Below, in pieces: positions 1 to 58,167 of a DNA stretch of 58,167 nt. Position 1 is the first letter of the stretch; each line of letters starts with the position of its first letter. Both the position numbers and the translations under genes were made by a program. The notes beneath the pieces were generated by a model. It saw nothing but the letters and a program-made list of their open reading frames with translations, ran no database searches and was not told the DNA's origin. Origin of the DNA: Aigarchaeota archaeon (GTDB taxonomy: Archaea > Thermoproteota > Nitrososphaeria_A > Caldarchaeales > Wolframiiraptoraceae); contig JANXDW010000031.1 in assembly GCA_025058515.1 (NCBI GenBank), positions 1 through 58,167 of the forward strand, read 5' to 3'.

Positions 1-1
1 A

Positions 2-112
2 AATCTAGATAGCATCCCTGAACTCAGATCTCATCTAAGAGTAACAATATCACTTCCAGAACATAACAATAAATTCTTAAAATTAATAGAGAAGTTACTT
101 GAAGAAGTATAA
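2..112 (+). CDS. C-terminal end of a class I/II aminotransferase (partial)
   Basis: An open frame enters from the left edge and stops with TAA at 110-112, giving 36 residues. The tail contains SHLRVTISLPEHN followed by a helix rich in Leu and Lys. This resembles the end of HisC-like PLP aminotransferases, where the Arg of an 'LRVT(I/V)' strand binds the substrate carboxylate and a 'PEEN..F' turn leads into the last helix. The family is assigned by motif only. The substrate cannot be read from this fragment, and an amino-acid or histidinol-phosphate type is a guess. The start lies outside the window. The following bases, up to the tRNA fragment at 310, show no gene. Confidence 0.5.
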   Translation, partial: NLDSIPELRSHLRVTISLPEHNNKFLKLIEKLLEEV

Positions 113-309
113 AGGATCTTTGAAGAGGTATTGAAGATAAGCGAGTCCCGTATAGATTAGACTAGACCTCACTCTTCAATTTTAAAATTAACCTCTAAAT
201 ACGAGGAAGACAATCCTCAAAACGTGAGAGAACGATAGATGAATACTGTTTCAATACAATCCCTAGATAGTAATTTAGATAACCTATACAAGTCTTCTTT
301 AATGAGTAT

Positions 310-341
310 GGGCCTGTAGCTCAGCATGGATAGAGCGCCGG
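310..341 (+). pseudogene. 5' half of a tRNA gene (fragment or split tRNA half)
   Basis: The sequence reads as acceptor strand GGGCCTG, TA, D-stem GCTC, D-loop, GAGC, G26 and CCGG. That is a convincing first half of an elongator tRNA of the Lys/Arg type. After CCGG the sequence leaves the tRNA pattern: the position expected for U33 is A, and no T-arm follows. A short TAAGC/GCTTA hairpin comes next, and the end of a decayed integrase frame on the other strand begins at 349. The fragment is most simply a tRNA broken by integration or excision of an element. A 5' half of a trans-spliced split tRNA is the alternative. No 3' half was found in the window. Confidence 0.55.
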
Positions 342-348
342 ATAAGCT

Positions 349-918
349 TTAATGCTTAGGCGAACCTGCGGAGCCGTCAAGCGTTTTTGCATCGAGGCCC
401 AAACGTCTGAGAAGTTCACGGTAGTTTTCATAGAATCTATTCTTCGGTATTCTTTTCTCTGGATTGTTTTTCGAGCAGAAGATGTATCCTCTCTGATGTG
501 GATAGTTCTCGAGATATCTTTTCAACTCATTCAATCGATAAAAAACAATCCAGAGAATCCTATCGATACGTATCTTTCCAGCTTTCCTAGGGATCCTGAT
601 CTTTTTCGGATTTATCTCGATCTCGTAGAATGAGAAGAAGCTTCTAGCTAGATACATCTCAAACCTAATGGTCTTGACAGCCTTTCCCTCACTTACTCGA
701 GCGTTGACATAAGCCTGTAAACCTTGAACAATCTCTTTAACATCCATCCTAAGCAAATCTCCAACCGAGCCCACCTTAAGAAAGGACTTCAAGAAATCGA
801 GAACCTTCAACAACAAATAATGATTCCTCGAATCAACCAGACTCAGATTAAACTCTAAATACCGCTCAACACATTCCTCAAGACGTGAGAGATCCAACCC
901 CACCCTCGAGAAAATCAT
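349..918 (-). pseudogene. decayed archaeal tyrosine recombinase (integrase) remnant
   Basis: This is a 189-residue frame starting at ATG 918; an upstream extension would run through the tRNA-Arg gene and is not used. Residues about 30-115 look like the core-binding domain of archaeal Xer/SSV-type integrases. From there the frame jumps straight to a segment like the later catalytic domain (LKRYLENYP, YIFCSKNN, YRELLRRLGLD) and ends in GSPKH. The box I region with the first catalytic Arg is missing, as is everything after the point where 'LRHTFAT' would follow (HxxR, His/Trp and the Tyr nucleophile). It cannot be an active recombinase. Its end abuts the tRNA fragment at 310-341, and its promoter region is shared with tRNA-Arg, as expected for an element inserted at a tRNA locus. 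Confidence 0.65.
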
Positions 919-935
919 ATAATATATCAAAAGAG

Positions 936-950
936 AAATATTTAAATATA
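936..950. promoter_or_regulatory. TATA box of tRNA-Arg, possibly shared with the integrase relic
   Basis: The A/T run AAATATTTAAATATA is centred about 26 bases upstream of the mature 5' end of tRNA-Arg, the normal distance for an archaeal TATA box. The core TATTTAAATA is nearly palindromic and also lies just upstream of the minus-strand integrase relic (ATG at 918), so it could have served both directions. Confidence 0.55.
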
Positions 951-968
951 GTGTATTGCATCGGAAAA

Positions 969-1064
969 GGGCCCGTGGCCTAGCATGGACATGGCGCTGG
1001 CCTGCGGATAGAATGAAATCTTGGAGATAGCCAGAGGTCGGGGGTTCAAGTCCCCCCGGGCCCA
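969..1064 (+). tRNA. tRNA-Arg (anticodon GCG) with 21-nt intron
   Basis: A complete cloverleaf can be drawn: acceptor GGGCCCG/CGGGCCC, D-arm GCC/GGC, anticodon stem CTGGC (997-1001)/GCCAG (1030-1034), variable AGGTC, T-stem GGGGG/CCCCC with TTCAAGT loop, and discriminator A1064. CCA is not encoded. The loop reads CTGCGG, then 21 extra bases (1008-1028), then A, which gives anticodon GCG (Arg, CGC/CGU codons) with an intron at the canonical 37/38 position. A classic bulge-helix-bulge is not obvious by eye; the intron holds a small ATCT/AGAT hairpin. A T-run follows at 1074-1079 and a TATA box precedes it. Confidence 0.9.
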
Positions 1065-1073
1065 CATTTAATC

Positions 1074-1079
1074 ATTTTT
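1074..1079 (+). terminator. T-rich stop signal after tRNA-Arg
   Basis: The run ATTTTTA begins ten bases after the tRNA 3' end. Archaeal RNA polymerase commonly terminates at such U-runs without a hairpin. Confidence 0.4.
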
Positions 1080-1232
1080 AGGGTTGGGGTGGTTTTCGGA
1101 TTGGCCGGCTGGGAGCTGAACCTCGCATGTAAGACTTTTCTCCGCCGCGTATTTTTCGGGGGAATGTTTGGAATAGTAATTTTCAAATAAAAATGGTGGA
1201 GGGGTTGAGGGGGAGTGATGTGTGGTGTTGGT

Positions 1233-1568
1233 TTATTTGAGGAGTTCGAGTACCTGTCTCTTTCTGGTTATGGCGAAGTTGATGAGTTCCCTGAATCTTA
1301 TTATGTCGCTCTTCCTCTGGATATTTAACCTGTAGACTTTTTTCCTACGTCTACGTCTTTCACCGTCTATTACGAAATATTCTTTCATTCTTTGAGGGTA
1401 TATCTTTGAATGTATACCCAGTTTTTCTAAGGATCTTTGAACATATAATAGGAGCTCGAGGTTTGTGTTTGCTATCTCTATGCGGCCGAGGTTGTGTTCA
1501 TACTTGTCGGCGCTTCCCTCTGCGTCGGCAAATCCGCGTATGAAGGCTGCCATACAGTAGGTCCTCAT
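1233..1568 (-). pseudogene. LAGLIDADG homing endonuclease fragment
   Basis: This is a 111-residue frame with a LAGLIDADG-type helix near its start (FIRGFADAEGSADK), followed by 'RIEIANTNLELL..VQRSLEKLGIHSKIY'-like strands and helix typical of intron-encoded homing endonucleases. Only one motif is present. The roughly 30-60 residues that usually precede it in rRNA- or tRNA-intron enzymes are absent, because the frame opens almost directly on the motif. I therefore read it as a truncated remnant, though a short single-motif dimeric enzyme is possible. The next gene (1604, plus strand) starts only 36 bases away. The downstream flank 1066-1232 is more G-rich than its surroundings. With the integrase relic it marks a mobile-element hot spot next to tRNA genes. 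Confidence 0.6.
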
Positions 1569-1603
1569 GAAGTCATCATGGAGAAGGATTCTATTTTGAG
1601 AGG

Positions 1604-2614
1604 TTGGACAGAGAAAGTGTTAAGAGTATCGAGTATCTTGAGATCCTTAGATTGAGTAGGGTAAAGATACTTAGAGAGCATGGACTAGCTTTAGATGTAG
1701 GCGGTGTTAAGTTCGTCTTTGATAGTAAACCTATTGATAACAGTATTCAGCTTATCTCACACGCACATCTAGACCACGTAGATACCCTATCTCAAATGAA
1801 TGTTATAATGACCAATGAGACATCTTCAATATTAAAATCTATTGGTAGAAGAGGAAATTGGACAACAATAGATTATGGAATAGGATTGATAATATTAGAT
1901 GATCTTAAGATTTTTGCAGAATCTTCTGGACATGTTCTAGGGTCAGCTCAATTCATAATAGATACAGATGGGTTAAGGTTGGTATACACAGGCGACTTGA
2001 ATATATATGATAGCTTAGTCCACGAGGGCGCAAAACCAGTAGATTCAGATATACTCATAATTGAGTCTACATATGGTGAACCATCATATAGATTTCCTAG
2101 TAGAGAGAAGATATATGCAAACATAGTTAAATGGATATTGAAGACTGTGAACTCTGGTCAGATACCTGCATTCAAAGTATACTCACTAGGCAAGAGTCAA
2201 GAAATTATACAATTAATCAATGCTTATCTAGATATTCCTGTAGTTGTAAGCCAGTCGGTTGCGAGAATATCTGAGAAATACAGAGAGTATGGTAAACCTT
2301 TAGAGTATCTTTCTATAAATTCTATCGAGGGTTTAGAAGTATTGAGGCATGGGGAGTGCGTGTATGTTTCTAGTTTTAGAGATGAGCTTCCATCTAGAAA
2401 GAAGACGCGGTGGGCTGTTGCAACTGGATGGGCCATAAGATATAGGTATAGTAGTTATGATATGGCTTTTCCTCTTAGTGGTCACTCAGATTATGATGGG
2501 CTTATTAAGTATGTTGAAGAGAGTAGTCCAAAACAAGTCTACACAATACATGGTTTCGCTAAAGAGTTCTCACGACATCTTGTACGTAGAGGTATAAGAG
2601 CCAGCCCTCTTTAA
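1604..2614 (+). CDS. metallo-beta-lactamase-fold RNA nuclease, CPSF/Ysh1-like
   Basis: This predicted zinc-dependent nuclease of the metallo-beta-lactamase/beta-CASP group (COG1236-like) would act in RNA 3'-end processing or decay in the cytoplasm. The metal motif HAHLDH is at residues 53-58. Further motifs follow in family order: SGHVLGS, YTGDLN with its metal Asp, and ESTYG. A beta-CASP-like insert (KVYSLGKSQEI) and a late GHSDYDG supply further ligands. The protein is 336 residues, shorter than the 420-650 residues of archaeal aCPSF1/2, and has no KH domains. The start is TTG with GAGAGG just upstream. The exact substrate is not known from the sequence. The family call is firm. Confidence 0.85.
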   Translation: MDRESVKSIEYLEILRLSRVKILREHGLALDVGGVKFVFDSKPIDNSIQLISHAHLDHVDTLSQMNVIMTNETSSILKSIGRRGNWTTIDYGIGLIILDDLKIFAESSGHVLGSAQFIIDTDGLRLVYTGDLNIYDSLVHEGAKPVDSDILIIESTYGEPSYRFPSREKIYANIVKWILKTVNSGQIPAFKVYSLGKSQEIIQLINAYLDIPVVVSQSVARISEKYREYGKPLEYLSINSIEGLEVLRHGECVYVSSFRDELPSRKKTRWAVATGWAIRYRYSSYDMAFPLSGHSDYDGLIKYVEESSPKQVYTIHGFAKEFSRHLVRRGIRASPL

Positions 2615-2725
2615 ATAGAAAAGAATAAAATATTTAATGTATAGTTAGGTTAGCAGTTTATAGAATGTTAAGATGGGGGGACACCTTTATTAGTGACTAC
2701 TAAGATGATCGTTATGGTGTAGAGT

Positions 2726-2893
2726 GTGAGCACTAGAAGAAGACGGAGAGAAGCTCCGATGCCTCAGTCTGCTGCAGGTCTCTTAAGATTCTTTGAAGAA
2801 GAGATAAAGGGTATTAAGATTAGAGCTGAGCTCATCCTCATACTTGCAGCGATAATGATCGCCACTGTCATCATCGCAAATCTATTCTTCTAA
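2726..2893 (+). CDS. secG: preprotein translocase subunit SecG/Sec61-beta
   Basis: This is a 55-residue protein starting with GTG. It has a basic N-terminus (STRRRRREAP), the segment MPQSAAGLLRFFEEE typical of archaeal Sec61-beta, a linker, and one C-terminal membrane helix (ELILILAAIMIATVIIANLF). This arrangement is diagnostic of the small tail-anchored subunit of the SecYEG channel, which associates with SecY and SecE in the cell membrane. The gene stands alone between the nuclease gene and an F420-type oxidoreductase gene. SecE is encoded in this window at 38358. No strong ribosome-binding site is seen. Confidence 0.88.
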   Translation: MSTRRRRREAPMPQSAAGLLRFFEEEIKGIKIRAELILILAAIMIATVIIANLFF

Positions 2894-3101
2894 ATGTTTC
2901 TCTTGTAAATCTCTGGAATGAGCTAAGATAACTATTCACAATCCAATTCCTCCTACAGATACCCATATTTGTAGACAGAACCATCAAGAAGGCCTCCTCA
3001 TTCTAATAACATATCGCATAGTCTTCAATAGTTTCATACTCTTTCTCTAAGTAAAAATAGATTTTAATAATGAATAGGCAAATTATGTTAAGGGTGAACA
3101 G

Positions 3102-3470
3102 TTGACTTTATCTAACCAGTTAAAAGAAGCCAAGTTTATCTGTCTTGAGACATATAAGAGGAGTGGCGAACCTGTTAGGACTCCTGTTTGGTTTACAGTA
3201 GAAAATGGTTTAATATATTTTCATACATCGTCTAAGTCTGGAAAAGTTAAGAGACTTCGGAGGAATCCTTCTGTTCGTGTAGCTCCTTGCTCGAGGTTCG
3301 GTAGAATAACTGGAGACTGGTTTAAGGGAGAAGCACTTATGGTTGAGGGAGAAGAGAGCAAGAGATTAGTTGAATTGATAAACTCTAGACTTGGTTTGAT
3401 AGATAAGATTATCAGTTTATTCCATAGAAAAAATAGGATTGTATTTAGAATCAGGTTAGAGGATTGTTGA
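3102..3470 (+). CDS. PPOX-class F420-dependent enzyme (Rv2061c-like)
   Basis: This is a 122-residue split-barrel flavin/F420-binding protein of the pyridoxamine-phosphate-oxidase superfamily. The sequence follows the Rv2061c-type subfamily closely: LETYKRSGEPVRTPVWF near the start, 'GLIYFHTSSKSGKVKRLRRNP.VRVAPC' in the middle, then G-x-x-x-G-D-W. The family uses reduced F420 (or flavin) to reduce small organic substrates; the substrate here is unknown. The start is TTG at 3102 with GGGTGA upstream. It is a single gene with no obvious partner, and the following 180 bases hold only a doubtful 33-codon frame. Confidence 0.78.
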   Translation: MTLSNQLKEAKFICLETYKRSGEPVRTPVWFTVENGLIYFHTSSKSGKVKRLRRNPSVRVAPCSRFGRITGDWFKGEALMVEGEESKRLVELINSRLGLIDKIISLFHRKNRIVFRIRLEDC

Positions 3471-3649
3471 TAAGTTGAGATAGCTTAAAGATGTTAGCGG
3501 TATATGTTTCATGCGATGTCCTCATCAAGGTGGATAAAGCGTGTGATATGAAGAAGAATGTTGAGATAGATCTATTGAGGATTAATAGTTAGAGAGTAGT
3601 CTGATAAATTCTCATCTATTTCACATAATTTACAAATTCTACGACTTTA

Positions 3650-3916
3650 TTAAAATAGGTCTAGTTCTGTCTGACCCATCCCAGTCTGCATCCAGATTAC
3701 TCTCCGTTTATACTTATAGGACTTAACTATCCCTTCTGCCTCCATATTCTTTAGATGTCTCCTAACTGAAGAATTACTTCTCTTAACTTCTTCCGCTATA
3801 TTCTTTAGCGTTGAAGGTTTAGAAGATATAATCTCAAGAATCCTAGACCTCGTATCAATACCTCTCTTAACATTCTTAATATTCGATAAGTATGCTCTAG
3901 GATTTACCTTAGACAT
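3650..3916 (-). CDS. small winged-helix transcriptional regulator
   Basis: This is an 88-residue protein with an ArsR/MarR-like winged helix: 'RSRILEIISSKPSTLKNIAEEV' (helices 1-2), 'SNSSVRRHLKNMEAEGIV' (recognition helix) and a basic wing KSYKYKRRVIW. It has no ligand-binding or membrane domain. It lies 51 bases downstream of, and in the same direction as, the PolD large-subunit gene, so it may share that transcript. The target is unknown; autoregulation or control of replication genes would be speculation. Confidence 0.75.
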   Translation of the reverse strand: MSKVNPRAYLSNIKNVKRGIDTRSRILEIISSKPSTLKNIAEEVKRSNSSVRRHLKNMEAEGIVKSYKYKRRVIWMQTGMGQTELDLF

Positions 3917-3967
3917 CTATAATATAATCTGTATATCTTCTAAATATCTCTTTACCGGTGATGTTCT

Positions 3968-6900
3968 TTAGTTGGAGAAGCTTTCTAATGAGACTTGCCG
4001 ACTAGGCTTCTCCTTCAATGATTCTCCTCCAGCTAGCATCTTCTTAATATTCTCTAGAGAGAGTGAACAATACTCTTTAAGGTAAGGAGTCTTCACATAC
4101 TTCATTAGAAGGTTTTGAGCAAGTTCAACATATTTCTCTATAGCTCCTCTGAAGACCGTCTGCATTAATTCTCCACCACATTTAAAACATCTATTGGTTA
4201 TCGGTAACCTCCTATATTTTAATCCACATCTCTTACATCTAAAATTTTGTGTGAAGAATGCTCTAGCATTCCCAATTATATCTGGAAGTATGTGTGTCTG
4301 CATAATCTTCTCAACTACTAAGGTAACATCTATTCCTACTAATTTCTCAGCTATACTCAGCTGACCAACTATCTTGTCAAGCATAGAAGAATGCTTCTTA
4401 TACGTTGATTCTTTAACGGATGTTACTAAAGATGTCTGAGGATGTGTAAACTTAGTGGCCATATATGATCCAGCTTCTCCGAGGCGGTTCTTTATTGTTA
4501 GAATAATATCTGATACGTTGGATATATGTTCTCTTCTCTTTGCTTTTCTATAAAATTCTAGAGGGTATCGATCTACTATGTCTAGGTTATGTGCTTGCTC
4601 ATCTACTTCTTCTGGATAGACTATTGAGGTTATCAGTAGAGGAGTATCCATCTTCCCACCGATTCTATCTGGAATGTAAAGTTTAGAAAAATTGATCAAC
4701 GGATCTAAGAAGAGCATTATGCTATCTTCATCTCCATCGCAATCTCTCCTCTTTGCAGCGTGAAGTATTGGATGTGCAAAACATACTAGAGCATCTACTA
4801 TCCCTACTACTCTAGCTACAGATGCAGCATAAGTGTGAGGTGACAAGACTACGACGAGTTCTCCTATAACATCTTCAGGTTTCTCAAAATTATAGTATGG
4901 GTCTAATCCCGCTAACTTCTTTAATTCGAGATCTATTACTTTCGAGACCTTTAGAAGATGTTCTGCCGCTTTCTTAGGAATAACTATATCTTGAATTCTT
5001 AGTTCGAGGAGTTGGTCTGGAGAGGTTAATGGTTCTCCATAGATATCATGAGTATATCCAAGTTCTCTAAGTTTTTTTACAGATACCCCTATCTGTCTTG
5101 GAGTGAAGTGAGTGAGCGGAGCATTTGTTACATCAAATCTCATGGTCCCATCTTTATATATGTATAAACCATATCTAGCTCTCAAGATACCTTTCGAGAG
5201 TTCTTCAGGCGTTCTTGTTAAACTACTCAATCCTTTAACACCTTTTATCTTAGCTGGTAGCGGTTCATCTATCTCTCTAGAGGCTTGATATATTTCTTCC
5301 GCAATGTTTACTACGAACTTCTCGTAGTAGCGTACTTTACCTCCACATCTCTCGCAGACATCTACTTCATCATAATTCTTTTCTTGACCACATGATTCAC
5401 AGATACCTACAATATCTGTTACTACTCTACATTCTGGACATCTATGCTTCCAAGTCTTCATCCCACAGCTTCTACAGATTCTTCTAACCAGCTCAACCGC
5501 TACCTTCTCATTATTATTAGATGCTGATACTAGATCTCTTGAGGCTCCGCCACTTAACCCTATTGGGAAGAGGACGTTTACTGGAGGAGTCATCTCTCTT
5601 TGAGCAGCCTTCTCCGGTCTTCCCATTCTAACGCTTAGAAATGTTCCTGCTTTATCTTCAATTTTGAAACCTGAGTATTTAGATAACTGTTCTAGGATAG
5701 TTTTTTCAGTTACTCGATCTTCTTTGAAAGGTTGGAGTGTAGCTAATAATGCTTTAAACCATGGCTTTGGTAGGACTATTCTATCTGATTCAACTCTATG
5801 CTCGACGAGTACCTTGATTAATAATTCTCTAATATTATCAGATTTAGGTAAATATATCTCTCCATCTTTATGTATGAGAGGTCTTATCCCATTCTTCATC
5901 CATCTTCTAATACTCTCTACTTCTTCTACTGTGATATTTGTCCAGAATGCTGTATATCTAGGATGGAGAGGTACACCTGTCTTCACACTTATTAGGATAG
6001 CCTCCTCAACTGAAGGTATATTGTTGAATGGGTCTACGATTAGAGAACTGATCTTATCTAGGAGTTCTCTATCAAGTCTATCAGAAGAATTTACCAACTT
6101 CATCCTTAATTCTTCAACCCACCATTCTTCACAAAAACCTGGAGGATATAGTGAAACATTATTCTCTATTAAGTCTCCTACCGATATCAGTATATCTCCT
6201 AAGAAGATTACTTTAGATATCTTCTCTTTTACCCTTTCATATTTTTTGCGATCATCTAGTCTTACTAACTCATTATCTTCTGTTAATACGTATGGAGGTT
6301 CAATAGTATCTACGGTCGCTACTACTCCTCCTTTCCCTGGATAATCTAGTTTTAACTGGGTTCCAGGTACTATGTACCAGTTTAATACTTCTAAAGTCAT
6401 TGGGTGTAAACCTACGGATGCTAAGCCTGTCGATGGTGCTCTACCATACCTAATCCTTAATCCTCCGAATCTATCTGGTAGAGAGAGTATAGGTCTTCCT
6501 CCAACGACTTCATCAAAATATTTTTCATCTTCACTCTTAACTTCCTCCATCATCTTGATTACTTCACTTATCCAGCTCCATCCATCTAGCCCAATCTTTT
6601 CCACTAATTTTTGAACCTTCTTAGCTTTACCTGCTATACCATCGTTTACAACTCTGAGAGCTCCACCTCTAAGATAGTTTGTCTCAACTCTCGGTAAATT
6701 TCGGAATGAAGATACTAGTATTCTATCTGTAGGAATACCGGTTACCTCTATAGGGAGATTCTTTAAAATATATTCGATTACATTATCTGGAACATTATAT
6801 TGAAATCTTGAAACTCTTTTCTTGTAGAGTCTTAATTCTTCTATAAACCTAACTATCTCTTCATATGCAGGTTTATACCTATCTAATCCTACTAGCCTCC

Positions 6901-7396
6901 TGATGTAATCTGATAAAACTACTACTGCAGCGAGCTCAGTTCCACCTGCAGATCTAATAGGTCCAGCAAAGTATACTGCAAGGTATTTTGTACCATCTGG
7001 ATTCTTCTTTATCTTAACGTTGACTATTCCTTCTGTGGGTGCAGCAGTTATACAAGGTGGAGTTAATACAGCTAATGAGGTTCTAATAGCTTGAAGTATT
7101 ATTTTTTCATCAGCTCTTCCTCCACCATCCTCTAAGATAATATGTTCAGCTAATTTTAACGCTAGCTTCTCTATAGGAATCTTACTAAACATTTCTCTAA
7201 TCTTATCCGCTATACCTTTCGGTCCAACTAAGAGTTCAACTCTTTCAGCAAGATCTCTCGCAAAGAGTACTTCTATATATGGTGTGGGAGAAGCTATTCT
7301 CTTCCGTGCTTCGATAGCTATCTTCTTCAAATGGTTTATCTTCTCCAATATAGAATTATAGTATTCATGTAGTTCTCTTGGGATCTTCTCCATCAT
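3968..7396 (-). CDS. polC: DNA polymerase D large subunit (DP2)
   Basis: This is the catalytic large subunit of the archaeal family-D replicative DNA polymerase, which pairs with the exonuclease subunit DP1 (not in this window). Its 1142 residues are a normal length, and no intein is present. The active-site Asp cluster lies in RRDCDGDED at residues 883-891. Zinc-binding clusters occur mid-protein (CRSCGMK, CPEC, CESCG, CERCGG) and near the end (CKRCG...CFKCGG). The extreme C-terminus, QVSLESF at 1134-1140, is a PCNA-interacting (PIP) box. PolD is absent from Crenarchaeota proper but present in Euryarchaeota, Thaumarchaeota, Aigarchaeota and Korarchaeota, which helps place the organism. A small regulator gene follows. 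Confidence 0.98.
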   Translation of the reverse strand: MMEKIPRELHEYYNSILEKINHLKKIAIEARKRIASPTPYIEVLFARDLAERVELLVGPKGIADKIREMFSKIPIEKLALKLAEHIILEDGGGRADEKIILQAIRTSLAVLTPPCITAAPTEGIVNVKIKKNPDGTKYLAVYFAGPIRSAGGTELAAVVVLSDYIRRLVGLDRYKPAYEEIVRFIEELRLYKKRVSRFQYNVPDNVIEYILKNLPIEVTGIPTDRILVSSFRNLPRVETNYLRGGALRVVNDGIAGKAKKVQKLVEKIGLDGWSWISEVIKMMEEVKSEDEKYFDEVVGGRPILSLPDRFGGLRIRYGRAPSTGLASVGLHPMTLEVLNWYIVPGTQLKLDYPGKGGVVATVDTIEPPYVLTEDNELVRLDDRKKYERVKEKISKVIFLGDILISVGDLIENNVSLYPPGFCEEWWVEELRMKLVNSSDRLDRELLDKISSLIVDPFNNIPSVEEAILISVKTGVPLHPRYTAFWTNITVEEVESIRRWMKNGIRPLIHKDGEIYLPKSDNIRELLIKVLVEHRVESDRIVLPKPWFKALLATLQPFKEDRVTEKTILEQLSKYSGFKIEDKAGTFLSVRMGRPEKAAQREMTPPVNVLFPIGLSGGASRDLVSASNNNEKVAVELVRRICRSCGMKTWKHRCPECRVVTDIVGICESCGQEKNYDEVDVCERCGGKVRYYEKFVVNIAEEIYQASREIDEPLPAKIKGVKGLSSLTRTPEELSKGILRARYGLYIYKDGTMRFDVTNAPLTHFTPRQIGVSVKKLRELGYTHDIYGEPLTSPDQLLELRIQDIVIPKKAAEHLLKVSKVIDLELKKLAGLDPYYNFEKPEDVIGELVVVLSPHTYAASVARVVGIVDALVCFAHPILHAAKRRDCDGDEDSIMLFLDPLINFSKLYIPDRIGGKMDTPLLITSIVYPEEVDEQAHNLDIVDRYPLEFYRKAKRREHISNVSDIILTIKNRLGEAGSYMATKFTHPQTSLVTSVKESTYKKHSSMLDKIVGQLSIAEKLVGIDVTLVVEKIMQTHILPDIIGNARAFFTQNFRCKRCGLKYRRLPITNRCFKCGGELMQTVFRGAIEKYVELAQNLLMKYVKTPYLKEYCSLSLENIKKMLAGGESLKEKPSRQVSLESFSN

Positions 7397-7690
7397 CCAG
7401 CTGACTTATTACTTCTCGGTGTTATTATGTATAATGGTCGCTTAATAAGATTCTTCTTACAATCTCGTATAATGAGGTTGGAGGTTAGAATTGTATTGGC
7501 CATGAATTTTATATGAGAATATTACAAAGATTTTGAATATTAAGTTATAAGAATCTCCGACTAGATTTAATTTAGAATGAATCTAGATACTTGTTGAGAA
7601 AGTTTAGGTTTCTAGATTTATCTAGGATGCGTGTAAGGGTGGAAGGTGGATTCTTTTAAAGTCGAGAGATTCTTTAGAAGAAGATTTATT
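7397..7690. other. intergenic stretch, no gene seen
   Basis: About 290 A/T-rich bases separate the MIP18-family gene from the PolD gene; both are on the minus strand. I see no tRNA, no convincing small frame and no strong inverted repeat. It should contain the promoter for the PolD gene. Confidence 0.5.
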
Positions 7691-8077
7691 CTATGACCTA
7701 TGCTTAGTCCATTCTTCTACTAGATCGTATCCGAGCAGCTTCTTTAAAGCTTCACGTCCTTGTGGAGTTATTCTTAGAGGAGTCCATGGAGGATCCCAGA
7801 CAAGGTTTATCTTAACATCTGATACCTCAGGTATGCTTTCTCTTATAGATGATTCAACTGATGATAGTATCATTGTAGCTATTGGGCATCCGGGAGCGGT
7901 TAAAGTCATATCTATTTTTACTCTACCTTCATCATCTACTTCTACCATATAGACTAAGCCTAGGTCGTAGATGTTTATCGGGATCTCTGGGTCGTAAACA
8001 TTTTTCAAGGCTTCTATTACCTTTGAGTTTATTATCTCCTTCTCGAGGCTTGAAAGCTTCCTACTCATTTCAACCAC
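7691..8077 (-). CDS. MIP18/SufT family Fe-S cluster assembly factor (DUF59)
   Basis: This is a 128-residue DUF59 protein. It shows the family signature: 'VIEALKNVYDPEIPINIYDLGLVY', then 'VDMTLTAPGCPIA'-type sequence with the conserved Cys, then 'VKINLVWDPPWTP..IT..GREALKKLLGY'. Relatives (MIP18, SufT, the PaaD N-domain) help mature Fe-S proteins in the cytoplasm. PolD and primase, encoded nearby, are metalloproteins, but I do not infer a direct link. The frame can start at GTG 8077; the ATG nine bases in (8068, with GGTTG before it) is equally likely. It lies 33 bases downstream of the KaiC-like gene and is probably co-transcribed with it. Confidence 0.9.
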   Translation of the reverse strand: MVEMSRKLSSLEKEIINSKVIEALKNVYDPEIPINIYDLGLVYMVEVDDEGRVKIDMTLTAPGCPIATMILSSVESSIRESIPEVSDVKINLVWDPPWTPLRITPQGREALKKLLGYDLVEEWTKHRS

Positions 8078-8110
8078 ATTCTATCAAGGTAGGATTTATC
8101 TATATTCTAT

Positions 8111-8860
8111 CTACAGTTCTTCAAGAGAGAGCTTATCCAACCTCTCTGATAAGGGTTCTTTAATAACGATCCCTTCTCCAGGCTCGATCTCGAAGATGTA
8201 TACTGATGAATCGGTCATAGACCAACGCATCTTCCTAACGTAGATAGTCTTTAAAAGTTTTCCTTTAAAACGTACTACTCCTAGAACGATCACTCCAGAG
8301 GAGAGGAATTCTTCAAAACCGAATCTACTCAATTTCTTCGAGGCTGATGGTATATCACATGTTAGGAGAGTCGTAGCCTTCATCCTCTCTTCAAGCATAT
8401 TTATAATCTCTCTAAGATATTCTCTTACGATGAATTCTTCTCCAGCACCTAAAGCTAGTGCAGAGATAGGATCTAAGACTATTCTACTTACAGGTTGACC
8501 TCTTGCAACCTTCTCTATAGCTTCAACGAATGCTCTACTCTCTTTTCCAAATCTCTTTAGATCAGAAGTGAATAGTCTGAACTCGAATGGATGGAATGTT
8601 CCTGAACGAATGTATTCCCAGAAATCCCATCCAAGTGATAGAGCTCCATTTAGAACACCGTCTATCCTCTCATCTAACGATACATATATTGCGTTCTCAT
8701 TCTGTCTTAAACCATCTAGTAGGAATTGTAGACTTAAGATAGTTTTACCTACTCCTGTCTCACCTGTTACGAGGTAGGTTCTACCTTTAATGAATCCACC
8801 GCCAAGCATCTGGTCAAGTTTAGGGATACCGGTCGACACCCTCTCGTATACTTCTGTCAA
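8111..8860 (-). CDS. KaiC/RadA-like P-loop ATPase
   Basis: This is a 249-residue single-domain KaiC-type ATPase. 'VSTGIPKLDQMLGGGFIKG' opens the RecA fold, Walker A GETGVGKT is at residues 33-40, and the Walker B strand is RIVLDPISAL. Archaeal single-domain KaiC proteins are common, but most have no known role (signalling, motility and stress links have been proposed in some). There is no second KaiC domain and no kinase partner next to it. The start is TTG 8860. It precedes the MIP18-family gene in the same direction. The family call is strong; no function is assigned. Confidence 0.88.
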   Translation of the reverse strand: MTEVYERVSTGIPKLDQMLGGGFIKGRTYLVTGETGVGKTILSLQFLLDGLRQNENAIYVSLDERIDGVLNGALSLGWDFWEYIRSGTFHPFEFRLFTSDLKRFGKESRAFVEAIEKVARGQPVSRIVLDPISALALGAGEEFIVREYLREIINMLEERMKATTLLTCDIPSASKKLSRFGFEEFLSSGVIVLGVVRFKGKLLKTIYVRKMRWSMTDSSVYIFEIEPGEGIVIKEPLSERLDKLSLEEL

Positions 8861-8953
8861 CTTTAACCAGTATCAATTATCAATTTCTTTAATATAATGA
8901 TTGCTTGCTCGAATAATTTAGAGATATCTAAATCTTTAGCTACGCAGTTCTTG

Positions 8954-9733
8954 TTATTGATCAGTCCTATAGCTTTTAACAATGTTTATGAGTCTCTTCA
9001 ATTGATTTAAGTCTTCTTCTGCAAGAGTCCCGGTAACAATTATATCAGCACCTGCTTTGATCACTTCATTTATCTGCTCTACACTTCTTATTCCTCCCCC
9101 AACGACTAACGGTATTTCTATTGAAGATCTAATAGTCTTGATGACTTTAGATGGTATAGGTTGAGGTGCGCCAGAGCCAGCTTCTAGATATACAAATCTA
9201 AAACCGAGATACTGTGCAGCGAGAGCGTATGCTGCTACTACTTCTGGATGATTCTCCGGTATAGGCAATACTCTTCCAATAGCTGATACAGCTGTATCTG
9301 CTCTAAAGACTATGTAAGCCATTGGTATGGTCTCTATATTGTGCTTCTTAATAAATGGTGCAGCTTGCATCTGTGCTCCAATTATATAGTACCATTCTAA
9401 AGAATTTAGTAGAGACATGTACCAGACTGCATCAGCATGTTTTGTTAATGCTTGAACATTATTTGGGAATATTATTATAGGTATCTTAACGTTCTTCTTT
9501 AATGAGATTACGAACTCATCCATCTCATTCTGTGAAGCAACTGTTGAGCCTCCAACCATTATCGCTGAACTTCCTTCAGCTTCAACAATCTTAGCTATCT
9601 GTGTTGCACGCTCTATAGATATATTCTCAGGGTCTAGTAAAGTCATGTGTATAGGACCATTCTCAAGCTTTCTTAGAATATAGCTTTCAGTAGCCCCGAT
9701 CTTCACAGTTCTTGGTCTAGAAGATGAGTACAC
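8954..9733 (-). CDS. geranylgeranylglyceryl phosphate synthase
   Basis: The enzyme joins sn-glycerol-1-phosphate to geranylgeranyl diphosphate, the first committed step of archaeal ether lipids. This is a 259-residue TIM barrel of the PcrB/GGGPS family: HMTLLDPENIS near the N-terminus, 'IMVGGSTVAS', 'PIIIFPNNVQ', 'YLEAGSGAPQP' and the phosphate-binding end 'PLVVGGGIRSVEQ...GADIIVTGTL'. The loops and the Tyr/Glu of YLEAGSGA are the family signature. It is a firm marker that the window is archaeal. It lies 55 bases downstream of the Elf1-like gene on the same strand. Confidence 0.95.
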   Translation of the reverse strand: MYSSSRPRTVKIGATESYILRKLENGPIHMTLLDPENISIERATQIAKIVEAEGSSAIMVGGSTVASQNEMDEFVISLKKNVKIPIIIFPNNVQALTKHADAVWYMSLLNSLEWYYIIGAQMQAAPFIKKHNIETIPMAYIVFRADTAVSAIGRVLPIPENHPEVVAAYALAAQYLGFRFVYLEAGSGAPQPIPSKVIKTIRSSIEIPLVVGGGIRSVEQINEVIKAGADIIVTGTLAEEDLNQLKRLINIVKSYRTDQ

Positions 9734-9788
9734 TTTCCATCTCCTCTCTAATACTCTCCTAATCTATTATTCTTCTTACTACTTATAT

Positions 9789-10169
9789 CTACTCTACCTC
9801 TCTAGCTTCTTCACTAGACGTCTCTTCTACTACTTTTTCTTCTCCTTTTTCTACATTCAGAAGATCATGTTCATAGACCTCGGTTGCTTTTTCCTGTTCT
9901 CCACTCTCTACAACCGCTTCAACCTTCTTAGCACCTGTAACAATATCGTAAAACTCTGTGTAGGCATCTACATCTGAGAAAGCTTGATGCCATCTAACCT
10001 TTACTCTAGCTTTACAGCTAGTGCAGATTACTTCAGCATACTCTTCATCTTTCAGACGATGTACGGTTACAGCTTCTACGTTACATAGTGGGCATGTGAA
10101 TATTTTTGGAGGCGGCTTCACTATCTTCTTCTTAATAATCCTCCTTCGCCTACGTCCCATCTCCACCAC
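9789..10169 (-). CDS. Elf1-like transcription elongation factor (zinc ribbon)
   Basis: This is a 126-residue protein. A very basic start (GRRRRRIIKKKIVKPPPK) leads into a zinc ribbon CPLC...CTSC and the signature 'VKVRWHQAFSDVDAYTEFYD', matching archaeal Elf1 (eukaryotic ELOF1). Known relatives bind RNA polymerase near the elongation channel. The last 40 residues are an acidic, Glu-rich tail. GTG 10169 is possible, but the ATG at 10160, preceded by GGTGG, is the better start. An inverted repeat (10201-10219) lies immediately upstream of its likely TATA box. Confidence 0.88.
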   Translation of the reverse strand: MVEMGRRRRRIIKKKIVKPPPKIFTCPLCNVEAVTVHRLKDEEYAEVICTSCKARVKVRWHQAFSDVDAYTEFYDIVTGAKKVEAVVESGEQEKATEVYEHDLLNVEKGEEKVVEETSSEEAREVE

Positions 10170-10200
10170 TAGTAGTGATAAGAAGATACTATAAGATAAA

Positions 10201-10219
10201 GTTTCCAGACATTGGAAAC
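10201..10219. promoter_or_regulatory. inverted repeat, possible operator near the Elf1 promoter
   Basis: GTTTCCA and TGGAAAC form perfect 7-bp arms around a 5-base spacer. The repeat sits between divergent genes, directly upstream of an A/T-rich TATA-like stretch (10187-10200) that would serve the minus-strand Elf1 gene. This is a typical place for a regulator dimer to bind. No cognate protein is identified. Confidence 0.3.
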
Positions 10220-10340
10220 AGTAAGAATAGTTTTATCGATTCTCAACATCTTTATCAAGTAGTAGGTGTTATAGAGGTTTACGAGATTCTATGAAGGAAA
10301 TGAAGATTAATAGAGAGTTTTCATTAGATATGATTAGAAT

Positions 10341-11000
10341 ATGCGGGGGAGTGTAGGATTAGTTACGCTAGATATGAAGTTTGCTAGCATGTTTAAGGAA
10401 GCTTCATCTAAAGTTGGGTTTAAAGTTATACATGTTCTAAGTCTAGATGAGCTCCCACTCTCAGTAAAAGTTGTAGTTACAACAGAGAAAGAGATTTCTA
10501 AGTTTGCGGGTAACCGAACTATAGTATATGCTGAGAATTATGGAAGCATGGAGGAGATCTTGGAGAAGGTGATGGAGATAATGCTTGGTATAGATATTTA
10601 CAAAAGTGTTCTAATAGCTATCGATCCTGGGAAGACCGTAGGGGTTGCGTACTTGGTAAATGATAAGATTATAAAAACTTCAAGATACGTTTATGAGGAG
10701 AAGATGATAGATGATTTGAAGAGCTTTCTAGAGAGGCATAGAGATGCAGGGGAAAAGATAATAATTATTGGTTCTACTACTACTATAGAAGAATCATCAA
10801 GGCTCTTGGAGACTTTGAGTAAGAGCCTTTCTAAGTTCGAGGGGTTGAGGATGGAGATTATAGATGAGTCGAGAACGGCGAAGGGGTTAATCCCTAAGGA
10901 GAAAGGTGTAAGTAGAGATGAGTACTCTGCTATATTGTTATCTCTTAGAAATAAGTTAAAACTAAGGAGAGTGGAGTCTAATGCCGATACATACTCTTAA
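10341..11000 (+). CDS. uncharacterised RuvC/YqgF-like RNase H-fold protein
   Basis: I do not recognise a named family. The first about 85 residues look like a small alpha/beta domain (VGLVTLDMKFASMFKEAS, then VKVVVTTEKE). From residue 90 the protein resembles a RuvC/YqgF RNase H fold: SVLIAIDPGKTVGVAY with Asp95 on strand 1, a later strand 'IIIIGSTTT', 'MEIIDESRTAKGL' (Asp175/Glu176), and a final helix 'SRDEYSAILLSL' (Asp193). That gives the acidic set expected for two-metal catalysis. The gene overlaps the Clp1-like kinase gene by 20 bases, so the two are probably translated together and may act on the same nucleic acid. Nuclease activity is inferred. Confidence 0.6.
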   Translation: MRGSVGLVTLDMKFASMFKEASSKVGFKVIHVLSLDELPLSVKVVVTTEKEISKFAGNRTIVYAENYGSMEEILEKVMEIMLGIDIYKSVLIAIDPGKTVGVAYLVNDKIIKTSRYVYEEKMIDDLKSFLERHRDAGEKIIIIGSTTTIEESSRLLETLSKSLSKFEGLRMEIIDESRTAKGLIPKEKGVSRDEYSAILLSLRNKLKLRRVESNADTYS

Positions 11001-12183
11001 AGCTGGGAGGACACTGATAGTTAATGGTCCTGCATCTATTAGGCTCTTAGAAGGTAGAGCATCTATCTTAGCCTGTCCTCTCACTTTGAAGAAGCAGATC
11101 GTAGTTAAAAGCTGGAGATCTAGACCTGTATACGCTCATGAAGACTCTGATATAGAGTATGCATTTGGAGAAGGAGGTTCGATAGAAGAGGTTGAGGGAA
11201 ATACTATCCCACTTGAATGGATTAAGACAGTTGAAGATCTCTCTAATGAAGAAAAGCTGACTTTGATGGTATTGGGGTCTTCTGATTCAGGTAAAACTTC
11301 TCTTGCCACTTTGGCTATCAACACTATCCTCGTTAAGAGGAGGGGGTGCGTCTTCCTAGATCTAGATGTAGGTCAGTCAAGCATCTGTCCACCTACTACC
11401 ATCGGGTATGTTTACATGAAGAACCCTATCCCAGACATATCGTATATGAGAGCTGAGAGTACAGAAGTAGTAGGCTATACTTCCCCATCGCCAATACTTA
11501 GTAAACATATTACATCTATAGAGAAGCTGTACAATGCATTAAAAAGTAAATATCCTGATCAACATATAGTGGTGGATGTTGATGGGTGGGTAAGTGGTGA
11601 GGGGGCGGCTCAGCATAAGAAAGAATTGGTAAAGATGCTTAACATTACCCATCTACTCATCTTAGGTGAGGTACCTCGAGAGTTGGAAGAACCATTCAGT
11701 GAAGGGTCTGTAGAAATTAAGAAACTTCCTCCTCCTATTATGGTTAGGAAGAGAAGTCTTGATGCACGGAAGAGGTTGAGAGAGATGATGTATGAAAAGT
11801 TCTTGAGAAAGTCGATGCTTAAGACTATCCCGATCTCGTGGGTAGAGGTTAAATACGTGACAGGGGAGGGTAGAGTTCAGAAGATATCTTCAATAATAAA
11901 TAAGCTGATTAGATTATTCTCTGAAGATAAGAATATAGTAGTAGAGAATGGATTAGAAGAAGTATCTAGAATGTTTAAAGCTGGAATACTCTCATATATC
12001 TACGATGTAAATTACAGATATTCTGGAATAGGGTTGATGACGTTGTTCGACCTTAAAAAGAATTTATTGAAAATCTATACGCCTTTCCGTTCACAAGTTA
12101 AGCAGATAGTTTTAAGTAGCATCCTGGTCTCTATCGATGGCTCTGAGCTTTACTCTATCCGCCCCCAGGCTCTGGAGCCATGA
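10981..12183 (+). CDS. Clp1/Grc3-like polynucleotide 5'-hydroxyl kinase
   Basis: This is a 400-residue protein with an N-terminal beta domain (KAGRTLIVNGPASIRLLEGRASILACP-like), a P-loop kinase core (Walker A GSSDSGKT at about 99-106, then FLDLDVGQSSICPP), and a C-terminal region. This is the Clp1/Grc3 architecture. The archaeal homologue phosphorylates 5'-OH ends of RNA or DNA with ATP. It overlaps the preceding RuvC-like gene by 20 bases. Its 3' end overlaps the convergent GINS gene by 29 bases. Confidence 0.88.
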   Translation: MPIHTLKAGRTLIVNGPASIRLLEGRASILACPLTLKKQIVVKSWRSRPVYAHEDSDIEYAFGEGGSIEEVEGNTIPLEWIKTVEDLSNEEKLTLMVLGSSDSGKTSLATLAINTILVKRRGCVFLDLDVGQSSICPPTTIGYVYMKNPIPDISYMRAESTEVVGYTSPSPILSKHITSIEKLYNALKSKYPDQHIVVDVDGWVSGEGAAQHKKELVKMLNITHLLILGEVPRELEEPFSEGSVEIKKLPPPIMVRKRSLDARKRLREMMYEKFLRKSMLKTIPISWVEVKYVTGEGRVQKISSIINKLIRLFSEDKNIVVENGLEEVSRMFKAGILSYIYDVNYRYSGIGLMTLFDLKKNLLKIYTPFRSQVKQIVLSSILVSIDGSELYSIRPQALEP

Positions 12184-12745
12184 TAGTCAATCTATAAACT
12201 ACACCTTTTACAATTAGAGTCTGAGCATTAGCTCTAGGTAAGACAGCTATATCACCTTTCTTAAAAGGTCCATAAGTCTTTAGATCTTCTCCAACAATCT
12301 GGGGGAAGTCTTGCTGAAAACATACGATATCGTAATTTGACCCAATAGTCTTCCATCCAGTATACGCAGCGGTCATCATAATAGATTCAACATACTTTTT
12401 ATGATCACTTAGAATTCTATGTAGAGACATGTAGGTGTTCTTCTCAAAACTACACATTGTTTCAGGATAGATCCCGGATTGAACAGCTCTAAGGATCTTC
12501 CTCAATCTAACCTCGAATAGTGATTCAACTAGCTTAGCAGTAGAGTCTAATTCTGCTTCTTTCAAGCTTGTAGAGAGCATCTTCTTATCGGATACCTTTA
12601 GGTAGCTCTTGATTTTTGAGAAGTACTCTCTAAGCTTTTCTTCAAATCCTTCTGGAAGTTTAGCTAACACATCTGTAGAATTCTCTATCTTCCAGAGCTC
12701 ATATACTAGCTCGTATACAGATACTTCCCCCGACATCTCCATCAA
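12155..12745 (-). CDS. GINS complex subunit (Gins51 type)
   Basis: This is a 196-residue subunit of the archaeal GINS complex, which joins MCM and a Cdc45/RecJ-like protein in the replicative helicase. A helical A-domain fills the first about 130 residues. The small B-domain is at the C-terminus (order A-B, Gins51/Sld5 type), with the family signature QDFPQIVGEDLKTYGPFKKG followed by DIAVLPRANAQTLI. It is followed upstream in transcription order by priS, a common archaeal pairing. Its last 29 bases overlap the end of the Clp1 gene on the other strand. The likely start is the TTG/ATG cluster near 12745; the ATG at 12736, after GGAG, is also possible. Confidence 0.9.
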   Translation of the reverse strand: MMEMSGEVSVYELVYELWKIENSTDVLAKLPEGFEEKLREYFSKIKSYLKVSDKKMLSTSLKEAELDSTAKLVESLFEVRLRKILRAVQSGIYPETMCSFEKNTYMSLHRILSDHKKYVESIMMTAAYTGWKTIGSNYDIVCFQQDFPQIVGEDLKTYGPFKKGDIAVLPRANAQTLIVKGVVYRLTIMAPEPGGG

Positions 12746-12803
12746 AATATATCGTATCTAGACTATAAAATCATTGTAGAAGTATTTGTGAAGAATGTGT
12801 AGA

Positions 12804-14051
12804 TTATCTTGAGATCGTTGCAGCATTTTTTGCTATTAGTAAGATTGCTGCAGCGAGAGGCATATTGACCTTCAAGTTCTCGTACGGTCCGAACTCTCTA
12901 CCTCCTAAATTAAACTTGGGAGATCTTAAGACATATACTTCAACTTCTTCATCTATTGGTAAAGCTACTGCTTGAGCGAATGGGTTAAACTCATCTAGTT
13001 CATCTAGATTAATAGTCTTTGCTAGTAGACCTGATTTACCATTAAGAGTATTTCCAAGCCTGATTAATCTATGGATATCTGATGTGACTACTACATCTAT
13101 CTTTGCTGAAGCGTGTGCGGTAGCAGCTTTCCCCAGTAGTTTAATCAAACCTCTAGGTAAGGTATCCCAAGCAGGTCTCTCACTCCATTCTTCAGAGTAC
13201 TGCTTTATCAAGTTAATGTACTTCTTAGTTAACTGAGGGTCTCCAGAAAGTTCAGTTAATTCTTTCTCATCAGCTTTTAATACTAAGTAGATGATAGATC
13301 TAGCTATCCTCTTCCTCCAACCTAGGTCTGTGATATCTGGTCCACCACCTTTAGCTATCTTATCTCTCTTAGGATCTTCGATGAGCCCCATCGATCTCAA
13401 AGATAATCCCATGCCGGTTACATAGTCTACGATCTCTTTCCTCTCCTGCTGACCTAAACCGATAACGTGTTCATCCACTACTGCTAAATGATATCCTCTA
13501 TTCCCTGAGAAAGCTATCCTAATCTTTCTAAAGCCCAGGTCTCCTTCTAAGAAGTCTAAGAGCTTCTCTACTTCTTCTCTTGCAGCTTCTAAGCAGAGGT
13601 TACAAACCCACTCTACATCTATTAACGTATTTCCACATTTATCGCATCTACTCAATTGTTTAGGATATGGTGTGAAGCATCTTGAACATACTTTGAAGTC
13701 ATGCTCTCTTTTACAGAGAGTATTGAGATGGTCTGCATCTATATCGAATACTAGTTCTGCTCCCAACCATCCTTTCTCTTCCATCGGTGCACTTGGATAT
13801 GTGTAGAAGGCTGCTGAATGATATACGTGGAGAGGAGTATTCTTCTTCAAGAATTCTATAAGCTTCTCTTTAGATTCTATGTAAAGATGTCTAATCATTG
13901 TTTCTCCTTCAAAAGTAAAGTAGCCGAACTCTCTCTCAGCTATTCTCTCAGGAATGAGTACGGTTTCAGCATTATTTCTATAGTATCTTCTAAATACTGA
14001 TTCAACAAACTTTGAGTCAGCTGGTGTTAAGAATACCATCTCTATAATCAA
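12804..14051 (-). CDS. priS: DNA primase small (catalytic) subunit PriS
   Basis: This is the catalytic subunit of the archaeal/eukaryal-type primase, which makes primers with PriL (not in this window). It has 415 residues. The catalytic Asp pair is in FDIDAD (Asp103 and Asp105), and a zinc-binding knuckle follows (CSRCF...CDKCG, CNLC). A conserved nucleotide-binding stretch 'RIAFSGNRGYHL' and a third acidic region come later. The frame opens at TTG 14051. The internal ATG at 14039 gives the start MVFLTPADSKF, which fits the family better. It is transcribed towards the GINS gene 58 bases downstream. Confidence 0.96.
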   Translation of the reverse strand: MIIEMVFLTPADSKFVESVFRRYYRNNAETVLIPERIAEREFGYFTFEGETMIRHLYIESKEKLIEFLKKNTPLHVYHSAAFYTYPSAPMEEKGWLGAELVFDIDADHLNTLCKREHDFKVCSRCFTPYPKQLSRCDKCGNTLIDVEWVCNLCLEAAREEVEKLLDFLEGDLGFRKIRIAFSGNRGYHLAVVDEHVIGLGQQERKEIVDYVTGMGLSLRSMGLIEDPKRDKIAKGGGPDITDLGWRKRIARSIIYLVLKADEKELTELSGDPQLTKKYINLIKQYSEEWSERPAWDTLPRGLIKLLGKAATAHASAKIDVVVTSDIHRLIRLGNTLNGKSGLLAKTINLDELDEFNPFAQAVALPIDEEVEVYVLRSPKFNLGGREFGPYENLKVNMPLAAAILLIAKNAATISR

Positions 14052-14074
14052 GTAGTATGATTATTGTTTAAATC

Positions 14075-14218
14075 TTATTCTTTGGTAATCTCTTTGTATA
14101 CTATATATCCTATTATCAAGAGTAGAGTAATTAGAGACAACCAGAACAAAGACCCATACAGTGTGTCTATGAACCCCTCAACGCTCATATACTCTTCAAG
14201 CCCTAACACTTTGAACAT
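14075..14218 (-). CDS. small single-pass membrane protein
   Basis: This is a 47-residue frame (ATG 14218, TAA 14075-14077). An amphipathic N-terminal part (MFKVLGLEEYMSVEGF) is followed by one strong membrane helix (SLFWLSLITLLLIIGYIVY) and a short charged tail KEITKE. It lies just upstream of priS in the same direction. It resembles the many uncharacterised tail-anchored mini-proteins of archaea. No family is recognised. It could be a chance frame, but the hydrophobic profile and clean ends favour a gene. Confidence 0.5.
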   Translation of the reverse strand: MFKVLGLEEYMSVEGFIDTLYGSLFWLSLITLLLIIGYIVYKEITKE

Positions 14219-14636
14219 AAAGCCCTATTTTTAAGTTTACTCTAAGTCTTCGCTCTTGAAAAGATTTGGCCAATCTTATAAATCTACTAAAGTTTAAACA
14301 GTGTGGTAGAAAAATGTAATAGAACTAGGTAAGTATGAATGTTGGTGTTTCCACATGTTGTAGGTCTTGGAAGCTTTTATGTAAATCTGTAAGAGATGCT
14401 GAGATCAGTATGTTTGAAGATTTGTCTAATGAGTAGACATCAATCTCTGAGAATATTTAAAGTGTTTTCCAGTATACATTCGCATCCAGCTGAGAGACTT
14501 AGATTTCTAGTAATCTATAACGTAAGATGTCTCCTTAACGATCCATAGTGAAAAATACCATTAACATCTATACTGATAAATCGTATAATTTTTAGGTTAC
14601 ATTTATCTCGGAGTCATATTCTATGACTAGTAGAAT
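14219..14636. other. intergenic stretch, no gene seen
   Basis: About 420 A/T-rich bases separate two divergent genes. No tRNA, long frame or repeat is evident on either strand. It must hold the promoters of the small membrane protein (minus) and of the MFS gene (plus), for which TATA-like runs near 14580-14600 are candidates. Confidence 0.45.
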
Positions 14637-15950
14637 ATGATTACTCCTATAAGAATACTTGAAGAGTTGAAGCTGAGTAGATTTCATTATATCTTGCTAA
14701 CGATAACGTCTCTTGTTTATGCTCTAGCAGCGATGAACGTTATGTTGATAGGTGCGTTGCTTCCAGCTATCCAGAGAGAATGGAGGTTAGCAAGTTCAGA
14801 AGCAGGGTTAATGTTGAGCTTCGGCTACCTTGGAATGTTCTTTGGAGCTATACTTAGCGGTAGACTTTCAGATAAGATCGGTAGAAAATATACAATGATC
14901 ATAATGCTCTCTATAGCATCTATTTTTACCGGTCTCTGTAGTATTGCATGGGATTTCTGGAGTATGTCTTTGATGAGGGTGGTCGCAGGCGTAGGGTTAG
15001 GTGGTACTCTACCACTTCCAGGAGTTTATATCTCTGAGTATCCTCCAGCAAAGTATAGAGGAAGATTTGTAGGGCTTGTCGAGACAGCTTGGGTTTATGG
15101 AGTAATATTATCGATAATATTTGCGAGAATAATAATGCCTTCAGTAGGTTGGAGAGCTGTCTTCACAATTTCCTTCACCCCACTAGTTCTTGTACCATTC
15201 ATAATCTTCTACATACCAGAATCTATAAGATTCCTCGAGAAGAAGAATAAGATAAATGACATTAAACAGATATTTAAGAAATTCAATCTAATCGAGAACG
15301 TAGATAGACTTGAATTAACTTTAGAGAAGTATGAGAAGACACGTACAGTAGAGTTGTTCACGAGGGACTACGTCAAGAGAACGATCCTACTATGGATACT
15401 GTGGGCTGTGCTAGTGTATACATATCATGGAATATTCATCTGGCTTCCATCAATCTACGCTAGCCTCTTCCATTACGAAGTTGTAAAAACCTTAGAATGG
15501 GTTCTAATAGTAACTCTAGCACAAGTTCCAGGATATTATAGTGCTACTTTTCTACTTGATAAGATTGGGAGGAAACTCGTTCTAGGATTATATCTAATGA
15601 TTGCAGGGGTAGCATGTATACTTCTCGCAACGACACTAGACATAACGATGATACTTATTTACAGTATCGTTATCTCATTCTTTAATCTAGGTGCTTGGGC
15701 TGGTCTATACACTTATACTCCTGAGCTTTACCCGACTAGGATGAGGGGGACGGGGACGGGGGTCGCAGCAGCAGTAGGTAGACTTGCAGGAATACTTGCA
15801 CCATATATTACAGGCTACCTATTCGAGGTTAGTGGTGGACTACTACAAGCATTTACAGTATTTGCCTTGGCACACGTATTTGCTGCATTATCTACATTGA
15901 TAATTGGAGAAGAAACTAGAGGAAAGGTATTAGAAGAGATTTCAAGGTAG
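14637..15950 (+). CDS. MFS transporter, sugar/organic-acid type
   Basis: This is a 437-residue, 12-helix major facilitator. The first loop 2-3 motif is present (GRLSDKIGRKYTMI), as are 'SEYPPAKYRGRFVG' after helix 4, a second half repeat with DKIGRKLVLGLYL, and 'ELYPTRMRGTGTG' before helix 11. This pattern is typical of the sugar/aromatic-acid:H+ symporter families (SV2/benzoate-transporter-like). The substrate cannot be deduced. It stands alone: pyrG converges from the right. Confidence 0.88.
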   Translation: MITPIRILEELKLSRFHYILLTITSLVYALAAMNVMLIGALLPAIQREWRLASSEAGLMLSFGYLGMFFGAILSGRLSDKIGRKYTMIIMLSIASIFTGLCSIAWDFWSMSLMRVVAGVGLGGTLPLPGVYISEYPPAKYRGRFVGLVETAWVYGVILSIIFARIIMPSVGWRAVFTISFTPLVLVPFIIFYIPESIRFLEKKNKINDIKQIFKKFNLIENVDRLELTLEKYEKTRTVELFTRDYVKRTILLWILWAVLVYTYHGIFIWLPSIYASLFHYEVVKTLEWVLIVTLAQVPGYYSATFLLDKIGRKLVLGLYLMIAGVACILLATTLDITMILIYSIVISFFNLGAWAGLYTYTPELYPTRMRGTGTGVAAAVGRLAGILAPYITGYLFEVSGGLLQAFTVFALAHVFAALSTLIIGEETRGKVLEEISR

Positions 15951-16114
15951 CCATCTAAACGTTATTCATTCTTAACTTTAGAGATGCCATTCTATCTTCT
16001 TAGATTTTTATGATATTATTTACAAAGGATGATGTGTCTTCTACTATCCGATAGGTTTACGAGCATTATTCATCATCTCAAGAAAACTTTCACTACTTTT
16101 AAAAGCTCTTTTCT

Positions 16115-17782
16115 TTATCGACGGCTATCTTCGATAGACTTTCTCTTCACGAGTTCTCTTACAAAAGAGTAGTATATAGGTGAGGGTTTATGAGGTCTAC
16201 TCTTAAACTCTGGGTGAAACTGAACTCCGATGATCCAAGTCTTGTCTACGACCTCGATAGCGTTAACGACCTCGCCGCCTAGGTCTGTTGCTGAAGCTTT
16301 AAGTCCATTTTGCTCTGCAAGCTTAACATACTTTGGATTTATATGGTATCTATGTCTGAATCTCTCATGGATGATCTCTGAACCATAGATATTATAGAGG
16401 ATAGTATCCTTCAAAACTCTTACAGGATGTGAGCCGATTCTCATGGTTCCTCCTAAAAACTTTTCAACTCTCTGTTCAGGGAGCAGGTCGACTACTGGAT
16501 GCTGGGTCTCGGGATCTATTTCAGTCGAGCTCGCTTCTTTCAATCTCAAAACTTCTCTCGCAAAAGCTATGAAGAGGAGTTGGCATCCAAAACATATCCC
16601 GAGGAAGGGCTTATCATTTTTGAGAGCATAACGAGCGGTCTCGACCATCCCTTCAACCCCTCTTGACCCAAATCCAGGTGTTAGGAGTATGCCGTCAGCG
16701 GATTCTAATAACTCATAAAATTTCTTTGAGTCTTTATCATAGAGTTCGGTGTCGAGGTAGATCCTTCTCACCTTGACCCTATTGAAGGCTCCAGCATGAT
16801 CAAGCGCCATGTTTATGCTAATGTAGCTATCGTGAATGAGTGTGTACTTTCCAGGCATGAGAACCGTTACTTCACCTCTTATTGATGTGTATAGGTTAAC
16901 GATCTCCTGCCATTCTATTAAGGCATTCTCATTACATCTAACATCTAGTTGAAGGATTCTGCATAGATGGTCGCCGAGTCCTTGAGATTCAAAGTGAAGT
17001 GGTAGTTTGTAAATGACGTCTAAGTCTGGGTCTGAGATTACAGCCTCCACTGGGACGTTGCAGAATAGCCCTATCTTCTCCCGTACATCTTGTGTGAGCT
17101 CGCTTTTCGTCCTACCGATGATTATATCTGGTTGGAGACCGGAGCTTTGGAGTACTTTGACGCTATGCTGAGTTGGCTTAGTCTTAAACTGTCCAATAGT
17201 CTCTAGGAATGGGATTAAAGTAACGTGGACTAAGGCTGTGTTCCCGATTCCCTCCTCAAGCCTAAGTTGTCTTATCGCCTCGAGGAATGGCATGGCCTCT
17301 ATATCTCCAACTGTTCCACCGACCTCGATCAATAAGACGTCAGGCTTACTCCGTTGAGCGACAGCCCTTATCCTCTTCTTTATCTCGCTAGTTATATGTG
17401 GGATGACTTGAATAGTCTTTCCAAGATATTCTCCAATCCTCTCCTTGAGAATAACGCTTAAGTAGACTTGCCCAGATGTAATGTTGTTCGATGGGTGCAT
17501 ATTCTTATCTAGGAACCTCTCATAGGTCCCGAAGTCTTGATCTACTTCTGCTATTCTAAATCTATAGCCTAGAGCTGGCTCAAATTCCCATACATCTTCA
17601 CATACATAGACTTCTCCATGCTCTATCGGGTTCAAGGTTCCAGGATCAACGTTAAGGTAAGGATCCATTTTAATGACGTCAACGTTCAGCTTCCTAAACT
17701 GGAAGAGTTTTGCAATAGATGCTGTAACCACACCTTTACCGAGACCGCTTACTACTCCACCGGTTACGAAGACGTATTTCAA
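16115..17782 (-). CDS. pyrG: CTP synthase
   Basis: The enzyme makes CTP from UTP, ATP and glutamine, the last step of the pyrimidine operon encoded here. It is full length at 555 residues. The synthase domain starts VFVTGGVVSGLGKG, and the glutaminase domain carries the nucleophile Cys in FLGICFGCQL and the His-Glu of VQFHPEF. It overlaps the end of pyrD by 4 bases (start ATG inside the pyrD stop region), showing translational coupling as the last gene of the operon. Confidence 0.98.
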   Translation of the reverse strand: MKYVFVTGGVVSGLGKGVVTASIAKLFQFRKLNVDVIKMDPYLNVDPGTLNPIEHGEVYVCEDVWEFEPALGYRFRIAEVDQDFGTYERFLDKNMHPSNNITSGQVYLSVILKERIGEYLGKTIQVIPHITSEIKKRIRAVAQRSKPDVLLIEVGGTVGDIEAMPFLEAIRQLRLEEGIGNTALVHVTLIPFLETIGQFKTKPTQHSVKVLQSSGLQPDIIIGRTKSELTQDVREKIGLFCNVPVEAVISDPDLDVIYKLPLHFESQGLGDHLCRILQLDVRCNENALIEWQEIVNLYTSIRGEVTVLMPGKYTLIHDSYISINMALDHAGAFNRVKVRRIYLDTELYDKDSKKFYELLESADGILLTPGFGSRGVEGMVETARYALKNDKPFLGICFGCQLLFIAFAREVLRLKEASSTEIDPETQHPVVDLLPEQRVEKFLGGTMRIGSHPVRVLKDTILYNIYGSEIIHERFRHRYHINPKYVKLAEQNGLKASATDLGGEVVNAIEVVDKTWIIGVQFHPEFKSRPHKPSPIYYSFVRELVKRKSIEDSRR

Positions 17783-18705
17783 TAGGGATTAGACACCTCC
17801 TCATGAGCAAGACCTACAAGCTCTACTATACTTCTAAATCCTTCAGTCTCTAAGTATCTCCTTAATCCTTCAATAATTTCTCTAAAGACTTCCAAGTCCT
17901 TCGTAGCTATGGCAGAGCCTATTCCAACGGCCGAGGCTCCAGCAAGTATCATCTCTAGAGCGGAGACCCATGAATCAACTCCACCAACCCCAATTATTGG
18001 CACATTCCTAAATCTCTCATAGAGATCGTAGACGACTTTGAGTGCTATGGGTTTGATGCCTGGACCTGAATAACCTCCATAGATGTTGGAGAGTATAGGG
18101 GTTCTAGCGTATATATCGATTGCGAGCCCTCGAAGCGTGTTTATTGCTGTGAAACCTGAAATGCCAGCTCTAACCGCTTCTTCAGCTAACTTGAGATAGT
18201 TATAATGTGCAGAGAGTTTTAAGAAGATTGGTCTACCATGTGCGACAGCTTTAACTCTACGAATGATGTTGATAGCGGCTTCCAAGTCTTCTCCTAATTC
18301 AGCCCCCATCTTCTCTACATGTGGACATGAAAGGTTCAACTCAAAGGCGTCGACGCCATGCTCTACGCCAACCTTGACAACATACTCGTATTCTTCTAGA
18401 TCTTTCCCGCCAACGCTAAGTATGACTGGAATTTTAAGAAGCTTCTTCATCAAGTCTAGTTCTTCTGAAAAGTAGTCTATCCCTGGATTAGCTAGACCCA
18501 CAGCATTAAGATATCCTGTCTCAAGCTTAACGAAGCTCGGGTTCCTATATCCAGGCCTAGCATCCTTGGTTATAGTCTTCGTTGTATAAGCACCAGCCCC
18601 CGCTTCTTCTATTCTTAATGCTAGACTTGCTGAGTTTCCTAATATGCCTGAAGCTAAGATTAAGGGGTTTCGAAGTTTAAGACCTGCTAACTCGATTTGT
18701 AGCAA
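17779..18705 (-). CDS. pyrD: dihydroorotate dehydrogenase, catalytic subunit (class 1B)
   Basis: This is the FMN enzyme that oxidises dihydroorotate to orotate. Its 308-residue TIM barrel has the start 'LRNPLILASGILGNS', the active-site Cys in NLSCPHVEKMGAEL, and phosphate-binding 'IIGVGGVDSW...AVGIGSAIAT'. An active-site Cys plus a neighbouring pyrK marks class 1B, which passes electrons through PyrK to NAD or another acceptor. It is separated from the small gene upstream by one base and overlaps pyrG by four. Confidence 0.96.
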   Translation of the reverse strand: MLQIELAGLKLRNPLILASGILGNSASLALRIEEAGAGAYTTKTITKDARPGYRNPSFVKLETGYLNAVGLANPGIDYFSEELDLMKKLLKIPVILSVGGKDLEEYEYVVKVGVEHGVDAFELNLSCPHVEKMGAELGEDLEAAINIIRRVKAVAHGRPIFLKLSAHYNYLKLAEEAVRAGISGFTAINTLRGLAIDIYARTPILSNIYGGYSGPGIKPIALKVVYDLYERFRNVPIIGVGGVDSWVSALEMILAGASAVGIGSAIATKDLEVFREIIEGLRRYLETEGFRSIVELVGLAHEEVSNPY

Positions 18706-18706
18706 A

Positions 18707-18937
18707 TCAGCTCTCCTCCAATCTTGACCAAGTTTTCTCCATCTTCAAACATCTTTCTTCAAGCATTACCTTATGGTCTGAGCTAGGCGTGTAGACATAG
18801 CTCGTTATTGCTACAATCTCATCGATGGTCACACATACTTCTTCAAAGAAAACTCTTAGAAAGATCTTGTCCTCTATAATTAGATCGTCTTTAGATAGGG
18901 ATCTTCCGTGAGTCAAAGCTTCTCCACCACCTCCCAA
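18707..18937 (-). CDS. small unknown protein between pyrK and pyrD
   Basis: The frame is 76 residues and opens inside the 3' end of pyrK (47-base overlap). Its stop is one base from the pyrD start. No family is recognised. The middle is rich in beta-branched residues (IFLRVFFEEVCVTIDEIVAITSYV) and the end is charged. The first about 15 residues may be only readthrough of pyrK sequence; a TTG codon further in could be the real start. The tight placement in a compact operon suggests a real gene, possibly an accessory of the PyrD-PyrK complex, but that is inference. Confidence 0.45.
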   Translation of the reverse strand: MGGGGEALTHGRSLSKDDLIIEDKIFLRVFFEEVCVTIDEIVAITSYVYTPSSDHKVMLEERCLKMEKTWSRLEES

Positions 18938-19724
18938 GCCCTTCTATCTTAAGGAGTACTTCAAGAGGGAATACGGGACCATCTCTGCAGACCCTCAGCC
19001 CCAGTGGGTCTAGAATGCATGTTCCGCAGACCCCCACCCCACATCGCATATACCTCTCAAGTGAGGCTTCCAGCCTTAACCCAATCCTCTGAACTGAATT
19101 GATTATTCTTGCCATCATAGGTTCTGGACCACAGAGGTAGATTACATCATAGTTCTGTTCTTGAAGGATCTGTTTTAATGCGTCAGGGATTATGCCTTTA
19201 AACCCGATGCTTCCATCCTCTGTAGTGATAAAAAGCTTATCGCATAATGCTTCAAATTCCTCTAAGAAGAATGCTTTACCTTTAGATTCAAAGCCTAATA
19301 GAGCATCACAGCGTCCTCCTCGATCTCTGATCTTCTCGGTTAAGAATAGTAGGGGCGCCAGCCCTGAGCCTCCGCCAACTAAAAGCGATCTCTCATTCTC
19401 ACATGGGGGGTTGAATCCTCTTCCATATGGTCCTCTAAGATAAACCCTATCTCCAGCCTGTACTCTATCATAGATATAGCTAGTTATCTTACCTCTCTTA
19501 GTAATCGCTAGTACGAGTTCTCCATCTCTATAGTTAGCGGCACTTAATGGTATCTCTCCAGCTCTAGGGATCCAGACCATGAAGAATTGACCGGGACTCG
19601 GTGGTAGACCACGATAACTTAGTCGATAAACCTTTGTTGTTGAGGCTACTTTAATGACGGACTTAACTTCAGAGGCTAGGTACATTTCTCCTCCCAGAAT
19701 ATTCTCCAATAGCAAGCTCATCAC
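18891..19724 (-). CDS. pyrK: dihydroorotate dehydrogenase electron-transfer subunit
   Basis: This is an FAD and [2Fe-2S] protein that carries electrons from PyrD. Its 277 residues form a ferredoxin-reductase fold: FAD-binding 'GQFFMVWIPRAGEIPLS', a nucleotide-binding 'LLVGGGSGLAPLLFL', 'YLCGPEPMMARI', and the iron-sulfur motif with Cys228, 233, 236 and 246. The frame opens at 19724, but the start at about 19685 (MYLASEVKSVIKV) matches the family better and trims the overlap with the preceding small gene to 17 bases. Confidence 0.94.
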   Translation of the reverse strand: MMSLLLENILGGEMYLASEVKSVIKVASTTKVYRLSYRGLPPSPGQFFMVWIPRAGEIPLSAANYRDGELVLAITKRGKITSYIYDRVQAGDRVYLRGPYGRGFNPPCENERSLLVGGGSGLAPLLFLTEKIRDRGGRCDALLGFESKGKAFFLEEFEALCDKLFITTEDGSIGFKGIIPDALKQILQEQNYDVIYLCGPEPMMARIINSVQRIGLRLEASLERYMRCGVGVCGTCILDPLGLRVCRDGPVFPLEVLLKIEGLGRWWRSFDSRKIPI

Positions 19725-19908
19725 CCTCTTCTTCTAGGGAAACCCTCATGGTAAGCTCAAAGAAGACTGTGTATACTACGTAGCCTCTTAAGGTAGTAGA
19801 GTATGCAGAAGAGTTTTCTCGTATCTTGTCAATAATGTTGGAAGGTTCCTCGATTTCTTTTTGCTTAAATTCTAGAATTGAGGTCTTATCCCAGTTTGGG
19901 AACTTCAT
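19669..19908 (-). CDS. small unknown protein between pyrE and pyrK
   Basis: This is a 79-residue frame starting at ATG 19908 inside the end of pyrE and ending inside the start of pyrK. No family is recognised. The N-terminus is charged and helical (LEFKQKEIEEPSNIIDKIRE). The middle is strand-like (TLRGYVVYTVFFELTMRVSL) and the end acidic. The 23-base and roughly 17-base overlaps with its neighbours are typical of real operon genes. It shows no clear similarity by eye to the other small gene after pyrK. The function is unknown. Confidence 0.55.
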   Translation of the reverse strand: MKFPNWDKTSILEFKQKEIEEPSNIIDKIRENSSAYSTTLRGYVVYTVFFELTMRVSLEEEGDELAIGEYSGRRNVPSL

Positions 19909-20461
19909 GACTCCACTCCTCCGTAGAAAGGAGATCTTTAAGAGTGATCAGACTTTGAAGCTTAACCCCTATCGAGGCCAGTGCCTCTCTAGCACCTTCA
20001 AGCCTATCGACAACGACCCATGCTTTCTCAACTCTCAGCCCATGCTCTCTCAATACTTCAGTAGCCATCATCAAGCTACTCCCAGTAGTAGAAACATCAT
20101 CGATTAGTAGAACTCTAGAATCTTCCTCCCAATCTCCCTCGATCAATCTCTCAGCTCCATGTTCTTTCTTCTCCTTCCTAACGTAGATCATGGGTCTTCT
20201 CATCTCGTAGGCGACTGCAACCGCTATCGGAAGCCCGCCAGTAGCTATCCCGCAAATTATGTCGAAGGCTTCTCCACTAATCTTCTTGACCAGCTCGGTC
20301 ACTACGTATTTGAAGACATTAGGGTGAGATGGAAGCTTCCTGAGATCGATGTATATGTTGCTGGTCTTGCCTGAGCTAAGCTTGAATTCACCGAATTTTA
20401 CTACCTCGATCTTCCAGAGAACCCTACTTATCATAGAGCCACCTCCTCTGCTCAGCGACAA
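19886..20461 (-). CDS. pyrE: orotate phosphoribosyltransferase
   Basis: The enzyme joins orotate to PRPP to give OMP. It has 191 residues with the start 'FKLSSGKTSNIYIDLRKL', 'IICGIATGGLPIAVAVA' and the PRPP motif VLLIDDVSTTGSS. The catalytic-loop Lys/His region is YVRKEKKEHGAERLIEG. It overlaps pyrF by 38 bases (the start may lie slightly later, at 'MISRVLWKIEVV') and overlaps the small unknown gene downstream. Confidence 0.96.
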   Translation of the reverse strand: MSLSRGGGSMISRVLWKIEVVKFGEFKLSSGKTSNIYIDLRKLPSHPNVFKYVVTELVKKISGEAFDIICGIATGGLPIAVAVAYEMRRPMIYVRKEKKEHGAERLIEGDWEEDSRVLLIDDVSTTGSSLMMATEVLREHGLRVEKAWVVVDRLEGAREALASIGVKLQSLITLKDLLSTEEWSHEVPKLG

Positions 20462-21104
20462 TCTCCTCTGCCAACTTTCTAGGATTATTGCTTAAGATTA
20501 TCGCCCTCCCAACGATTTCGAAGTCTGCGCCACACTTGAGTGCACTCCCCGCAGCCGCTCCTTGAACACCTATTCCCGGAGAAATTATTAGGTGACCTGA
20601 TCCCAGCTTTGCTCTAGCTTCTCTTATCTTATCGCTCTTCGTCGCGCCGATAACTACACCCTTGAGCTTTAGTTTTTTCGAGTAATTCAAGAATTCATTG
20701 AAATCTCTATCGAAAAGTATGCTATCAGGGTGGCTCATCATAGCGACTCCGAAGAGGTCATGTCTTCTCTCTATTGCCCAACTTGCCACCTCTTCATACC
20801 CCATTGGGAAAAGGTGGATTATTGAGCCATCGAAGCCTATTTCCGAGATTATCTCTAAGTTCCTTATCATGATCTCCGGTATATCTGCGAGCTTGAAATC
20901 TGAGATGAAGTACATGTTTTCCTTAAATTTCTCGATGAGTTTGGCCAGTCCATCACATCCAACTAAGAGGCTGGTGGCTATTCCAAGCTTAGTAGCGACT
21001 ACAAGATCTTCTAACTCCTCCAACAGCTGGGAGATTCTCTCGATCTCGTTTAGATAATCAACAGCAAGTATAAGTTTAGAGTTCTTCTGTTGGGAAAGTC
21101 TCAA
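20424..21104 (-). CDS. pyrF: orotidine 5'-phosphate decarboxylase
   Basis: The enzyme converts OMP to UMP. It is a 226-residue TIM barrel with the catalytic motif DFKLADIPE (Asp-x-Lys-x-x-Asp), 'LILAVDYLN' at strand 1, 'ISPGIGVQG' and 'IVGRAIILSNNPRKLAEEI' at the phosphate site. It is the first gene of the minus-strand pyrimidine operon. The early-pathway genes pyrB and pyrC are not in the window. Confidence 0.96.
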   Translation of the reverse strand: MRLSQQKNSKLILAVDYLNEIERISQLLEELEDLVVATKLGIATSLLVGCDGLAKLIEKFKENMYFISDFKLADIPEIMIRNLEIISEIGFDGSIIHLFPMGYEEVASWAIERRHDLFGVAMMSHPDSILFDRDFNEFLNYSKKLKLKGVVIGATKSDKIREARAKLGSGHLIISPGIGVQGAAAGSALKCGADFEIVGRAIILSNNPRKLAEEIVAEQRRWLYDK

Positions 21105-21543
21105 GAGCTTATCTCTCAGAGTGCCCTATCCATTTTTAGTAATGGCTAGATTTAATCATTTCGGCATGTTTAGCTAGGTATTAAGGTGAATACGACTCTG
21201 GAAGTGGATTACCCTCGGGTGGAGATGGTTACGGAAAAACCTGTTATACGATAATATTCTAGATGACCTCGCAAAATCTACAAACTTAACAGTCATACAA
21301 TAATTATTAATCGTTAAAGGATTCTTTATATAATATCTTGACTTAATCGTAACTCACATCTATAAGAGTCTTGTACATGGAAATGTTTAGAACCTAAAAC
21401 TTCTACACGATCATTTTTAAGAAATTCTAGAAGATATGGTTTTCATAGATTTCTACTCTAGTTATGAAGTCCATCTTGATCAAGGATATTGATTATTTTT
21501 TAGAGAAAGAATTTTATGAAGGTATGATTAGAGTATTCTTGAG
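21105..21543. other. intergenic stretch between divergent pyr and herA transcripts
   Basis: About 440 bases with no convincing gene on either strand. It should contain the promoter of the pyr operon (minus) and of the HerA gene (plus). A/T-rich runs such as those near 21290-21340 are possible TATA elements, but none is clearly placed. Confidence 0.45.
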
Positions 21544-22989
21544 ATGCCTGCACCTATCGGCATTATAAGTAGTGGTGCGACTGAGTCGTATGCAATCGTT
21601 ATTCTATATGATGGTATGGAGAAGAAGGTTGAGAATGAGAGCTTGGTATTGATAAAGAATAAGAATGGTGGGAAGGTCTTGGCTGTATGTAGAGGTGGTA
21701 AAGGGATAAACGATAGCTTGAGAACTGGATCATTTACACCTGGAGTAGCTTATGCGAAGAGTAGGAGAGTTCCTAGTAGTGTTAAAGAATACTTTTTATT
21801 CAATCTCCAGGTTATAGGAGAGATCGTCGATGATAAAGGGATCTCGCAGAATAGGATTATTATAGCTCCTACATCTCAAGTCGAGGTATTCGATGAAGAT
21901 GATAACCCTATGCAGTATCTGGGAAGAAGCGAGTTGACGATAGGTCACTATTGGGGTAGACCAAGCTGGAAGATCCCAGTTCTAAAAGAGTACATAAACT
22001 ACCACATTGGGGTTTTCGGTGTAACAGGCTCGGGGAAAAGTTATCTAACTAGATATGAGATAATTCCTCTTCTCAGAAAAGCTGGATACGATGTAATTAT
22101 CATGGATTGGAAGGGAAGTGACTATTCACCATACTTCAAGTCGACTATAACTTTCGATAAGATAAAGATAGATAACCAGACAGTTATAAAATACTTTGGC
22201 TCTATAACAAAAAACTTTGGATATTATGAGAGGGAGGAGAATCCGGTAGCGGCTGCAGTTGAGACAGCTCTCAGACAAGTTGATTGGAGAGGAAAAGATG
22301 CTCATACAAGCCGAAACCTAGTATATCAGAGAGCTAGATCGATCATAATGAATGCGCCTGGAGTTAAGGAAGATACTAAGACTTTACAGTTGAACCGTCT
22401 AGATGCATCGTTTGAGCAGATAACTGAAGAAGAGTTTGAGAGGTTCTTAGGAACTATCGAGCCTTGGGAGATAGTTGCAGAGGTTAGAGAGAAAGGAGTA
22501 TTAGTGATTGATATGAGTAAAGGGATAAAAGATCAGAAGCTTGCAGTATTTACAGCTATAGTAAAGTATCTAAAAAGACTTATGGAGAATAAGCAAGTAC
22601 TGAATATCGCTTTAGTAATAGATGAGGGACCTCAGTATGCTCCATGGCAGCCCCGAGGTATGGAGAGGGAGACAACTGACATAATAATTGATCTCTGCGC
22701 ACTTGGAAGAAGCTATGGTCTATCCATAATAATCCTCTCTCAAGGAATGGCTGGAGAGATAGGTTTAAACTCTGCTGTTAGAAGAAACTTAAACACTCAG
22801 TTTATAGGTAGGATACATCCTCTAGATGTTGAAGAAGCTCAGAAACTAGCTGCTTCATACTATATTTCTCCAGAGACCTTGCTAACTCTTCCTGAAGGAC
22901 ATTTCTACTTCTTAGGTAGGATGAACCCATCTCCCATACCACTACTCATAAGCTTCCAGATAGATTCTACGAGAAAAGATACTGTATAA
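21544..22989 (+). CDS. herA: HerA-type hexameric DNA translocase
   Basis: This is a FtsK/HerA-family ATPase of 481 residues. The N-terminal HAS barrel starts MPAPIGIISSGATESYAIV, Walker A is GVTGSGKS at 159-166, 'VIIMDWKGSDY' follows, the Walker B strand is 'ALVIDEGPQYAP', and the sensor/arginine-finger region is in 'SIIILSQGMAGE...LNTQFIGRIHP'. HerA works with the nuclease NurA, and with Mre11-Rad50, in processing DNA ends. A NurA-family gene lies 1 kb downstream on the same strand, separated by a minus-strand DUF350 gene. Rad50 and Mre11 are not in the window. Confidence 0.88.
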   Translation: MPAPIGIISSGATESYAIVILYDGMEKKVENESLVLIKNKNGGKVLAVCRGGKGINDSLRTGSFTPGVAYAKSRRVPSSVKEYFLFNLQVIGEIVDDKGISQNRIIIAPTSQVEVFDEDDNPMQYLGRSELTIGHYWGRPSWKIPVLKEYINYHIGVFGVTGSGKSYLTRYEIIPLLRKAGYDVIIMDWKGSDYSPYFKSTITFDKIKIDNQTVIKYFGSITKNFGYYEREENPVAAAVETALRQVDWRGKDAHTSRNLVYQRARSIIMNAPGVKEDTKTLQLNRLDASFEQITEEEFERFLGTIEPWEIVAEVREKGVLVIDMSKGIKDQKLAVFTAIVKYLKRLMENKQVLNIALVIDEGPQYAPWQPRGMERETTDIIIDLCALGRSYGLSIIILSQGMAGEIGLNSAVRRNLNTQFIGRIHPLDVEEAQKLAASYYISPETLLTLPEGHFYFLGRMNPSPIPLLISFQIDSTRKDTV

Positions 22990-23150
22990 TTATAGTTCTT
23001 CATGATAGATTAACTTGGTATATGAGGGTTCTTCGAAGGAAAGTTTAGACGATAATAGGATCATATGTTCTGCTTAATTCAAAGAATTGAGTTCAGGGAA
23101 TAATGAATTTTATGTATTCACCCTATATTGTCGTTTATCTGGTTGAAGCG

Positions 23151-23168
23151 ATGCTCAATCATGAGCAT
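23151..23168. other. hairpin-forming inverted repeat in a convergent gap
   Basis: ATGCTCA and TGAGCAT form perfect 7-bp arms around four bases. The repeat lies between the convergent ends of the HerA and DUF350 genes. It could be a transcript-end hairpin or a protein site; there is no T-run directly beside it. Confidence 0.25.
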
Positions 23169-23267
23169 ATGATGTCAAATAAATGAGAAGTTCTAATCTC
23201 TAAGTATTCTCTTCTCTAGACTTCTTCAAAAAATTTGGGATTTAAGTAAATAAGTTTATTGTGAGGT

Positions 23268-23822
23268 TTATGATAATAGTCTTAGTATTGCTGAAGCTAT
23301 TGGTTCAGAGAGATAGGCTACTCCTTGGCTAGCGATTAGTGAGATAGCGAAGAAGGTCCCGAAGAGTACTACTGCTGTAGCTATATTACCTTCTTTCAAG
23401 TCTTTGACCAAGTCGAATTCTTTTATCTCTACTCCTGGTAACTTCTCTGCAGCTTTTACCAGCCATCTATATACTCTCGATTGTGCCCAGACTATTATTG
23501 CTATGGCTAATGGGAGACCGATGAACAACTGTATTATACCTCCAATCAATGCTGCGAGGTTAAATCCTCCTGGTACTACTGCTTTGCTTATCCCAGAGAC
23601 TGCTTGTCCGACGACGTTTCCAACAGCTATTAAGACACCCGCGATATACACAGCTACAGCTAGATTCTTCTTCCTCAGTTCTTCAAATTCATTTAATCCT
23701 CTCGTAGTTCTATCGAGAACATTTAAAGCTATTGTTATGCTGAAGAGAGCGAGAGCTACTCCAAGAATCAGCTGTAGTATACCTATTCCAATATCTATTA
23801 ATCCACTTATCCAAGGGTCCAT
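23268..23822 (-). CDS. DUF350 tandem-repeat membrane protein
   Basis: This is a 184-residue, very hydrophobic protein with about five membrane segments. Two copies of the DUF350 pattern are visible: 'LDRTTRGLNEFEELRKKNLAVAVYIAG' and 'EIKEFDLVKDLKEGNIATAVVLFG', each an acidic or charged loop followed by a helix beginning N-x-A-x-A. DUF350 proteins are small inner-membrane proteins of unknown function, found in bacteria and archaea. It is transcribed opposite to, and located between, the herA and nurA genes. Confidence 0.75.
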   Translation of the reverse strand: MDPWISGLIDIGIGILQLILGVALALFSITIALNVLDRTTRGLNEFEELRKKNLAVAVYIAGVLIAVGNVVGQAVSGISKAVVPGGFNLAALIGGIIQLFIGLPLAIAIIVWAQSRVYRWLVKAAEKLPGVEIKEFDLVKDLKEGNIATAVVLFGTFFAISLIASQGVAYLSEPIASAILRLLS

Positions 23823-23985
23823 ATCAGATAAAATATCTTCGATTTTCTATATAAAGTTTAATTATAATAGAGTTAAGTATATCGAGCTGCTTTGATCATT
23901 CTTTTTCTTATGTCGATAATAAATGAAGAGAATGTTTAAAAATTTGAGAGTGTTCTTTATCATACTTCTAACTTTAAGTCGAGAT

Positions 23986-24011
23986 CATTCTCTTAAGATA
24001 ATGAGAGAATG
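23986..24011. promoter_or_regulatory. inverted repeat just upstream of the NurA start
   Basis: CATTCTCT and AGAGAATG form perfect 8-bp arms separated by ten bases. The repeat ends 20 bases before the NurA ATG at 24032. It could be an operator or an mRNA hairpin over the leader. No matching repeat is seen upstream of herA. Confidence 0.3.
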
Positions 24012-24031
24012 CCATAGAAGAATCTTATACG

Positions 24032-25402
24032 ATGTTTAATCCTCCTAAACATGATTATAGAAAGTTTTCATCCACCAAATTTAATAGAGAGGATGACGTA
24101 GATCGATTGAGGCGATTGGAAATATTTGAAGAAATGAAGCCTTCAGCATTTAGTAGACTTCCACCTAGACTTCAGGTAGATTTCTTTGAATATGCTGAAG
24201 AAGCAGCTAGAAGAACTATTAGAGAAGTTATCTCAGAAAGAGATAGACTCTCAAAGATTAAGGATTTATTAAAGTTTAGAGATATCCCAGAGATCTTGGA
24301 TAGAGATCTCAGAGTAGGAGCGGTTGATGGATCGTCTTCACCTACTTTTAGTGATAGACTAGGTTACAGGATCGGGGTTTACACTGCATGTTACATGGTC
24401 TTCGATGGACCTAACATAATCTCAGATAAAGATGATGAGAATATGGAGGGAGGGTATCTAATGGTAAATCAAGTTGGAAACATTTTGCAGACGAGAAAGA
24501 TCTTATCACTTCTAATGACTATTAAGGAGAGGGAGATGGCGTTGAAATGTTTAAAGAAGTATGATGTAGATCTACTTTTAGTCGACGGCTCATTCTACGG
24601 ATTTAGAACAAGATGTAGTGAGATAAAAAATGTCAATCTAGAAAAGATGGGGATAGAAGGATATAAGACTGGATTGGATTTGATAAACCGTGCACTTGTA
24701 CTTACTAGAGAGCTTATCAGAGTAGGTAAAGCTGTAGGTGTGATAAAAAGACTTAGAACTAGTGCAATAGATGGATGGCTACTATCAAATAGATGGAATA
24801 TAGATGATATACTGCATAGAAACGATCGGTCTATTCTCCGCACACTCTTACCTCCAGGAAGATATTTTGATTACAGAGACCTACTGGGAGAAGAGTGGAG
24901 TTACCTACACTATAGTAATCTCATCACATGGTACGATGAATTAAGAGAAAGAAACATAGTATCAAGAGACAGTTTAGAGGAGAGTAGATTAGAAGCTTTG
25001 AGATATGTTCACAAGAAATTAGAGACTCAGATTCGTACAGACTTGTGTCCTACTAATGTTGATGAAAAAGTTTCACGAGAGATGTGTAAGAGGTTGCTTA
25101 ATGAAATAACTAGTAGGATTAGGATACATGCTAGGCTTTCTCCATATGCTGCACCGATCTGTCTAGAATTAGGTGAGGAGATCGATCTCGATACCGTTCT
25201 AGCTTACACACTTAAGATTGTTAATAAAGCGACTGGCATACCATTCCCAATAGATCTAGTCGATGAAGTGATATCTGTTGATAAAGAGTTAGCAAAAGAG
25301 TTTGCAGAAGAAGTTGAGGCTAGGCTACTACTGGATTCGAGGATATCTTCAGAAGAGGTTGAGGCTAGGCTTGAACCATTGAATCCACAGAAGGAAGACT
25401 GA
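24032..25402 (+). CDS. nurA: NurA-domain nuclease
   Basis: This is a 456-residue protein of the NurA 5'-3' nuclease family. The RNase H-like core begins with 'RVGAVDGSSSPTF' (metal Asp99) and continues with 'VDLLLVDGSFYGFR' (Asp185), the two best-conserved NurA motifs. A helical N-terminus (residues 1-90) and the later 'GVIKRLRTSAIDGWLL' match the family. The C-terminus carries a short duplication of VEARL. NurA resects DNA ends together with HerA, here encoded 1 kb upstream. The start is ATG 24032; an inverted repeat lies just before it. Confidence 0.82.
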   Translation: MFNPPKHDYRKFSSTKFNREDDVDRLRRLEIFEEMKPSAFSRLPPRLQVDFFEYAEEAARRTIREVISERDRLSKIKDLLKFRDIPEILDRDLRVGAVDGSSSPTFSDRLGYRIGVYTACYMVFDGPNIISDKDDENMEGGYLMVNQVGNILQTRKILSLLMTIKEREMALKCLKKYDVDLLLVDGSFYGFRTRCSEIKNVNLEKMGIEGYKTGLDLINRALVLTRELIRVGKAVGVIKRLRTSAIDGWLLSNRWNIDDILHRNDRSILRTLLPPGRYFDYRDLLGEEWSYLHYSNLITWYDELRERNIVSRDSLEESRLEALRYVHKKLETQIRTDLCPTNVDEKVSREMCKRLLNEITSRIRIHARLSPYAAPICLELGEEIDLDTVLAYTLKIVNKATGIPFPIDLVDEVISVDKELAKEFAEEVEARLLLDSRISSEEVEARLEPLNPQKED

Positions 25403-25554
25403 TCAAGGGGAGACCAATATTATGTGTTCAAGATATCTTAGAGTATGTTCCATTCCTAAATGATGAGAATGATTATCATACGAGTTCTAAATTAGATCGA
25501 TCTCAACGTAAATAAATAAATCGTAGTATTTATCATCATCATATTAGAATTAGT

Positions 25555-26394
25555 ATGCTGTTGGGAGCTCATGTCTCAATATCTGGAACGATAGATAGAG
25601 CTGTCGATAGAGCTCGTGAACTAAAATGTACTACTTTCCAGTTGTTTACTAGAAATCCAAGAGGGTGGAAGGCGAAGAAATTGAAGAAAGAAGAGATTGA
25701 AGAATTTAAGAGGAAGATGAAAGAATATGGATATGGTTTAGCCGTCTCCCATATGCCATATCTCCCAAATATCTCTTCACCTCTTATACAGACGTATAAG
25801 AAATCATTATCCTCTCTTATAGAAGAGCTGGAGAGAGCTGGAGAGCTAAGTCTCAAGTACCTAGTTGTTCATATTGGAAGCCATTTGGGTAAAGGTCTCG
25901 ACATAGGGATTAAGAAAGCAGCTGAGTCTGTTAATACAGCTCTAAGTAAAGTAAACAATGATGTTGTAGTTTTGTTGGAGAATATGGCTGGACAGAGGAA
26001 TAGCGTAGGATCGAGATTCGAAGACATTAAGAGGATCCTTAACTTGATAGAGTATCCAGATAGGGTTGGTGTATGCTTTGATACATGTCATGCATTCGCT
26101 GCGGGATACGATTTGAGGACTAGAGAAGCAATAGAGAATACTCTTAGAGATTTTGATGAGATAATCGGTCTGAGACTTCTCAAAGCAGTTCACATCAATG
26201 ATTCTAAAGGAGATCTTGGAAGCCATCTAGATAGGCATGAACATATCGGTATGGGAAAGATTGGGGAAAACGGTTTTAGAGAACTATTCCATAATAAGTA
26301 CATTAGAGATCTTCCATTAATCCTTGAAACACCTGTTGATTCTAGAGGAAATTTCGCAACGAATCTTGCTAAATGTAGAGAACTTTACATATGA
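25555..26394 (+). CDS. nfo: endonuclease IV (AP endonuclease)
   Basis: This zinc-dependent AP endonuclease cleaves 5' of abasic sites in base excision repair. Its 279-residue TIM barrel begins LLGAHVSISGTIDRAVDRA, with metal-ligand motifs 'VVHIGSHLGKG', 'VLLENMAGQRNSVG', 'VCFDTCHAFAAGYD', 'HINDSKGDLGSHLDRHEHIG' and 'LILETPVD'. All family ligands appear to be present. The stop overlaps the start of the GtrA gene by ATGA, so the two are translationally coupled. Confidence 0.96.
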   Translation: MLLGAHVSISGTIDRAVDRARELKCTTFQLFTRNPRGWKAKKLKKEEIEEFKRKMKEYGYGLAVSHMPYLPNISSPLIQTYKKSLSSLIEELERAGELSLKYLVVHIGSHLGKGLDIGIKKAAESVNTALSKVNNDVVVLLENMAGQRNSVGSRFEDIKRILNLIEYPDRVGVCFDTCHAFAAGYDLRTREAIENTLRDFDEIIGLRLLKAVHINDSKGDLGSHLDRHEHIGMGKIGENGFRELFHNKYIRDLPLILETPVDSRGNFATNLAKCRELYI

Positions 26395-26837
26395 AAAATG
26401 TGATTGAGATGAAGTATCTAAATAAGTTATTCACTAAGATTGTGAAGAAGATATTTTCTCCAGAGTTTTTAAAGTTCAATATAGTAGGAGGTATAGGTGT
26501 GGTTGTTAACATGGTCTCATATATCGTGCTGAACGATTGGCTTGCAATACACTACATGCTTGCTGGAGCTCTATCTACAGAGATCTCCATAATTAATAAT
26601 TTTCTATTAAATGATCTATGGACTTTCAGAAGTAGAAGTAGAAAGAACAGTATGTTGATTAGAGCTGGATTATTCCATGCTTCCCGTATCTTCGGGATGG
26701 TTGTAACACTTGCTACGCTATACCTATTAGTAGATATCTTTAATATGAATGATCTAGTAGCTTACTTGATAGCTATAGGGTTAGGTGTACTTGTAAACTT
26801 TTACACTAGCGATGTATATGTATGGTCTGGTAAATAG
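26391..26837 (+). CDS. GtrA-family membrane protein
   Basis: This is a 148-residue protein with four membrane helices and the GtrA signature: 'FLKFNIVGGIGVVVNMVSYIVLND' then 'STEISIINNFLLNDLWTF', with a basic segment SRSRKNS between the helix pairs. GtrA proteins are thought to help move lipid-linked sugars across membranes or act with glycosyltransferases; no glycosyltransferase is adjacent here. It is coupled to nfo by an ATGA overlap. Its 3' end overlaps the end of the convergent ThiW gene by about 32 bases. Confidence 0.85.
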   Translation: MKNVIEMKYLNKLFTKIVKKIFSPEFLKFNIVGGIGVVVNMVSYIVLNDWLAIHYMLAGALSTEISIINNFLLNDLWTFRSRSRKNSMLIRAGLFHASRIFGMVVTLATLYLLVDIFNMNDLVAYLIAIGLGVLVNFYTSDVYVWSGK

Positions 26838-27411
26838 CTTTAGCAGCTTTATACTTCTTCTCCATTGATACACTCAATGTAGCTATTACTCCAAGTCTAT
26901 CTAGTGTCAAAATTGTTACGTATCCTATGATCGAGCCTGGGACTGAGCTTGCCGCCCATCCAGCCCAGAAGATTGGTAGTAGATTTAGAATACCTTCTTT
27001 CTGCGTAAGCTCTAGCAGTCTTACATCACCTATCAAAGGTGCGAAGATTAATAATGCGAATGTTCCACCTATTAATACAGTCCCAATCGGCTCTAAGAAT
27101 GCTGCAGAATATTTCACAAATCTATTTCTAGACTTTCTAGTGAAGATGTATCCTAGTCCTACAAGTATCCCACCTGGTATTCCACCTGGGAAAGCGTAGA
27201 GAGTACCTATTCCAAGCATATTTCTGATAGTGCCGATGAATATTGCTGTTAAAGCAGCCCACCATGGTCCTATGGTTACACCACTTAAAACATTTACAAA
27301 GTGTTGTGTTGGATATGCTTTTGTTGTAAGAAATTGAAACCAGAAGAATGGTGCTAAAGATACTCCGAGAGCTGTAAAGACAGCTAATAAAGCTATCTTT
27401 CTAGTATGCAT
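26806..27411 (-). CDS. thiW: ThiW-type ECF substrate-binding membrane protein
   Basis: This is a 201-residue membrane protein, predicted as the S-component of an energy-coupling-factor transporter for hydroxyethylthiazole, a thiamine precursor. Family features are TQHFVNVLSGVTIGPWWA, 'GTIRNMLGIGTLYAFPGGIPG' and 'WAASSVPGSIIGY'. The last about 25 residues are basic and tail-like. The EcfA and EcfT partners are not in the window; S-components often share a distant energising module. I looked for a TPP riboswitch in its leader and saw none. A ThiD-ThiN gene lies 2 kb away. Confidence 0.85.
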   Translation of the reverse strand: MHTRKIALLAVFTALGVSLAPFFWFQFLTTKAYPTQHFVNVLSGVTIGPWWAALTAIFIGTIRNMLGIGTLYAFPGGIPGGILVGLGYIFTRKSRNRFVKYSAAFLEPIGTVLIGGTFALLIFAPLIGDVRLLELTQKEGILNLLPIFWAGWAASSVPGSIIGYVTILTLDRLGVIATLSVSMEKKYKAAKAIYQTIHIHR

Positions 27412-27620
27412 CCAATCTCGGAAACTTAGATCTTAAAAGAACTTTATAAGTAATAGTATAAGTGTGTGATAATATTATTAAAATCAAGTTAAGAAAGAGA
27501 TATCTTGATGAATGCTTACCAAAGAATCTCTAATAGTTCTTAGTTTGAAGAGAGTATCTTTACTTTGAATTGAGAGAATCGTAAAACTCTTACCTTGGTA
27601 GAACATTATGAATATCGGAT

Positions 27621-28946
27621 ATGACTAAGAAGAGAGTAATAATAATGGGTGCAGCTGGGAGAGATTTCCACAACTTTAATATGTATTTCAAGGATAATCG
27701 AGATTATGAAGTAGTTGCGTTCACAGTATCTCAGATACCTGGGTTGAGTGGAAGAATATATCCTGAAGAATTGGCTGGTCCAAACTATCCATCAGGTATA
27801 CCAATTTACTCTGAAGAGATGATAGTAGATCTTATCAAGAGATATGATGTCGATGTAGTAGTCTTATCTTATAGTGATCTAACTTATGAGGATGTAATGC
27901 GTAAGGCTTCGCAAGTTTTAGCAGCTGGAGCAGACTTCATGTTGCTTGGACCTAGAAACACTATGCTGGAACCACCTATCCCAACGATTGCGGTTACTGC
28001 AGTTAGAACAGGTGCTGGTAAAAGTACTGTAACTAGAAAGATTGCCTCTATATTGAAGAAATGGAGTATAAGATTTAATATTGTTAGACATCCTATGCCG
28101 TATAGTAAGATGTTGAGATATCGAGTGCAAAAGTTTAGTTCGTTTGATGACTTAGATAAGTATGAGTGTACTATTGAAGAGAGGGAAGAGTATGAGCCTC
28201 ATATAGAGATGGGGAATACAGTTTACGCTGGAGTAGATTATCGAGAAGTTTTAAGAGAAGCTTCGAAGGGTGTAGATATCCTACTATGGGATGGTGGAAA
28301 TAACGACTTCCCATTCTTTAAGCCGAGTCTACTGATAACTGTTGCAGACGCTCTTAGACCAGGTCAAGAAATCTCAACATATCCAGGAGAAGTAAATATT
28401 AGGATGGCTGATGTAATCATAATAAACAAGGTGAATGCATCAGATCCAGAGAATGTAAAGAAGATAGAAGAAAACGTAAAGAAAGTAAATGAGCGTGCAT
28501 TAATCATCAAAGCATCTTCTAAGCTTTATGTATCAGATCCTAAAGCTATTGAAGGGAGAAGGGTGCTGGTAGTTGAAGATGGTCCGACCGTGACTCATGG
28601 AGGGATGAGCTACTCGATTGGATTGATCGCTGCGAGAATGTATGGTGCTGGAGAGATAATAGATCCTAGAGATTATGCTGTAGGATCTATTAGAGAAGTA
28701 TACCGTATCTATAACCATATTGGTCCAGTTCTTCCAGCTGTAGGTTATAGTAGAGAGCAGATAAAAGAACTTCAAGAGACTATTAGTAAAATTGATTGCG
28801 ACTTAGTTATACTCGGTACTCCTATAAACTTAGGTAGATTGATGAATCTAGATAAGCCTTGTATCAGAGTTCGGTATGAGCTTGAAGAGATAACGAAACC
28901 TGACCTTGAAGATGTATTGAGGAATATGGGGATCTTGAAGAGTTGA
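27621..28946 (+). CDS. COG2403-family P-loop protein (cyclic-DPG synthetase-like)
   Basis: This is a 441-residue protein with a Rossmann-like N-terminal domain (RVIIMGAAGRDFHNFNMYF; 'VVVLSYSDLTYEDVM') followed by a P-loop NTPase domain with 'IAVTAVRTGAGKSTVTRKIA' and 'DILLWDGGNNDFPFF'. This matches the COG2403 family, often annotated as cyclic 2,3-diphosphoglycerate synthetase because of similarity to the methanogen enzyme. In organisms without cyclic DPG the role is unknown, and I do not assign that reaction here. A small P-loop protein gene follows six bases later and ThiD-ThiN follows that, so the three probably form one transcript. Confidence 0.75.
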   Translation: MTKKRVIIMGAAGRDFHNFNMYFKDNRDYEVVAFTVSQIPGLSGRIYPEELAGPNYPSGIPIYSEEMIVDLIKRYDVDVVVLSYSDLTYEDVMRKASQVLAAGADFMLLGPRNTMLEPPIPTIAVTAVRTGAGKSTVTRKIASILKKWSIRFNIVRHPMPYSKMLRYRVQKFSSFDDLDKYECTIEEREEYEPHIEMGNTVYAGVDYREVLREASKGVDILLWDGGNNDFPFFKPSLLITVADALRPGQEISTYPGEVNIRMADVIIINKVNASDPENVKKIEENVKKVNERALIIKASSKLYVSDPKAIEGRRVLVVEDGPTVTHGGMSYSIGLIAARMYGAGEIIDPRDYAVGSIREVYRIYNHIGPVLPAVGYSREQIKELQETISKIDCDLVILGTPINLGRLMNLDKPCIRVRYELEEITKPDLEDVLRNMGILKS

Positions 28947-28952
28947 AGTTTA

Positions 28953-29492
28953 TTGGAAGAGTTCTTAGATAAGAAGACTCTTGTATTAGGTGAGGTTGGA
29001 ACTGGTAAGACGACCTTCTTGATAAGATTCCTTGAGTTCTTGATAGAGAACAGTTATAGTAGAGATGTCACGGTTATCGATATGGCCCCTTCGAAAAATT
29101 ATGGAGTAGGAGGAGCTATTGTAGAGTATACCGACATCGTCTTAAATGTAAAGTATCTTAGACCTAGTAACATATGGCCTCCTAGACTCTTAGGGAGAGA
29201 TAAGATAGAAGTCTTAAAGTACTCTGAAGAGAATGTGAAGAATCTTGAACCTTTAATAGAAGAATTCATCTCCAATCCAACAAAGATCCTTTTAATAAAC
29301 GATCTAACGATATATCTTCATGCTGGAGATATTGAGAAAATCTTCAAGGTTATTGATTTATCGAGAACATTCATGGCTACGGCTTATGAAGGTGTCAAGC
29401 TAGAAGATGATAAGGGATCAAGTATAACTGAAAAAGAGAGACGTCTACTCAATATGTTGAAGAAGAGAGTAGATAATATTGTAAAATTCTAG
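28953..29492 (+). CDS. small conserved P-loop NTPase
   Basis: This is a 179-residue protein with Walker A GEVGTGKT near residue 15 and a Walker B-like strand 'TKILLINDLTIYLH'. 'TVIDMAPSKNYGVGG' follows the P-loop. It is too small to carry extra domains. I recognise no named family. It starts with TTG six bases after the COG2403 gene, and ThiD-ThiN follows 11 bases later, so it is almost certainly co-transcribed and may be a partner of the COG2403 protein. Confidence 0.7.
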   Translation: MEEFLDKKTLVLGEVGTGKTTFLIRFLEFLIENSYSRDVTVIDMAPSKNYGVGGAIVEYTDIVLNVKYLRPSNIWPPRLLGRDKIEVLKYSEENVKNLEPLIEEFISNPTKILLINDLTIYLHAGDIEKIFKVIDLSRTFMATAYEGVKLEDDKGSSITEKERRLLNMLKKRVDNIVKF

Positions 29493-29503
29493 TACGTTAT
29501 AAG

Positions 29504-30910
29504 TTGATGATGTCTAGATTTATTAGAAGGGCTCGAGAATATATTTCTAGCATGAGGATTCCGAGAGCATTAACTGTAGCAGGGTCGGATTCAGGTGGAG
29601 GAGCAGGTATACAAGCAGACTTGAAGACTTTTGCAGCTCTAGGCGTACACGGTATGTCGGCTATAACTTCTATTACAGCTCAGAATACAAAAGCTGTAAC
29701 GATGGTTCACGATGTACCATTAGAGATTATAAGAGAACAGATAAGAGTCGTAGTTGAAGATATTGGTGTAGATGCAGTTAAGACCGGTATGCTCCATACC
29801 TCTGAGATAATATCTGTGGTTGCAGAAGAATTGGAGAAGATAGATGCTCCGATAGTCGTTGACCCCGTGATGATAGCTAAGAGTGGTGCAAAGCTTCTAA
29901 GAGATGATGCTATAGAGAGTTTAGTAAAGAAGATTATTCCCATCGCTACCGTTGTAACCCCGAATGCTAGAGAGGCTGAAGCATTAAGCGGGATCAAGGT
30001 AAAGGATATTGAAGACCAGAAGAAAGCAGCTAAAATAATATCTGAACTAGGTCCGAGAGCAGTGGTTGTTAAGGGAGGACACATAGATGGTAGAGAAGTC
30101 TTGGATATACTATATTATCGAGGAGAGTTTATAGTATATAGTAGAGACAGGGTTGTGACTAAGAATACTCATGGAACAGGATGTACATTTGCTTCAGCTA
30201 TAGCTGCACAACTAGCGAAAGGTTACGATATTCCTGAAGCAGTTCAAGTTGCAAAAGAGTTTGTTACGAATGCTATTATCCACGGCTTAGAGATAGGTGG
30301 AGGCCATGGCCCTGTTAATCCTACTGGAAAGATCGTGAGAGATGGAGATAGATACAAAGTGTTGGAGAATATTAGAGAAGCCTTGAAGATTATTGAAGAA
30401 TCTAAGTGGATGGCTGACCTTATCCCTGAATCTCAGAGCAATCTCGTAATGGCCATAGAGAATGCAGAAACCTTAGAAGATGTTGTAGGAATTCCTGGAA
30501 GAATCGTTAAAGTAGATGGGAGGGCAAGAGCATCATCTTGTCCATGGTTTAATTCATCTAGACACCTAGCGAGAGCGGTATTAACGATAATGAAGTATTT
30601 TCCACAGATTAGGTCTGCGATCAATATAAGGTATGATGAAGAGCTTGTTAAGACTGCTAGAGAGCTTGGCATGTCTATTAGTAGTTATGATAGGAGAGAA
30701 GAACCTCTTGAAGTTAAGAGTGTTGAGGGAGGGACTATTCCTTGGGGTGTGAAGACTGCTTTAGAGAAAGCTTCATGGAAAGCTGTAGACTTAATCTACC
30801 ATTTAGGAGATTGGGGGAAGGAACCTATGATCATTATATTCGGTAGAGATGCTTTAGATGTTGTTAAGAAGCTGGAGAAGATAATATTAAAATGGAGAAA
30901 AATGGTTTGA
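29504..30910 (+). CDS. thiDN: ThiD-ThiN fusion: HMP-P kinase / thiamine-phosphate synthase
   Basis: This is a 468-residue bifunctional enzyme of thiamine synthesis. Residues about 17-275 are a ribokinase-fold ThiD: '[21 protein letters not shown]', '[10 protein letters not shown]', '[10 protein letters not shown]', and anion-hole [12 protein letters not shown]. Residues about 290-460 are ThiN, the archaeal thiamine-phosphate synthase domain: '[12 protein letters not shown]', '[15 protein letters not shown]', '[16 protein letters not shown]', '[26 protein letters not shown]'. ThiD phosphorylates hydroxymethylpyrimidine phosphate and ThiN joins it to the thiazole. The ThiW gene nearby would bring in the thiazole, which suggests salvage. 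Confidence 0.95.
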
Positions 30911-31016
30911 GAGAACTCATCATCACTTCTCTCTACTAGATGTTGTGATTAGATGAATTTATAGATAAGATATAGATAGGATTCAGCTCTCTAGGAATAG
31001 ATTAAAACTTCTAATA

Positions 31017-32546
31017 TTATTCACTCATTTTAGGTATTGCTTCTAATCTTACTTCAAGCTTTCTAGCAATTTTTAAAAGTTTGTTTTGACATTTCTTGAG
31101 ATATGTTCTGTAGAATCTATCAGGTATGTAGATTCTTATCGTTTCTTCATCTTCTTCCAGCTCGTATTCAGGTATGTACCTACTGAGCACTTTAGAGATC
31201 TGTTTAATATGGTGGCTTCCCTCTTCTTTACCTCCTGTTACTGGAACTATAAATGTTCTCTCACCGAATACATATAATTCGTATTTTGGCTCATTTGTTA
31301 AGAAGTCTTTAACTATTACTGTAGGTCTAGCTAAGTCTGCTTTCTTCAAGCCAGCTGGAACCTTCACCACTATCTCAAGGGTGTAGATCTCTGCGACCTC
31401 GCCTTTATCCATGAAGATTACAGTATCTATTATTGATGGGAGAATCCCTACGTCCACTTTATTCGCTATACGTTGAATAGCATCTATAGGTGTCGTTGCA
31501 TGTATTACTCCAACCATCCCTATACCTGCATATCTTAAATCTATGAATAAGCCAAAATCTTCTGAACCTCTAATCTCATCAAATATAGTGTAGTCAGGTC
31601 TACTTAAGAGTAGGACATCATGAAGCTCATTCTCTTTAGATGCAGATTTAGAGTACTGGGTGATCTCTGGTGAGACATTTAAGTCTCTAGGACTTTCAAT
31701 CGTTTTAACGATCTTATTCATACGTCTATAATGTTCAGCTAAAGCTTGAGCGAAGGTTGATTTACCCATACCTGGAGGACCTGCTATCAAGATTCCTTCA
31801 GCATGAGCTTCAAGTCTCTCGATTACTTCTCTTGGAAGATTATAATCTCTCAAGTTTTTCTTTAAGATGGGTCTAACGACTGTTAACTCGAATCCATCTG
31901 AGAATGGCGGTCTAGTTACTACTATCCTATAATCTCTTAACTGGAAGATCTTAACTCCCGATTTATCGATCTCTAGGAAGGAGTCAACTCCGAAAGAAGT
32001 ATATGCTTCTTTCATTAAGTGAGCTATAAGTAGTTCTAGGTCTTCACGGTTCATAGGTTTATCCGATATCTCTTCTAATTTCCATCTTCCTGGAATACCC
32101 TTCTTTACTCTTGGTGGTAGACCTTCCTTCAAGTGGATGCTCATAACGTCTTCAGAGAATAGAACATCTATGTTAAATGGTGGAGGGGGTAGGTCATATA
32201 TTACGTTGACATCTATAGATTGAGCTAACTTTGCGGTTATAGGGTCGCATGTAACCAAGGTTGCTCTAAGCTTCTTAGCTTCTTCAATAAGTCCAAGTCT
32301 CTTATTATTAAGCTTCTCATCTATTTCTCCTATATAGGTTATCTCTACATTGTATGATTTACATGTTCTCTCTAGGTCTTCTAAACCTTCTATTGCTAAT
32401 GTATCTCCTTCTGAAGCCTCTTTCTCAATCTCCGAGAGTAGTAGCCTATGGATTATCAATCTACCTTTGAGTAAACCTTCTCTTACTAGATGAGATGCTA
32501 CCTTAAGCTGTATCGCTGAGAGGTCTATAAGCGCTTGCTCCACCAT
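31017..32546 (-). CDS. PINA: PIN-domain/KH-domain ATPase
   Basis: This is a 509-residue protein with an N-terminal PIN domain ('ALIDLSAIQLKV', 'ATLVTCDPITAKLA'), a VirB11/PilT-like ATPase (Walker A GPPGMGKS near 260, 'DYTIFDEIRG' as Walker B, 'GVIHATTPIDAIQRI') and a C-terminal KH-like region (DETIRIYIPDRFYRTYLKK). This is the archaeal COG1855 family. A Sulfolobus member, PINA, is a hexameric ATPase that drives Holliday-junction migration. It acts in DNA repair rather than pilus assembly. It is transcribed from the minus strand and stands alone. Confidence 0.87.
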   Translation of the reverse strand: MVEQALIDLSAIQLKVASHLVREGLLKGRLIIHRLLLSEIEKEASEGDTLAIEGLEDLERTCKSYNVEITYIGEIDEKLNNKRLGLIEEAKKLRATLVTCDPITAKLAQSIDVNVIYDLPPPPFNIDVLFSEDVMSIHLKEGLPPRVKKGIPGRWKLEEISDKPMNREDLELLIAHLMKEAYTSFGVDSFLEIDKSGVKIFQLRDYRIVVTRPPFSDGFELTVVRPILKKNLRDYNLPREVIERLEAHAEGILIAGPPGMGKSTFAQALAEHYRRMNKIVKTIESPRDLNVSPEITQYSKSASKENELHDVLLLSRPDYTIFDEIRGSEDFGLFIDLRYAGIGMVGVIHATTPIDAIQRIANKVDVGILPSIIDTVIFMDKGEVAEIYTLEIVVKVPAGLKKADLARPTVIVKDFLTNEPKYELYVFGERTFIVPVTGGKEEGSHHIKQISKVLSRYIPEYELEEDEETIRIYIPDRFYRTYLKKCQNKLLKIARKLEVRLEAIPKMSE

Positions 32547-32663
32547 GATTTATCCTACCCAATTTCACTTGTCTAAAAAATCTATGAACCACCTAATAAA
32601 CTAGTCTACTCATCTAGAAATTGCAATGAATATGTTAATTGCATTTAATCATAGAAAAATCTA

Positions 32664-32963
32664 TTAATCTTTGCCTTCCGATTCTTCAACCTTATATCTT
32701 ACAAGGAATTTATCATCATCTAACTGTTGATAATCCATTAGAGTAGCTCTATAGTCTCTGGTCACTCTCTCCATCTCGTAGACGAAGTCTTCAAGATAAT
32801 CTACGAAACCACATGTATGGCACAAGCTCCCAGAGATCTTTAATAAAACTTCATCACCTTCTATCTTTACTAGCTCAGCTTCTGCTACTGAACCTCTATA
32901 CTTATTAAATTCCTTGATAGTTTTTAGAACTGCTTCTCTAAGCTTCAACATCATCGATGACAT
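32664..32963 (-). CDS. small conserved-looking protein with CHTC motif
   Basis: This is a 99-residue protein, family not recognised. A basic helical start (MLKLREAVLKTIKEFNKYRG) leads to strands 'EAELVKIEGDEVLLKISGSLCHTCGFVDYLEDFV', followed by a charged C-terminus. The Cys-x-x-Cys and the strand-rich middle could bind a metal or form a disulfide. It lies upstream of the PINA gene in the same direction (117-base gap) and is divergent from trm5. Confidence 0.65.
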   Translation of the reverse strand: MSSMMLKLREAVLKTIKEFNKYRGSVAEAELVKIEGDEVLLKISGSLCHTCGFVDYLEDFVYEMERVTRDYRATLMDYQQLDDDKFLVRYKVEESEGKD

Positions 32964-33016
32964 CTAATAATAGATAATTTTAAGTTTTCCTATCAACGGA
33001 TACTTTTGTAAGAAGA

Positions 33017-34066
33017 TTGAAAGATAAGGTCGCAGTAAAAGTTGAGAAGTGTAAGGCTGAAGAAGTAAGGAGAAGGTTGAAGGCTCTCGGAGTATTAGAT
33101 GATGGTTTTAAGCCGATGAAATGTGAAGGATACGTCTTCTTCCCAGTTAAATATGCTGAAGGCTTGAACGATATCTTGGGTAACTATTCATTCGAGGTCG
33201 TTACGATATGTTTAGAGGAGCGGGAGAAGAAGCCTAGAAGCTTGAGAGAGATATTGGAGAAAATTCTACCAAGAGATCTACATCAATACATTCCTTCTTC
33301 GATAGATCTAGTAGGAAGTATTGCTTTGATAGATATTCCAGAAGAGCTTGAGGATTATAAAGAAGATGTCGGTAGAGCGGTCATGACTATCTATCCACAT
33401 GTAGAGGCGGTTTTCTCTAAAGAAGGAGAGACTATTGGAGATTATAGGATAAGGTCGCTTAAGCTCGTAGTAGGAAAACCTAAGACAGAGACTATATACA
33501 GAGAACATGGATGCATCTATAAGCTAGATCTCTCAAAGGTCTTCTTCAACCCTAGGATGAGTGGGGAGAGGCTTCGAATAGCATTAAAGATAAAAGAGAA
33601 TGAGTGCATCTTGGATATGTTTGCAGGAGTTGGACCATTCTCTATCTTAATAGCTAAAAAGAATCCTTCAGTTAAAGTTGTAGCAGTCGAGATTAATCCA
33701 GAAGCTTACAACTTCTTACTTGATAATATTAAATTGAATGGTGTTTCAGATAGGGTGGAAGCGGTTAAAGGAGATGTGAGAGATGTATTAAGAGAATGTG
33801 GTGAGGTATTCGATAGAGTTATTATGGATCTTCCATTTAAGGCTTTAGAGTTCTTAGACTTAGCGTTAAAGATAGTTAAGAGAGATGGTATAATCCATCT
33901 ATACCATGTTGAAGAAGGAGTAAATGTAGTTGATAAAGCATCTGGAAGAATCTTGATGGAAGCTGAGAAGATGAACCATGAAGTAGAAGTAATTTATTCT
34001 CATGAAGTATTAGAGGTTGCTCCTAGAAAGTTCATCGTAGTTCTAGACCTAGTAAAAAGAAAGTGA
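33017..34066 (+). CDS. tRNA (guanine-37-N1)-methyltransferase, Trm5 type
   Basis: The enzyme methylates G37 next to the anticodon using SAM. It has 349 residues. An N-terminal D1-like domain precedes the central 'FFNPRMSGERLRIA' and the Rossmann methyltransferase core: SAM motif 'LDMFAGVGPFSILIAKK', 'VVAVEINPEAYNFLLDNIKLN', then 'FDRVIMDLPFKALEFLDLAL'. In archaeal Trm5 the last motif is usually NLP; here it is DLP, a conservative change at a residue implicated in catalysis. It may reflect a Trm5 subtype. The start is TTG 33017. It is followed 48 bases later by the FEN-1 gene. Confidence 0.88.
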   Translation: MKDKVAVKVEKCKAEEVRRRLKALGVLDDGFKPMKCEGYVFFPVKYAEGLNDILGNYSFEVVTICLEEREKKPRSLREILEKILPRDLHQYIPSSIDLVGSIALIDIPEELEDYKEDVGRAVMTIYPHVEAVFSKEGETIGDYRIRSLKLVVGKPKTETIYREHGCIYKLDLSKVFFNPRMSGERLRIALKIKENECILDMFAGVGPFSILIAKKNPSVKVVAVEINPEAYNFLLDNIKLNGVSDRVEAVKGDVRDVLRECGEVFDRVIMDLPFKALEFLDLALKIVKRDGIIHLYHVEEGVNVVDKASGRILMEAEKMNHEVEVIYSHEVLEVAPRKFIVVLDLVKRK

Positions 34067-34114
34067 ACCCTTATACGTCTCCCGATATTCTTAATTGATT
34101 GGAGAGGAAGGCTG

Positions 34115-35149
34115 ATGGGTGTAAAACTCGTAGACCTAATCCCGGAAGAGGTTGTACAGAAGATCTCTTTAGAAGATCTTAGAGGGAAGGCTATCGCTCT
34201 CGATGCATATAATATGTTGTATCAATTCATAACAATCATTAGAGGTGTAGATGGTAAACCCTTAATGGATAGACAAGGTAGAATAACAAGTCATCTGAGT
34301 GGCTTATTCTTTAGAACTATTAACTTCTTGAAAGCAGGCATAAAGCCTATATTTGTATACGATGGGAGACCTCCAGACCTTAAACAACAAGTTCTCGAGA
34401 AGAGGATGGAGAGAAGAGCTGAAGCAGCTCAATTATATCTTCAAGCTTTAGAAGAGGGGAGAGTTGAAGAAGCTAGAAAATATGCTCAGCAAGCAGCTGT
34501 ATTAGATGAGTTTATAGTTGAAAGCTCTAAGAAGCTGATAAGATTGATGGGTTTACCGATAGTTCAAGCTCCAAGCGAGGGTGAAGCTCAAGCAGCTTAC
34601 CTAGCTATAAGAGGAGATGCCTATGCATCTGCTTCTCAAGATATGGACTCACTCTTATTCGGATCCCCACGTTTAGTGAGAAATCTATCAATAGTTGGGA
34701 AGAGGAAGCTTCCAGGTAGAAAAGAGTATGTAGAAGTTGAGCCTGAGATAATATACCTCGATAAACTATTAAGCTCATTAAAGATCTCGAGAGAACAATT
34801 GATCGATATAGCTATACTTGTTGGAACAGATTACTGTGAGGGTGTGAAGGGTGTTGGTCCTAAGAAAGCTCTCAAGCTCATTAAAGAGCATGGCACGGTT
34901 GAGAATGTTTTAAGATACTTGAATGCTGAGCTAGAAGTCGATCCCAGAAAGGTTAAAGAGATATTCTTGAAGCCCATCGTCTTAGAATCTTATGAAGTGT
35001 ATTGGTCTGAGCCTGATTATCGGGGTATTGAAGAGATGCTACATGGAGAACACGATTTTTCATTAGAGAGGGTTAGAAAAACATTAAGCGAGTTGAGAAC
35101 TATTGTTGAAGAAGAACGTGGAAAGACAAGCTTAGATGCATGGTTGTAA
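34115..35149 (+). CDS. fen: flap endonuclease FEN-1
   Basis: This is a structure-specific 5' nuclease that removes flaps during Okazaki-fragment maturation. Its 344 residues comprise the N-domain ('GKAIALDAYNMLYQFI', 'FVYDGRPPDLKQQV') and I-domain ('APSEGEAQAAYLAIRGDAYASASQDMDSLLF'), then the helix-hairpin-helix 'GTDYCEGVKGVGPKKALKLI'. All acidic ligands are present. The very C-terminus TSLDAWL (338-344) is a PIP-like box for PCNA. It is co-directional with trm5. Confidence 0.97.
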   Translation: MGVKLVDLIPEEVVQKISLEDLRGKAIALDAYNMLYQFITIIRGVDGKPLMDRQGRITSHLSGLFFRTINFLKAGIKPIFVYDGRPPDLKQQVLEKRMERRAEAAQLYLQALEEGRVEEARKYAQQAAVLDEFIVESSKKLIRLMGLPIVQAPSEGEAQAAYLAIRGDAYASASQDMDSLLFGSPRLVRNLSIVGKRKLPGRKEYVEVEPEIIYLDKLLSSLKISREQLIDIAILVGTDYCEGVKGVGPKKALKLIKEHGTVENVLRYLNAELEVDPRKVKEIFLKPIVLESYEVYWSEPDYRGIEEMLHGEHDFSLERVRKTLSELRTIVEEERGKTSLDAWL

Positions 35150-35301
35150 CTCTACCTATCGATAATGGTGAAATGATAACAATCTTTGAGATCCTCTGCA
35201 TAGGCTTCTCAACTACTATGAGCACCTCTTTTAGATTTAAGAGAAGATTGTTCTTTGTTAATGCTATTCTTTGAAGATTGATTTGAGAAGCTTTTATCTT
35301 T

Positions 35302-35541
35302 CTAACTCTTTTGGACTAGCTCGATCAATTTTTTATCTTCATCTAAGCTAAAGACTCTTATCTTATCATGGATTTCAAGCTTCATCAGTATGCTTCTCAA
35401 ATTCGTTAATGTAATCTCTATTCCTTTCTTCTTCAATTCTTCTAAGAGATTTTCTTCTAATGTTTTTCCTCCTGTTTTTTGAAGTATCTCTATGATTCTT
35501 GCATAGATCTCGCTTCTAAGAACAATATGCCTCTTACTCAC
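35302..35541 (-). CDS. small winged-helix-like protein downstream of Cdc48
   Basis: This is a 79-residue basic protein. Its pattern (EIYARIIEILQKTGGKTLEENLLEELKK, then 'ITLTNLRSILMKLEIHDKIRVF') fits a compact winged helix, in which 'TLTNLRSILMKLE' would be the recognition helix. It follows the Cdc48 gene after 13 bases on the same strand and is very likely on the same transcript. No named family is recognised. It could be a regulator or an adaptor. Confidence 0.65.
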   Translation of the reverse strand: MSKRHIVLRSEIYARIIEILQKTGGKTLEENLLEELKKKGIEITLTNLRSILMKLEIHDKIRVFSLDEDKKLIELVQKS

Positions 35542-35554
35542 TTATATTCAGCCC

Positions 35555-37729
35555 TTAACCTATCATCGTTAACTGTTTCTCAGTATACTTTAAGACTTCT
35601 CTTATTCTCTCGTATTCTCTCACCATCTGTGGAGATATACTTGGTTTAACAATTCTCAATGCTTCTTCAAAGTCTTCTCTAGAAACGTACTCTGCTTCAA
35701 TATTCTTTCTTAGAGCATTTAATGCTGCTTCTCTACATAGAGATTCAAGGTCTGCTCCAGAGTATCCCTCGGTTCTAGCAGCCATCTCTTTTAAGTTGAC
35801 ATCGCTGGCTAAAGGCATCTTACTCGTATATATCTTGAGTATAGAGTATCTTGCTTTCTCATCTGGTGGAGGTACATAGATTAGCCTATCCAGTCTTCCA
35901 GGTCTTAGAACAGCTGGATCTATCAAGTTCGGTCTATTGGTTGCTCCAACAACTATTACATCTGCTAGTTCTTCTACTCCATCCATCTCAGATAGAAGCT
36001 GGCTTGAAACTCTATTCGTAACCCCTGAAGAATCATCTACAAGGTCTTTTCTAGGTATTATTGATTCTATCTCATCGAAGAATATTATGCATGGTGACGC
36101 TTGCTTAGCTTTCCTAAATATCTCTCGAATAGCTTTCTCTGATTCTCCAACCCACTTACTAAATATCTCAGGACCTTTAACAGAGATGAAGTTGGCTTCT
36201 GATTCTGTAGCTACAGCTTTAGCGAGCAGGGTCTTTCCACATCCCGGTGGACCGTAGAGCAGTATCCCTCTAGGAGGTTTTATACCGAACTTCTCAAATT
36301 TCTCAGGATATTTTAATGGCCACTCAACTGCTTCGACAAGCCTCTGTTTTATATCTTCTAATCCACCAACATCTTCCCACCTAACGTTAGGTATCTCAAC
36401 CTCTACTTCTCTTAAAGCTGTCGGCGTAACTTCTTTAAATGCATCTAAGAAATCTTTCATCGTTACCATCAAGCTATCGAGTATCTCTGGAGAGATTCTC
36501 TCTTCATTAAAGTCTATGCTTGGCAATATTCTTCTAATAGATTTCATTGCAGCTTCTCTACAGAGAGCTGCTAAGTCTGCTCCTGTATATCCTCTAGTCA
36601 TCTCAGCTAATTTATCTATCTTCACATCTTCTGCTAGAGGCATACCTCGAGTATGTATTTGAAGTATCTCTCTCCTACCATTCTTATCAGGTATACCGAT
36701 CTCTATCTCTCTATCAAATCTTCCAGGTCTTCTTAATGCTGGGTCTACAGCGTTAGGTCTATTTGTTGCACCTATAACTATTACTTGACCTCTAGTCTCC
36801 AGACCATCCATTAATGTAAGAAGTTGTGAGACAACTCTTTTCTCAACTTCACCTGTAACCTCACTTCTCTTAGGAGCTATAGCATCGATCTCATCGATGA
36901 ATATAATACTTGGAGCTTCTTCTTCAGCTTTTCTAAATATCTCTCTAAGCCTAGCCTCAGTCTCTCCATAATACTTATTCATTATCTCTGGACCGTTTAT
37001 CAATATGAAGTTGGCTTCTGCTTCAGTTGCAACAGCTTTCGCTAAGAGAGTTTTACCACATCCTGGGGGACCGTATAGTAATACTCCTTTAGGAGGCTCG
37101 ATGCCGAGCTTCTGGAATAGTTCCGGATATCTGAGAGGTAGCTCTATCATCTCTCTAATTCTCTGTATCTGTTCTTGCAGTCCACCAATATCTTCATATG
37201 TTACACTTGTTCTGAATGCTTTCTCTTGAACTACTTTGCTATGTATTACTAGTTTTGTTTTAGGAGTTATCTTTACTACTCCTGAAGGCCTAGTCTGAAT
37301 TACTGCGAAGGTGAATAGGTTTCCAAAGAAGAGTACTGGAACCATGTTCTTCTGTACTAGAGGATATTCTATCAATCTACTCTTTATGAGTCTATTAAAG
37401 TTTTCATCAGATTTAATAGTGGTATTGACTGGTGCGAGTACGACTAATTGAGCTTCTTTTACATCTGCTTTCCGGATAGTAACCCAATCATTCAATGCTA
37501 CACCTGCATTACTACGAATATAACCATCTATTCTAATTACATCCTTCTCATCTTCAAGGTAGCCTAACCATAATGTTGCAGCTGCAAGTTTCTTACCTCT
37601 AATCTCCACCATATCTCCTGTCTGGAATCCAGCACTTGCTCCCACTTCTCTATCTATCCTAGCTATACCATAACCTACATCTCTCTGTCTTGCTTCAGCA
37701 ACTCTTAGCCTAAGTTCTCGAGGGCTCAT
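35555..37729 (-). CDS. Cdc48/VCP-type AAA+ unfoldase
   Basis: This is a 724-residue protein of normal length. An N-terminal double-psi barrel plus Cdc48 domain 2 is followed by two AAA+ modules. Walker A GPPGCGKT occurs at 220-227 and again at 493-500, with Walker B IIFIDEID and IIFFDEIES. Arginine fingers are in '[13 protein letters not shown]' and '[13 protein letters not shown]'. It unfolds proteins and remodels complexes, and in archaea can feed the proteasome. The C-terminus ends LTMIG and lacks the HbYX motif used for proteasome docking. A small winged-helix gene follows directly. Confidence 0.97.
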
Positions 37730-37819
37730 CTATAATCTAGACTCTCCATCTTCTATTTAAATGAGAATCTCCAATAACTATTGAATCTTAATAACTCTTT
37801 ATGAGGATCGTAATCAACA

Positions 37820-38086
37820 TTATATCCGGCTGATCCTTGAGATATCGATCTCTCCTACTTCTTTAAATTCTTTAAGGTATTCTTCTAGCTTTGCAGGATA
37901 ACCTTCTTCATCAGGCATAGCAAAAAGAGCATTTATTATATTAACTCCGTAGACGAAGGGCTCTACTTTTACTGAGGCTAACTCTATCTTCTCTGGAAGA
38001 TTAGTCTTTATCCTCGATATTAGATTATCTACATCTACTGTTTCATCTATAGGCATTATCCTAACTACTACGATTACCTTTCCCAT
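37820..38086 (-). CDS. ef1b: translation elongation factor aEF1B (EF-1 beta)
   Basis: This is the nucleotide-exchange factor for aEF1A. Its 88 residues have the family start GKVIVVVRIMPIDETVDVD, then 'VEPFVYGVNIINALFAMPDEEGY' and a short acidic end. It starts three bases after the stop of the zinc-ribbon gene, a pairing that is widely conserved in archaea. Confidence 0.95.
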   Translation of the reverse strand: MGKVIVVVRIMPIDETVDVDNLISRIKTNLPEKIELASVKVEPFVYGVNIINALFAMPDEEGYPAKLEEYLKEFKEVGEIDISRISRI

Positions 38087-38089
38087 ATT

Positions 38090-38263
38090 TCACGGCCCCT
38101 CGAAACCACATGATGGACATATATAAGGTCTTGAAAGCTCTCTACAGAGTTCACATCTCCATATCTTTACTCTTCCACAATTTGGGCATGGGAAATTTAC
38201 AGCAGACTCGCCTGGAGCAATAGGCTTATTACATGAAGTACAGACTACCATCCTCTTACTCAT
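38090..38263 (-). CDS. archaeal HVO_2753-type zinc-ribbon protein
   Basis: This is a 57-residue protein with four CxxC knuckles: CTSC, CPNC, CELC and CPSC ([15 protein letters not shown]; '[14 protein letters not shown]'; '[10 protein letters not shown]'). Small double zinc-finger proteins of this kind (DUF1610-like) sit immediately upstream of aEF1B in many archaea; the haloarchaeal member HVO_2753 affects swarming and biofilm. The start is ATG 38263 and the stop 38090-38092. It is divergent from secE. Confidence 0.9.
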
Positions 38264-38357
38264 AGAGCTTTCTAGGAGAACCTATAATATAAAGACATGC
38301 TAAATAGAGAGATAGGTTATTAAGAAGATTTTAAAGAATATCTTAAGAGGGTGGGCT

Positions 38358-38528
38358 TTGGGCTTAAGAGAATTCTTTAAAGATTCAGCAACATTGTTTA
38401 AGCTAGCTAGAAAACCTGCGAAGGATGAGTTTCTCCTAGCTTTGAGAATAACGTTACTTGGGATAGCTGTAATAGGATTCATAGCATTTATTATAAGGTT
38501 TGTAGCATTAGCTATTCAAGGAGTTTAG
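38358..38528 (+). CDS. secE: preprotein translocase subunit SecE
   Basis: This is a 56-residue protein starting with TTG, preceded by GAGGGTGGG. It has an amphipathic helix (GLREFFKDSATLFKLARKPA), the typical 'KPxxDEF' hinge, and one membrane helix (TLLGIAVIGFIAFIIRFVA). This is the SecE/Sec61-gamma pattern. It lies ten bases upstream of spt5, the order secE-spt5-rpl11 found across archaea. The start is the only workable initiation codon with a ribosome-binding site in this frame. Confidence 0.92.
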   Translation: MGLREFFKDSATLFKLARKPAKDEFLLALRITLLGIAVIGFIAFIIRFVALAIQGV

Positions 38529-38538
38529 GTGGATTGAG

Positions 38539-39045
38539 ATGTCGACGGGCTCTCCAAGATACTTTGCGGTAAAGGTAACGGTAGGTCAAGAGAAGAATGT
38601 AGCAAAGATTATTGAGAGTAAGGTGATTAGAGAGATTGTAGAAGATGGGAAAACCATTAAAGTAGAGAGAATGGTTGAAGGCATCTACTCTATAATAGCT
38701 TTACCGAATATCAAAGGCTACATATTCATAGAAGCTGATAGTAGGGAGAAGGTCTCATTGATAACTCAAGGCGTGAGACACGTAAAGTCTAGACCTGCAT
38801 TACTAGTAAAGAAGGAAGAGATTATGCAGCACTTAATAGAGAAGCCGATGATAGAGATGATTTCTATTGGAGATACTGTAGAGATTATCTCTGGACCTCT
38901 GAGAGGAATATATGGTAAAGTATTGAGAATAGATAAACCTAAGAATGAGGTAACAATAGAGCCTACTGATGCAGCTTTCCCTCTACCGATCTCCATCCCT
39001 GCAGACCAAGTGAGAGTAACTCAACAATCAGAGAGGAGGGAATGA
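38539..39045 (+). CDS. spt5: transcription elongation factor Spt5 (NusG-like)
   Basis: This is a 168-residue protein with an NGN domain ('FAVKVTVGQEKNVAKII', 'IIALPNIKGYIFIEADS', 'VRHVKSRPALLV') and a C-terminal KOW domain ('SIGDTVEIISGPLRGIYGKVLRI'). It clamps RNA polymerase with Spt4. It is followed one base later by rpl11 and preceded by secE. Confidence 0.96.
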   Translation: MSTGSPRYFAVKVTVGQEKNVAKIIESKVIREIVEDGKTIKVERMVEGIYSIIALPNIKGYIFIEADSREKVSLITQGVRHVKSRPALLVKKEEIMQHLIEKPMIEMISIGDTVEIISGPLRGIYGKVLRIDKPKNEVTIEPTDAAFPLPISIPADQVRVTQQSERRE

Positions 39046-39046
39046 T

Positions 39047-39526
39047 TTGCCTGAGAAGACTGTTAGATTTCTAGTTCCAGGTGGTGAAGCTACAGCAGGT
39101 CCACCGATAGGGCCAGCTCTCGGACCATTAGGTGTAAACGTTCTCCAGATAGTTGAAGAGATAAATAGAGTGACTGCAGAATTTAAAGGGATGAGAGTTC
39201 CAGTTGAAGTAACTGTAGATACTAGTACTAAAGAGTTTAAAGTCTCTGTTGGGATACCTACAACTACTGCTTTAATCGTTAAAGAAGCTGGGATAGAGAA
39301 GGGTGCTAAGATGCCTGGAAGAGAGAGTGCAGGTGAGATCAGTATAGAGCAAGTTATAAAGATAGCTAAGATGAAGTTGGATGAGATGCGGGCTAAGAAT
39401 TTGAAGACAGCTGTTAAACAAGTGCTTGGAACATGTTTGAGTATGGGTATCCTAGTTGATGGTAAGAATCCGAAAGAGGTATTGAGAGAGGTTGACTCCG
39501 GTCTTCATGATGAGAAATTAAGATAG
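39047..39526 (+). CDS. rpl11: ribosomal protein L11
   Basis: This is a 159-residue protein of the large-subunit stalk base that binds 23S rRNA. Its signature is 'VPGGEATAGPPIGPALGPLGVN' in two halves, 'FKVSVGIPTTTALIVKEAG' and 'VKQVLGTCLSMGILVDGKNPKEV'. The start is TTG one base after the spt5 stop. Confidence 0.98.
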   Translation: MPEKTVRFLVPGGEATAGPPIGPALGPLGVNVLQIVEEINRVTAEFKGMRVPVEVTVDTSTKEFKVSVGIPTTTALIVKEAGIEKGAKMPGRESAGEISIEQVIKIAKMKLDEMRAKNLKTAVKQVLGTCLSMGILVDGKNPKEVLREVDSGLHDEKLR

Positions 39527-39633
39527 TTCTCTCGAGAATTAAGTAAGAGGAGACTATCCCCCAACTTTATCGATTAGATGAATTAGAGTATGTTTATATT
39601 AATCCTCGCATCTTCAACCTTTAGAGAAAGGTC

Positions 39634-40290
39634 ATGCTGAAGACTTTAGAAGCAAACTTAAGTATGGCGATTGAAAGAGCAAAGAATAGTGGAGAATCTA
39701 GAAAGTTTGAGCAGAGCTTAGAGTTAATAATAAATATCAAAGGAGTAGACTTGAAAAAGACTGAGAATAGGTTTGTAGAAGATATAGAGCTTCCAAATGG
39801 TCTAGGAGATGGGAGGAAGATCTGCATCATAGCTGGAAGTGCTCTTGCTTCTGAAGCGAGGAGAATAAGTGAAGTAAGTAGAGTAATAGAGAGAGATGAA
39901 CTAGAGTCGCTTGTCGGAAATAAGAGATTGGCGAAGAAGATCGCTTCACAGTATGATTATTTCTTAATAGATCCTCCATTAATGGGTTTAACTGCGAAAG
40001 CTCTTGGAGCTGCTCTCGGAGGAAGAGGTAAGAGACCTGTACCGATACCTCCAGGATCAAGTATAGGTGAGCTTGTTAAGAGATATAGTAGAACAGTTAC
40101 CGTAAGTGTGAGGAAGAATCCTCAAGCAATGTGTATGATCGGCTCAGAGAGAATGGATACAAAAGCTCTAGTTGAGAATGCTTTAACAGTAATCTCTAAA
40201 GTCTCGGATAGATTAGAGAAACATTTCAAGAATATTAAATCTATTTACGTTAAGAAGACGATGGGTAAACCTGTAAAAGTAGAGTTATAA
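39634..40290 (+). CDS. rpl1: ribosomal protein L1
   Basis: This is a 218-residue protein that binds the L1 stalk of 23S rRNA. Typical archaeal L1 motifs include 'FEQSLELIINIKGVDLKKTENR', 'DYFLIDPPLMGLTAKALG', 'GKRPVPIP' and 'KNPQAMCMIGSERMD'. It starts ATG 39634 after a 107-base gap holding its own TATA-like element (TTTATATTAA near 39592). In methanogens L1 represses its own mRNA; no such site was checked here. Instead of rpl10 directly following, a regulator and an oxidoreductase intervene. Confidence 0.97.
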   Translation: MLKTLEANLSMAIERAKNSGESRKFEQSLELIINIKGVDLKKTENRFVEDIELPNGLGDGRKICIIAGSALASEARRISEVSRVIERDELESLVGNKRLAKKIASQYDYFLIDPPLMGLTAKALGAALGGRGKRPVPIPPGSSIGELVKRYSRTVTVSVRKNPQAMCMIGSERMDTKALVENALTVISKVSDRLEKHFKNIKSIYVKKTMGKPVKVEL

Positions 40291-40351
40291 AAATACTGTA
40301 AGAATAGATTAAAGAAAGTTTATCAACGAATATATAGTGTAGGTTTAGAAC

Positions 40352-40957
40352 TTGAAGCAGAAGTTAGGGTTGAAGATCTTAAAGATATTGATACGTAATA
40401 GCGATTGTAGAGTTGTAAAGTTTCTTCAAGATAAAGAAGTTGAGGCAGAGTTTAAGAAGGTTAGGATAAGTGAGGTTTACTCTACTCACTTATTAAAATT
40501 GCTTAAGCCTATTGAAGCTGATAAACATCTTGATGTTCAAGGATCATACATGATCTTACCGGATAGTTATCTCTGGGTAGAAACTGAGAGTTGTACATCT
40601 TGTAGAATCTTCTCTAAGTTACCTGTGATAGTTGAATCTCTATCCTATGTTAAACCTTTAGGGGTTATTGTTAAATTGATAATTCCTGGAAGATTGTACC
40701 ATAAACGTGTGATAGAAGATCTTAGGAATGCGGGGTTAGATGTAGATACACTCTTGATAAAAGATTATGAAGACTATGAGCTGACTAAGAGGCAGAGGGA
40801 AGTTCTTACAACTGCATTGAAGTCAGGTTATTTCGGTAGTAGGAGAGATGCTAAGTTGAGGGATATCGCATCTTTAATAGAGGCGGATCCTTCTACGGCA
40901 TCTCGAATTATGAGAGATGCTATAAAAAAGGTCATTAGAAAAACTTTAGAAGAATAG
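40352..40957 (+). CDS. HTH_10 (Bat-type) transcriptional regulator
   Basis: This is a 201-residue protein with an N-terminal sensing region of the Bat/HTH_10 kind (strand-rich, with CTSCR at about residues 78-82) and a C-terminal HTH_10 domain: 'YELTKRQREVLTTALKSGYFGSRRDAKLRDIASLIE', then 'DPSTASRIMRDAIKKVIRKT'. Archaeal relatives sense redox or oxygen state or small ligands. It lies 72 bases upstream of the oxidoreductase genes in the same direction and is a natural candidate to control them. The Cys pair could make it redox-responsive (inference). Confidence 0.85.
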   Translation: MKQKLGLKILKILIRNSDCRVVKFLQDKEVEAEFKKVRISEVYSTHLLKLLKPIEADKHLDVQGSYMILPDSYLWVETESCTSCRIFSKLPVIVESLSYVKPLGVIVKLIIPGRLYHKRVIEDLRNAGLDVDTLLIKDYEDYELTKRQREVLTTALKSGYFGSRRDAKLRDIASLIEADPSTASRIMRDAIKKVIRKTLEE

Positions 40958-41029
40958 TCGATTAATTAAATGGTTATACAATATTTTGTATAATAGCGTT
41001 ATCTCTAATCATCGTATATTATTATTGGT

Positions 41030-41599
41030 ATGGCTCCTCAATTCTTTATCGAGATCGTCTACTTTATTATAATATCTATCGTAATTGGTTTCATAATAGT
41101 CTTCTATATATTGACTCAAAGAAGGGGAAGAGAGAGTTCGAGTCTAAGCAGTAGAGAGAGTGGAGAGAAGAGGGGGATGGAGAAAGGGGAGAAGCGATGG
41201 CTGATCTTCTTATTCATTATAGTAATCATCGGGAATATACTCTTTTTGTCTCCTATTCTTCCATCTGCTCACTACGTTTTCTGGCTAGAAGAAAAACCAA
41301 AGATAACTATTACCATAGAGGTGAGAAACTATGAATTCGTATTTCCCGAGAAGCCTTTAACTATCCCAGCAGGAGTCCCAGTCGAGTTTATCGTTGTATC
41401 TCAAGACTTAGTCTACGGTTTCGGAGTATTCAGGAAAGACGGGAGCATGGTCTTCCAGATGCAAGTTATCCCTAAACCATACGTAAACAGGATAGTATGG
41501 ATATTTGATGAACCTGGATACTATGATGTAAGATCTACAGAATATAGTGGTCCAAGGCATCCCTATCTATACTTTCCAGATGTTATATATGTTAGATGA
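41030..41599 (+). CDS. heme-copper oxidoreductase subunit II lacking CuA ligands
   Basis: This is a 189-residue protein. It has an N-terminal membrane helix (FFIEIVYFIIISIVIGFIIVF), a charged linker, a second membrane helix near 60-80 and a cupredoxin domain. 'ITIEVRNYEFVFPEKPLTIPAGVPVEF' is the classic subunit II start. At the CuA site, Cys-x3-Cys-x3-His-x2-Met becomes Ser169-x3-Ser173-x3-His177-x2-Leu180, and the first His (usually DVIH) is Tyr129. The spacing is exact, so the fold is kept but the copper site is gone. Electrons must come from a quinol or an unknown donor. It is followed 12 bases later by subunit I. Confidence 0.85.
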   Translation: MAPQFFIEIVYFIIISIVIGFIIVFYILTQRRGRESSSLSSRESGEKRGMEKGEKRWLIFLFIIVIIGNILFLSPILPSAHYVFWLEEKPKITITIEVRNYEFVFPEKPLTIPAGVPVEFIVVSQDLVYGFGVFRKDGSMVFQMQVIPKPYVNRIVWIFDEPGYYDVRSTEYSGPRHPYLYFPDVIYVR

Positions 41600-41611
41600 G
41601 GGTGATGTTAG

Positions 41612-43180
41612 ATGAATGAGGAAGAGAGGAAGATATTGTCGATTAGGTTTGTTGTAGTCTCGTTGATCTTCTTAGCGTTAGCGGGAATTGAGGGGATACT
41701 GATGAGGTTTAGGATAATGAATACTCTCTTAGAGTTCTTTGATGAAAAACATTTCTATTCTATGATGACTGCTCATCCATTCATAGGAGTATATGGTTGG
41801 GCTTATATGACGGTGATGGGGGCTTTCTACTTTCTCATCCCCTACATCCTCAAGAAAGATATCTATAGTAGGAAAGCCGCATACCTAAGCTTCTGGTTAA
41901 TGTTAATAGGTTTAATAGTAGTTTGGGGTACGACGTTCCTAACCCATTATGCTCCACTCTATACACTATACTGGCCTATACCTGTAGCATACGAGATAAT
42001 TGGATGGGATCCCTATTCTATATTATCGTTCGGATTAGGTGTTGTATTGATCTTAGGAGGCGTTCTCATATTCTTTGGAAACATGTTTGCAACGATATTC
42101 TTACCTATGAGACAGATGGATGGAGGAACTACTAGCTCATGGTATGTTTTAAAAGAATTACTTGTAACAGCATTTAATCTAGATAAGATTCGTGCAAAGA
42201 TTTCTAATGTTCCTCAATATACTTCTAAAGCATTTAATTATCCTGTATTCGTTGTAGCTGTTTTTAGAGGATGTGTAGATACGACGCTAAATGCGTTCGT
42301 TATCGGTGGTGTAGGCGTATTACTAGTAGTATTTGCATTAGGAAATCTATTTCCATATCTCTCTATACCGTATAATGTTGTTGATCCATTGATATACAAG
42401 AATGTCTTCTGGTGGGGGCTAGACTTAATAGCTGATGGGAATGTATTGATCTTCACAGCTGGGACATGGTATCTACTCGTTCCACTAATACTTAACAGAA
42501 CTTTATATGGAGAGAATATTGTAAGAACTGTTATACTTGCAGATCTAGTTGTCTCACTATTTGTATGGAATCACCACATGCTCGCTGATACACCTCAACC
42601 ACTATTCCTCCAGTTACAAGGACAGATATTTACTTGGGGAGAGTTGGTGACTATGGGTCTCACGATGTTCGCTGTACTAGCAACCCTATGGTTTGCGAGA
42701 CCAGTCAAGTATAGTATGCCTTTGAAGTTCATCCTCACATCTATTATTGGATATGCTGTAGGAGGTCTAGCAGGTATAATACAAGCAAACTATGCATCTA
42801 ATAGGTTCTTCCACAATACTCAATGGGTTATAGGGATCCATGGACATATACAGTTACTCGTAGGATTATCATCAACATTGTTTGCAGCTATCTACGCTCT
42901 CTTCCCACTACTTACAGGTAAGTCGCTTAATGAAAGATTGGGGAATATTCATTTAATTTTGTGGACTGTGGGAGGGTTGGTGATGGGTTTGAGCATGGGT
43001 TTAGCGGGTACGCAGGGGATGTTGAGGAGGACTCTCTATCCTATGGGCTTAGGAGTATTTGAAACCTATATGACTGTAGCAGTTTTAGGAGCATTGATGA
43101 TGGCTTTAGCTTTTACAGTATTCCTCATAAATATTCTTAGAACAGTGAAGTTGACAGACCTCTTAAAGATAATCTTCTAA
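41612..43180 (+). CDS. heme-copper oxidoreductase subunit I, NO-reductase-like active site
   Basis: This is a 522-residue protein with about 12-13 membrane helices. The low-spin heme ligand His55 is in 'TAHPFIGVYGW', the CuB-type pair is His321-His322 in 'FVWNHHMLAD', and the heme ligands His410 and His412 are in 'IGIHGHIQLL'. In helix VI, the third CuB His and the cross-linked Tyr (His-x3-Tyr) of oxygen reductases are replaced by Asp271 and Asp275 in FWWGLDLIADG. Classical NO reductases have His-x3-Glu there. It is therefore unlikely to be a cytochrome oxidase. It resembles the Asp-containing NO-reductase-like families of the superfamily (gNOR as I recall it). Reduction of NO is inferred, not shown. 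Confidence 0.82.
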   Translation: MNEEERKILSIRFVVVSLIFLALAGIEGILMRFRIMNTLLEFFDEKHFYSMMTAHPFIGVYGWAYMTVMGAFYFLIPYILKKDIYSRKAAYLSFWLMLIGLIVVWGTTFLTHYAPLYTLYWPIPVAYEIIGWDPYSILSFGLGVVLILGGVLIFFGNMFATIFLPMRQMDGGTTSSWYVLKELLVTAFNLDKIRAKISNVPQYTSKAFNYPVFVVAVFRGCVDTTLNAFVIGGVGVLLVVFALGNLFPYLSIPYNVVDPLIYKNVFWWGLDLIADGNVLIFTAGTWYLLVPLILNRTLYGENIVRTVILADLVVSLFVWNHHMLADTPQPLFLQLQGQIFTWGELVTMGLTMFAVLATLWFARPVKYSMPLKFILTSIIGYAVGGLAGIIQANYASNRFFHNTQWVIGIHGHIQLLVGLSSTLFAAIYALFPLLTGKSLNERLGNIHLILWTVGGLVMGLSMGLAGTQGMLRRTLYPMGLGVFETYMTVAVLGALMMALAFTVFLINILRTVKLTDLLKIIF

Positions 43181-43386
43181 GAGATCGCATCTAAAATCAC
43201 AGTCTTCATGATAATTACTTGAAATTCTAGATTATGTTCAACCTTATAGATTTGTTGGTAAGAAGCTGAGAATGAGATATTTAAGATACTTTAGAATCAT
43301 TCTATATTTACAATTTTAAGTTTTTTAAGAAGAGAAGACTTAGAACTGAGTGAGTTAGTAGAGTTTAGAGAGGCGTTGAGCTGGGC

Positions 43387-44253
43387 TTGCAAGATCAAGT
43401 TGTTGTTACAAGAGTACAGAAATGGAAGATTGAAGAAGTTGATGAGCTAGCTGAATATATCAAGAAGTACCCTGTAATCGCTATCTTCAATCTCTATGGG
43501 TTAAGGTCAAACTTGATACATGAGATTAGGAAGAAGCTTAGAGACTACTGTACGATAAGGGTTACCAAAAAAACGCTCTTCATTAAAGCTGCAGATAAAG
43601 CTGGAAGAAAAGATTTAGCTAAACTTGTAGAAGATGTTAAAGCGAGCGTTGGCTTTATCTTCTCAGATGTAAACTTATTCAAACTTAAGATGTTGTTAGA
43701 TAAGAACAAGATACTGATGCATGCTAAAGCAGGTGAGAAAGCAGATATAGATGTAGTAGTTCCAGAGATGAATACTGGTCTACCACCTGGTCCTATCTTA
43801 AGCGATTTTGGAAAACTGAAGATACCTACGAGGATAGAAGGAGGCCAGATATGGGTTGCTAAAGATACTGTAGTAGCTAAGAAGGGTGAAGAGATCTCTC
43901 CACAATTAGCTTCGCTTTTATCGAGGTTGGATATAAAAGCAGTTATGAAGGGGATAACAATTGAAAAAGGTTATGAAGATGGAGTAATTATATTGGGGAA
44001 AGATCTCGAGATAGATTTAGAGAAGATGAAGAGCGACTTGATCGAGGCAAGTAGTTTAGCTGTAAAACTTGCAATTGGGATTGGATATGTAACGAGAGAG
44101 ACTATCCAGCCTCTGCTCATTAGAGCTTATAGAGAAGCTAGAGCTCTTGCAGTTGAAGCTGGATTACCATTCAAAGAAGTGATAGGAGAGATGTTGATGA
44201 GAGCTGAAACAATTGCTATAAAGCTAAAAGAATTATTGGAATCAAAAATGTAG
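43387..44253 (+). CDS. rpl10: ribosomal protein L10 (P0)
   Basis: This is the 288-residue base of the ribosomal stalk, carrying L12 dimers. Family motifs include 'EYIKKYPVIAIFNLYGLRSN', 'RVTKKTLFIKAADKAG' and 'GLPPGPILSDFGKLKIPTRIEGGQIWVAKDTVV'. The C-terminal helices that bind L12 are present, but the acidic 'FG' tail found on some P0 proteins is absent. The start is TTG 43387 and the stop lies 5 bases from the end of the convergent alaS. Confidence 0.97.
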   Translation: MQDQVVVTRVQKWKIEEVDELAEYIKKYPVIAIFNLYGLRSNLIHEIRKKLRDYCTIRVTKKTLFIKAADKAGRKDLAKLVEDVKASVGFIFSDVNLFKLKMLLDKNKILMHAKAGEKADIDVVVPEMNTGLPPGPILSDFGKLKIPTRIEGGQIWVAKDTVVAKKGEEISPQLASLLSRLDIKAVMKGITIEKGYEDGVIILGKDLEIDLEKMKSDLIEASSLAVKLAIGIGYVTRETIQPLLIRAYREARALAVEAGLPFKEVIGEMLMRAETIAIKLKELLESKM

Positions 44254-44258
44254 AATTC

Positions 44259-47024
44259 TCATATAGGTTCCTCTCCAAGGGTCTCTATTGTTACTCTATC
44301 TACTATTCTTCTCAACTCTTCTTCATCTACATTTATCTCTATCGTTCCTTGACCTATTCTAGCTTGTCCACCCGACCTACCGCCAAGTTGAGATGAGATC
44401 GCTTCCGCTAACTTTCCAGCATGAACTCCTAGCTTCTGAGCCTCCTCATTTGATATTATGAGCAGATTGAGCTTCTCCAACCCATAGACTATTACAAAGC
44501 ATTTTGGTCCTGGCTTCTCCATAATTTTATCAGAGATCATGAGAGCGTAATCTCTATCTCCCTCTACTTCTCTAGCAACGTAAAACTCGACACCCTTAAC
44601 TATCAATGGTTTAGTGGATATTTCTTGAGCTCTATAATTTGCAACTATTCTTTCAAGTGATTGAACCTTCTTCCTTAATTCTTTAACTTTCTCTAATTCT
44701 TCTCTTATCTTCTCAAGAATTTCAGATGTAGATGATTTGAGCATTGAGGATGCTTCAAATACTATCCTATCGATTTCTTGAAGATATGGTAGAGTAGATG
44801 GACCTGCTGCGAAGATAAGTCTTTCCACACCATCTTGTATTCTTTCAGTCTTTAAGATCTTTATGATCCCTACGTCTTCTGTATTCGTGCAGTGTATTCC
44901 TCCACATGCTTCTACATCCCAGCCAGGTATCTCTACAACTCTTATGATAGCAGATGGTACTTCACCTCCTTGATATAGAGTGAATCCATAGATCTTCTCT
45001 GCCTCATTTCGATCCATCCATTTGATATTTACTGGTAATCTATTCATGATTATCTTATTTGCTTCACGCTCAATCTTCTCAATATCTTCTCTAGTTAATC
45101 TCTTATGATGGTATATGTCTAGTCTTGCTTTCTCCGGCTCTTTTTCTGCTCCAGCTTGCCAAGCATGTTTACCGAGTACTCTTCTCGCTGCTCCCAGTAT
45201 TATGTGCGTCGCAGTATGATGTCTCATCAACATAAATCTTCTCTCTCTATCTACTTCTCCCTCCACTATAGTTCCCGGCTCTGGGGTAGGTCCCTCAACT
45301 TTATGGAGGATTACCCCTCCACTTAGTAGGAGAGATTCAACGACTTTTGTTTCATTATTCTCTCCCCATCTTAGAATACCTATATCTGTAGCTTGACCTC
45401 CTCCTGTTGGATAGAATAATGTCTGGTCTAGGATGACGTAGTTATCTAGAACTCCTAAAACTTTAGCTTTTAGTTTAAGTTCTAGAGGCTGCTCATAGTA
45501 TAGTTTCCGTGTAGGAGGATAATTCTTTACTTTTTCCTCAAGTATCTTTATCCAATCTTGAGTTGGAGGTTCAATAGCTTTGAGATGTCTAGATGCTACA
45601 AGTTCGTAAAAGTTCTCGGGTATCGATGCTTTTACACCTTCTTTATCAACTATCTGTTTCACGAAATCGGGAGTGAGACCTCTCTCATCATACATTCTAA
45701 CCAAGAATTCTACAGGGACTTCTCTGTAATTGTTCTTCAACTGCTTGACCTCTCTCTCAACGTATGAGGCTCCCCGTTTAATCGTTTCTTGAAACTTGTT
45801 TATCTCTGACTCGATTATCTCTAATGTTTCATCTCTCATCTCTAATAGATGTGGAAAGTCCTTACCCCAGAAATTTATCTGTAAATCGATTAATTCCAAT
45901 AGTTTATCAACTGAACTGATAGATTCTATCAACCTATATGCTTTCCTTATTAATAATCTCGCTAAGTAGCCTACTTTAACATTAGATGGAACTACTCCTT
46001 CACTTATTATAAAAGCTATAGATTTTGTATAATCGAGGAGTGCGTAGACTTTCTCTAAAGGAGCTATCTCTTTTTCTATAATCTCTAAAGGTATCTTGGA
46101 TTTTGCTGAGATTAACCTTCTCACTTCATAGATCGTTTGCCCAGCTTTAGGAGTTACGAGAGCCGTGTAAGGTGAGTAAGCTTCTAGAAGCTTCTTCTCT
46201 ATTTTAGGTATAGGGATTATCTTCTCAACCTTTGGATAGATCTCACCATATATTGCATCGAAGCAGCTTGGCGTCCCTTGGCTGAACCATGCGAACCTCT
46301 CAATACCGTATCCTGTATCCACGGTTTTTATCGGTAGCTCCACCAACTCACTATCTAGTGTCTTGTACTGCATGAAGACAAGTGTAGCTAATTCTAATCC
46401 ATAAGAGATTGTCTCAAAACAAGGTCCAGCGTTTCCACCTCCACTCCATATCGACTCCTTGTAGATTATCTCTTCTTCAGGTATACCGAACTCCTCTATA
46501 ACGTATTCATGGTAGTATCTCACCGTTCCTTCTTTCCAGTAGATCTCTCTATCTGGATAGTTAAATGCGTGAGCTCCACCCATCTCGAATATTGTTAGAT
46601 GTCTTCCAAAGGTTAACCCAACCTTATCTATGTCTACTAGCCTTATACATGGTTGACTTATTACGAGGGGGTTTGCGGGAGGTGGTGCTATACCAGATGT
46701 TACAAATGGTTGAAAGTCGACGATGCTTGCATCCGTCAAGAACATATCGGTTCTCCATCTAGCAACCACCGGGTATGGTTTTATCACTGTGTGATCTCTC
46801 TTCTCAAAGAATTTAAGAAAAGTTTCTCTAGAACCTCTAACATCAACCTTCTTCTTTGAAAGACTTCTACCTATAAATTTGTATTCTTCACATGGTGATT
46901 CTCCACATACTTCTCTATCTAGATTGACCGTCCAGAAGTACTCTCCACATACTTTACACTTCTTCCTCACGTAATCTCTTTCCTTAAAAAATTCTAGACT
47001 GTATACTTCTTCGCTGAACCTCAT
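44259..47024 (-). CDS. alaS: alanyl-tRNA synthetase
   Basis: The enzyme charges tRNA-Ala. This is a 921-residue archaeal-type enzyme. An extra N-terminal zinc-binding segment (RKKCKVCGEYFW, CGESPCEEYKF) leads into the class II core 'DRETFLKFFEKRDHTVI'-like region, 'IFEMGGAHAFNYPDREIYWKEG' and 'GNAGPCFE'. The editing domain has 'MRHHTATHIILGAARRVLG' and 'EACGGIHCTNTEDVG', and a C-terminal coiled coil plus C-Ala domain follows. It is transcribed after rpl12 on the same strand and is convergent with rpl10. Confidence 0.98.
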   Translation of the reverse strand: MRFSEEVYSLEFFKERDYVRKKCKVCGEYFWTVNLDREVCGESPCEEYKFIGRSLSKKKVDVRGSRETFLKFFEKRDHTVIKPYPVVARWRTDMFLTDASIVDFQPFVTSGIAPPPANPLVISQPCIRLVDIDKVGLTFGRHLTIFEMGGAHAFNYPDREIYWKEGTVRYYHEYVIEEFGIPEEEIIYKESIWSGGGNAGPCFETISYGLELATLVFMQYKTLDSELVELPIKTVDTGYGIERFAWFSQGTPSCFDAIYGEIYPKVEKIIPIPKIEKKLLEAYSPYTALVTPKAGQTIYEVRRLISAKSKIPLEIIEKEIAPLEKVYALLDYTKSIAFIISEGVVPSNVKVGYLARLLIRKAYRLIESISSVDKLLELIDLQINFWGKDFPHLLEMRDETLEIIESEINKFQETIKRGASYVEREVKQLKNNYREVPVEFLVRMYDERGLTPDFVKQIVDKEGVKASIPENFYELVASRHLKAIEPPTQDWIKILEEKVKNYPPTRKLYYEQPLELKLKAKVLGVLDNYVILDQTLFYPTGGGQATDIGILRWGENNETKVVESLLLSGGVILHKVEGPTPEPGTIVEGEVDRERRFMLMRHHTATHIILGAARRVLGKHAWQAGAEKEPEKARLDIYHHKRLTREDIEKIEREANKIIMNRLPVNIKWMDRNEAEKIYGFTLYQGGEVPSAIIRVVEIPGWDVEACGGIHCTNTEDVGIIKILKTERIQDGVERLIFAAGPSTLPYLQEIDRIVFEASSMLKSSTSEILEKIREELEKVKELRKKVQSLERIVANYRAQEISTKPLIVKGVEFYVAREVEGDRDYALMISDKIMEKPGPKCFVIVYGLEKLNLLIISNEEAQKLGVHAGKLAEAISSQLGGRSGGQARIGQGTIEINVDEEELRRIVDRVTIETLGEEPI

Positions 47025-47068
47025 CTCGTCCGAGTAAATATGTTTGACTTCTAAATAAAAATAATTGT

Positions 47069-47380
47069 TTAACCAAAGAGAGCGCTTAACCCTGCTAGAG
47101 CCTCTTCTTCTTTCTCTTCTTTCTTCTCTTCTTTTTCAGTAGGCTTTGCTTCTGCAGTAGGTGTTGAAGGCGCTGTAGTCGTAGCCGTAACCGCTACAGG
47201 CATAGTTGTAGCAGATTTCAAGACTTCTTCAATATTGATCTCTGAGATTGCTGCTACGAGAGACTTTACTCTTACATCATCTGGCGTGATTCCAGCTGCA
47301 GCTAAGACCTTCTTCACGTTCTCCTCGGTTATCGGTTTCCCAGCCTTATGAAGTAAGAGAGCTGTATAGATATACTCCAT
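47069..47380 (-). CDS. rpl12: ribosomal protein L12 (P1, stalk)
   Basis: This is a 103-residue acidic stalk protein. The dimerising N-terminus is [20 protein letters not shown], followed by '[21 protein letters not shown]', an Ala/Thr/Pro hinge, and the charged tail ending [10 protein letters not shown], the conserved factor-binding end. In most archaea it follows rpl10 directly on the same strand; here it is inverted, together with alaS. Confidence 0.97.
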
Positions 47381-47535
47381 CTCTAATCCATCTTAAATCT
47401 TGTTTGGTTGCATTTAAAGATTGTGTAGAATCATTGACTATCAACTATAAAATCGTTTTAGAATCTATTGTTCTTAAGTTTTAGTAGGTATTTAATAGTA
47501 ATATCTGATATAAACAACTTAAATATGAGATAACT

Positions 47536-48969
47536 ATGCGTGAAGAAAGTTATAGAGTTGAGAGAGATGTATTTGGAGAAGTCTTAGTACCTGTAGAAGC
47601 ATATTATGGCGTTAACACAGTGAGAGCTTTAGAGAGTTTTCCTATCTCTGGATTAAGATTTCCTAGAGTATTTATTAGAGCATTGGGATTAATAAAGTAT
47701 TCAGCTGCTAAAGCTAATCTCAAGTTGGGATTACTGGATAGAGATAGGGCTGAAGCGATTATGAAAGCAGCGTATGAGGTTGTCGAGGGAAGATATGATG
47801 ACCAGTTTGTAGTCGATGTTTTCCAGACAGGTTCTGGGACATCGACGAACATGAATGTGAACGAGGTTATCGCTAATAGAGCTGAAGAGATATTGGGTGG
47901 GAAAAGAGGTGAGAAGAAATTGGTACATCCAAATGATCATGTTAATATGTGTCAATCGACTAACGATGTATTTCCTACCGCTATCCACGTATCAGTAGCT
48001 GAGAGCATAATCAAGATGCTGATACCTAGTTTAAAGATCTTAGAAAACTCCTTGTGGACGAAGGCTAAAGAATTTGAAGAAGTTGTTAAATGTGGTAGGA
48101 CGCATCTACGGGATGCCTTGCCGATAACACTTGGACAAGAATTTAGTGGTTATGCATCTGCTATTAGACATGGGATCCAGAGATTAGAGAAGAGTTTAGA
48201 AGAGGTTTTTGAGTTACCGATAGGTGGAACAGCTGTTGGAACTGGGTTAAACGCTCACCCTGAATTTGGTAAGATAGTCGTAGAAGAATTAAGCAGTATA
48301 ACGGGAATAAGATTCAAGCTTGCTGAGAATAGATTTGAGCAGCTCCAGCTTAGAGATGCTTGCGTATCTATAAGTGGATCTCTGAGAACAATCTCTGGAA
48401 GCATCTTGAAGATCATTAGAGATTTAAGATTGCTTAGCTCTGGACCAAATACAGGTCTCGGAGAGATAGAGGTACCGGCTACTCAACCTGGATCATCTAT
48501 CATGCCGGGAAAAGTTAATCCAGTAATACTTGAGAGCTCCATGCTCGCATGTATAAAGATCTTTGGAAACGATTTGACGATAGCTTTATCTAACCAGCTT
48601 GGAGAGCTCGAGCTTAACATGGGTATGCCTTTAATCGCTTACGAATTACTACAATCGATCCAGCTTTTATCCAATACATCTAAGAATCTAGCTGTAAAAT
48701 GTATAGATGGGCTGAGAGCAGATGTAGAGAGATGCCGCTATTATGCAGATGTTAGCCCAGCTTTAATAACAGCTTTAACCCCGATAATAGGATATGATGC
48801 AGGAGCTTTAATAGCTAAAAAAGTAGTAGATGAGAAGAAGACTGTAAAGCAGGTGTTGATAGAAGAAGGGTATCCAGTTGATGAGCTTAAAGATATAATA
48901 GATCCTTTGAAGTTAACGAAAGGTGGATTGGTCTCGAAGATGTCTATGAAGAGTAAAAATGGTTCTTGA
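47536..48969 (+). CDS. fumC: class II fumarate hydratase
   Basis: The enzyme interconverts fumarate and malate in the citric acid cycle. It has 477 residues with the superfamily signature GSSIMPGKVNPVI, the active-site 'TNDVFPTAIHVS', 'SGTSTNMNVNEVIANRA' and 'GRTHLRDALPITLGQE'. The closely related aspartase has the same scaffold; the fumarase call rests on overall resemblance. No other citric-cycle gene is nearby. Confidence 0.9.
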   Translation: MREESYRVERDVFGEVLVPVEAYYGVNTVRALESFPISGLRFPRVFIRALGLIKYSAAKANLKLGLLDRDRAEAIMKAAYEVVEGRYDDQFVVDVFQTGSGTSTNMNVNEVIANRAEEILGGKRGEKKLVHPNDHVNMCQSTNDVFPTAIHVSVAESIIKMLIPSLKILENSLWTKAKEFEEVVKCGRTHLRDALPITLGQEFSGYASAIRHGIQRLEKSLEEVFELPIGGTAVGTGLNAHPEFGKIVVEELSSITGIRFKLAENRFEQLQLRDACVSISGSLRTISGSILKIIRDLRLLSSGPNTGLGEIEVPATQPGSSIMPGKVNPVILESSMLACIKIFGNDLTIALSNQLGELELNMGMPLIAYELLQSIQLLSNTSKNLAVKCIDGLRADVERCRYYADVSPALITALTPIIGYDAGALIAKKVVDEKKTVKQVLIEEGYPVDELKDIIDPLKLTKGGLVSKMSMKSKNGS

Positions 48970-49019
48970 GAGTTTATGTAAAACTTAAATTACCAAGTTT
49001 TTAGAGGATTGTTAAAGCT

Positions 49020-50219
49020 TTGGAGAAGAGATTGATCTACGTATTCATAGCTTTAGGCGTAATCTCTTTACTAGCAGATGTAACGTATGAAGGTGCTAGG
49101 TCGATCTCAGGTGCATACTTGAATTTTCTAGCTGCACCAGCTATAGCTGCAGGTTTACTAGCAGCTGGAGAGTTATTGAGTTATCTGGTCAGGTTTTTTA
49201 GTGGTTTTTTAGCTCAGAAGACTTACTCTCCAAAGATCTTCTGGAGCCTCATCTACGTAGGATATGCGATGAACCTCTTCGCTATACCCTTACTAGCATT
49301 TACCAATCACTGGCTTCAAGCACTAGTCTTATTCTTCTTGGAGAGGGTGGGAAAAGGGCTTAGAACACCTGTTAGAGATGTATTGGTGGCGGAAGTATCT
49401 GAAGGTTTAGGTAGAGGTAAGGGCTTCGGGATCCATGAAGTACTAGATCAAGTTGGAGCAATAGCTGGACCTGCAATCATAGGATTATCTCTTACATATT
49501 ATAGTGATAATATATCAATAGGCTACAAGTATTCATTCTTAATCCTTGGGATTCCCGCAGGTTTGAGTATGATGTTTTTAGCTTATACGTATAGTAGGTA
49601 TCCTAGACCTAAGGCTGTTAGTGTTAAGAGAGGAGGTGTAGAGGTTAAGAGTCTTGGAAGAAGCTACTGGATATATTTAGCTGGTTCTTCTATAGCTATA
49701 GCTGGATTACTTCATTGGGGTTTAGTATCTTATTATCTTGAAGACTTGGCGAAAGCTGGTAAGATGTTCTCAGCTGAGATCCCTATCCTATATCTAGTGG
49801 CCATGGCCTCAGATGCTTTAATAGCTCTACCAATAGGGATATTGTACGATAGGTACAAGTATATCTCGCTATTTCTTATACCTATAGCTACGATCCCAAT
49901 ACCATTACTACTATTCATCTATCCAGACCGCCTAGGATTATATGTTATGTCTATTATCTGGGGGATCTCGGTAGGTGGAGCAGAGACAACAATGAGAGCA
50001 GCAGTCGCCGACATAGTTGGAGAATCTTCTAGACTTATAGCATATGGTTTATTCTCTATGTTATATGGTGGATCGATGTTTATCGGTGGAGTTGTTGCTT
50101 CATACCTTTACCAGATCAAAGCTATACATGGAATAATCTTCTTGACGATCATGCTGGAAGCAACAGCATTGACATGTTATGGGATAATGATTAAAGAGAG
50201 TATAAGACAGTCTAGGTAA
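49020..50219 (+). CDS. MFS transporter
   Basis: This is a 399-residue, 12-helix major facilitator. 'LLADVTYEGARSISGAYLNFLAAP' in the first half and 'FFLERVGKGLRTPVRDVLVAE' after helix 4 match the subgroup often annotated as multidrug or 'YxiO/UMF-like' transporters (R-x-P-x-R-D-x-L). The substrate is unknown. The start is TTG 49020. It is tail-to-tail with a membrane-bound regulator gene only 2 bases away. Confidence 0.85.
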   Translation: MEKRLIYVFIALGVISLLADVTYEGARSISGAYLNFLAAPAIAAGLLAAGELLSYLVRFFSGFLAQKTYSPKIFWSLIYVGYAMNLFAIPLLAFTNHWLQALVLFFLERVGKGLRTPVRDVLVAEVSEGLGRGKGFGIHEVLDQVGAIAGPAIIGLSLTYYSDNISIGYKYSFLILGIPAGLSMMFLAYTYSRYPRPKAVSVKRGGVEVKSLGRSYWIYLAGSSIAIAGLLHWGLVSYYLEDLAKAGKMFSAEIPILYLVAMASDALIALPIGILYDRYKYISLFLIPIATIPIPLLLFIYPDRLGLYVMSIIWGISVGGAETTMRAAVADIVGESSRLIAYGLFSMLYGGSMFIGGVVASYLYQIKAIHGIIFLTIMLEATALTCYGIMIKESIRQSR

Positions 50220-50221
50220 GG

Positions 50222-51172
50222 TTAGAGACCTATTATTAGAAGCTGGCTTACTACATGAGATGAGAAGTATACTATTAAGACGACGAGCGCTGCAGATGTA
50301 CTGCTTAATCTTCTACCGAAAGCTGTTAAAGCTACCATAAATGGAAGAGTTAGAACTTGAGCTATTGTCATGTATAGGTCTCTTATCTGGTAGTATCCAG
50401 GTTCTCCTGGTTTGGGGATTAAGCTAAGCTGGAAGAATCTATCTATCGCTATGATGCTTGGATAGAATATCATGGGAAGGACTGCGATAAATAATGCTAA
50501 TACAAACTTCAATTCATCTTCAAGAGAACTCCATGCTACATCTCTAATCCTATCTAGAAGCTTCTCTTCTCTCATATGGAACAATTTTCCAGAAAATATT
50601 ATTGAGATGAGCGTTATCAAGATGTATAGGATGAAGATGTTGAAGAAATACTTGGCCGCTATCTCAATTATGTTTGGCTGAGAACTATATATGTGAAGTA
50701 TGAGTGGTGCGGTTCTACTGTACGTCATTAGAGTTAAGCTTACGAGGATTGAGAGGGTTGAAACAATAATCCTCAATCCCGTATTTTGATATATTGGGGA
50801 AAATAACCATATAGGAAAAAAGATGTCGTTGAGGATTGATGTAAGCTTACTTGGAGGTTTTGGTTTAAATATCTCTGGAGATAGAACTCCGCCTTCCTTT
50901 AATATCTTGTATACTTTCTCTCCTTCTTCTGTCAAGACATAGTTTCTATCTTGATCTTGTGTTACAAAATCTTTAAGCTGTCTTAGATTATAGTAAAGTG
51001 ATCCAGTACTTATCTTGAGAGCATCTCTTAGAGATGTAGCACTGACTTTTCCAGAATCTCCTATGGCCAAGATTATCTTTCTCCTAGTCTTCTGTCTAAG
51101 AAGCCATACTAATTCATCTTCACTATCTATGTTAGAAGTCTCTGGAGGCAACCCTACCTCCTCTCTGAACAT
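50222..51172 (-). CDS. membrane-tethered winged-helix regulator
   Basis: This is a 316-residue protein. Residues about 20-100 form an ArsR/MarR-type winged helix: 'LLRQKTRRKIILAIGDSGKVSATSLRDALKISTGSLYYNLRQL', wing 'DRNYVLTEEGEKVYKIL'. From residue 125 onward there are about five membrane helices with little outside them. A DNA-binding domain on a membrane anchor suggests a one-component sensor that reads a membrane signal, as in ToxR/CadC-like or archaeal HTH-TM proteins. No ligand domain is visible. It is convergent with the MFS gene. Confidence 0.8.
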   Translation of the reverse strand: MFREEVGLPPETSNIDSEDELVWLLRQKTRRKIILAIGDSGKVSATSLRDALKISTGSLYYNLRQLKDFVTQDQDRNYVLTEEGEKVYKILKEGGVLSPEIFKPKPPSKLTSILNDIFFPIWLFSPIYQNTGLRIIVSTLSILVSLTLMTYSRTAPLILHIYSSQPNIIEIAAKYFFNIFILYILITLISIIFSGKLFHMREEKLLDRIRDVAWSSLEDELKFVLALFIAVLPMIFYPSIIAIDRFFQLSLIPKPGEPGYYQIRDLYMTIAQVLTLPFMVALTAFGRRLSSTSAALVVLIVYFSSHVVSQLLIIGL

Positions 51173-51289
51173 GGAGATAGCTCGTAGATTTTAAACTTGT
51201 CTTCTAGTAAGATGTGCGCAAATTTATTTCTTAACTTAAATATATCTTTTTCGAGTGATATTATTGGAGTTTAGAGGTAACGGGATAGG

Positions 51290-51865
51290 ATGGAGTGGAT
51301 TGAAGATAGTGTTGTATTTAGAGGAGCTATTAGGAGAAGTGGTAATAGTTTAGTTATAACTATTCCTGCAGAACTTTCACAGAGGCTCCTATTAAGAGAA
51401 GGACAAGAGTTTATTATATATGGAATTGGGAGAAAGAGACCTTATTTTGAAGGAGGGCTTCAAGTCTATCTTGGATATTTTATAGTTCATGAGAAAGTTC
51501 CAGTTGTGAGGTTCAAGATAGATCTAGGTGCTGGAAGTTTAGAGAGATTTAGCTCATTGATTAAAGAAGTGAAAGAAGCTTATTCTTTATCTGATGTAAA
51601 GTATAAGCAGGTTGATAATACTATTGTAGAGATAGAGCTGTATTTTGGAGCATTGAATGAGAAGGGAATTACTAGGTTGAAGACTAGGGAGGAGGTAGAA
51701 GAAGCTGCATCATCTATTGAGTTTAAACTTAGAATGGAGGGGTTTAAGATTTTAGAAAGAGATTTAGTGGAGAAGATTATAGAGTGGAAGAGTATTGATC
51801 CATCTACGATCTCGAGAGCACCATATAAGATTTCTGAAGTAGTAAGATGGCGTTGGGAGATATAG
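51290..51865 (+). CDS. AbrB-domain protein with unknown C-terminal domain
   Basis: This is a 191-residue protein. Residues about 6-50 are a SpoVT/AbrB swapped-hairpin DNA-binding domain (FRGAIRRSGNSLVITIPAEL, then LLREGQEF). The remaining about 140 residues are not recognised: strands, then helices with many charges (FSSLIKEVKEAYSLSDVKYKQVDN; 'LKTREEVEEAASSIEFKLRMEG'). It begins an apparent two-gene operon with the EndoQ gene (33-base gap). A regulatory or DNA-bending role at EndoQ sites is inference. Confidence 0.72.
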   Translation: MEWIEDSVVFRGAIRRSGNSLVITIPAELSQRLLLREGQEFIIYGIGRKRPYFEGGLQVYLGYFIVHEKVPVVRFKIDLGAGSLERFSSLIKEVKEAYSLSDVKYKQVDNTIVEIELYFGALNEKGITRLKTREEVEEAASSIEFKLRMEGFKILERDLVEKIIEWKSIDPSTISRAPYKISEVVRWRWEI

Positions 51866-51898
51866 TCTATCTGATAATAGTAGAGTAGGCGGTAGACC

Positions 51899-53182
51899 TT
51901 GGAGCTGATAGCGGATTTACATATCCATAGTAAGTATTCGGGGGCTACTTCACAAAAGATGAACCTTGCTCAGCTCGCAGAGTTTGCAGAGATGAAGGGA
52001 TTGGATATTCTTGGAACAGGAGATGCATTACATCCTCTATGGATTGAAGAGCTTAAAAGAGAGCTAGAAGAGTTTGATGATGGATTATATAGATTGAAGA
52101 ATAAGGAGATATATTTTATTACACAGGTTGAGGTTGCTACTGTACATAGATTTAATGAAAAATCTAGGAGAATACATCATGTTATACTTATGCCTAGCTT
52201 AGAAGTAGCTAAACAGTTATCAGATATGTTGAAGAATTATGGTGATGTTGAATCTGATGGTAGACCTGTTTTAAGCATGAAACCATCTGAACTAGTTGAG
52301 CTAGTGATGGAGTTAGATAGTTCGAATATTGTCTTTCCAGCTCATATCTGGACTCCATGGTGGAGTATGCTCGGAGCATTTAGTGGTGTAGACCATATCA
52401 AAGAATGTTATGAAGACATGGTTAAGCATATCTACGCTGTTGAGACTGGCTTGAGCAGTGACCCACCGATGAACTGGAGGGTTAGCTGGCTTGACGACTA
52501 TAACTTAGTCAGCTTCAGCGATTCTCACAGCCCTTACCCATATAGAATCGGGAGAGAAGCGGTTGTATTCAATCTATCTAAACCAAGTTATAAAGAAGTT
52601 CTTGAAGCTATAAGAAATAAAGGCTCAGGTAAGATATCTATGACGATAGAGGTCCCGCCTGAGTATGGAAAATATCATTGGAGCGGTCATAGAAATTGTG
52701 GTTTTGGTCCAGTAGAGCCTAGAGAGGCTAAGAGGTTAAACTATTTATGCCCAGTATGTAGAAAGAGGTTTACGAAAGGAGTAGATGACCGTGTTGATGA
52801 ACTTGCAGATAGACCTAGAGATTACTCACCAGATAAGAGCATAGGATATGTACATCTCATACCTCTACAAGAACTGATAGCTCTAAGTATGGGTCTCGAT
52901 ATAGAGAGCGAGTCTAAGCTCAATAGTGTTAAAGTGTGGAGAGAATATGAGAAGCTAGTAAAGAGATTTGGAAGCGAGTTTAAGATATTGTTAAAGACTC
53001 CTGAAGAAGAGATAGAGAAGATTGGTGGGAAGAATATTGCTGAAATAATCTCAAATATGAGGAGTGGGAGATTAAAGATCATCCCAGGATATGATGGAGT
53101 CTACGGGAGGCTCATCATAGATAGAGGAGAAAAGAAAGATGTATCTAAAAAGTTTACAAAACTTGAAGATTATCTAAAATAA
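51899..53182 (+). CDS. endonuclease Q (PHP-domain DNA repair nuclease)
   Basis: The 427-residue protein matches EndoQ, which nicks 5' of deaminated bases (uracil, hypoxanthine) and abasic sites. The PHP domain has 'IADLHIHSKYSGATSQKMNL', 'GLDILGTGDALHP', 'IFPAHIWTPWWSMLG'-like and 'LVSFSDSHSPYPYRIGREAV', which supply the metal ligands. A zinc-binding part follows (HRNCGFGP ... CPVCRKRF), then a helix-hairpin-helix-like tail. The C-terminus LEDYL (422-426) may be a weak PIP box. The start is TTG 51899 after the AbrB-domain gene. EndoQ is patchy in archaea. Confidence 0.88.
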   Translation: MELIADLHIHSKYSGATSQKMNLAQLAEFAEMKGLDILGTGDALHPLWIEELKRELEEFDDGLYRLKNKEIYFITQVEVATVHRFNEKSRRIHHVILMPSLEVAKQLSDMLKNYGDVESDGRPVLSMKPSELVELVMELDSSNIVFPAHIWTPWWSMLGAFSGVDHIKECYEDMVKHIYAVETGLSSDPPMNWRVSWLDDYNLVSFSDSHSPYPYRIGREAVVFNLSKPSYKEVLEAIRNKGSGKISMTIEVPPEYGKYHWSGHRNCGFGPVEPREAKRLNYLCPVCRKRFTKGVDDRVDELADRPRDYSPDKSIGYVHLIPLQELIALSMGLDIESESKLNSVKVWREYEKLVKRFGSEFKILLKTPEEEIEKIGGKNIAEIISNMRSGRLKIIPGYDGVYGRLIIDRGEKKDVSKKFTKLEDYLK

Positions 53183-53230
53183 TAATCAGAACTTCTACAA
53201 TAATAGTTCTATGAGGAAGAGTGTACGTAG

Positions 53231-53318
53231 AGCCCCGGGCGGGGTTTGAACCCGCGACCTGCGGCTCTCTCAATCTCTGTATACAAGGCCGCCGCTCTAC
53301 CCGCTGAGCTACCGGGGC
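53231..53318 (-). tRNA. tRNA-Thr (anticodon TGT) with 15-nt intron
   Basis: Read on the minus strand: acceptor GCCCCGG/CCGGGGC, D-stem GCTC/GAGC, anticodon stem GCGGC/GCCGC, variable AGGTC, T-stem GCGGG/CCCGC with TTCAAAC loop, discriminator T, no encoded CCA. Between the anticodon stems lie 22 bases instead of 7. The loop CTTGTA plus A gives anticodon TGT (Thr), with a 15-base intron at 53267-53281 in the 37/38 position. A/T-rich bases upstream (53321-53366) hold the promoter. Confidence 0.92.
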
Positions 53319-53560
53319 CATTTTTTATCTTTTTTAAGCTAGATTTTAGGATTATCTTTTAAAAGATTTTAGTTCTTAAAAATCTCGATGTATAGGTTAA
53401 AGGTTATCGATTTTTGTTCTGAAATTAGGTGAGTGATTTTGGAGTTGGATATGTAGGTTTTTCACTAGAATATTATTGGTTATATTTTAGAGGTTCACAA
53501 TTACAAGAATTCTGTACGGTGATCTATGTTTAAGAGCACCATTAGTATTTATAGTTTTGG

Positions 53561-54616
53561 ATGACTAATTTATCCCAACCTCTCATTAAAGGGCTTCACC
53601 ACGTAACTCTCATTACATCTAGTGAACTTGTTAATAGACGGTTTTACACTGAGATCCTTGGACTTAAACGTGTTAAACTATCTGTAAATCAAGATGATAT
53701 CTTCCATAGACACTTGTTCTATGGAGATGAGAAGGGGTCGAGCGGCTCAGTGGTAACTTTCTTCGAGTGGCCTCACCTATCTGAGGGTCGTGCAGGGTTA
53801 AGCTCTCCCCACCATTTAGCATACAGTGTTAAGAACTTGGATGCATTACAGAAATGGGCTTCTCTACTTAAGAATAAGGGAGTATATGTAAGTAGACCAT
53901 ACAGCATAGGAGATAGAGTCTCGATATATTTTAGAGATCCAGATGGAGTTTTACTAGAGTTAACATGTAGAGTTGATGATGAGGTTGACCTGCAATTCTT
54001 GACCGAGATCTTTTCAGAAGAATCTTCAATCAACTCGATATCTAGTGATATGCGTTTAAAATATATGGACCATGCTTCTCCAATTGCAACCGATGCTACT
54101 ATACTTGAACGTTTCCTCCAAAAGATACTTGGGCTTAGACGTATATCCAAAATTGAGAACCCTCATGATCCGTCAAGTATAATCTTAGGTATAGGTGTAG
54201 AAGAAGATGATTTTCTCGGATATATCGTTAGCCCAGTTGTCCGGGTAGGATCTATAGGGGTGGGAAGTATTCATCATATAGCAGTGAAGGTTATGGATGA
54301 AGATGAACAGAGAGAGATAATGCGAATTCTCGACACGATCGGTATCATACATTCAGGGATAGTTGATAGATTCTGGTTTAAATCACTGTACTTTAGAGAT
54401 CCATTCGGTAACCTCCTCGAGGTTGCAACCGATGGACCGGGATACACTGTTGATGAGCCGCCGGAATCTCTAGGAACTAGGCTAGTTCTTCCACCATGGC
54501 TCGAGTCTGAGAGAAAGAAGATAGAGTATAATCTTAAACTTCTAGATAGTCGACATAAAGTAATGTGGCCTCCAAACTATCCTCCAACTCCAGAGATGCC
54601 TGAACGGGTAAACTAA
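53561..54616 (+). CDS. VOC-family ring-cleaving dioxygenase-like protein (MhqO type)
   Basis: This is a 351-residue protein with two glyoxalase/VOC halves: 'IKGLHHVTLITSSELVNRRFYTEILGL' with metal His, 'YFRDPDGVLLELTC' with metal Glu, then 'IHHIAVKVMDEDEQ' and 'YFRDPFGNLLEVATDGPGYT'. The end 'VDEPPESLGTRLVLPPWLE' is diagnostic of the MhqO/LinE-like group, which opens hydroquinone-type rings and helps resist quinones. It stands alone, upstream of a 400-base gap. A respiratory or stress-linked role is plausible but not shown. Confidence 0.85.
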   Translation: MTNLSQPLIKGLHHVTLITSSELVNRRFYTEILGLKRVKLSVNQDDIFHRHLFYGDEKGSSGSVVTFFEWPHLSEGRAGLSSPHHLAYSVKNLDALQKWASLLKNKGVYVSRPYSIGDRVSIYFRDPDGVLLELTCRVDDEVDLQFLTEIFSEESSINSISSDMRLKYMDHASPIATDATILERFLQKILGLRRISKIENPHDPSSIILGIGVEEDDFLGYIVSPVVRVGSIGVGSIHHIAVKVMDEDEQREIMRILDTIGIIHSGIVDRFWFKSLYFRDPFGNLLEVATDGPGYTVDEPPESLGTRLVLPPWLESERKKIEYNLKLLDSRHKVMWPPNYPPTPEMPERVN

Positions 54617-55024
54617 TACCAGTAATCTCTTAGAGAAGAGACCACCACTAACTCTTAGCTATAAAATGATCAGATAATATCAATTCTATTTGCTGTTTTT
54701 TAGAGACTGTAGTTGATGTCTATCCTATTGTTCTAGTAGTAAGTCGTGTGCTTAGTGGAATTTATCATTCTTAGCTTAGAGGGGGAGTCCAGTCCCTGGT
54801 AACTATTGAGATGTCGAAATCTCTCTACTATCTTCTACGAAATCTGTGATCTCAGAATGGTTCTCTCATCTAAGCTTGAGTTTGAATTTTATCAGCAAGA
54901 AAATATCTATGAATTCTAATAGCTGAATCTTAGATTATTAGTAGAGCTGATCGATCCTGCATATGTTACTAAATGATATGTAGTTTAAGAATCCTCTTTA
55001 GTAGCTTTATGTTCCTAGAGGAGC
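54617..55024. other. intergenic stretch, no gene seen
   Basis: About 410 bases between two plus-strand genes. No tRNA or coding frame of note is visible. A G-rich spot at 54780-54802 (GGGGGAGTCCAGTCCCTGG) can form a short GGGAC-type pairing, but I cannot assign it to an RNA family. Confidence 0.4.
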
Positions 55025-57073
55025 GTGAATAAACCTAATAGATTGGCTAAAGAGCTCAGCCCATATCTTCTCCAGCATGCATACAATCCAGTCGACTGGT
55101 ATCCTTGGGGTGAGGAAGCTATAAACAAGGCGAGAGCAGAGAATAAACCTATCTTCTTAAGCATAGGTTATGCATCATGTCACTGGTGCCATGTGATGGA
55201 GAAAGAATCATTTGAAGATGAATATATTGCGAAGCTACTCAATGAATACTTTGTTCCTGTAAAGGTTGATAGAGAAGAGAGACCTGACTTAGATGAAATC
55301 TACATGAAGGCAGTTATGCTGATTTCTGGTTCTGGAGGATGGCCCCTAACCGTCTTCTTAACACCTAGTCTTAAGCCATTCTTCGGAGGTACATATTTTC
55401 CACCTAGGAGGAGGGTTGGAATGGTAGGGCTAGATGAAATATTGACATCGATCATAGAGGTTTGGAGGAGCAATCCTAAAGATATTGAGAAAAATGCAGA
55501 ACAGATCACATCAATTCTAAAAAACATGTATGTTAAGAAACAGGCTGAGGATGAGATATCTTATGATGTAGTTTATCGATGTTTTGAATCTCTCGTTTCA
55601 AACTTCGACGAAGTTTATGGAGGTTTTGGAGCTGCACCTAAATTTCCGATGCCAAACTACATCGAGTTCCTACACATGTTCTATAAACTTGAGAATATCC
55701 CGCTAGCCTATAATATGGCTAGGGTGACTTTGGAGAAGATGGCGAAAGGCGGTATAAGAGATCAGCTGGGTGGAGGTTTCCACAGATACTCAATAGACAG
55801 ATTCTGGACTATACCCCACTTTGAGAAGATGCTCTACGATAACGCTCTCCTATCCCGTGTATATCTACAATCATATCAAATATCTGGTAACCCTTTTATG
55901 AAAAAGATCTCTACATCTACTCTTGATTGGATGATAAGTGAGATGCTTAGTCCTGAAGGAGGATTCTACTCTTCAGTCGATGCAGATAGTTCTGAGGGTG
56001 AGGGAATATTCTATACTTGGACAAAGAGAGAAGTTCTAGATATTCTAGGTGTAGAACTTGGAGAGATATTCTGTAAAGCCTTCGGAATAAGCGATGTTGG
56101 AAATTTCGAGCATGACCGCTCAGTACCTACTTTAAGTATGGATTCATATAGTCTAGCCTCATATTTCTCTATGAAAATTGAAGATATTGAAGAAAAATTA
56201 GAACTGTGTAGCCGGGCTCTGCTGGATGCTAGAGGTAAGAGGCCGAAGCCTGCAGTAGATGATAAGATAATCGCATCTTGGAATGGGTTAGCTATCTCAG
56301 CTCTAAGCTTGGGATATCAAGTCACAGGTGAAGAAAAATATCTTAGAACCGCTCTGAGTGTAGCTGACTTCATCTACGATAAACTTTGGAGAGATGGATA
56401 CATGTACAGATTTTATAGAAATGGAATAGTTAGAACAGAAGGTTTTCTAGAAGATTACTCTTATTATGCTTCTGGATTACTCGACCTTTTCGAGTCAACG
56501 TTTGACCCCCGGTTGCTTAGGAGAGCCATCACTATAGCTGACTCCATGATTGATAATTTCTGGGATAAGGAAGAAGGTGGATTCTTCTTTAGCATGGATG
56601 ATGTTGGAGATATATCGCGAATAAAGGATGCGCATGATGGTGTTACACCATCAGGAAACTCTATGGCAGCTCATGTACTTCTAAGATTATATGAGATTAC
56701 TGGAGTAGAAAAATACCGAGAATTTTCTGAGAAGACCTTGAAAACCTTCTATAATGATATCTCTGAGAGTCCAGTTGATTATACATTTATGCTTCAAGTC
56801 TTGGCCGCATACTTTGGAATGAGAAGAGAGATCGTTGTTGTGGGAGAGATTGTGGATGCAAAACCATTCCTCGACATTATCTATCAAACGTATATGCCTT
56901 TTAGAACGATAATTTGTGTTGGAAGCTGGAATAGAGAAGAACTTGAAGAATTATCACAAGTTGTGGTCGGCAAGATTGAGCTAGAAGAGAGGACCACTGT
57001 CTACTTATGTGAAAACTATTCATGCAAGAAGCCTGTAACAACATTAGAAGAGTTAAAGAAGCTTATAACTTGA
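55025..57073 (+). CDS. YyaL/DUF255 thioredoxin-domain protein (spermatogenesis-associated-20 family)
   Basis: This is a 682-residue protein. The N-terminal thioredoxin-like domain has '[21 protein letters not shown]', the redox motif CHWCHVM and '[25 protein letters not shown]'. A long (alpha/alpha)6-barrel follows, with '[25 protein letters not shown]', '[14 protein letters not shown]'-type repeats and '[10 protein letters not shown]'. The family is widespread and may combine a thiol redox site with a glycosidase-like barrel. The exact role is unknown. The start is GTG 55025, with AGAGGAG before it. Confidence 0.93.
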
Positions 57074-57192
57074 CAAGCTTTTATCTCGAGCCCGATATAA
57101 CATTTAGTATACTCAACTTTACGAAGAATTTAATCAAAAAATGTTTAGGATAGGTGGATTTTGAATTAGCTGAGCTATGAATGTTTTTCTGA

Positions 57193-57801
57193 TTAGATTT
57201 TGAGTTTGTTGAATCTTCTCTCTACATCATCCCAGTTTACTACTTGCCACCAGTTATCCACATAGCTTGCTCTATCATTCTTGTACTGTAGGTAGTATGC
57301 ATGCTCCCATACATCTAAAGTTAGAAGAAGAGGCAGATTCGGAGGATGCATAAAGTTCTGCTTCTCTACTTGGTATATCACCAAGGAGTCGATCTCTTGA
57401 TCGTATGTTAATACTGCCCAACCTACAGCTTCAACATTCTTCGCTGCATCACTAAATTGTTTCTTGAATAACTCGAAGCCTCCAAAGTCCTGCTCTATCT
57501 GGTCCGCTATTCGGCCTCCTGGTCTTCCACCACCTTTTCCAGGTGGAGACATGTTATGCCAGAATACAGCGTGAAGCTTATGTCCACTCAGATTAAAGCT
57601 TAGGTCTCTGAGTATCCCTCTTATATTTTCAGGGTTCTCTCCTCTCCTACTCTTTTCTAATCTCTCTAGTGCAGCATTAGCTCCTGTAACGTATGCTTGG
57701 TGATGTTTTGTATGGTGGAGTCTCATTATCTCTTCTATTATTACTGGTTCTAATGCATTATAGCTGTATGGAAGAGGTGGAAGCTCATATTTCTTTACCA
57801 T
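57193..57801 (-). CDS. sod: iron/manganese superoxide dismutase
   Basis: The enzyme removes superoxide. It has 202 residues with metal ligands in 'MRLHHTKHHQAYVTGAN', 'LSGHKLHAVFWHNMSPPGKGG' and 'LDVWEHAYYLQYKNDRASYVDNWW'. This is a typical archaeal Fe/Mn-SOD of normal length. Iron versus manganese cannot be decided from the sequence. It indicates exposure to oxygen. Confidence 0.97.
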   Translation of the reverse strand: MVKKYELPPLPYSYNALEPVIIEEIMRLHHTKHHQAYVTGANAALERLEKSRRGENPENIRGILRDLSFNLSGHKLHAVFWHNMSPPGKGGGRPGGRIADQIEQDFGGFELFKKQFSDAAKNVEAVGWAVLTYDQEIDSLVIYQVEKQNFMHPPNLPLLLTLDVWEHAYYLQYKNDRASYVDNWWQVVNWDDVERRFNKLKI

Positions 57802-58167
57802 GCTTGTTCGTTCTTACATTATAACGCCGTTTTAAAGAAAATACTCTAACATCAAAAAAATAAGATAAAAACTAAAGATTAAAGCTTGAGATAACATGTT
57901 CTTAAAAAATATGTCTAAACTACTCAAACTAAAAAATATCGACACCATTAATAACATGATTTAAGCATATTGGGTATAAGCATGAATTTTCTTCTGGAGA
58001 TCGCTGGTGGATGTTAATACACTCTAATGGTCTATGTGAGACCATATATTTAGATTATATTAGAGGAAAGAAGTTCTAACACATTAATAGATTATAGAAT
58101 CTGATGTATTCCACTAGCTTGTAGACTAGAAATAAATAAATAGATTATGGATTAATTCTCTGGGTGG
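57802..58167. other. terminal intergenic stretch, no gene seen
   Basis: These are the last 366 bases, very A/T-rich. They must include the promoter of the superoxide dismutase gene (minus), near its start. No tRNA and no convincing coding frame is visible on either strand before the window ends. Confidence 0.4.

Follow-up and report, generated by a model that had tools for sequence, protein, structure and literature searches.

The window analysed here, a contig of 58,167 nucleotides, carries in the region 39634-43387, flanked by the ribosomal protein genes L1 and L10, a module made of a regulator gene and two structural genes, all read from the plus strand. The regulator gene (40352..40957) starts with TTG and encodes a 201 aa protein of the HTH_10, bacterioopsin-activator type (Pfam HTH_10, E=3.4e-12). 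Between it and the structural genes sits the inverted repeat ATRCAA-N4-TTGYAT (40976..40991), a putative operator. The first structural gene (41030..41599) encodes a CoxII-like cupredoxin of 189 aa, the subunit II, matched by the profiles TIGR02866 (CoxB, E=7.5e-9) and TIGR01433 (CyoA, E=6.9e-6). It lies directly upstream of the gene for the catalytic subunit (41612..43180; 522 aa), a member of the heme-copper superfamily (Pfam COX1, E=7.5e-62).

The catalytic gene is an intact open reading frame with an ATG start, and the COX1 match runs along its whole length. Residues H55, H321, H322, H410 and H412, which make up the heme-copper set (ligands of the low-spin heme and the high-spin heme, and the two CuB/FeB His), are found together with D271 and D275 at the very positions given in the original prediction, and all seven are invariant in 49 aligned homologs. 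That the protein is a genuine heme-copper family member is further borne out by an AlphaFold2 model (pLDDT 85, pTM 0.88) and by Foldseek comparison of this model, with TM scores of 0.7-0.8 to the catalytic subunits of aa3, bo3 and ba3 enzymes. In a sequence alignment, T351 aligns with the K-channel Lys of A-type enzymes. Congeners of the window archaeon hold intact orthologs of the gene, and dN/dS values of ~0.05-0.07 against two of these indicate strong purifying selection.

Helix VI reads W267-W-G-L-D271-L-I-A-D275-G276 (42410..42439, plus strand), in a register taken from profile alignments with B-family oxidases and cNOR. The motif WWGLDxxADG is shared by 83 out of 83 members that span helix VI, whose hosts are archaea and bacteria of at least six phyla; the Asp-x3-Asp site is a family-wide trait, not an oddity of one gene. 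B-family (ba3-type) oxygen reductases share the fold and give the best profile-profile match (E=3e-40), gapless through helix VI; this match pairs D271 with the CuB His and D275 with the Tyr (FWIFGHAIVY against FWWGLDLIAD). These enzymes differ by their His-x3-Tyr. Known ba3 enzymes have a CuA-bearing subunit II. With cNOR, which is distant in sequence (hhalign probability 47%) and has the same predicted reaction, D271 and D275 pair with the two metal ligands, His and Glu respectively (WWVIHLWVE against WWGLDLIAD), WWxxH-x3-E thus aligning with WWxxD-x3-D; cNOR differs by His and Glu in place of the two Asp, and by its cytochrome c partner. Alignments with A-family and cbb3 profiles in part open gaps inside helix VI, and the gapless register was preferred, as the top-scoring comparison yields it.

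The reading of two Asp in helix VI and no cross-linked Tyr, made in the original prediction, was confirmed: D271-x3-D275 stands in place of the His-x3-Tyr of A- and B-family oxygen reductases. Nor is a Tyr found at the cbb3-type helix VII site (HH-6); in the tree set this position carries Tyr in cbb3 and Ser throughout the gNOR rows, the window protein having S315 there. A conserved helix VI His at the metal site had been named as the observation that would speak against this reading; in the alignments with ba3-type enzymes and cNOR it is D271 that meets the metal His, and the window protein has no His elsewhere in helix VI. An oxygen reductase with a shifted helix VI His was rejected, since the helix contains none and the gapless register stands. 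Also absent from helix VI of the window protein are the His-x3-Glu of cNOR and qNOR and, residue 275 being Asp, the Gln of eNOR and the Asn of sNOR and CuANor at the active-site position. According to published comparisons eNOR, sNOR and bNOR differ from gNOR by Q or N for D at the active site (PMC8756737 Table A4). As their helix VI residues differ, eNOR, sNOR and cNOR were rejected as the identity of the protein.

From 84,980 species genomes, a search started from an alignment of five sequences gave 250 relatives; we kept the best 80. Archaeal hosts among these 80 are Caldarchaeales, Geothermarchaeota and other Thermoproteota, and bacterial hosts are Chloroflexota, Campylobacterota (Sulfurimonas, Sulfurovum, Nitratiruptor), Methylomirabilis, Omnitrophota, Myxococcota, Acidobacteriota and Bacteroidota. 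The window protein is ~42-45% identical to the proteins of the three Campylobacterota genera over nearly full length (~43% across residues 9-520 for Sulfurimonas and Sulfurovum), and its closest named relatives among the matches listed are Candidatus Geocrenenecus dongiae and huangii (86-87% identity). In the tree, a branch with SH-aLRT 99 separates the gNOR clade from the sequences of the A, SoxB, B, cbb3 and cNOR groups; the depth of the clade among the A, B and C families is blurred where long branches meet. Nesting within canonical oxygen reductases, the contrary outcome named beforehand, was not found.

Published descriptions of gNOR give a D at the active site and Sulfurimonas, Sulfurovum and Persephonella as hosts (PMC8756737 Table A4); common descent, checked with the proteins of Sulfurimonas and Sulfurovum, is borne out by identity and tree. 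Of the remaining heme-copper enzymes, those that were read in genomes of Sulfurovum and Campylobacterales are cbb3 and cNOR (His-x3-Glu), and gNOR is therefore their Asp-type enzyme. The Methylomirabilis gNOR (norGH) is described as a quinone-oxidising, non-electrogenic NO reductase (PMC8906906), and a Methylomirabilis homolog (L084) falls inside our gNOR clade. The gNOR proteins of Sulfurimonas, Sulfurovum and Methylomirabilis share with the window protein the motif WWGLDxxADG, the five His, a CuA-less subunit II encoded just upstream and the same tree branch, and are ~42-45% identical to it. As the hosts, the Asp of the active site and the electron donor all agree with published gNOR, we file the window protein as gNOR: it is a new archaeal member of a known family of predicted NO reductases. 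The proposal of a non-canonical NO-reductase-like family, gNOR, is thus upheld by homology search, tree and literature; for the catalytic subunit there is no need of its other option, an undescribed variant.

Subunit II has lost its CuA ligands (VYGFG...RSTEYSGPRHPYL); the degenerate ligand loop RSTEYSGPRHPYL (41531..41569, plus strand) aligns with the intact RCTEYCGFRHSEM of a Thermofilaceae homolog. In 75 of the 76 subunit II homologs, Tyr stands in for the CuA His and Ser/Ser (or Ser/Ala) for the two Cys. After the two lost Cys, archaeal sequences keep the CuA His and often the Met; in Campylobacterota and Bacteroidota that CuA His is gone as well. The loss of these ligands suggests quinol as the electron donor of the window enzyme and makes cytochrome c an improbable one. 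The sole exception of the 76 belongs to the Thermofilaceae archaeon S146 (L061:1713-2285, JALURH010000216.1), whose subunit II has the complete ligand set, H, C, E, C, H, M (THGFG...RCTEYCGFRHSEM). With the ligand letters masked it still nests among the CuA-less archaeal sequences, and its catalytic subunit is nested in the same way in the tree; regain of CuA appears to be the simplest reading of this single low-coverage MAG contig. Next to the gNOR pair of a Geothermarchaeota MAG lies the gene for another CoxII/cupredoxin-like protein (L063:6656-7228, minus strand), which shows a partial CuA-like motif, CIEAGG.

Compared with the gNOR of Sulfurimonas, Sulfurovum and Methylomirabilis, the archaeal clade adds the adjacent HTH_10 regulator, and Geocrenenecus adds the conserved palindrome. 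The regulator contains Cys19 and a CxxC motif (ESCTSC), and its homologs adjoin the gNOR pair in many archaeal loci (Geocrenenecus, Pelearchaeum, Geothermarchaeota, Thermofilaceae, Thermoproteota). In haloarchaea, denitrification genes are controlled by bacterioopsin-activator-type regulators that lack PAS/GAF domains, NarO among them (PMC11218638), a parallel that is suggestive only. The palindrome has a single match in the window against 0.01 expected; it is kept at the same place, with paired changes and varying flanks, in four Geocrenenecus-type loci, L047, L048 and L068 besides the window, and its other matches among 187 loci are almost all in Geocrenenecus gNOR loci. A scan for sigma-70 promoters and terminators, unsuited to archaea, gave no excess over chance. 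The module also lies between L1 and L10 in L048 and right after L1 in L068, where the contig ends inside the catalytic gene, before L10; its site is different in L047. In another Geocrenenecus species (G026), L1 and L10 enclose a 134 aa remnant of the HTH_10 regulator and a 74 aa remnant of the gNOR C-terminus (L013:1120-1791), most of the module being deleted there.

Candidatus Geocrenenecus dongiae and huangii belong to the Caldarchaeales, family Wolframiiraptoraceae, and have been described as anaerobic thermophiles (PMC9246946). In the genome of the window archaeon, itself a Geocrenenecus (1.47 Mb, 95% complete), the COX1 protein is the only heme-copper enzyme found; a cytochrome bd pair, 49-kDa complex I/hydrogenase-type subunits and one cytochrome b are also encoded. 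No model match to NirK, NirS, NosZ or NarG was obtained in this genome, nor were MqnA/MqnD-type menaquinone genes found in it. NosZ is present in other gNOR-bearing Caldarchaeales (G006, G007, G014, G025), which fits N2O as the product of gNOR. At the level of the class, gNOR and NosZ show a weak co-occurrence (4/11 versus 2/33, p=0.03, kinship ignored), and no association of gNOR with NirK was found (p=0.69). Some Caldarchaeales loci (L029, L164, L165, L166) carry another heme-copper protein, with WxWAHNLMEA in helix VI (His-x3-Glu), the HH pair present, an atypical or absent HxH heme motif and a starred tree branch of its own, possibly another NOR-like family.

The family also bears on a gap in a published pathway. 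A 2023 study of Pelearchaeum maunauluense described nirK and nosZ, found no gene for an NO reductase and proposed that iron reduces NO abiotically (PMC10547907). An intact gNOR pair (L055:7399-9620, JANVYQ010000009.1) lies in the very MAG of that study (JANVYQ), so the gap is probably one of annotation, and this pair can probably supply the missing NO-reduction step.

Could the enzyme reduce oxygen after all, working without a cross-linked Tyr and with Asp for His at the metal? Its overall fold is nearest to oxygen reductases, the Caldarchaeales MAG paper evidently tallied the same gene pair under cox, and a gNOR-type enzyme is the only heme-copper enzyme in several genomes. Yet Tyr is missing from both helix VI and the cbb3 helix VII site, its loss goes with an invariant second Asp, and many hosts own separate oxidases, cytochrome bd here and A-type or cbb3 in others; we thus regard this reading as improbable. 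Equally slight are the prospects of another substrate or role, for example NO sensing or NO dismutation, for which one can invoke the missing biochemistry of any gNOR member (PMC11388526) and a genome in which no other denitrification genes (NirK, NirS, NosZ, NarG) were detected; against it stand the residue-for-residue alignment of cNOR H-x3-E with D-x3-D, metal-site residues invariant from archaea to at least six bacterial phyla, and the strong purifying selection on the gene.

The remnants left between L1 and L10 in the G026 congener would also fit a decaying gene on its way out, but the window copy is intact and congeners keep intact orthologs; a degenerate gene was rejected by the dN/dS of ~0.05-0.07, and decay has next to no chance of being the explanation. 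A rather unlikely, if conceivable, proposal is that the all-Asp helix VI site, with two His and one or two carboxylates at the non-heme metal of an enzyme without Tyr or CuA, supports a chemistry or metal new to the superfamily, such as NO coupling directly from quinol at an FeB with two Asp ligands, or a non-NOR reaction, with L061 having rebuilt CuA and switched its donor back.

We consider it highly probable that the locus encodes a two-subunit, quinol-oxidising NO reductase of the gNOR type together with a dedicated regulator. As gNOR figures among the proposed NO reductases and not among the biochemically characterised ones (PMC11388526), its function rests on the family. The weak co-occurrence with NosZ, the missing match to MqnA/MqnD-type genes and a genome in which no NO source was detected also speak against this reading. 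The sequence, the conservation of residues, membership of the family, the loss of the CuA ligands, the synteny of the module and the conserved palindrome are shown here; we infer the identity of the metal, the quinol donor, the NO substrate and the regulation by the HTH_10 protein. Electrons from membrane quinol would enter at the low-spin heme (ligands H55 and H412; presumably heme b) and pass to a binuclear site, where the high-spin heme (H410 as proximal ligand) is paired with a non-heme metal that has H321, H322 and D271 as ligands. D275, at the position of the cross-linked Tyr of oxygen reductases and of the metal-binding Glu of cNOR, would probably ligate the metal or relay protons. Two NO, two electrons and two protons would then yield N2O, subunit II keeping its cupredoxin fold without CuA. 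The enzyme most likely clears NO coming from neighbours or from chemistry, beside cytochrome bd; such scavenging is the likeliest main role in this genome because no nitrite reductase was detected in it.

These results put gNOR, together with an adjoining regulator and a putative operator, into an archaeal order, the Caldarchaeales. It could be the NO reductase that earlier studies of relatives of the window archaeon missed, and a family that is known from prediction only now has thermophilic, probably stable proteins with which its biochemistry can begin.
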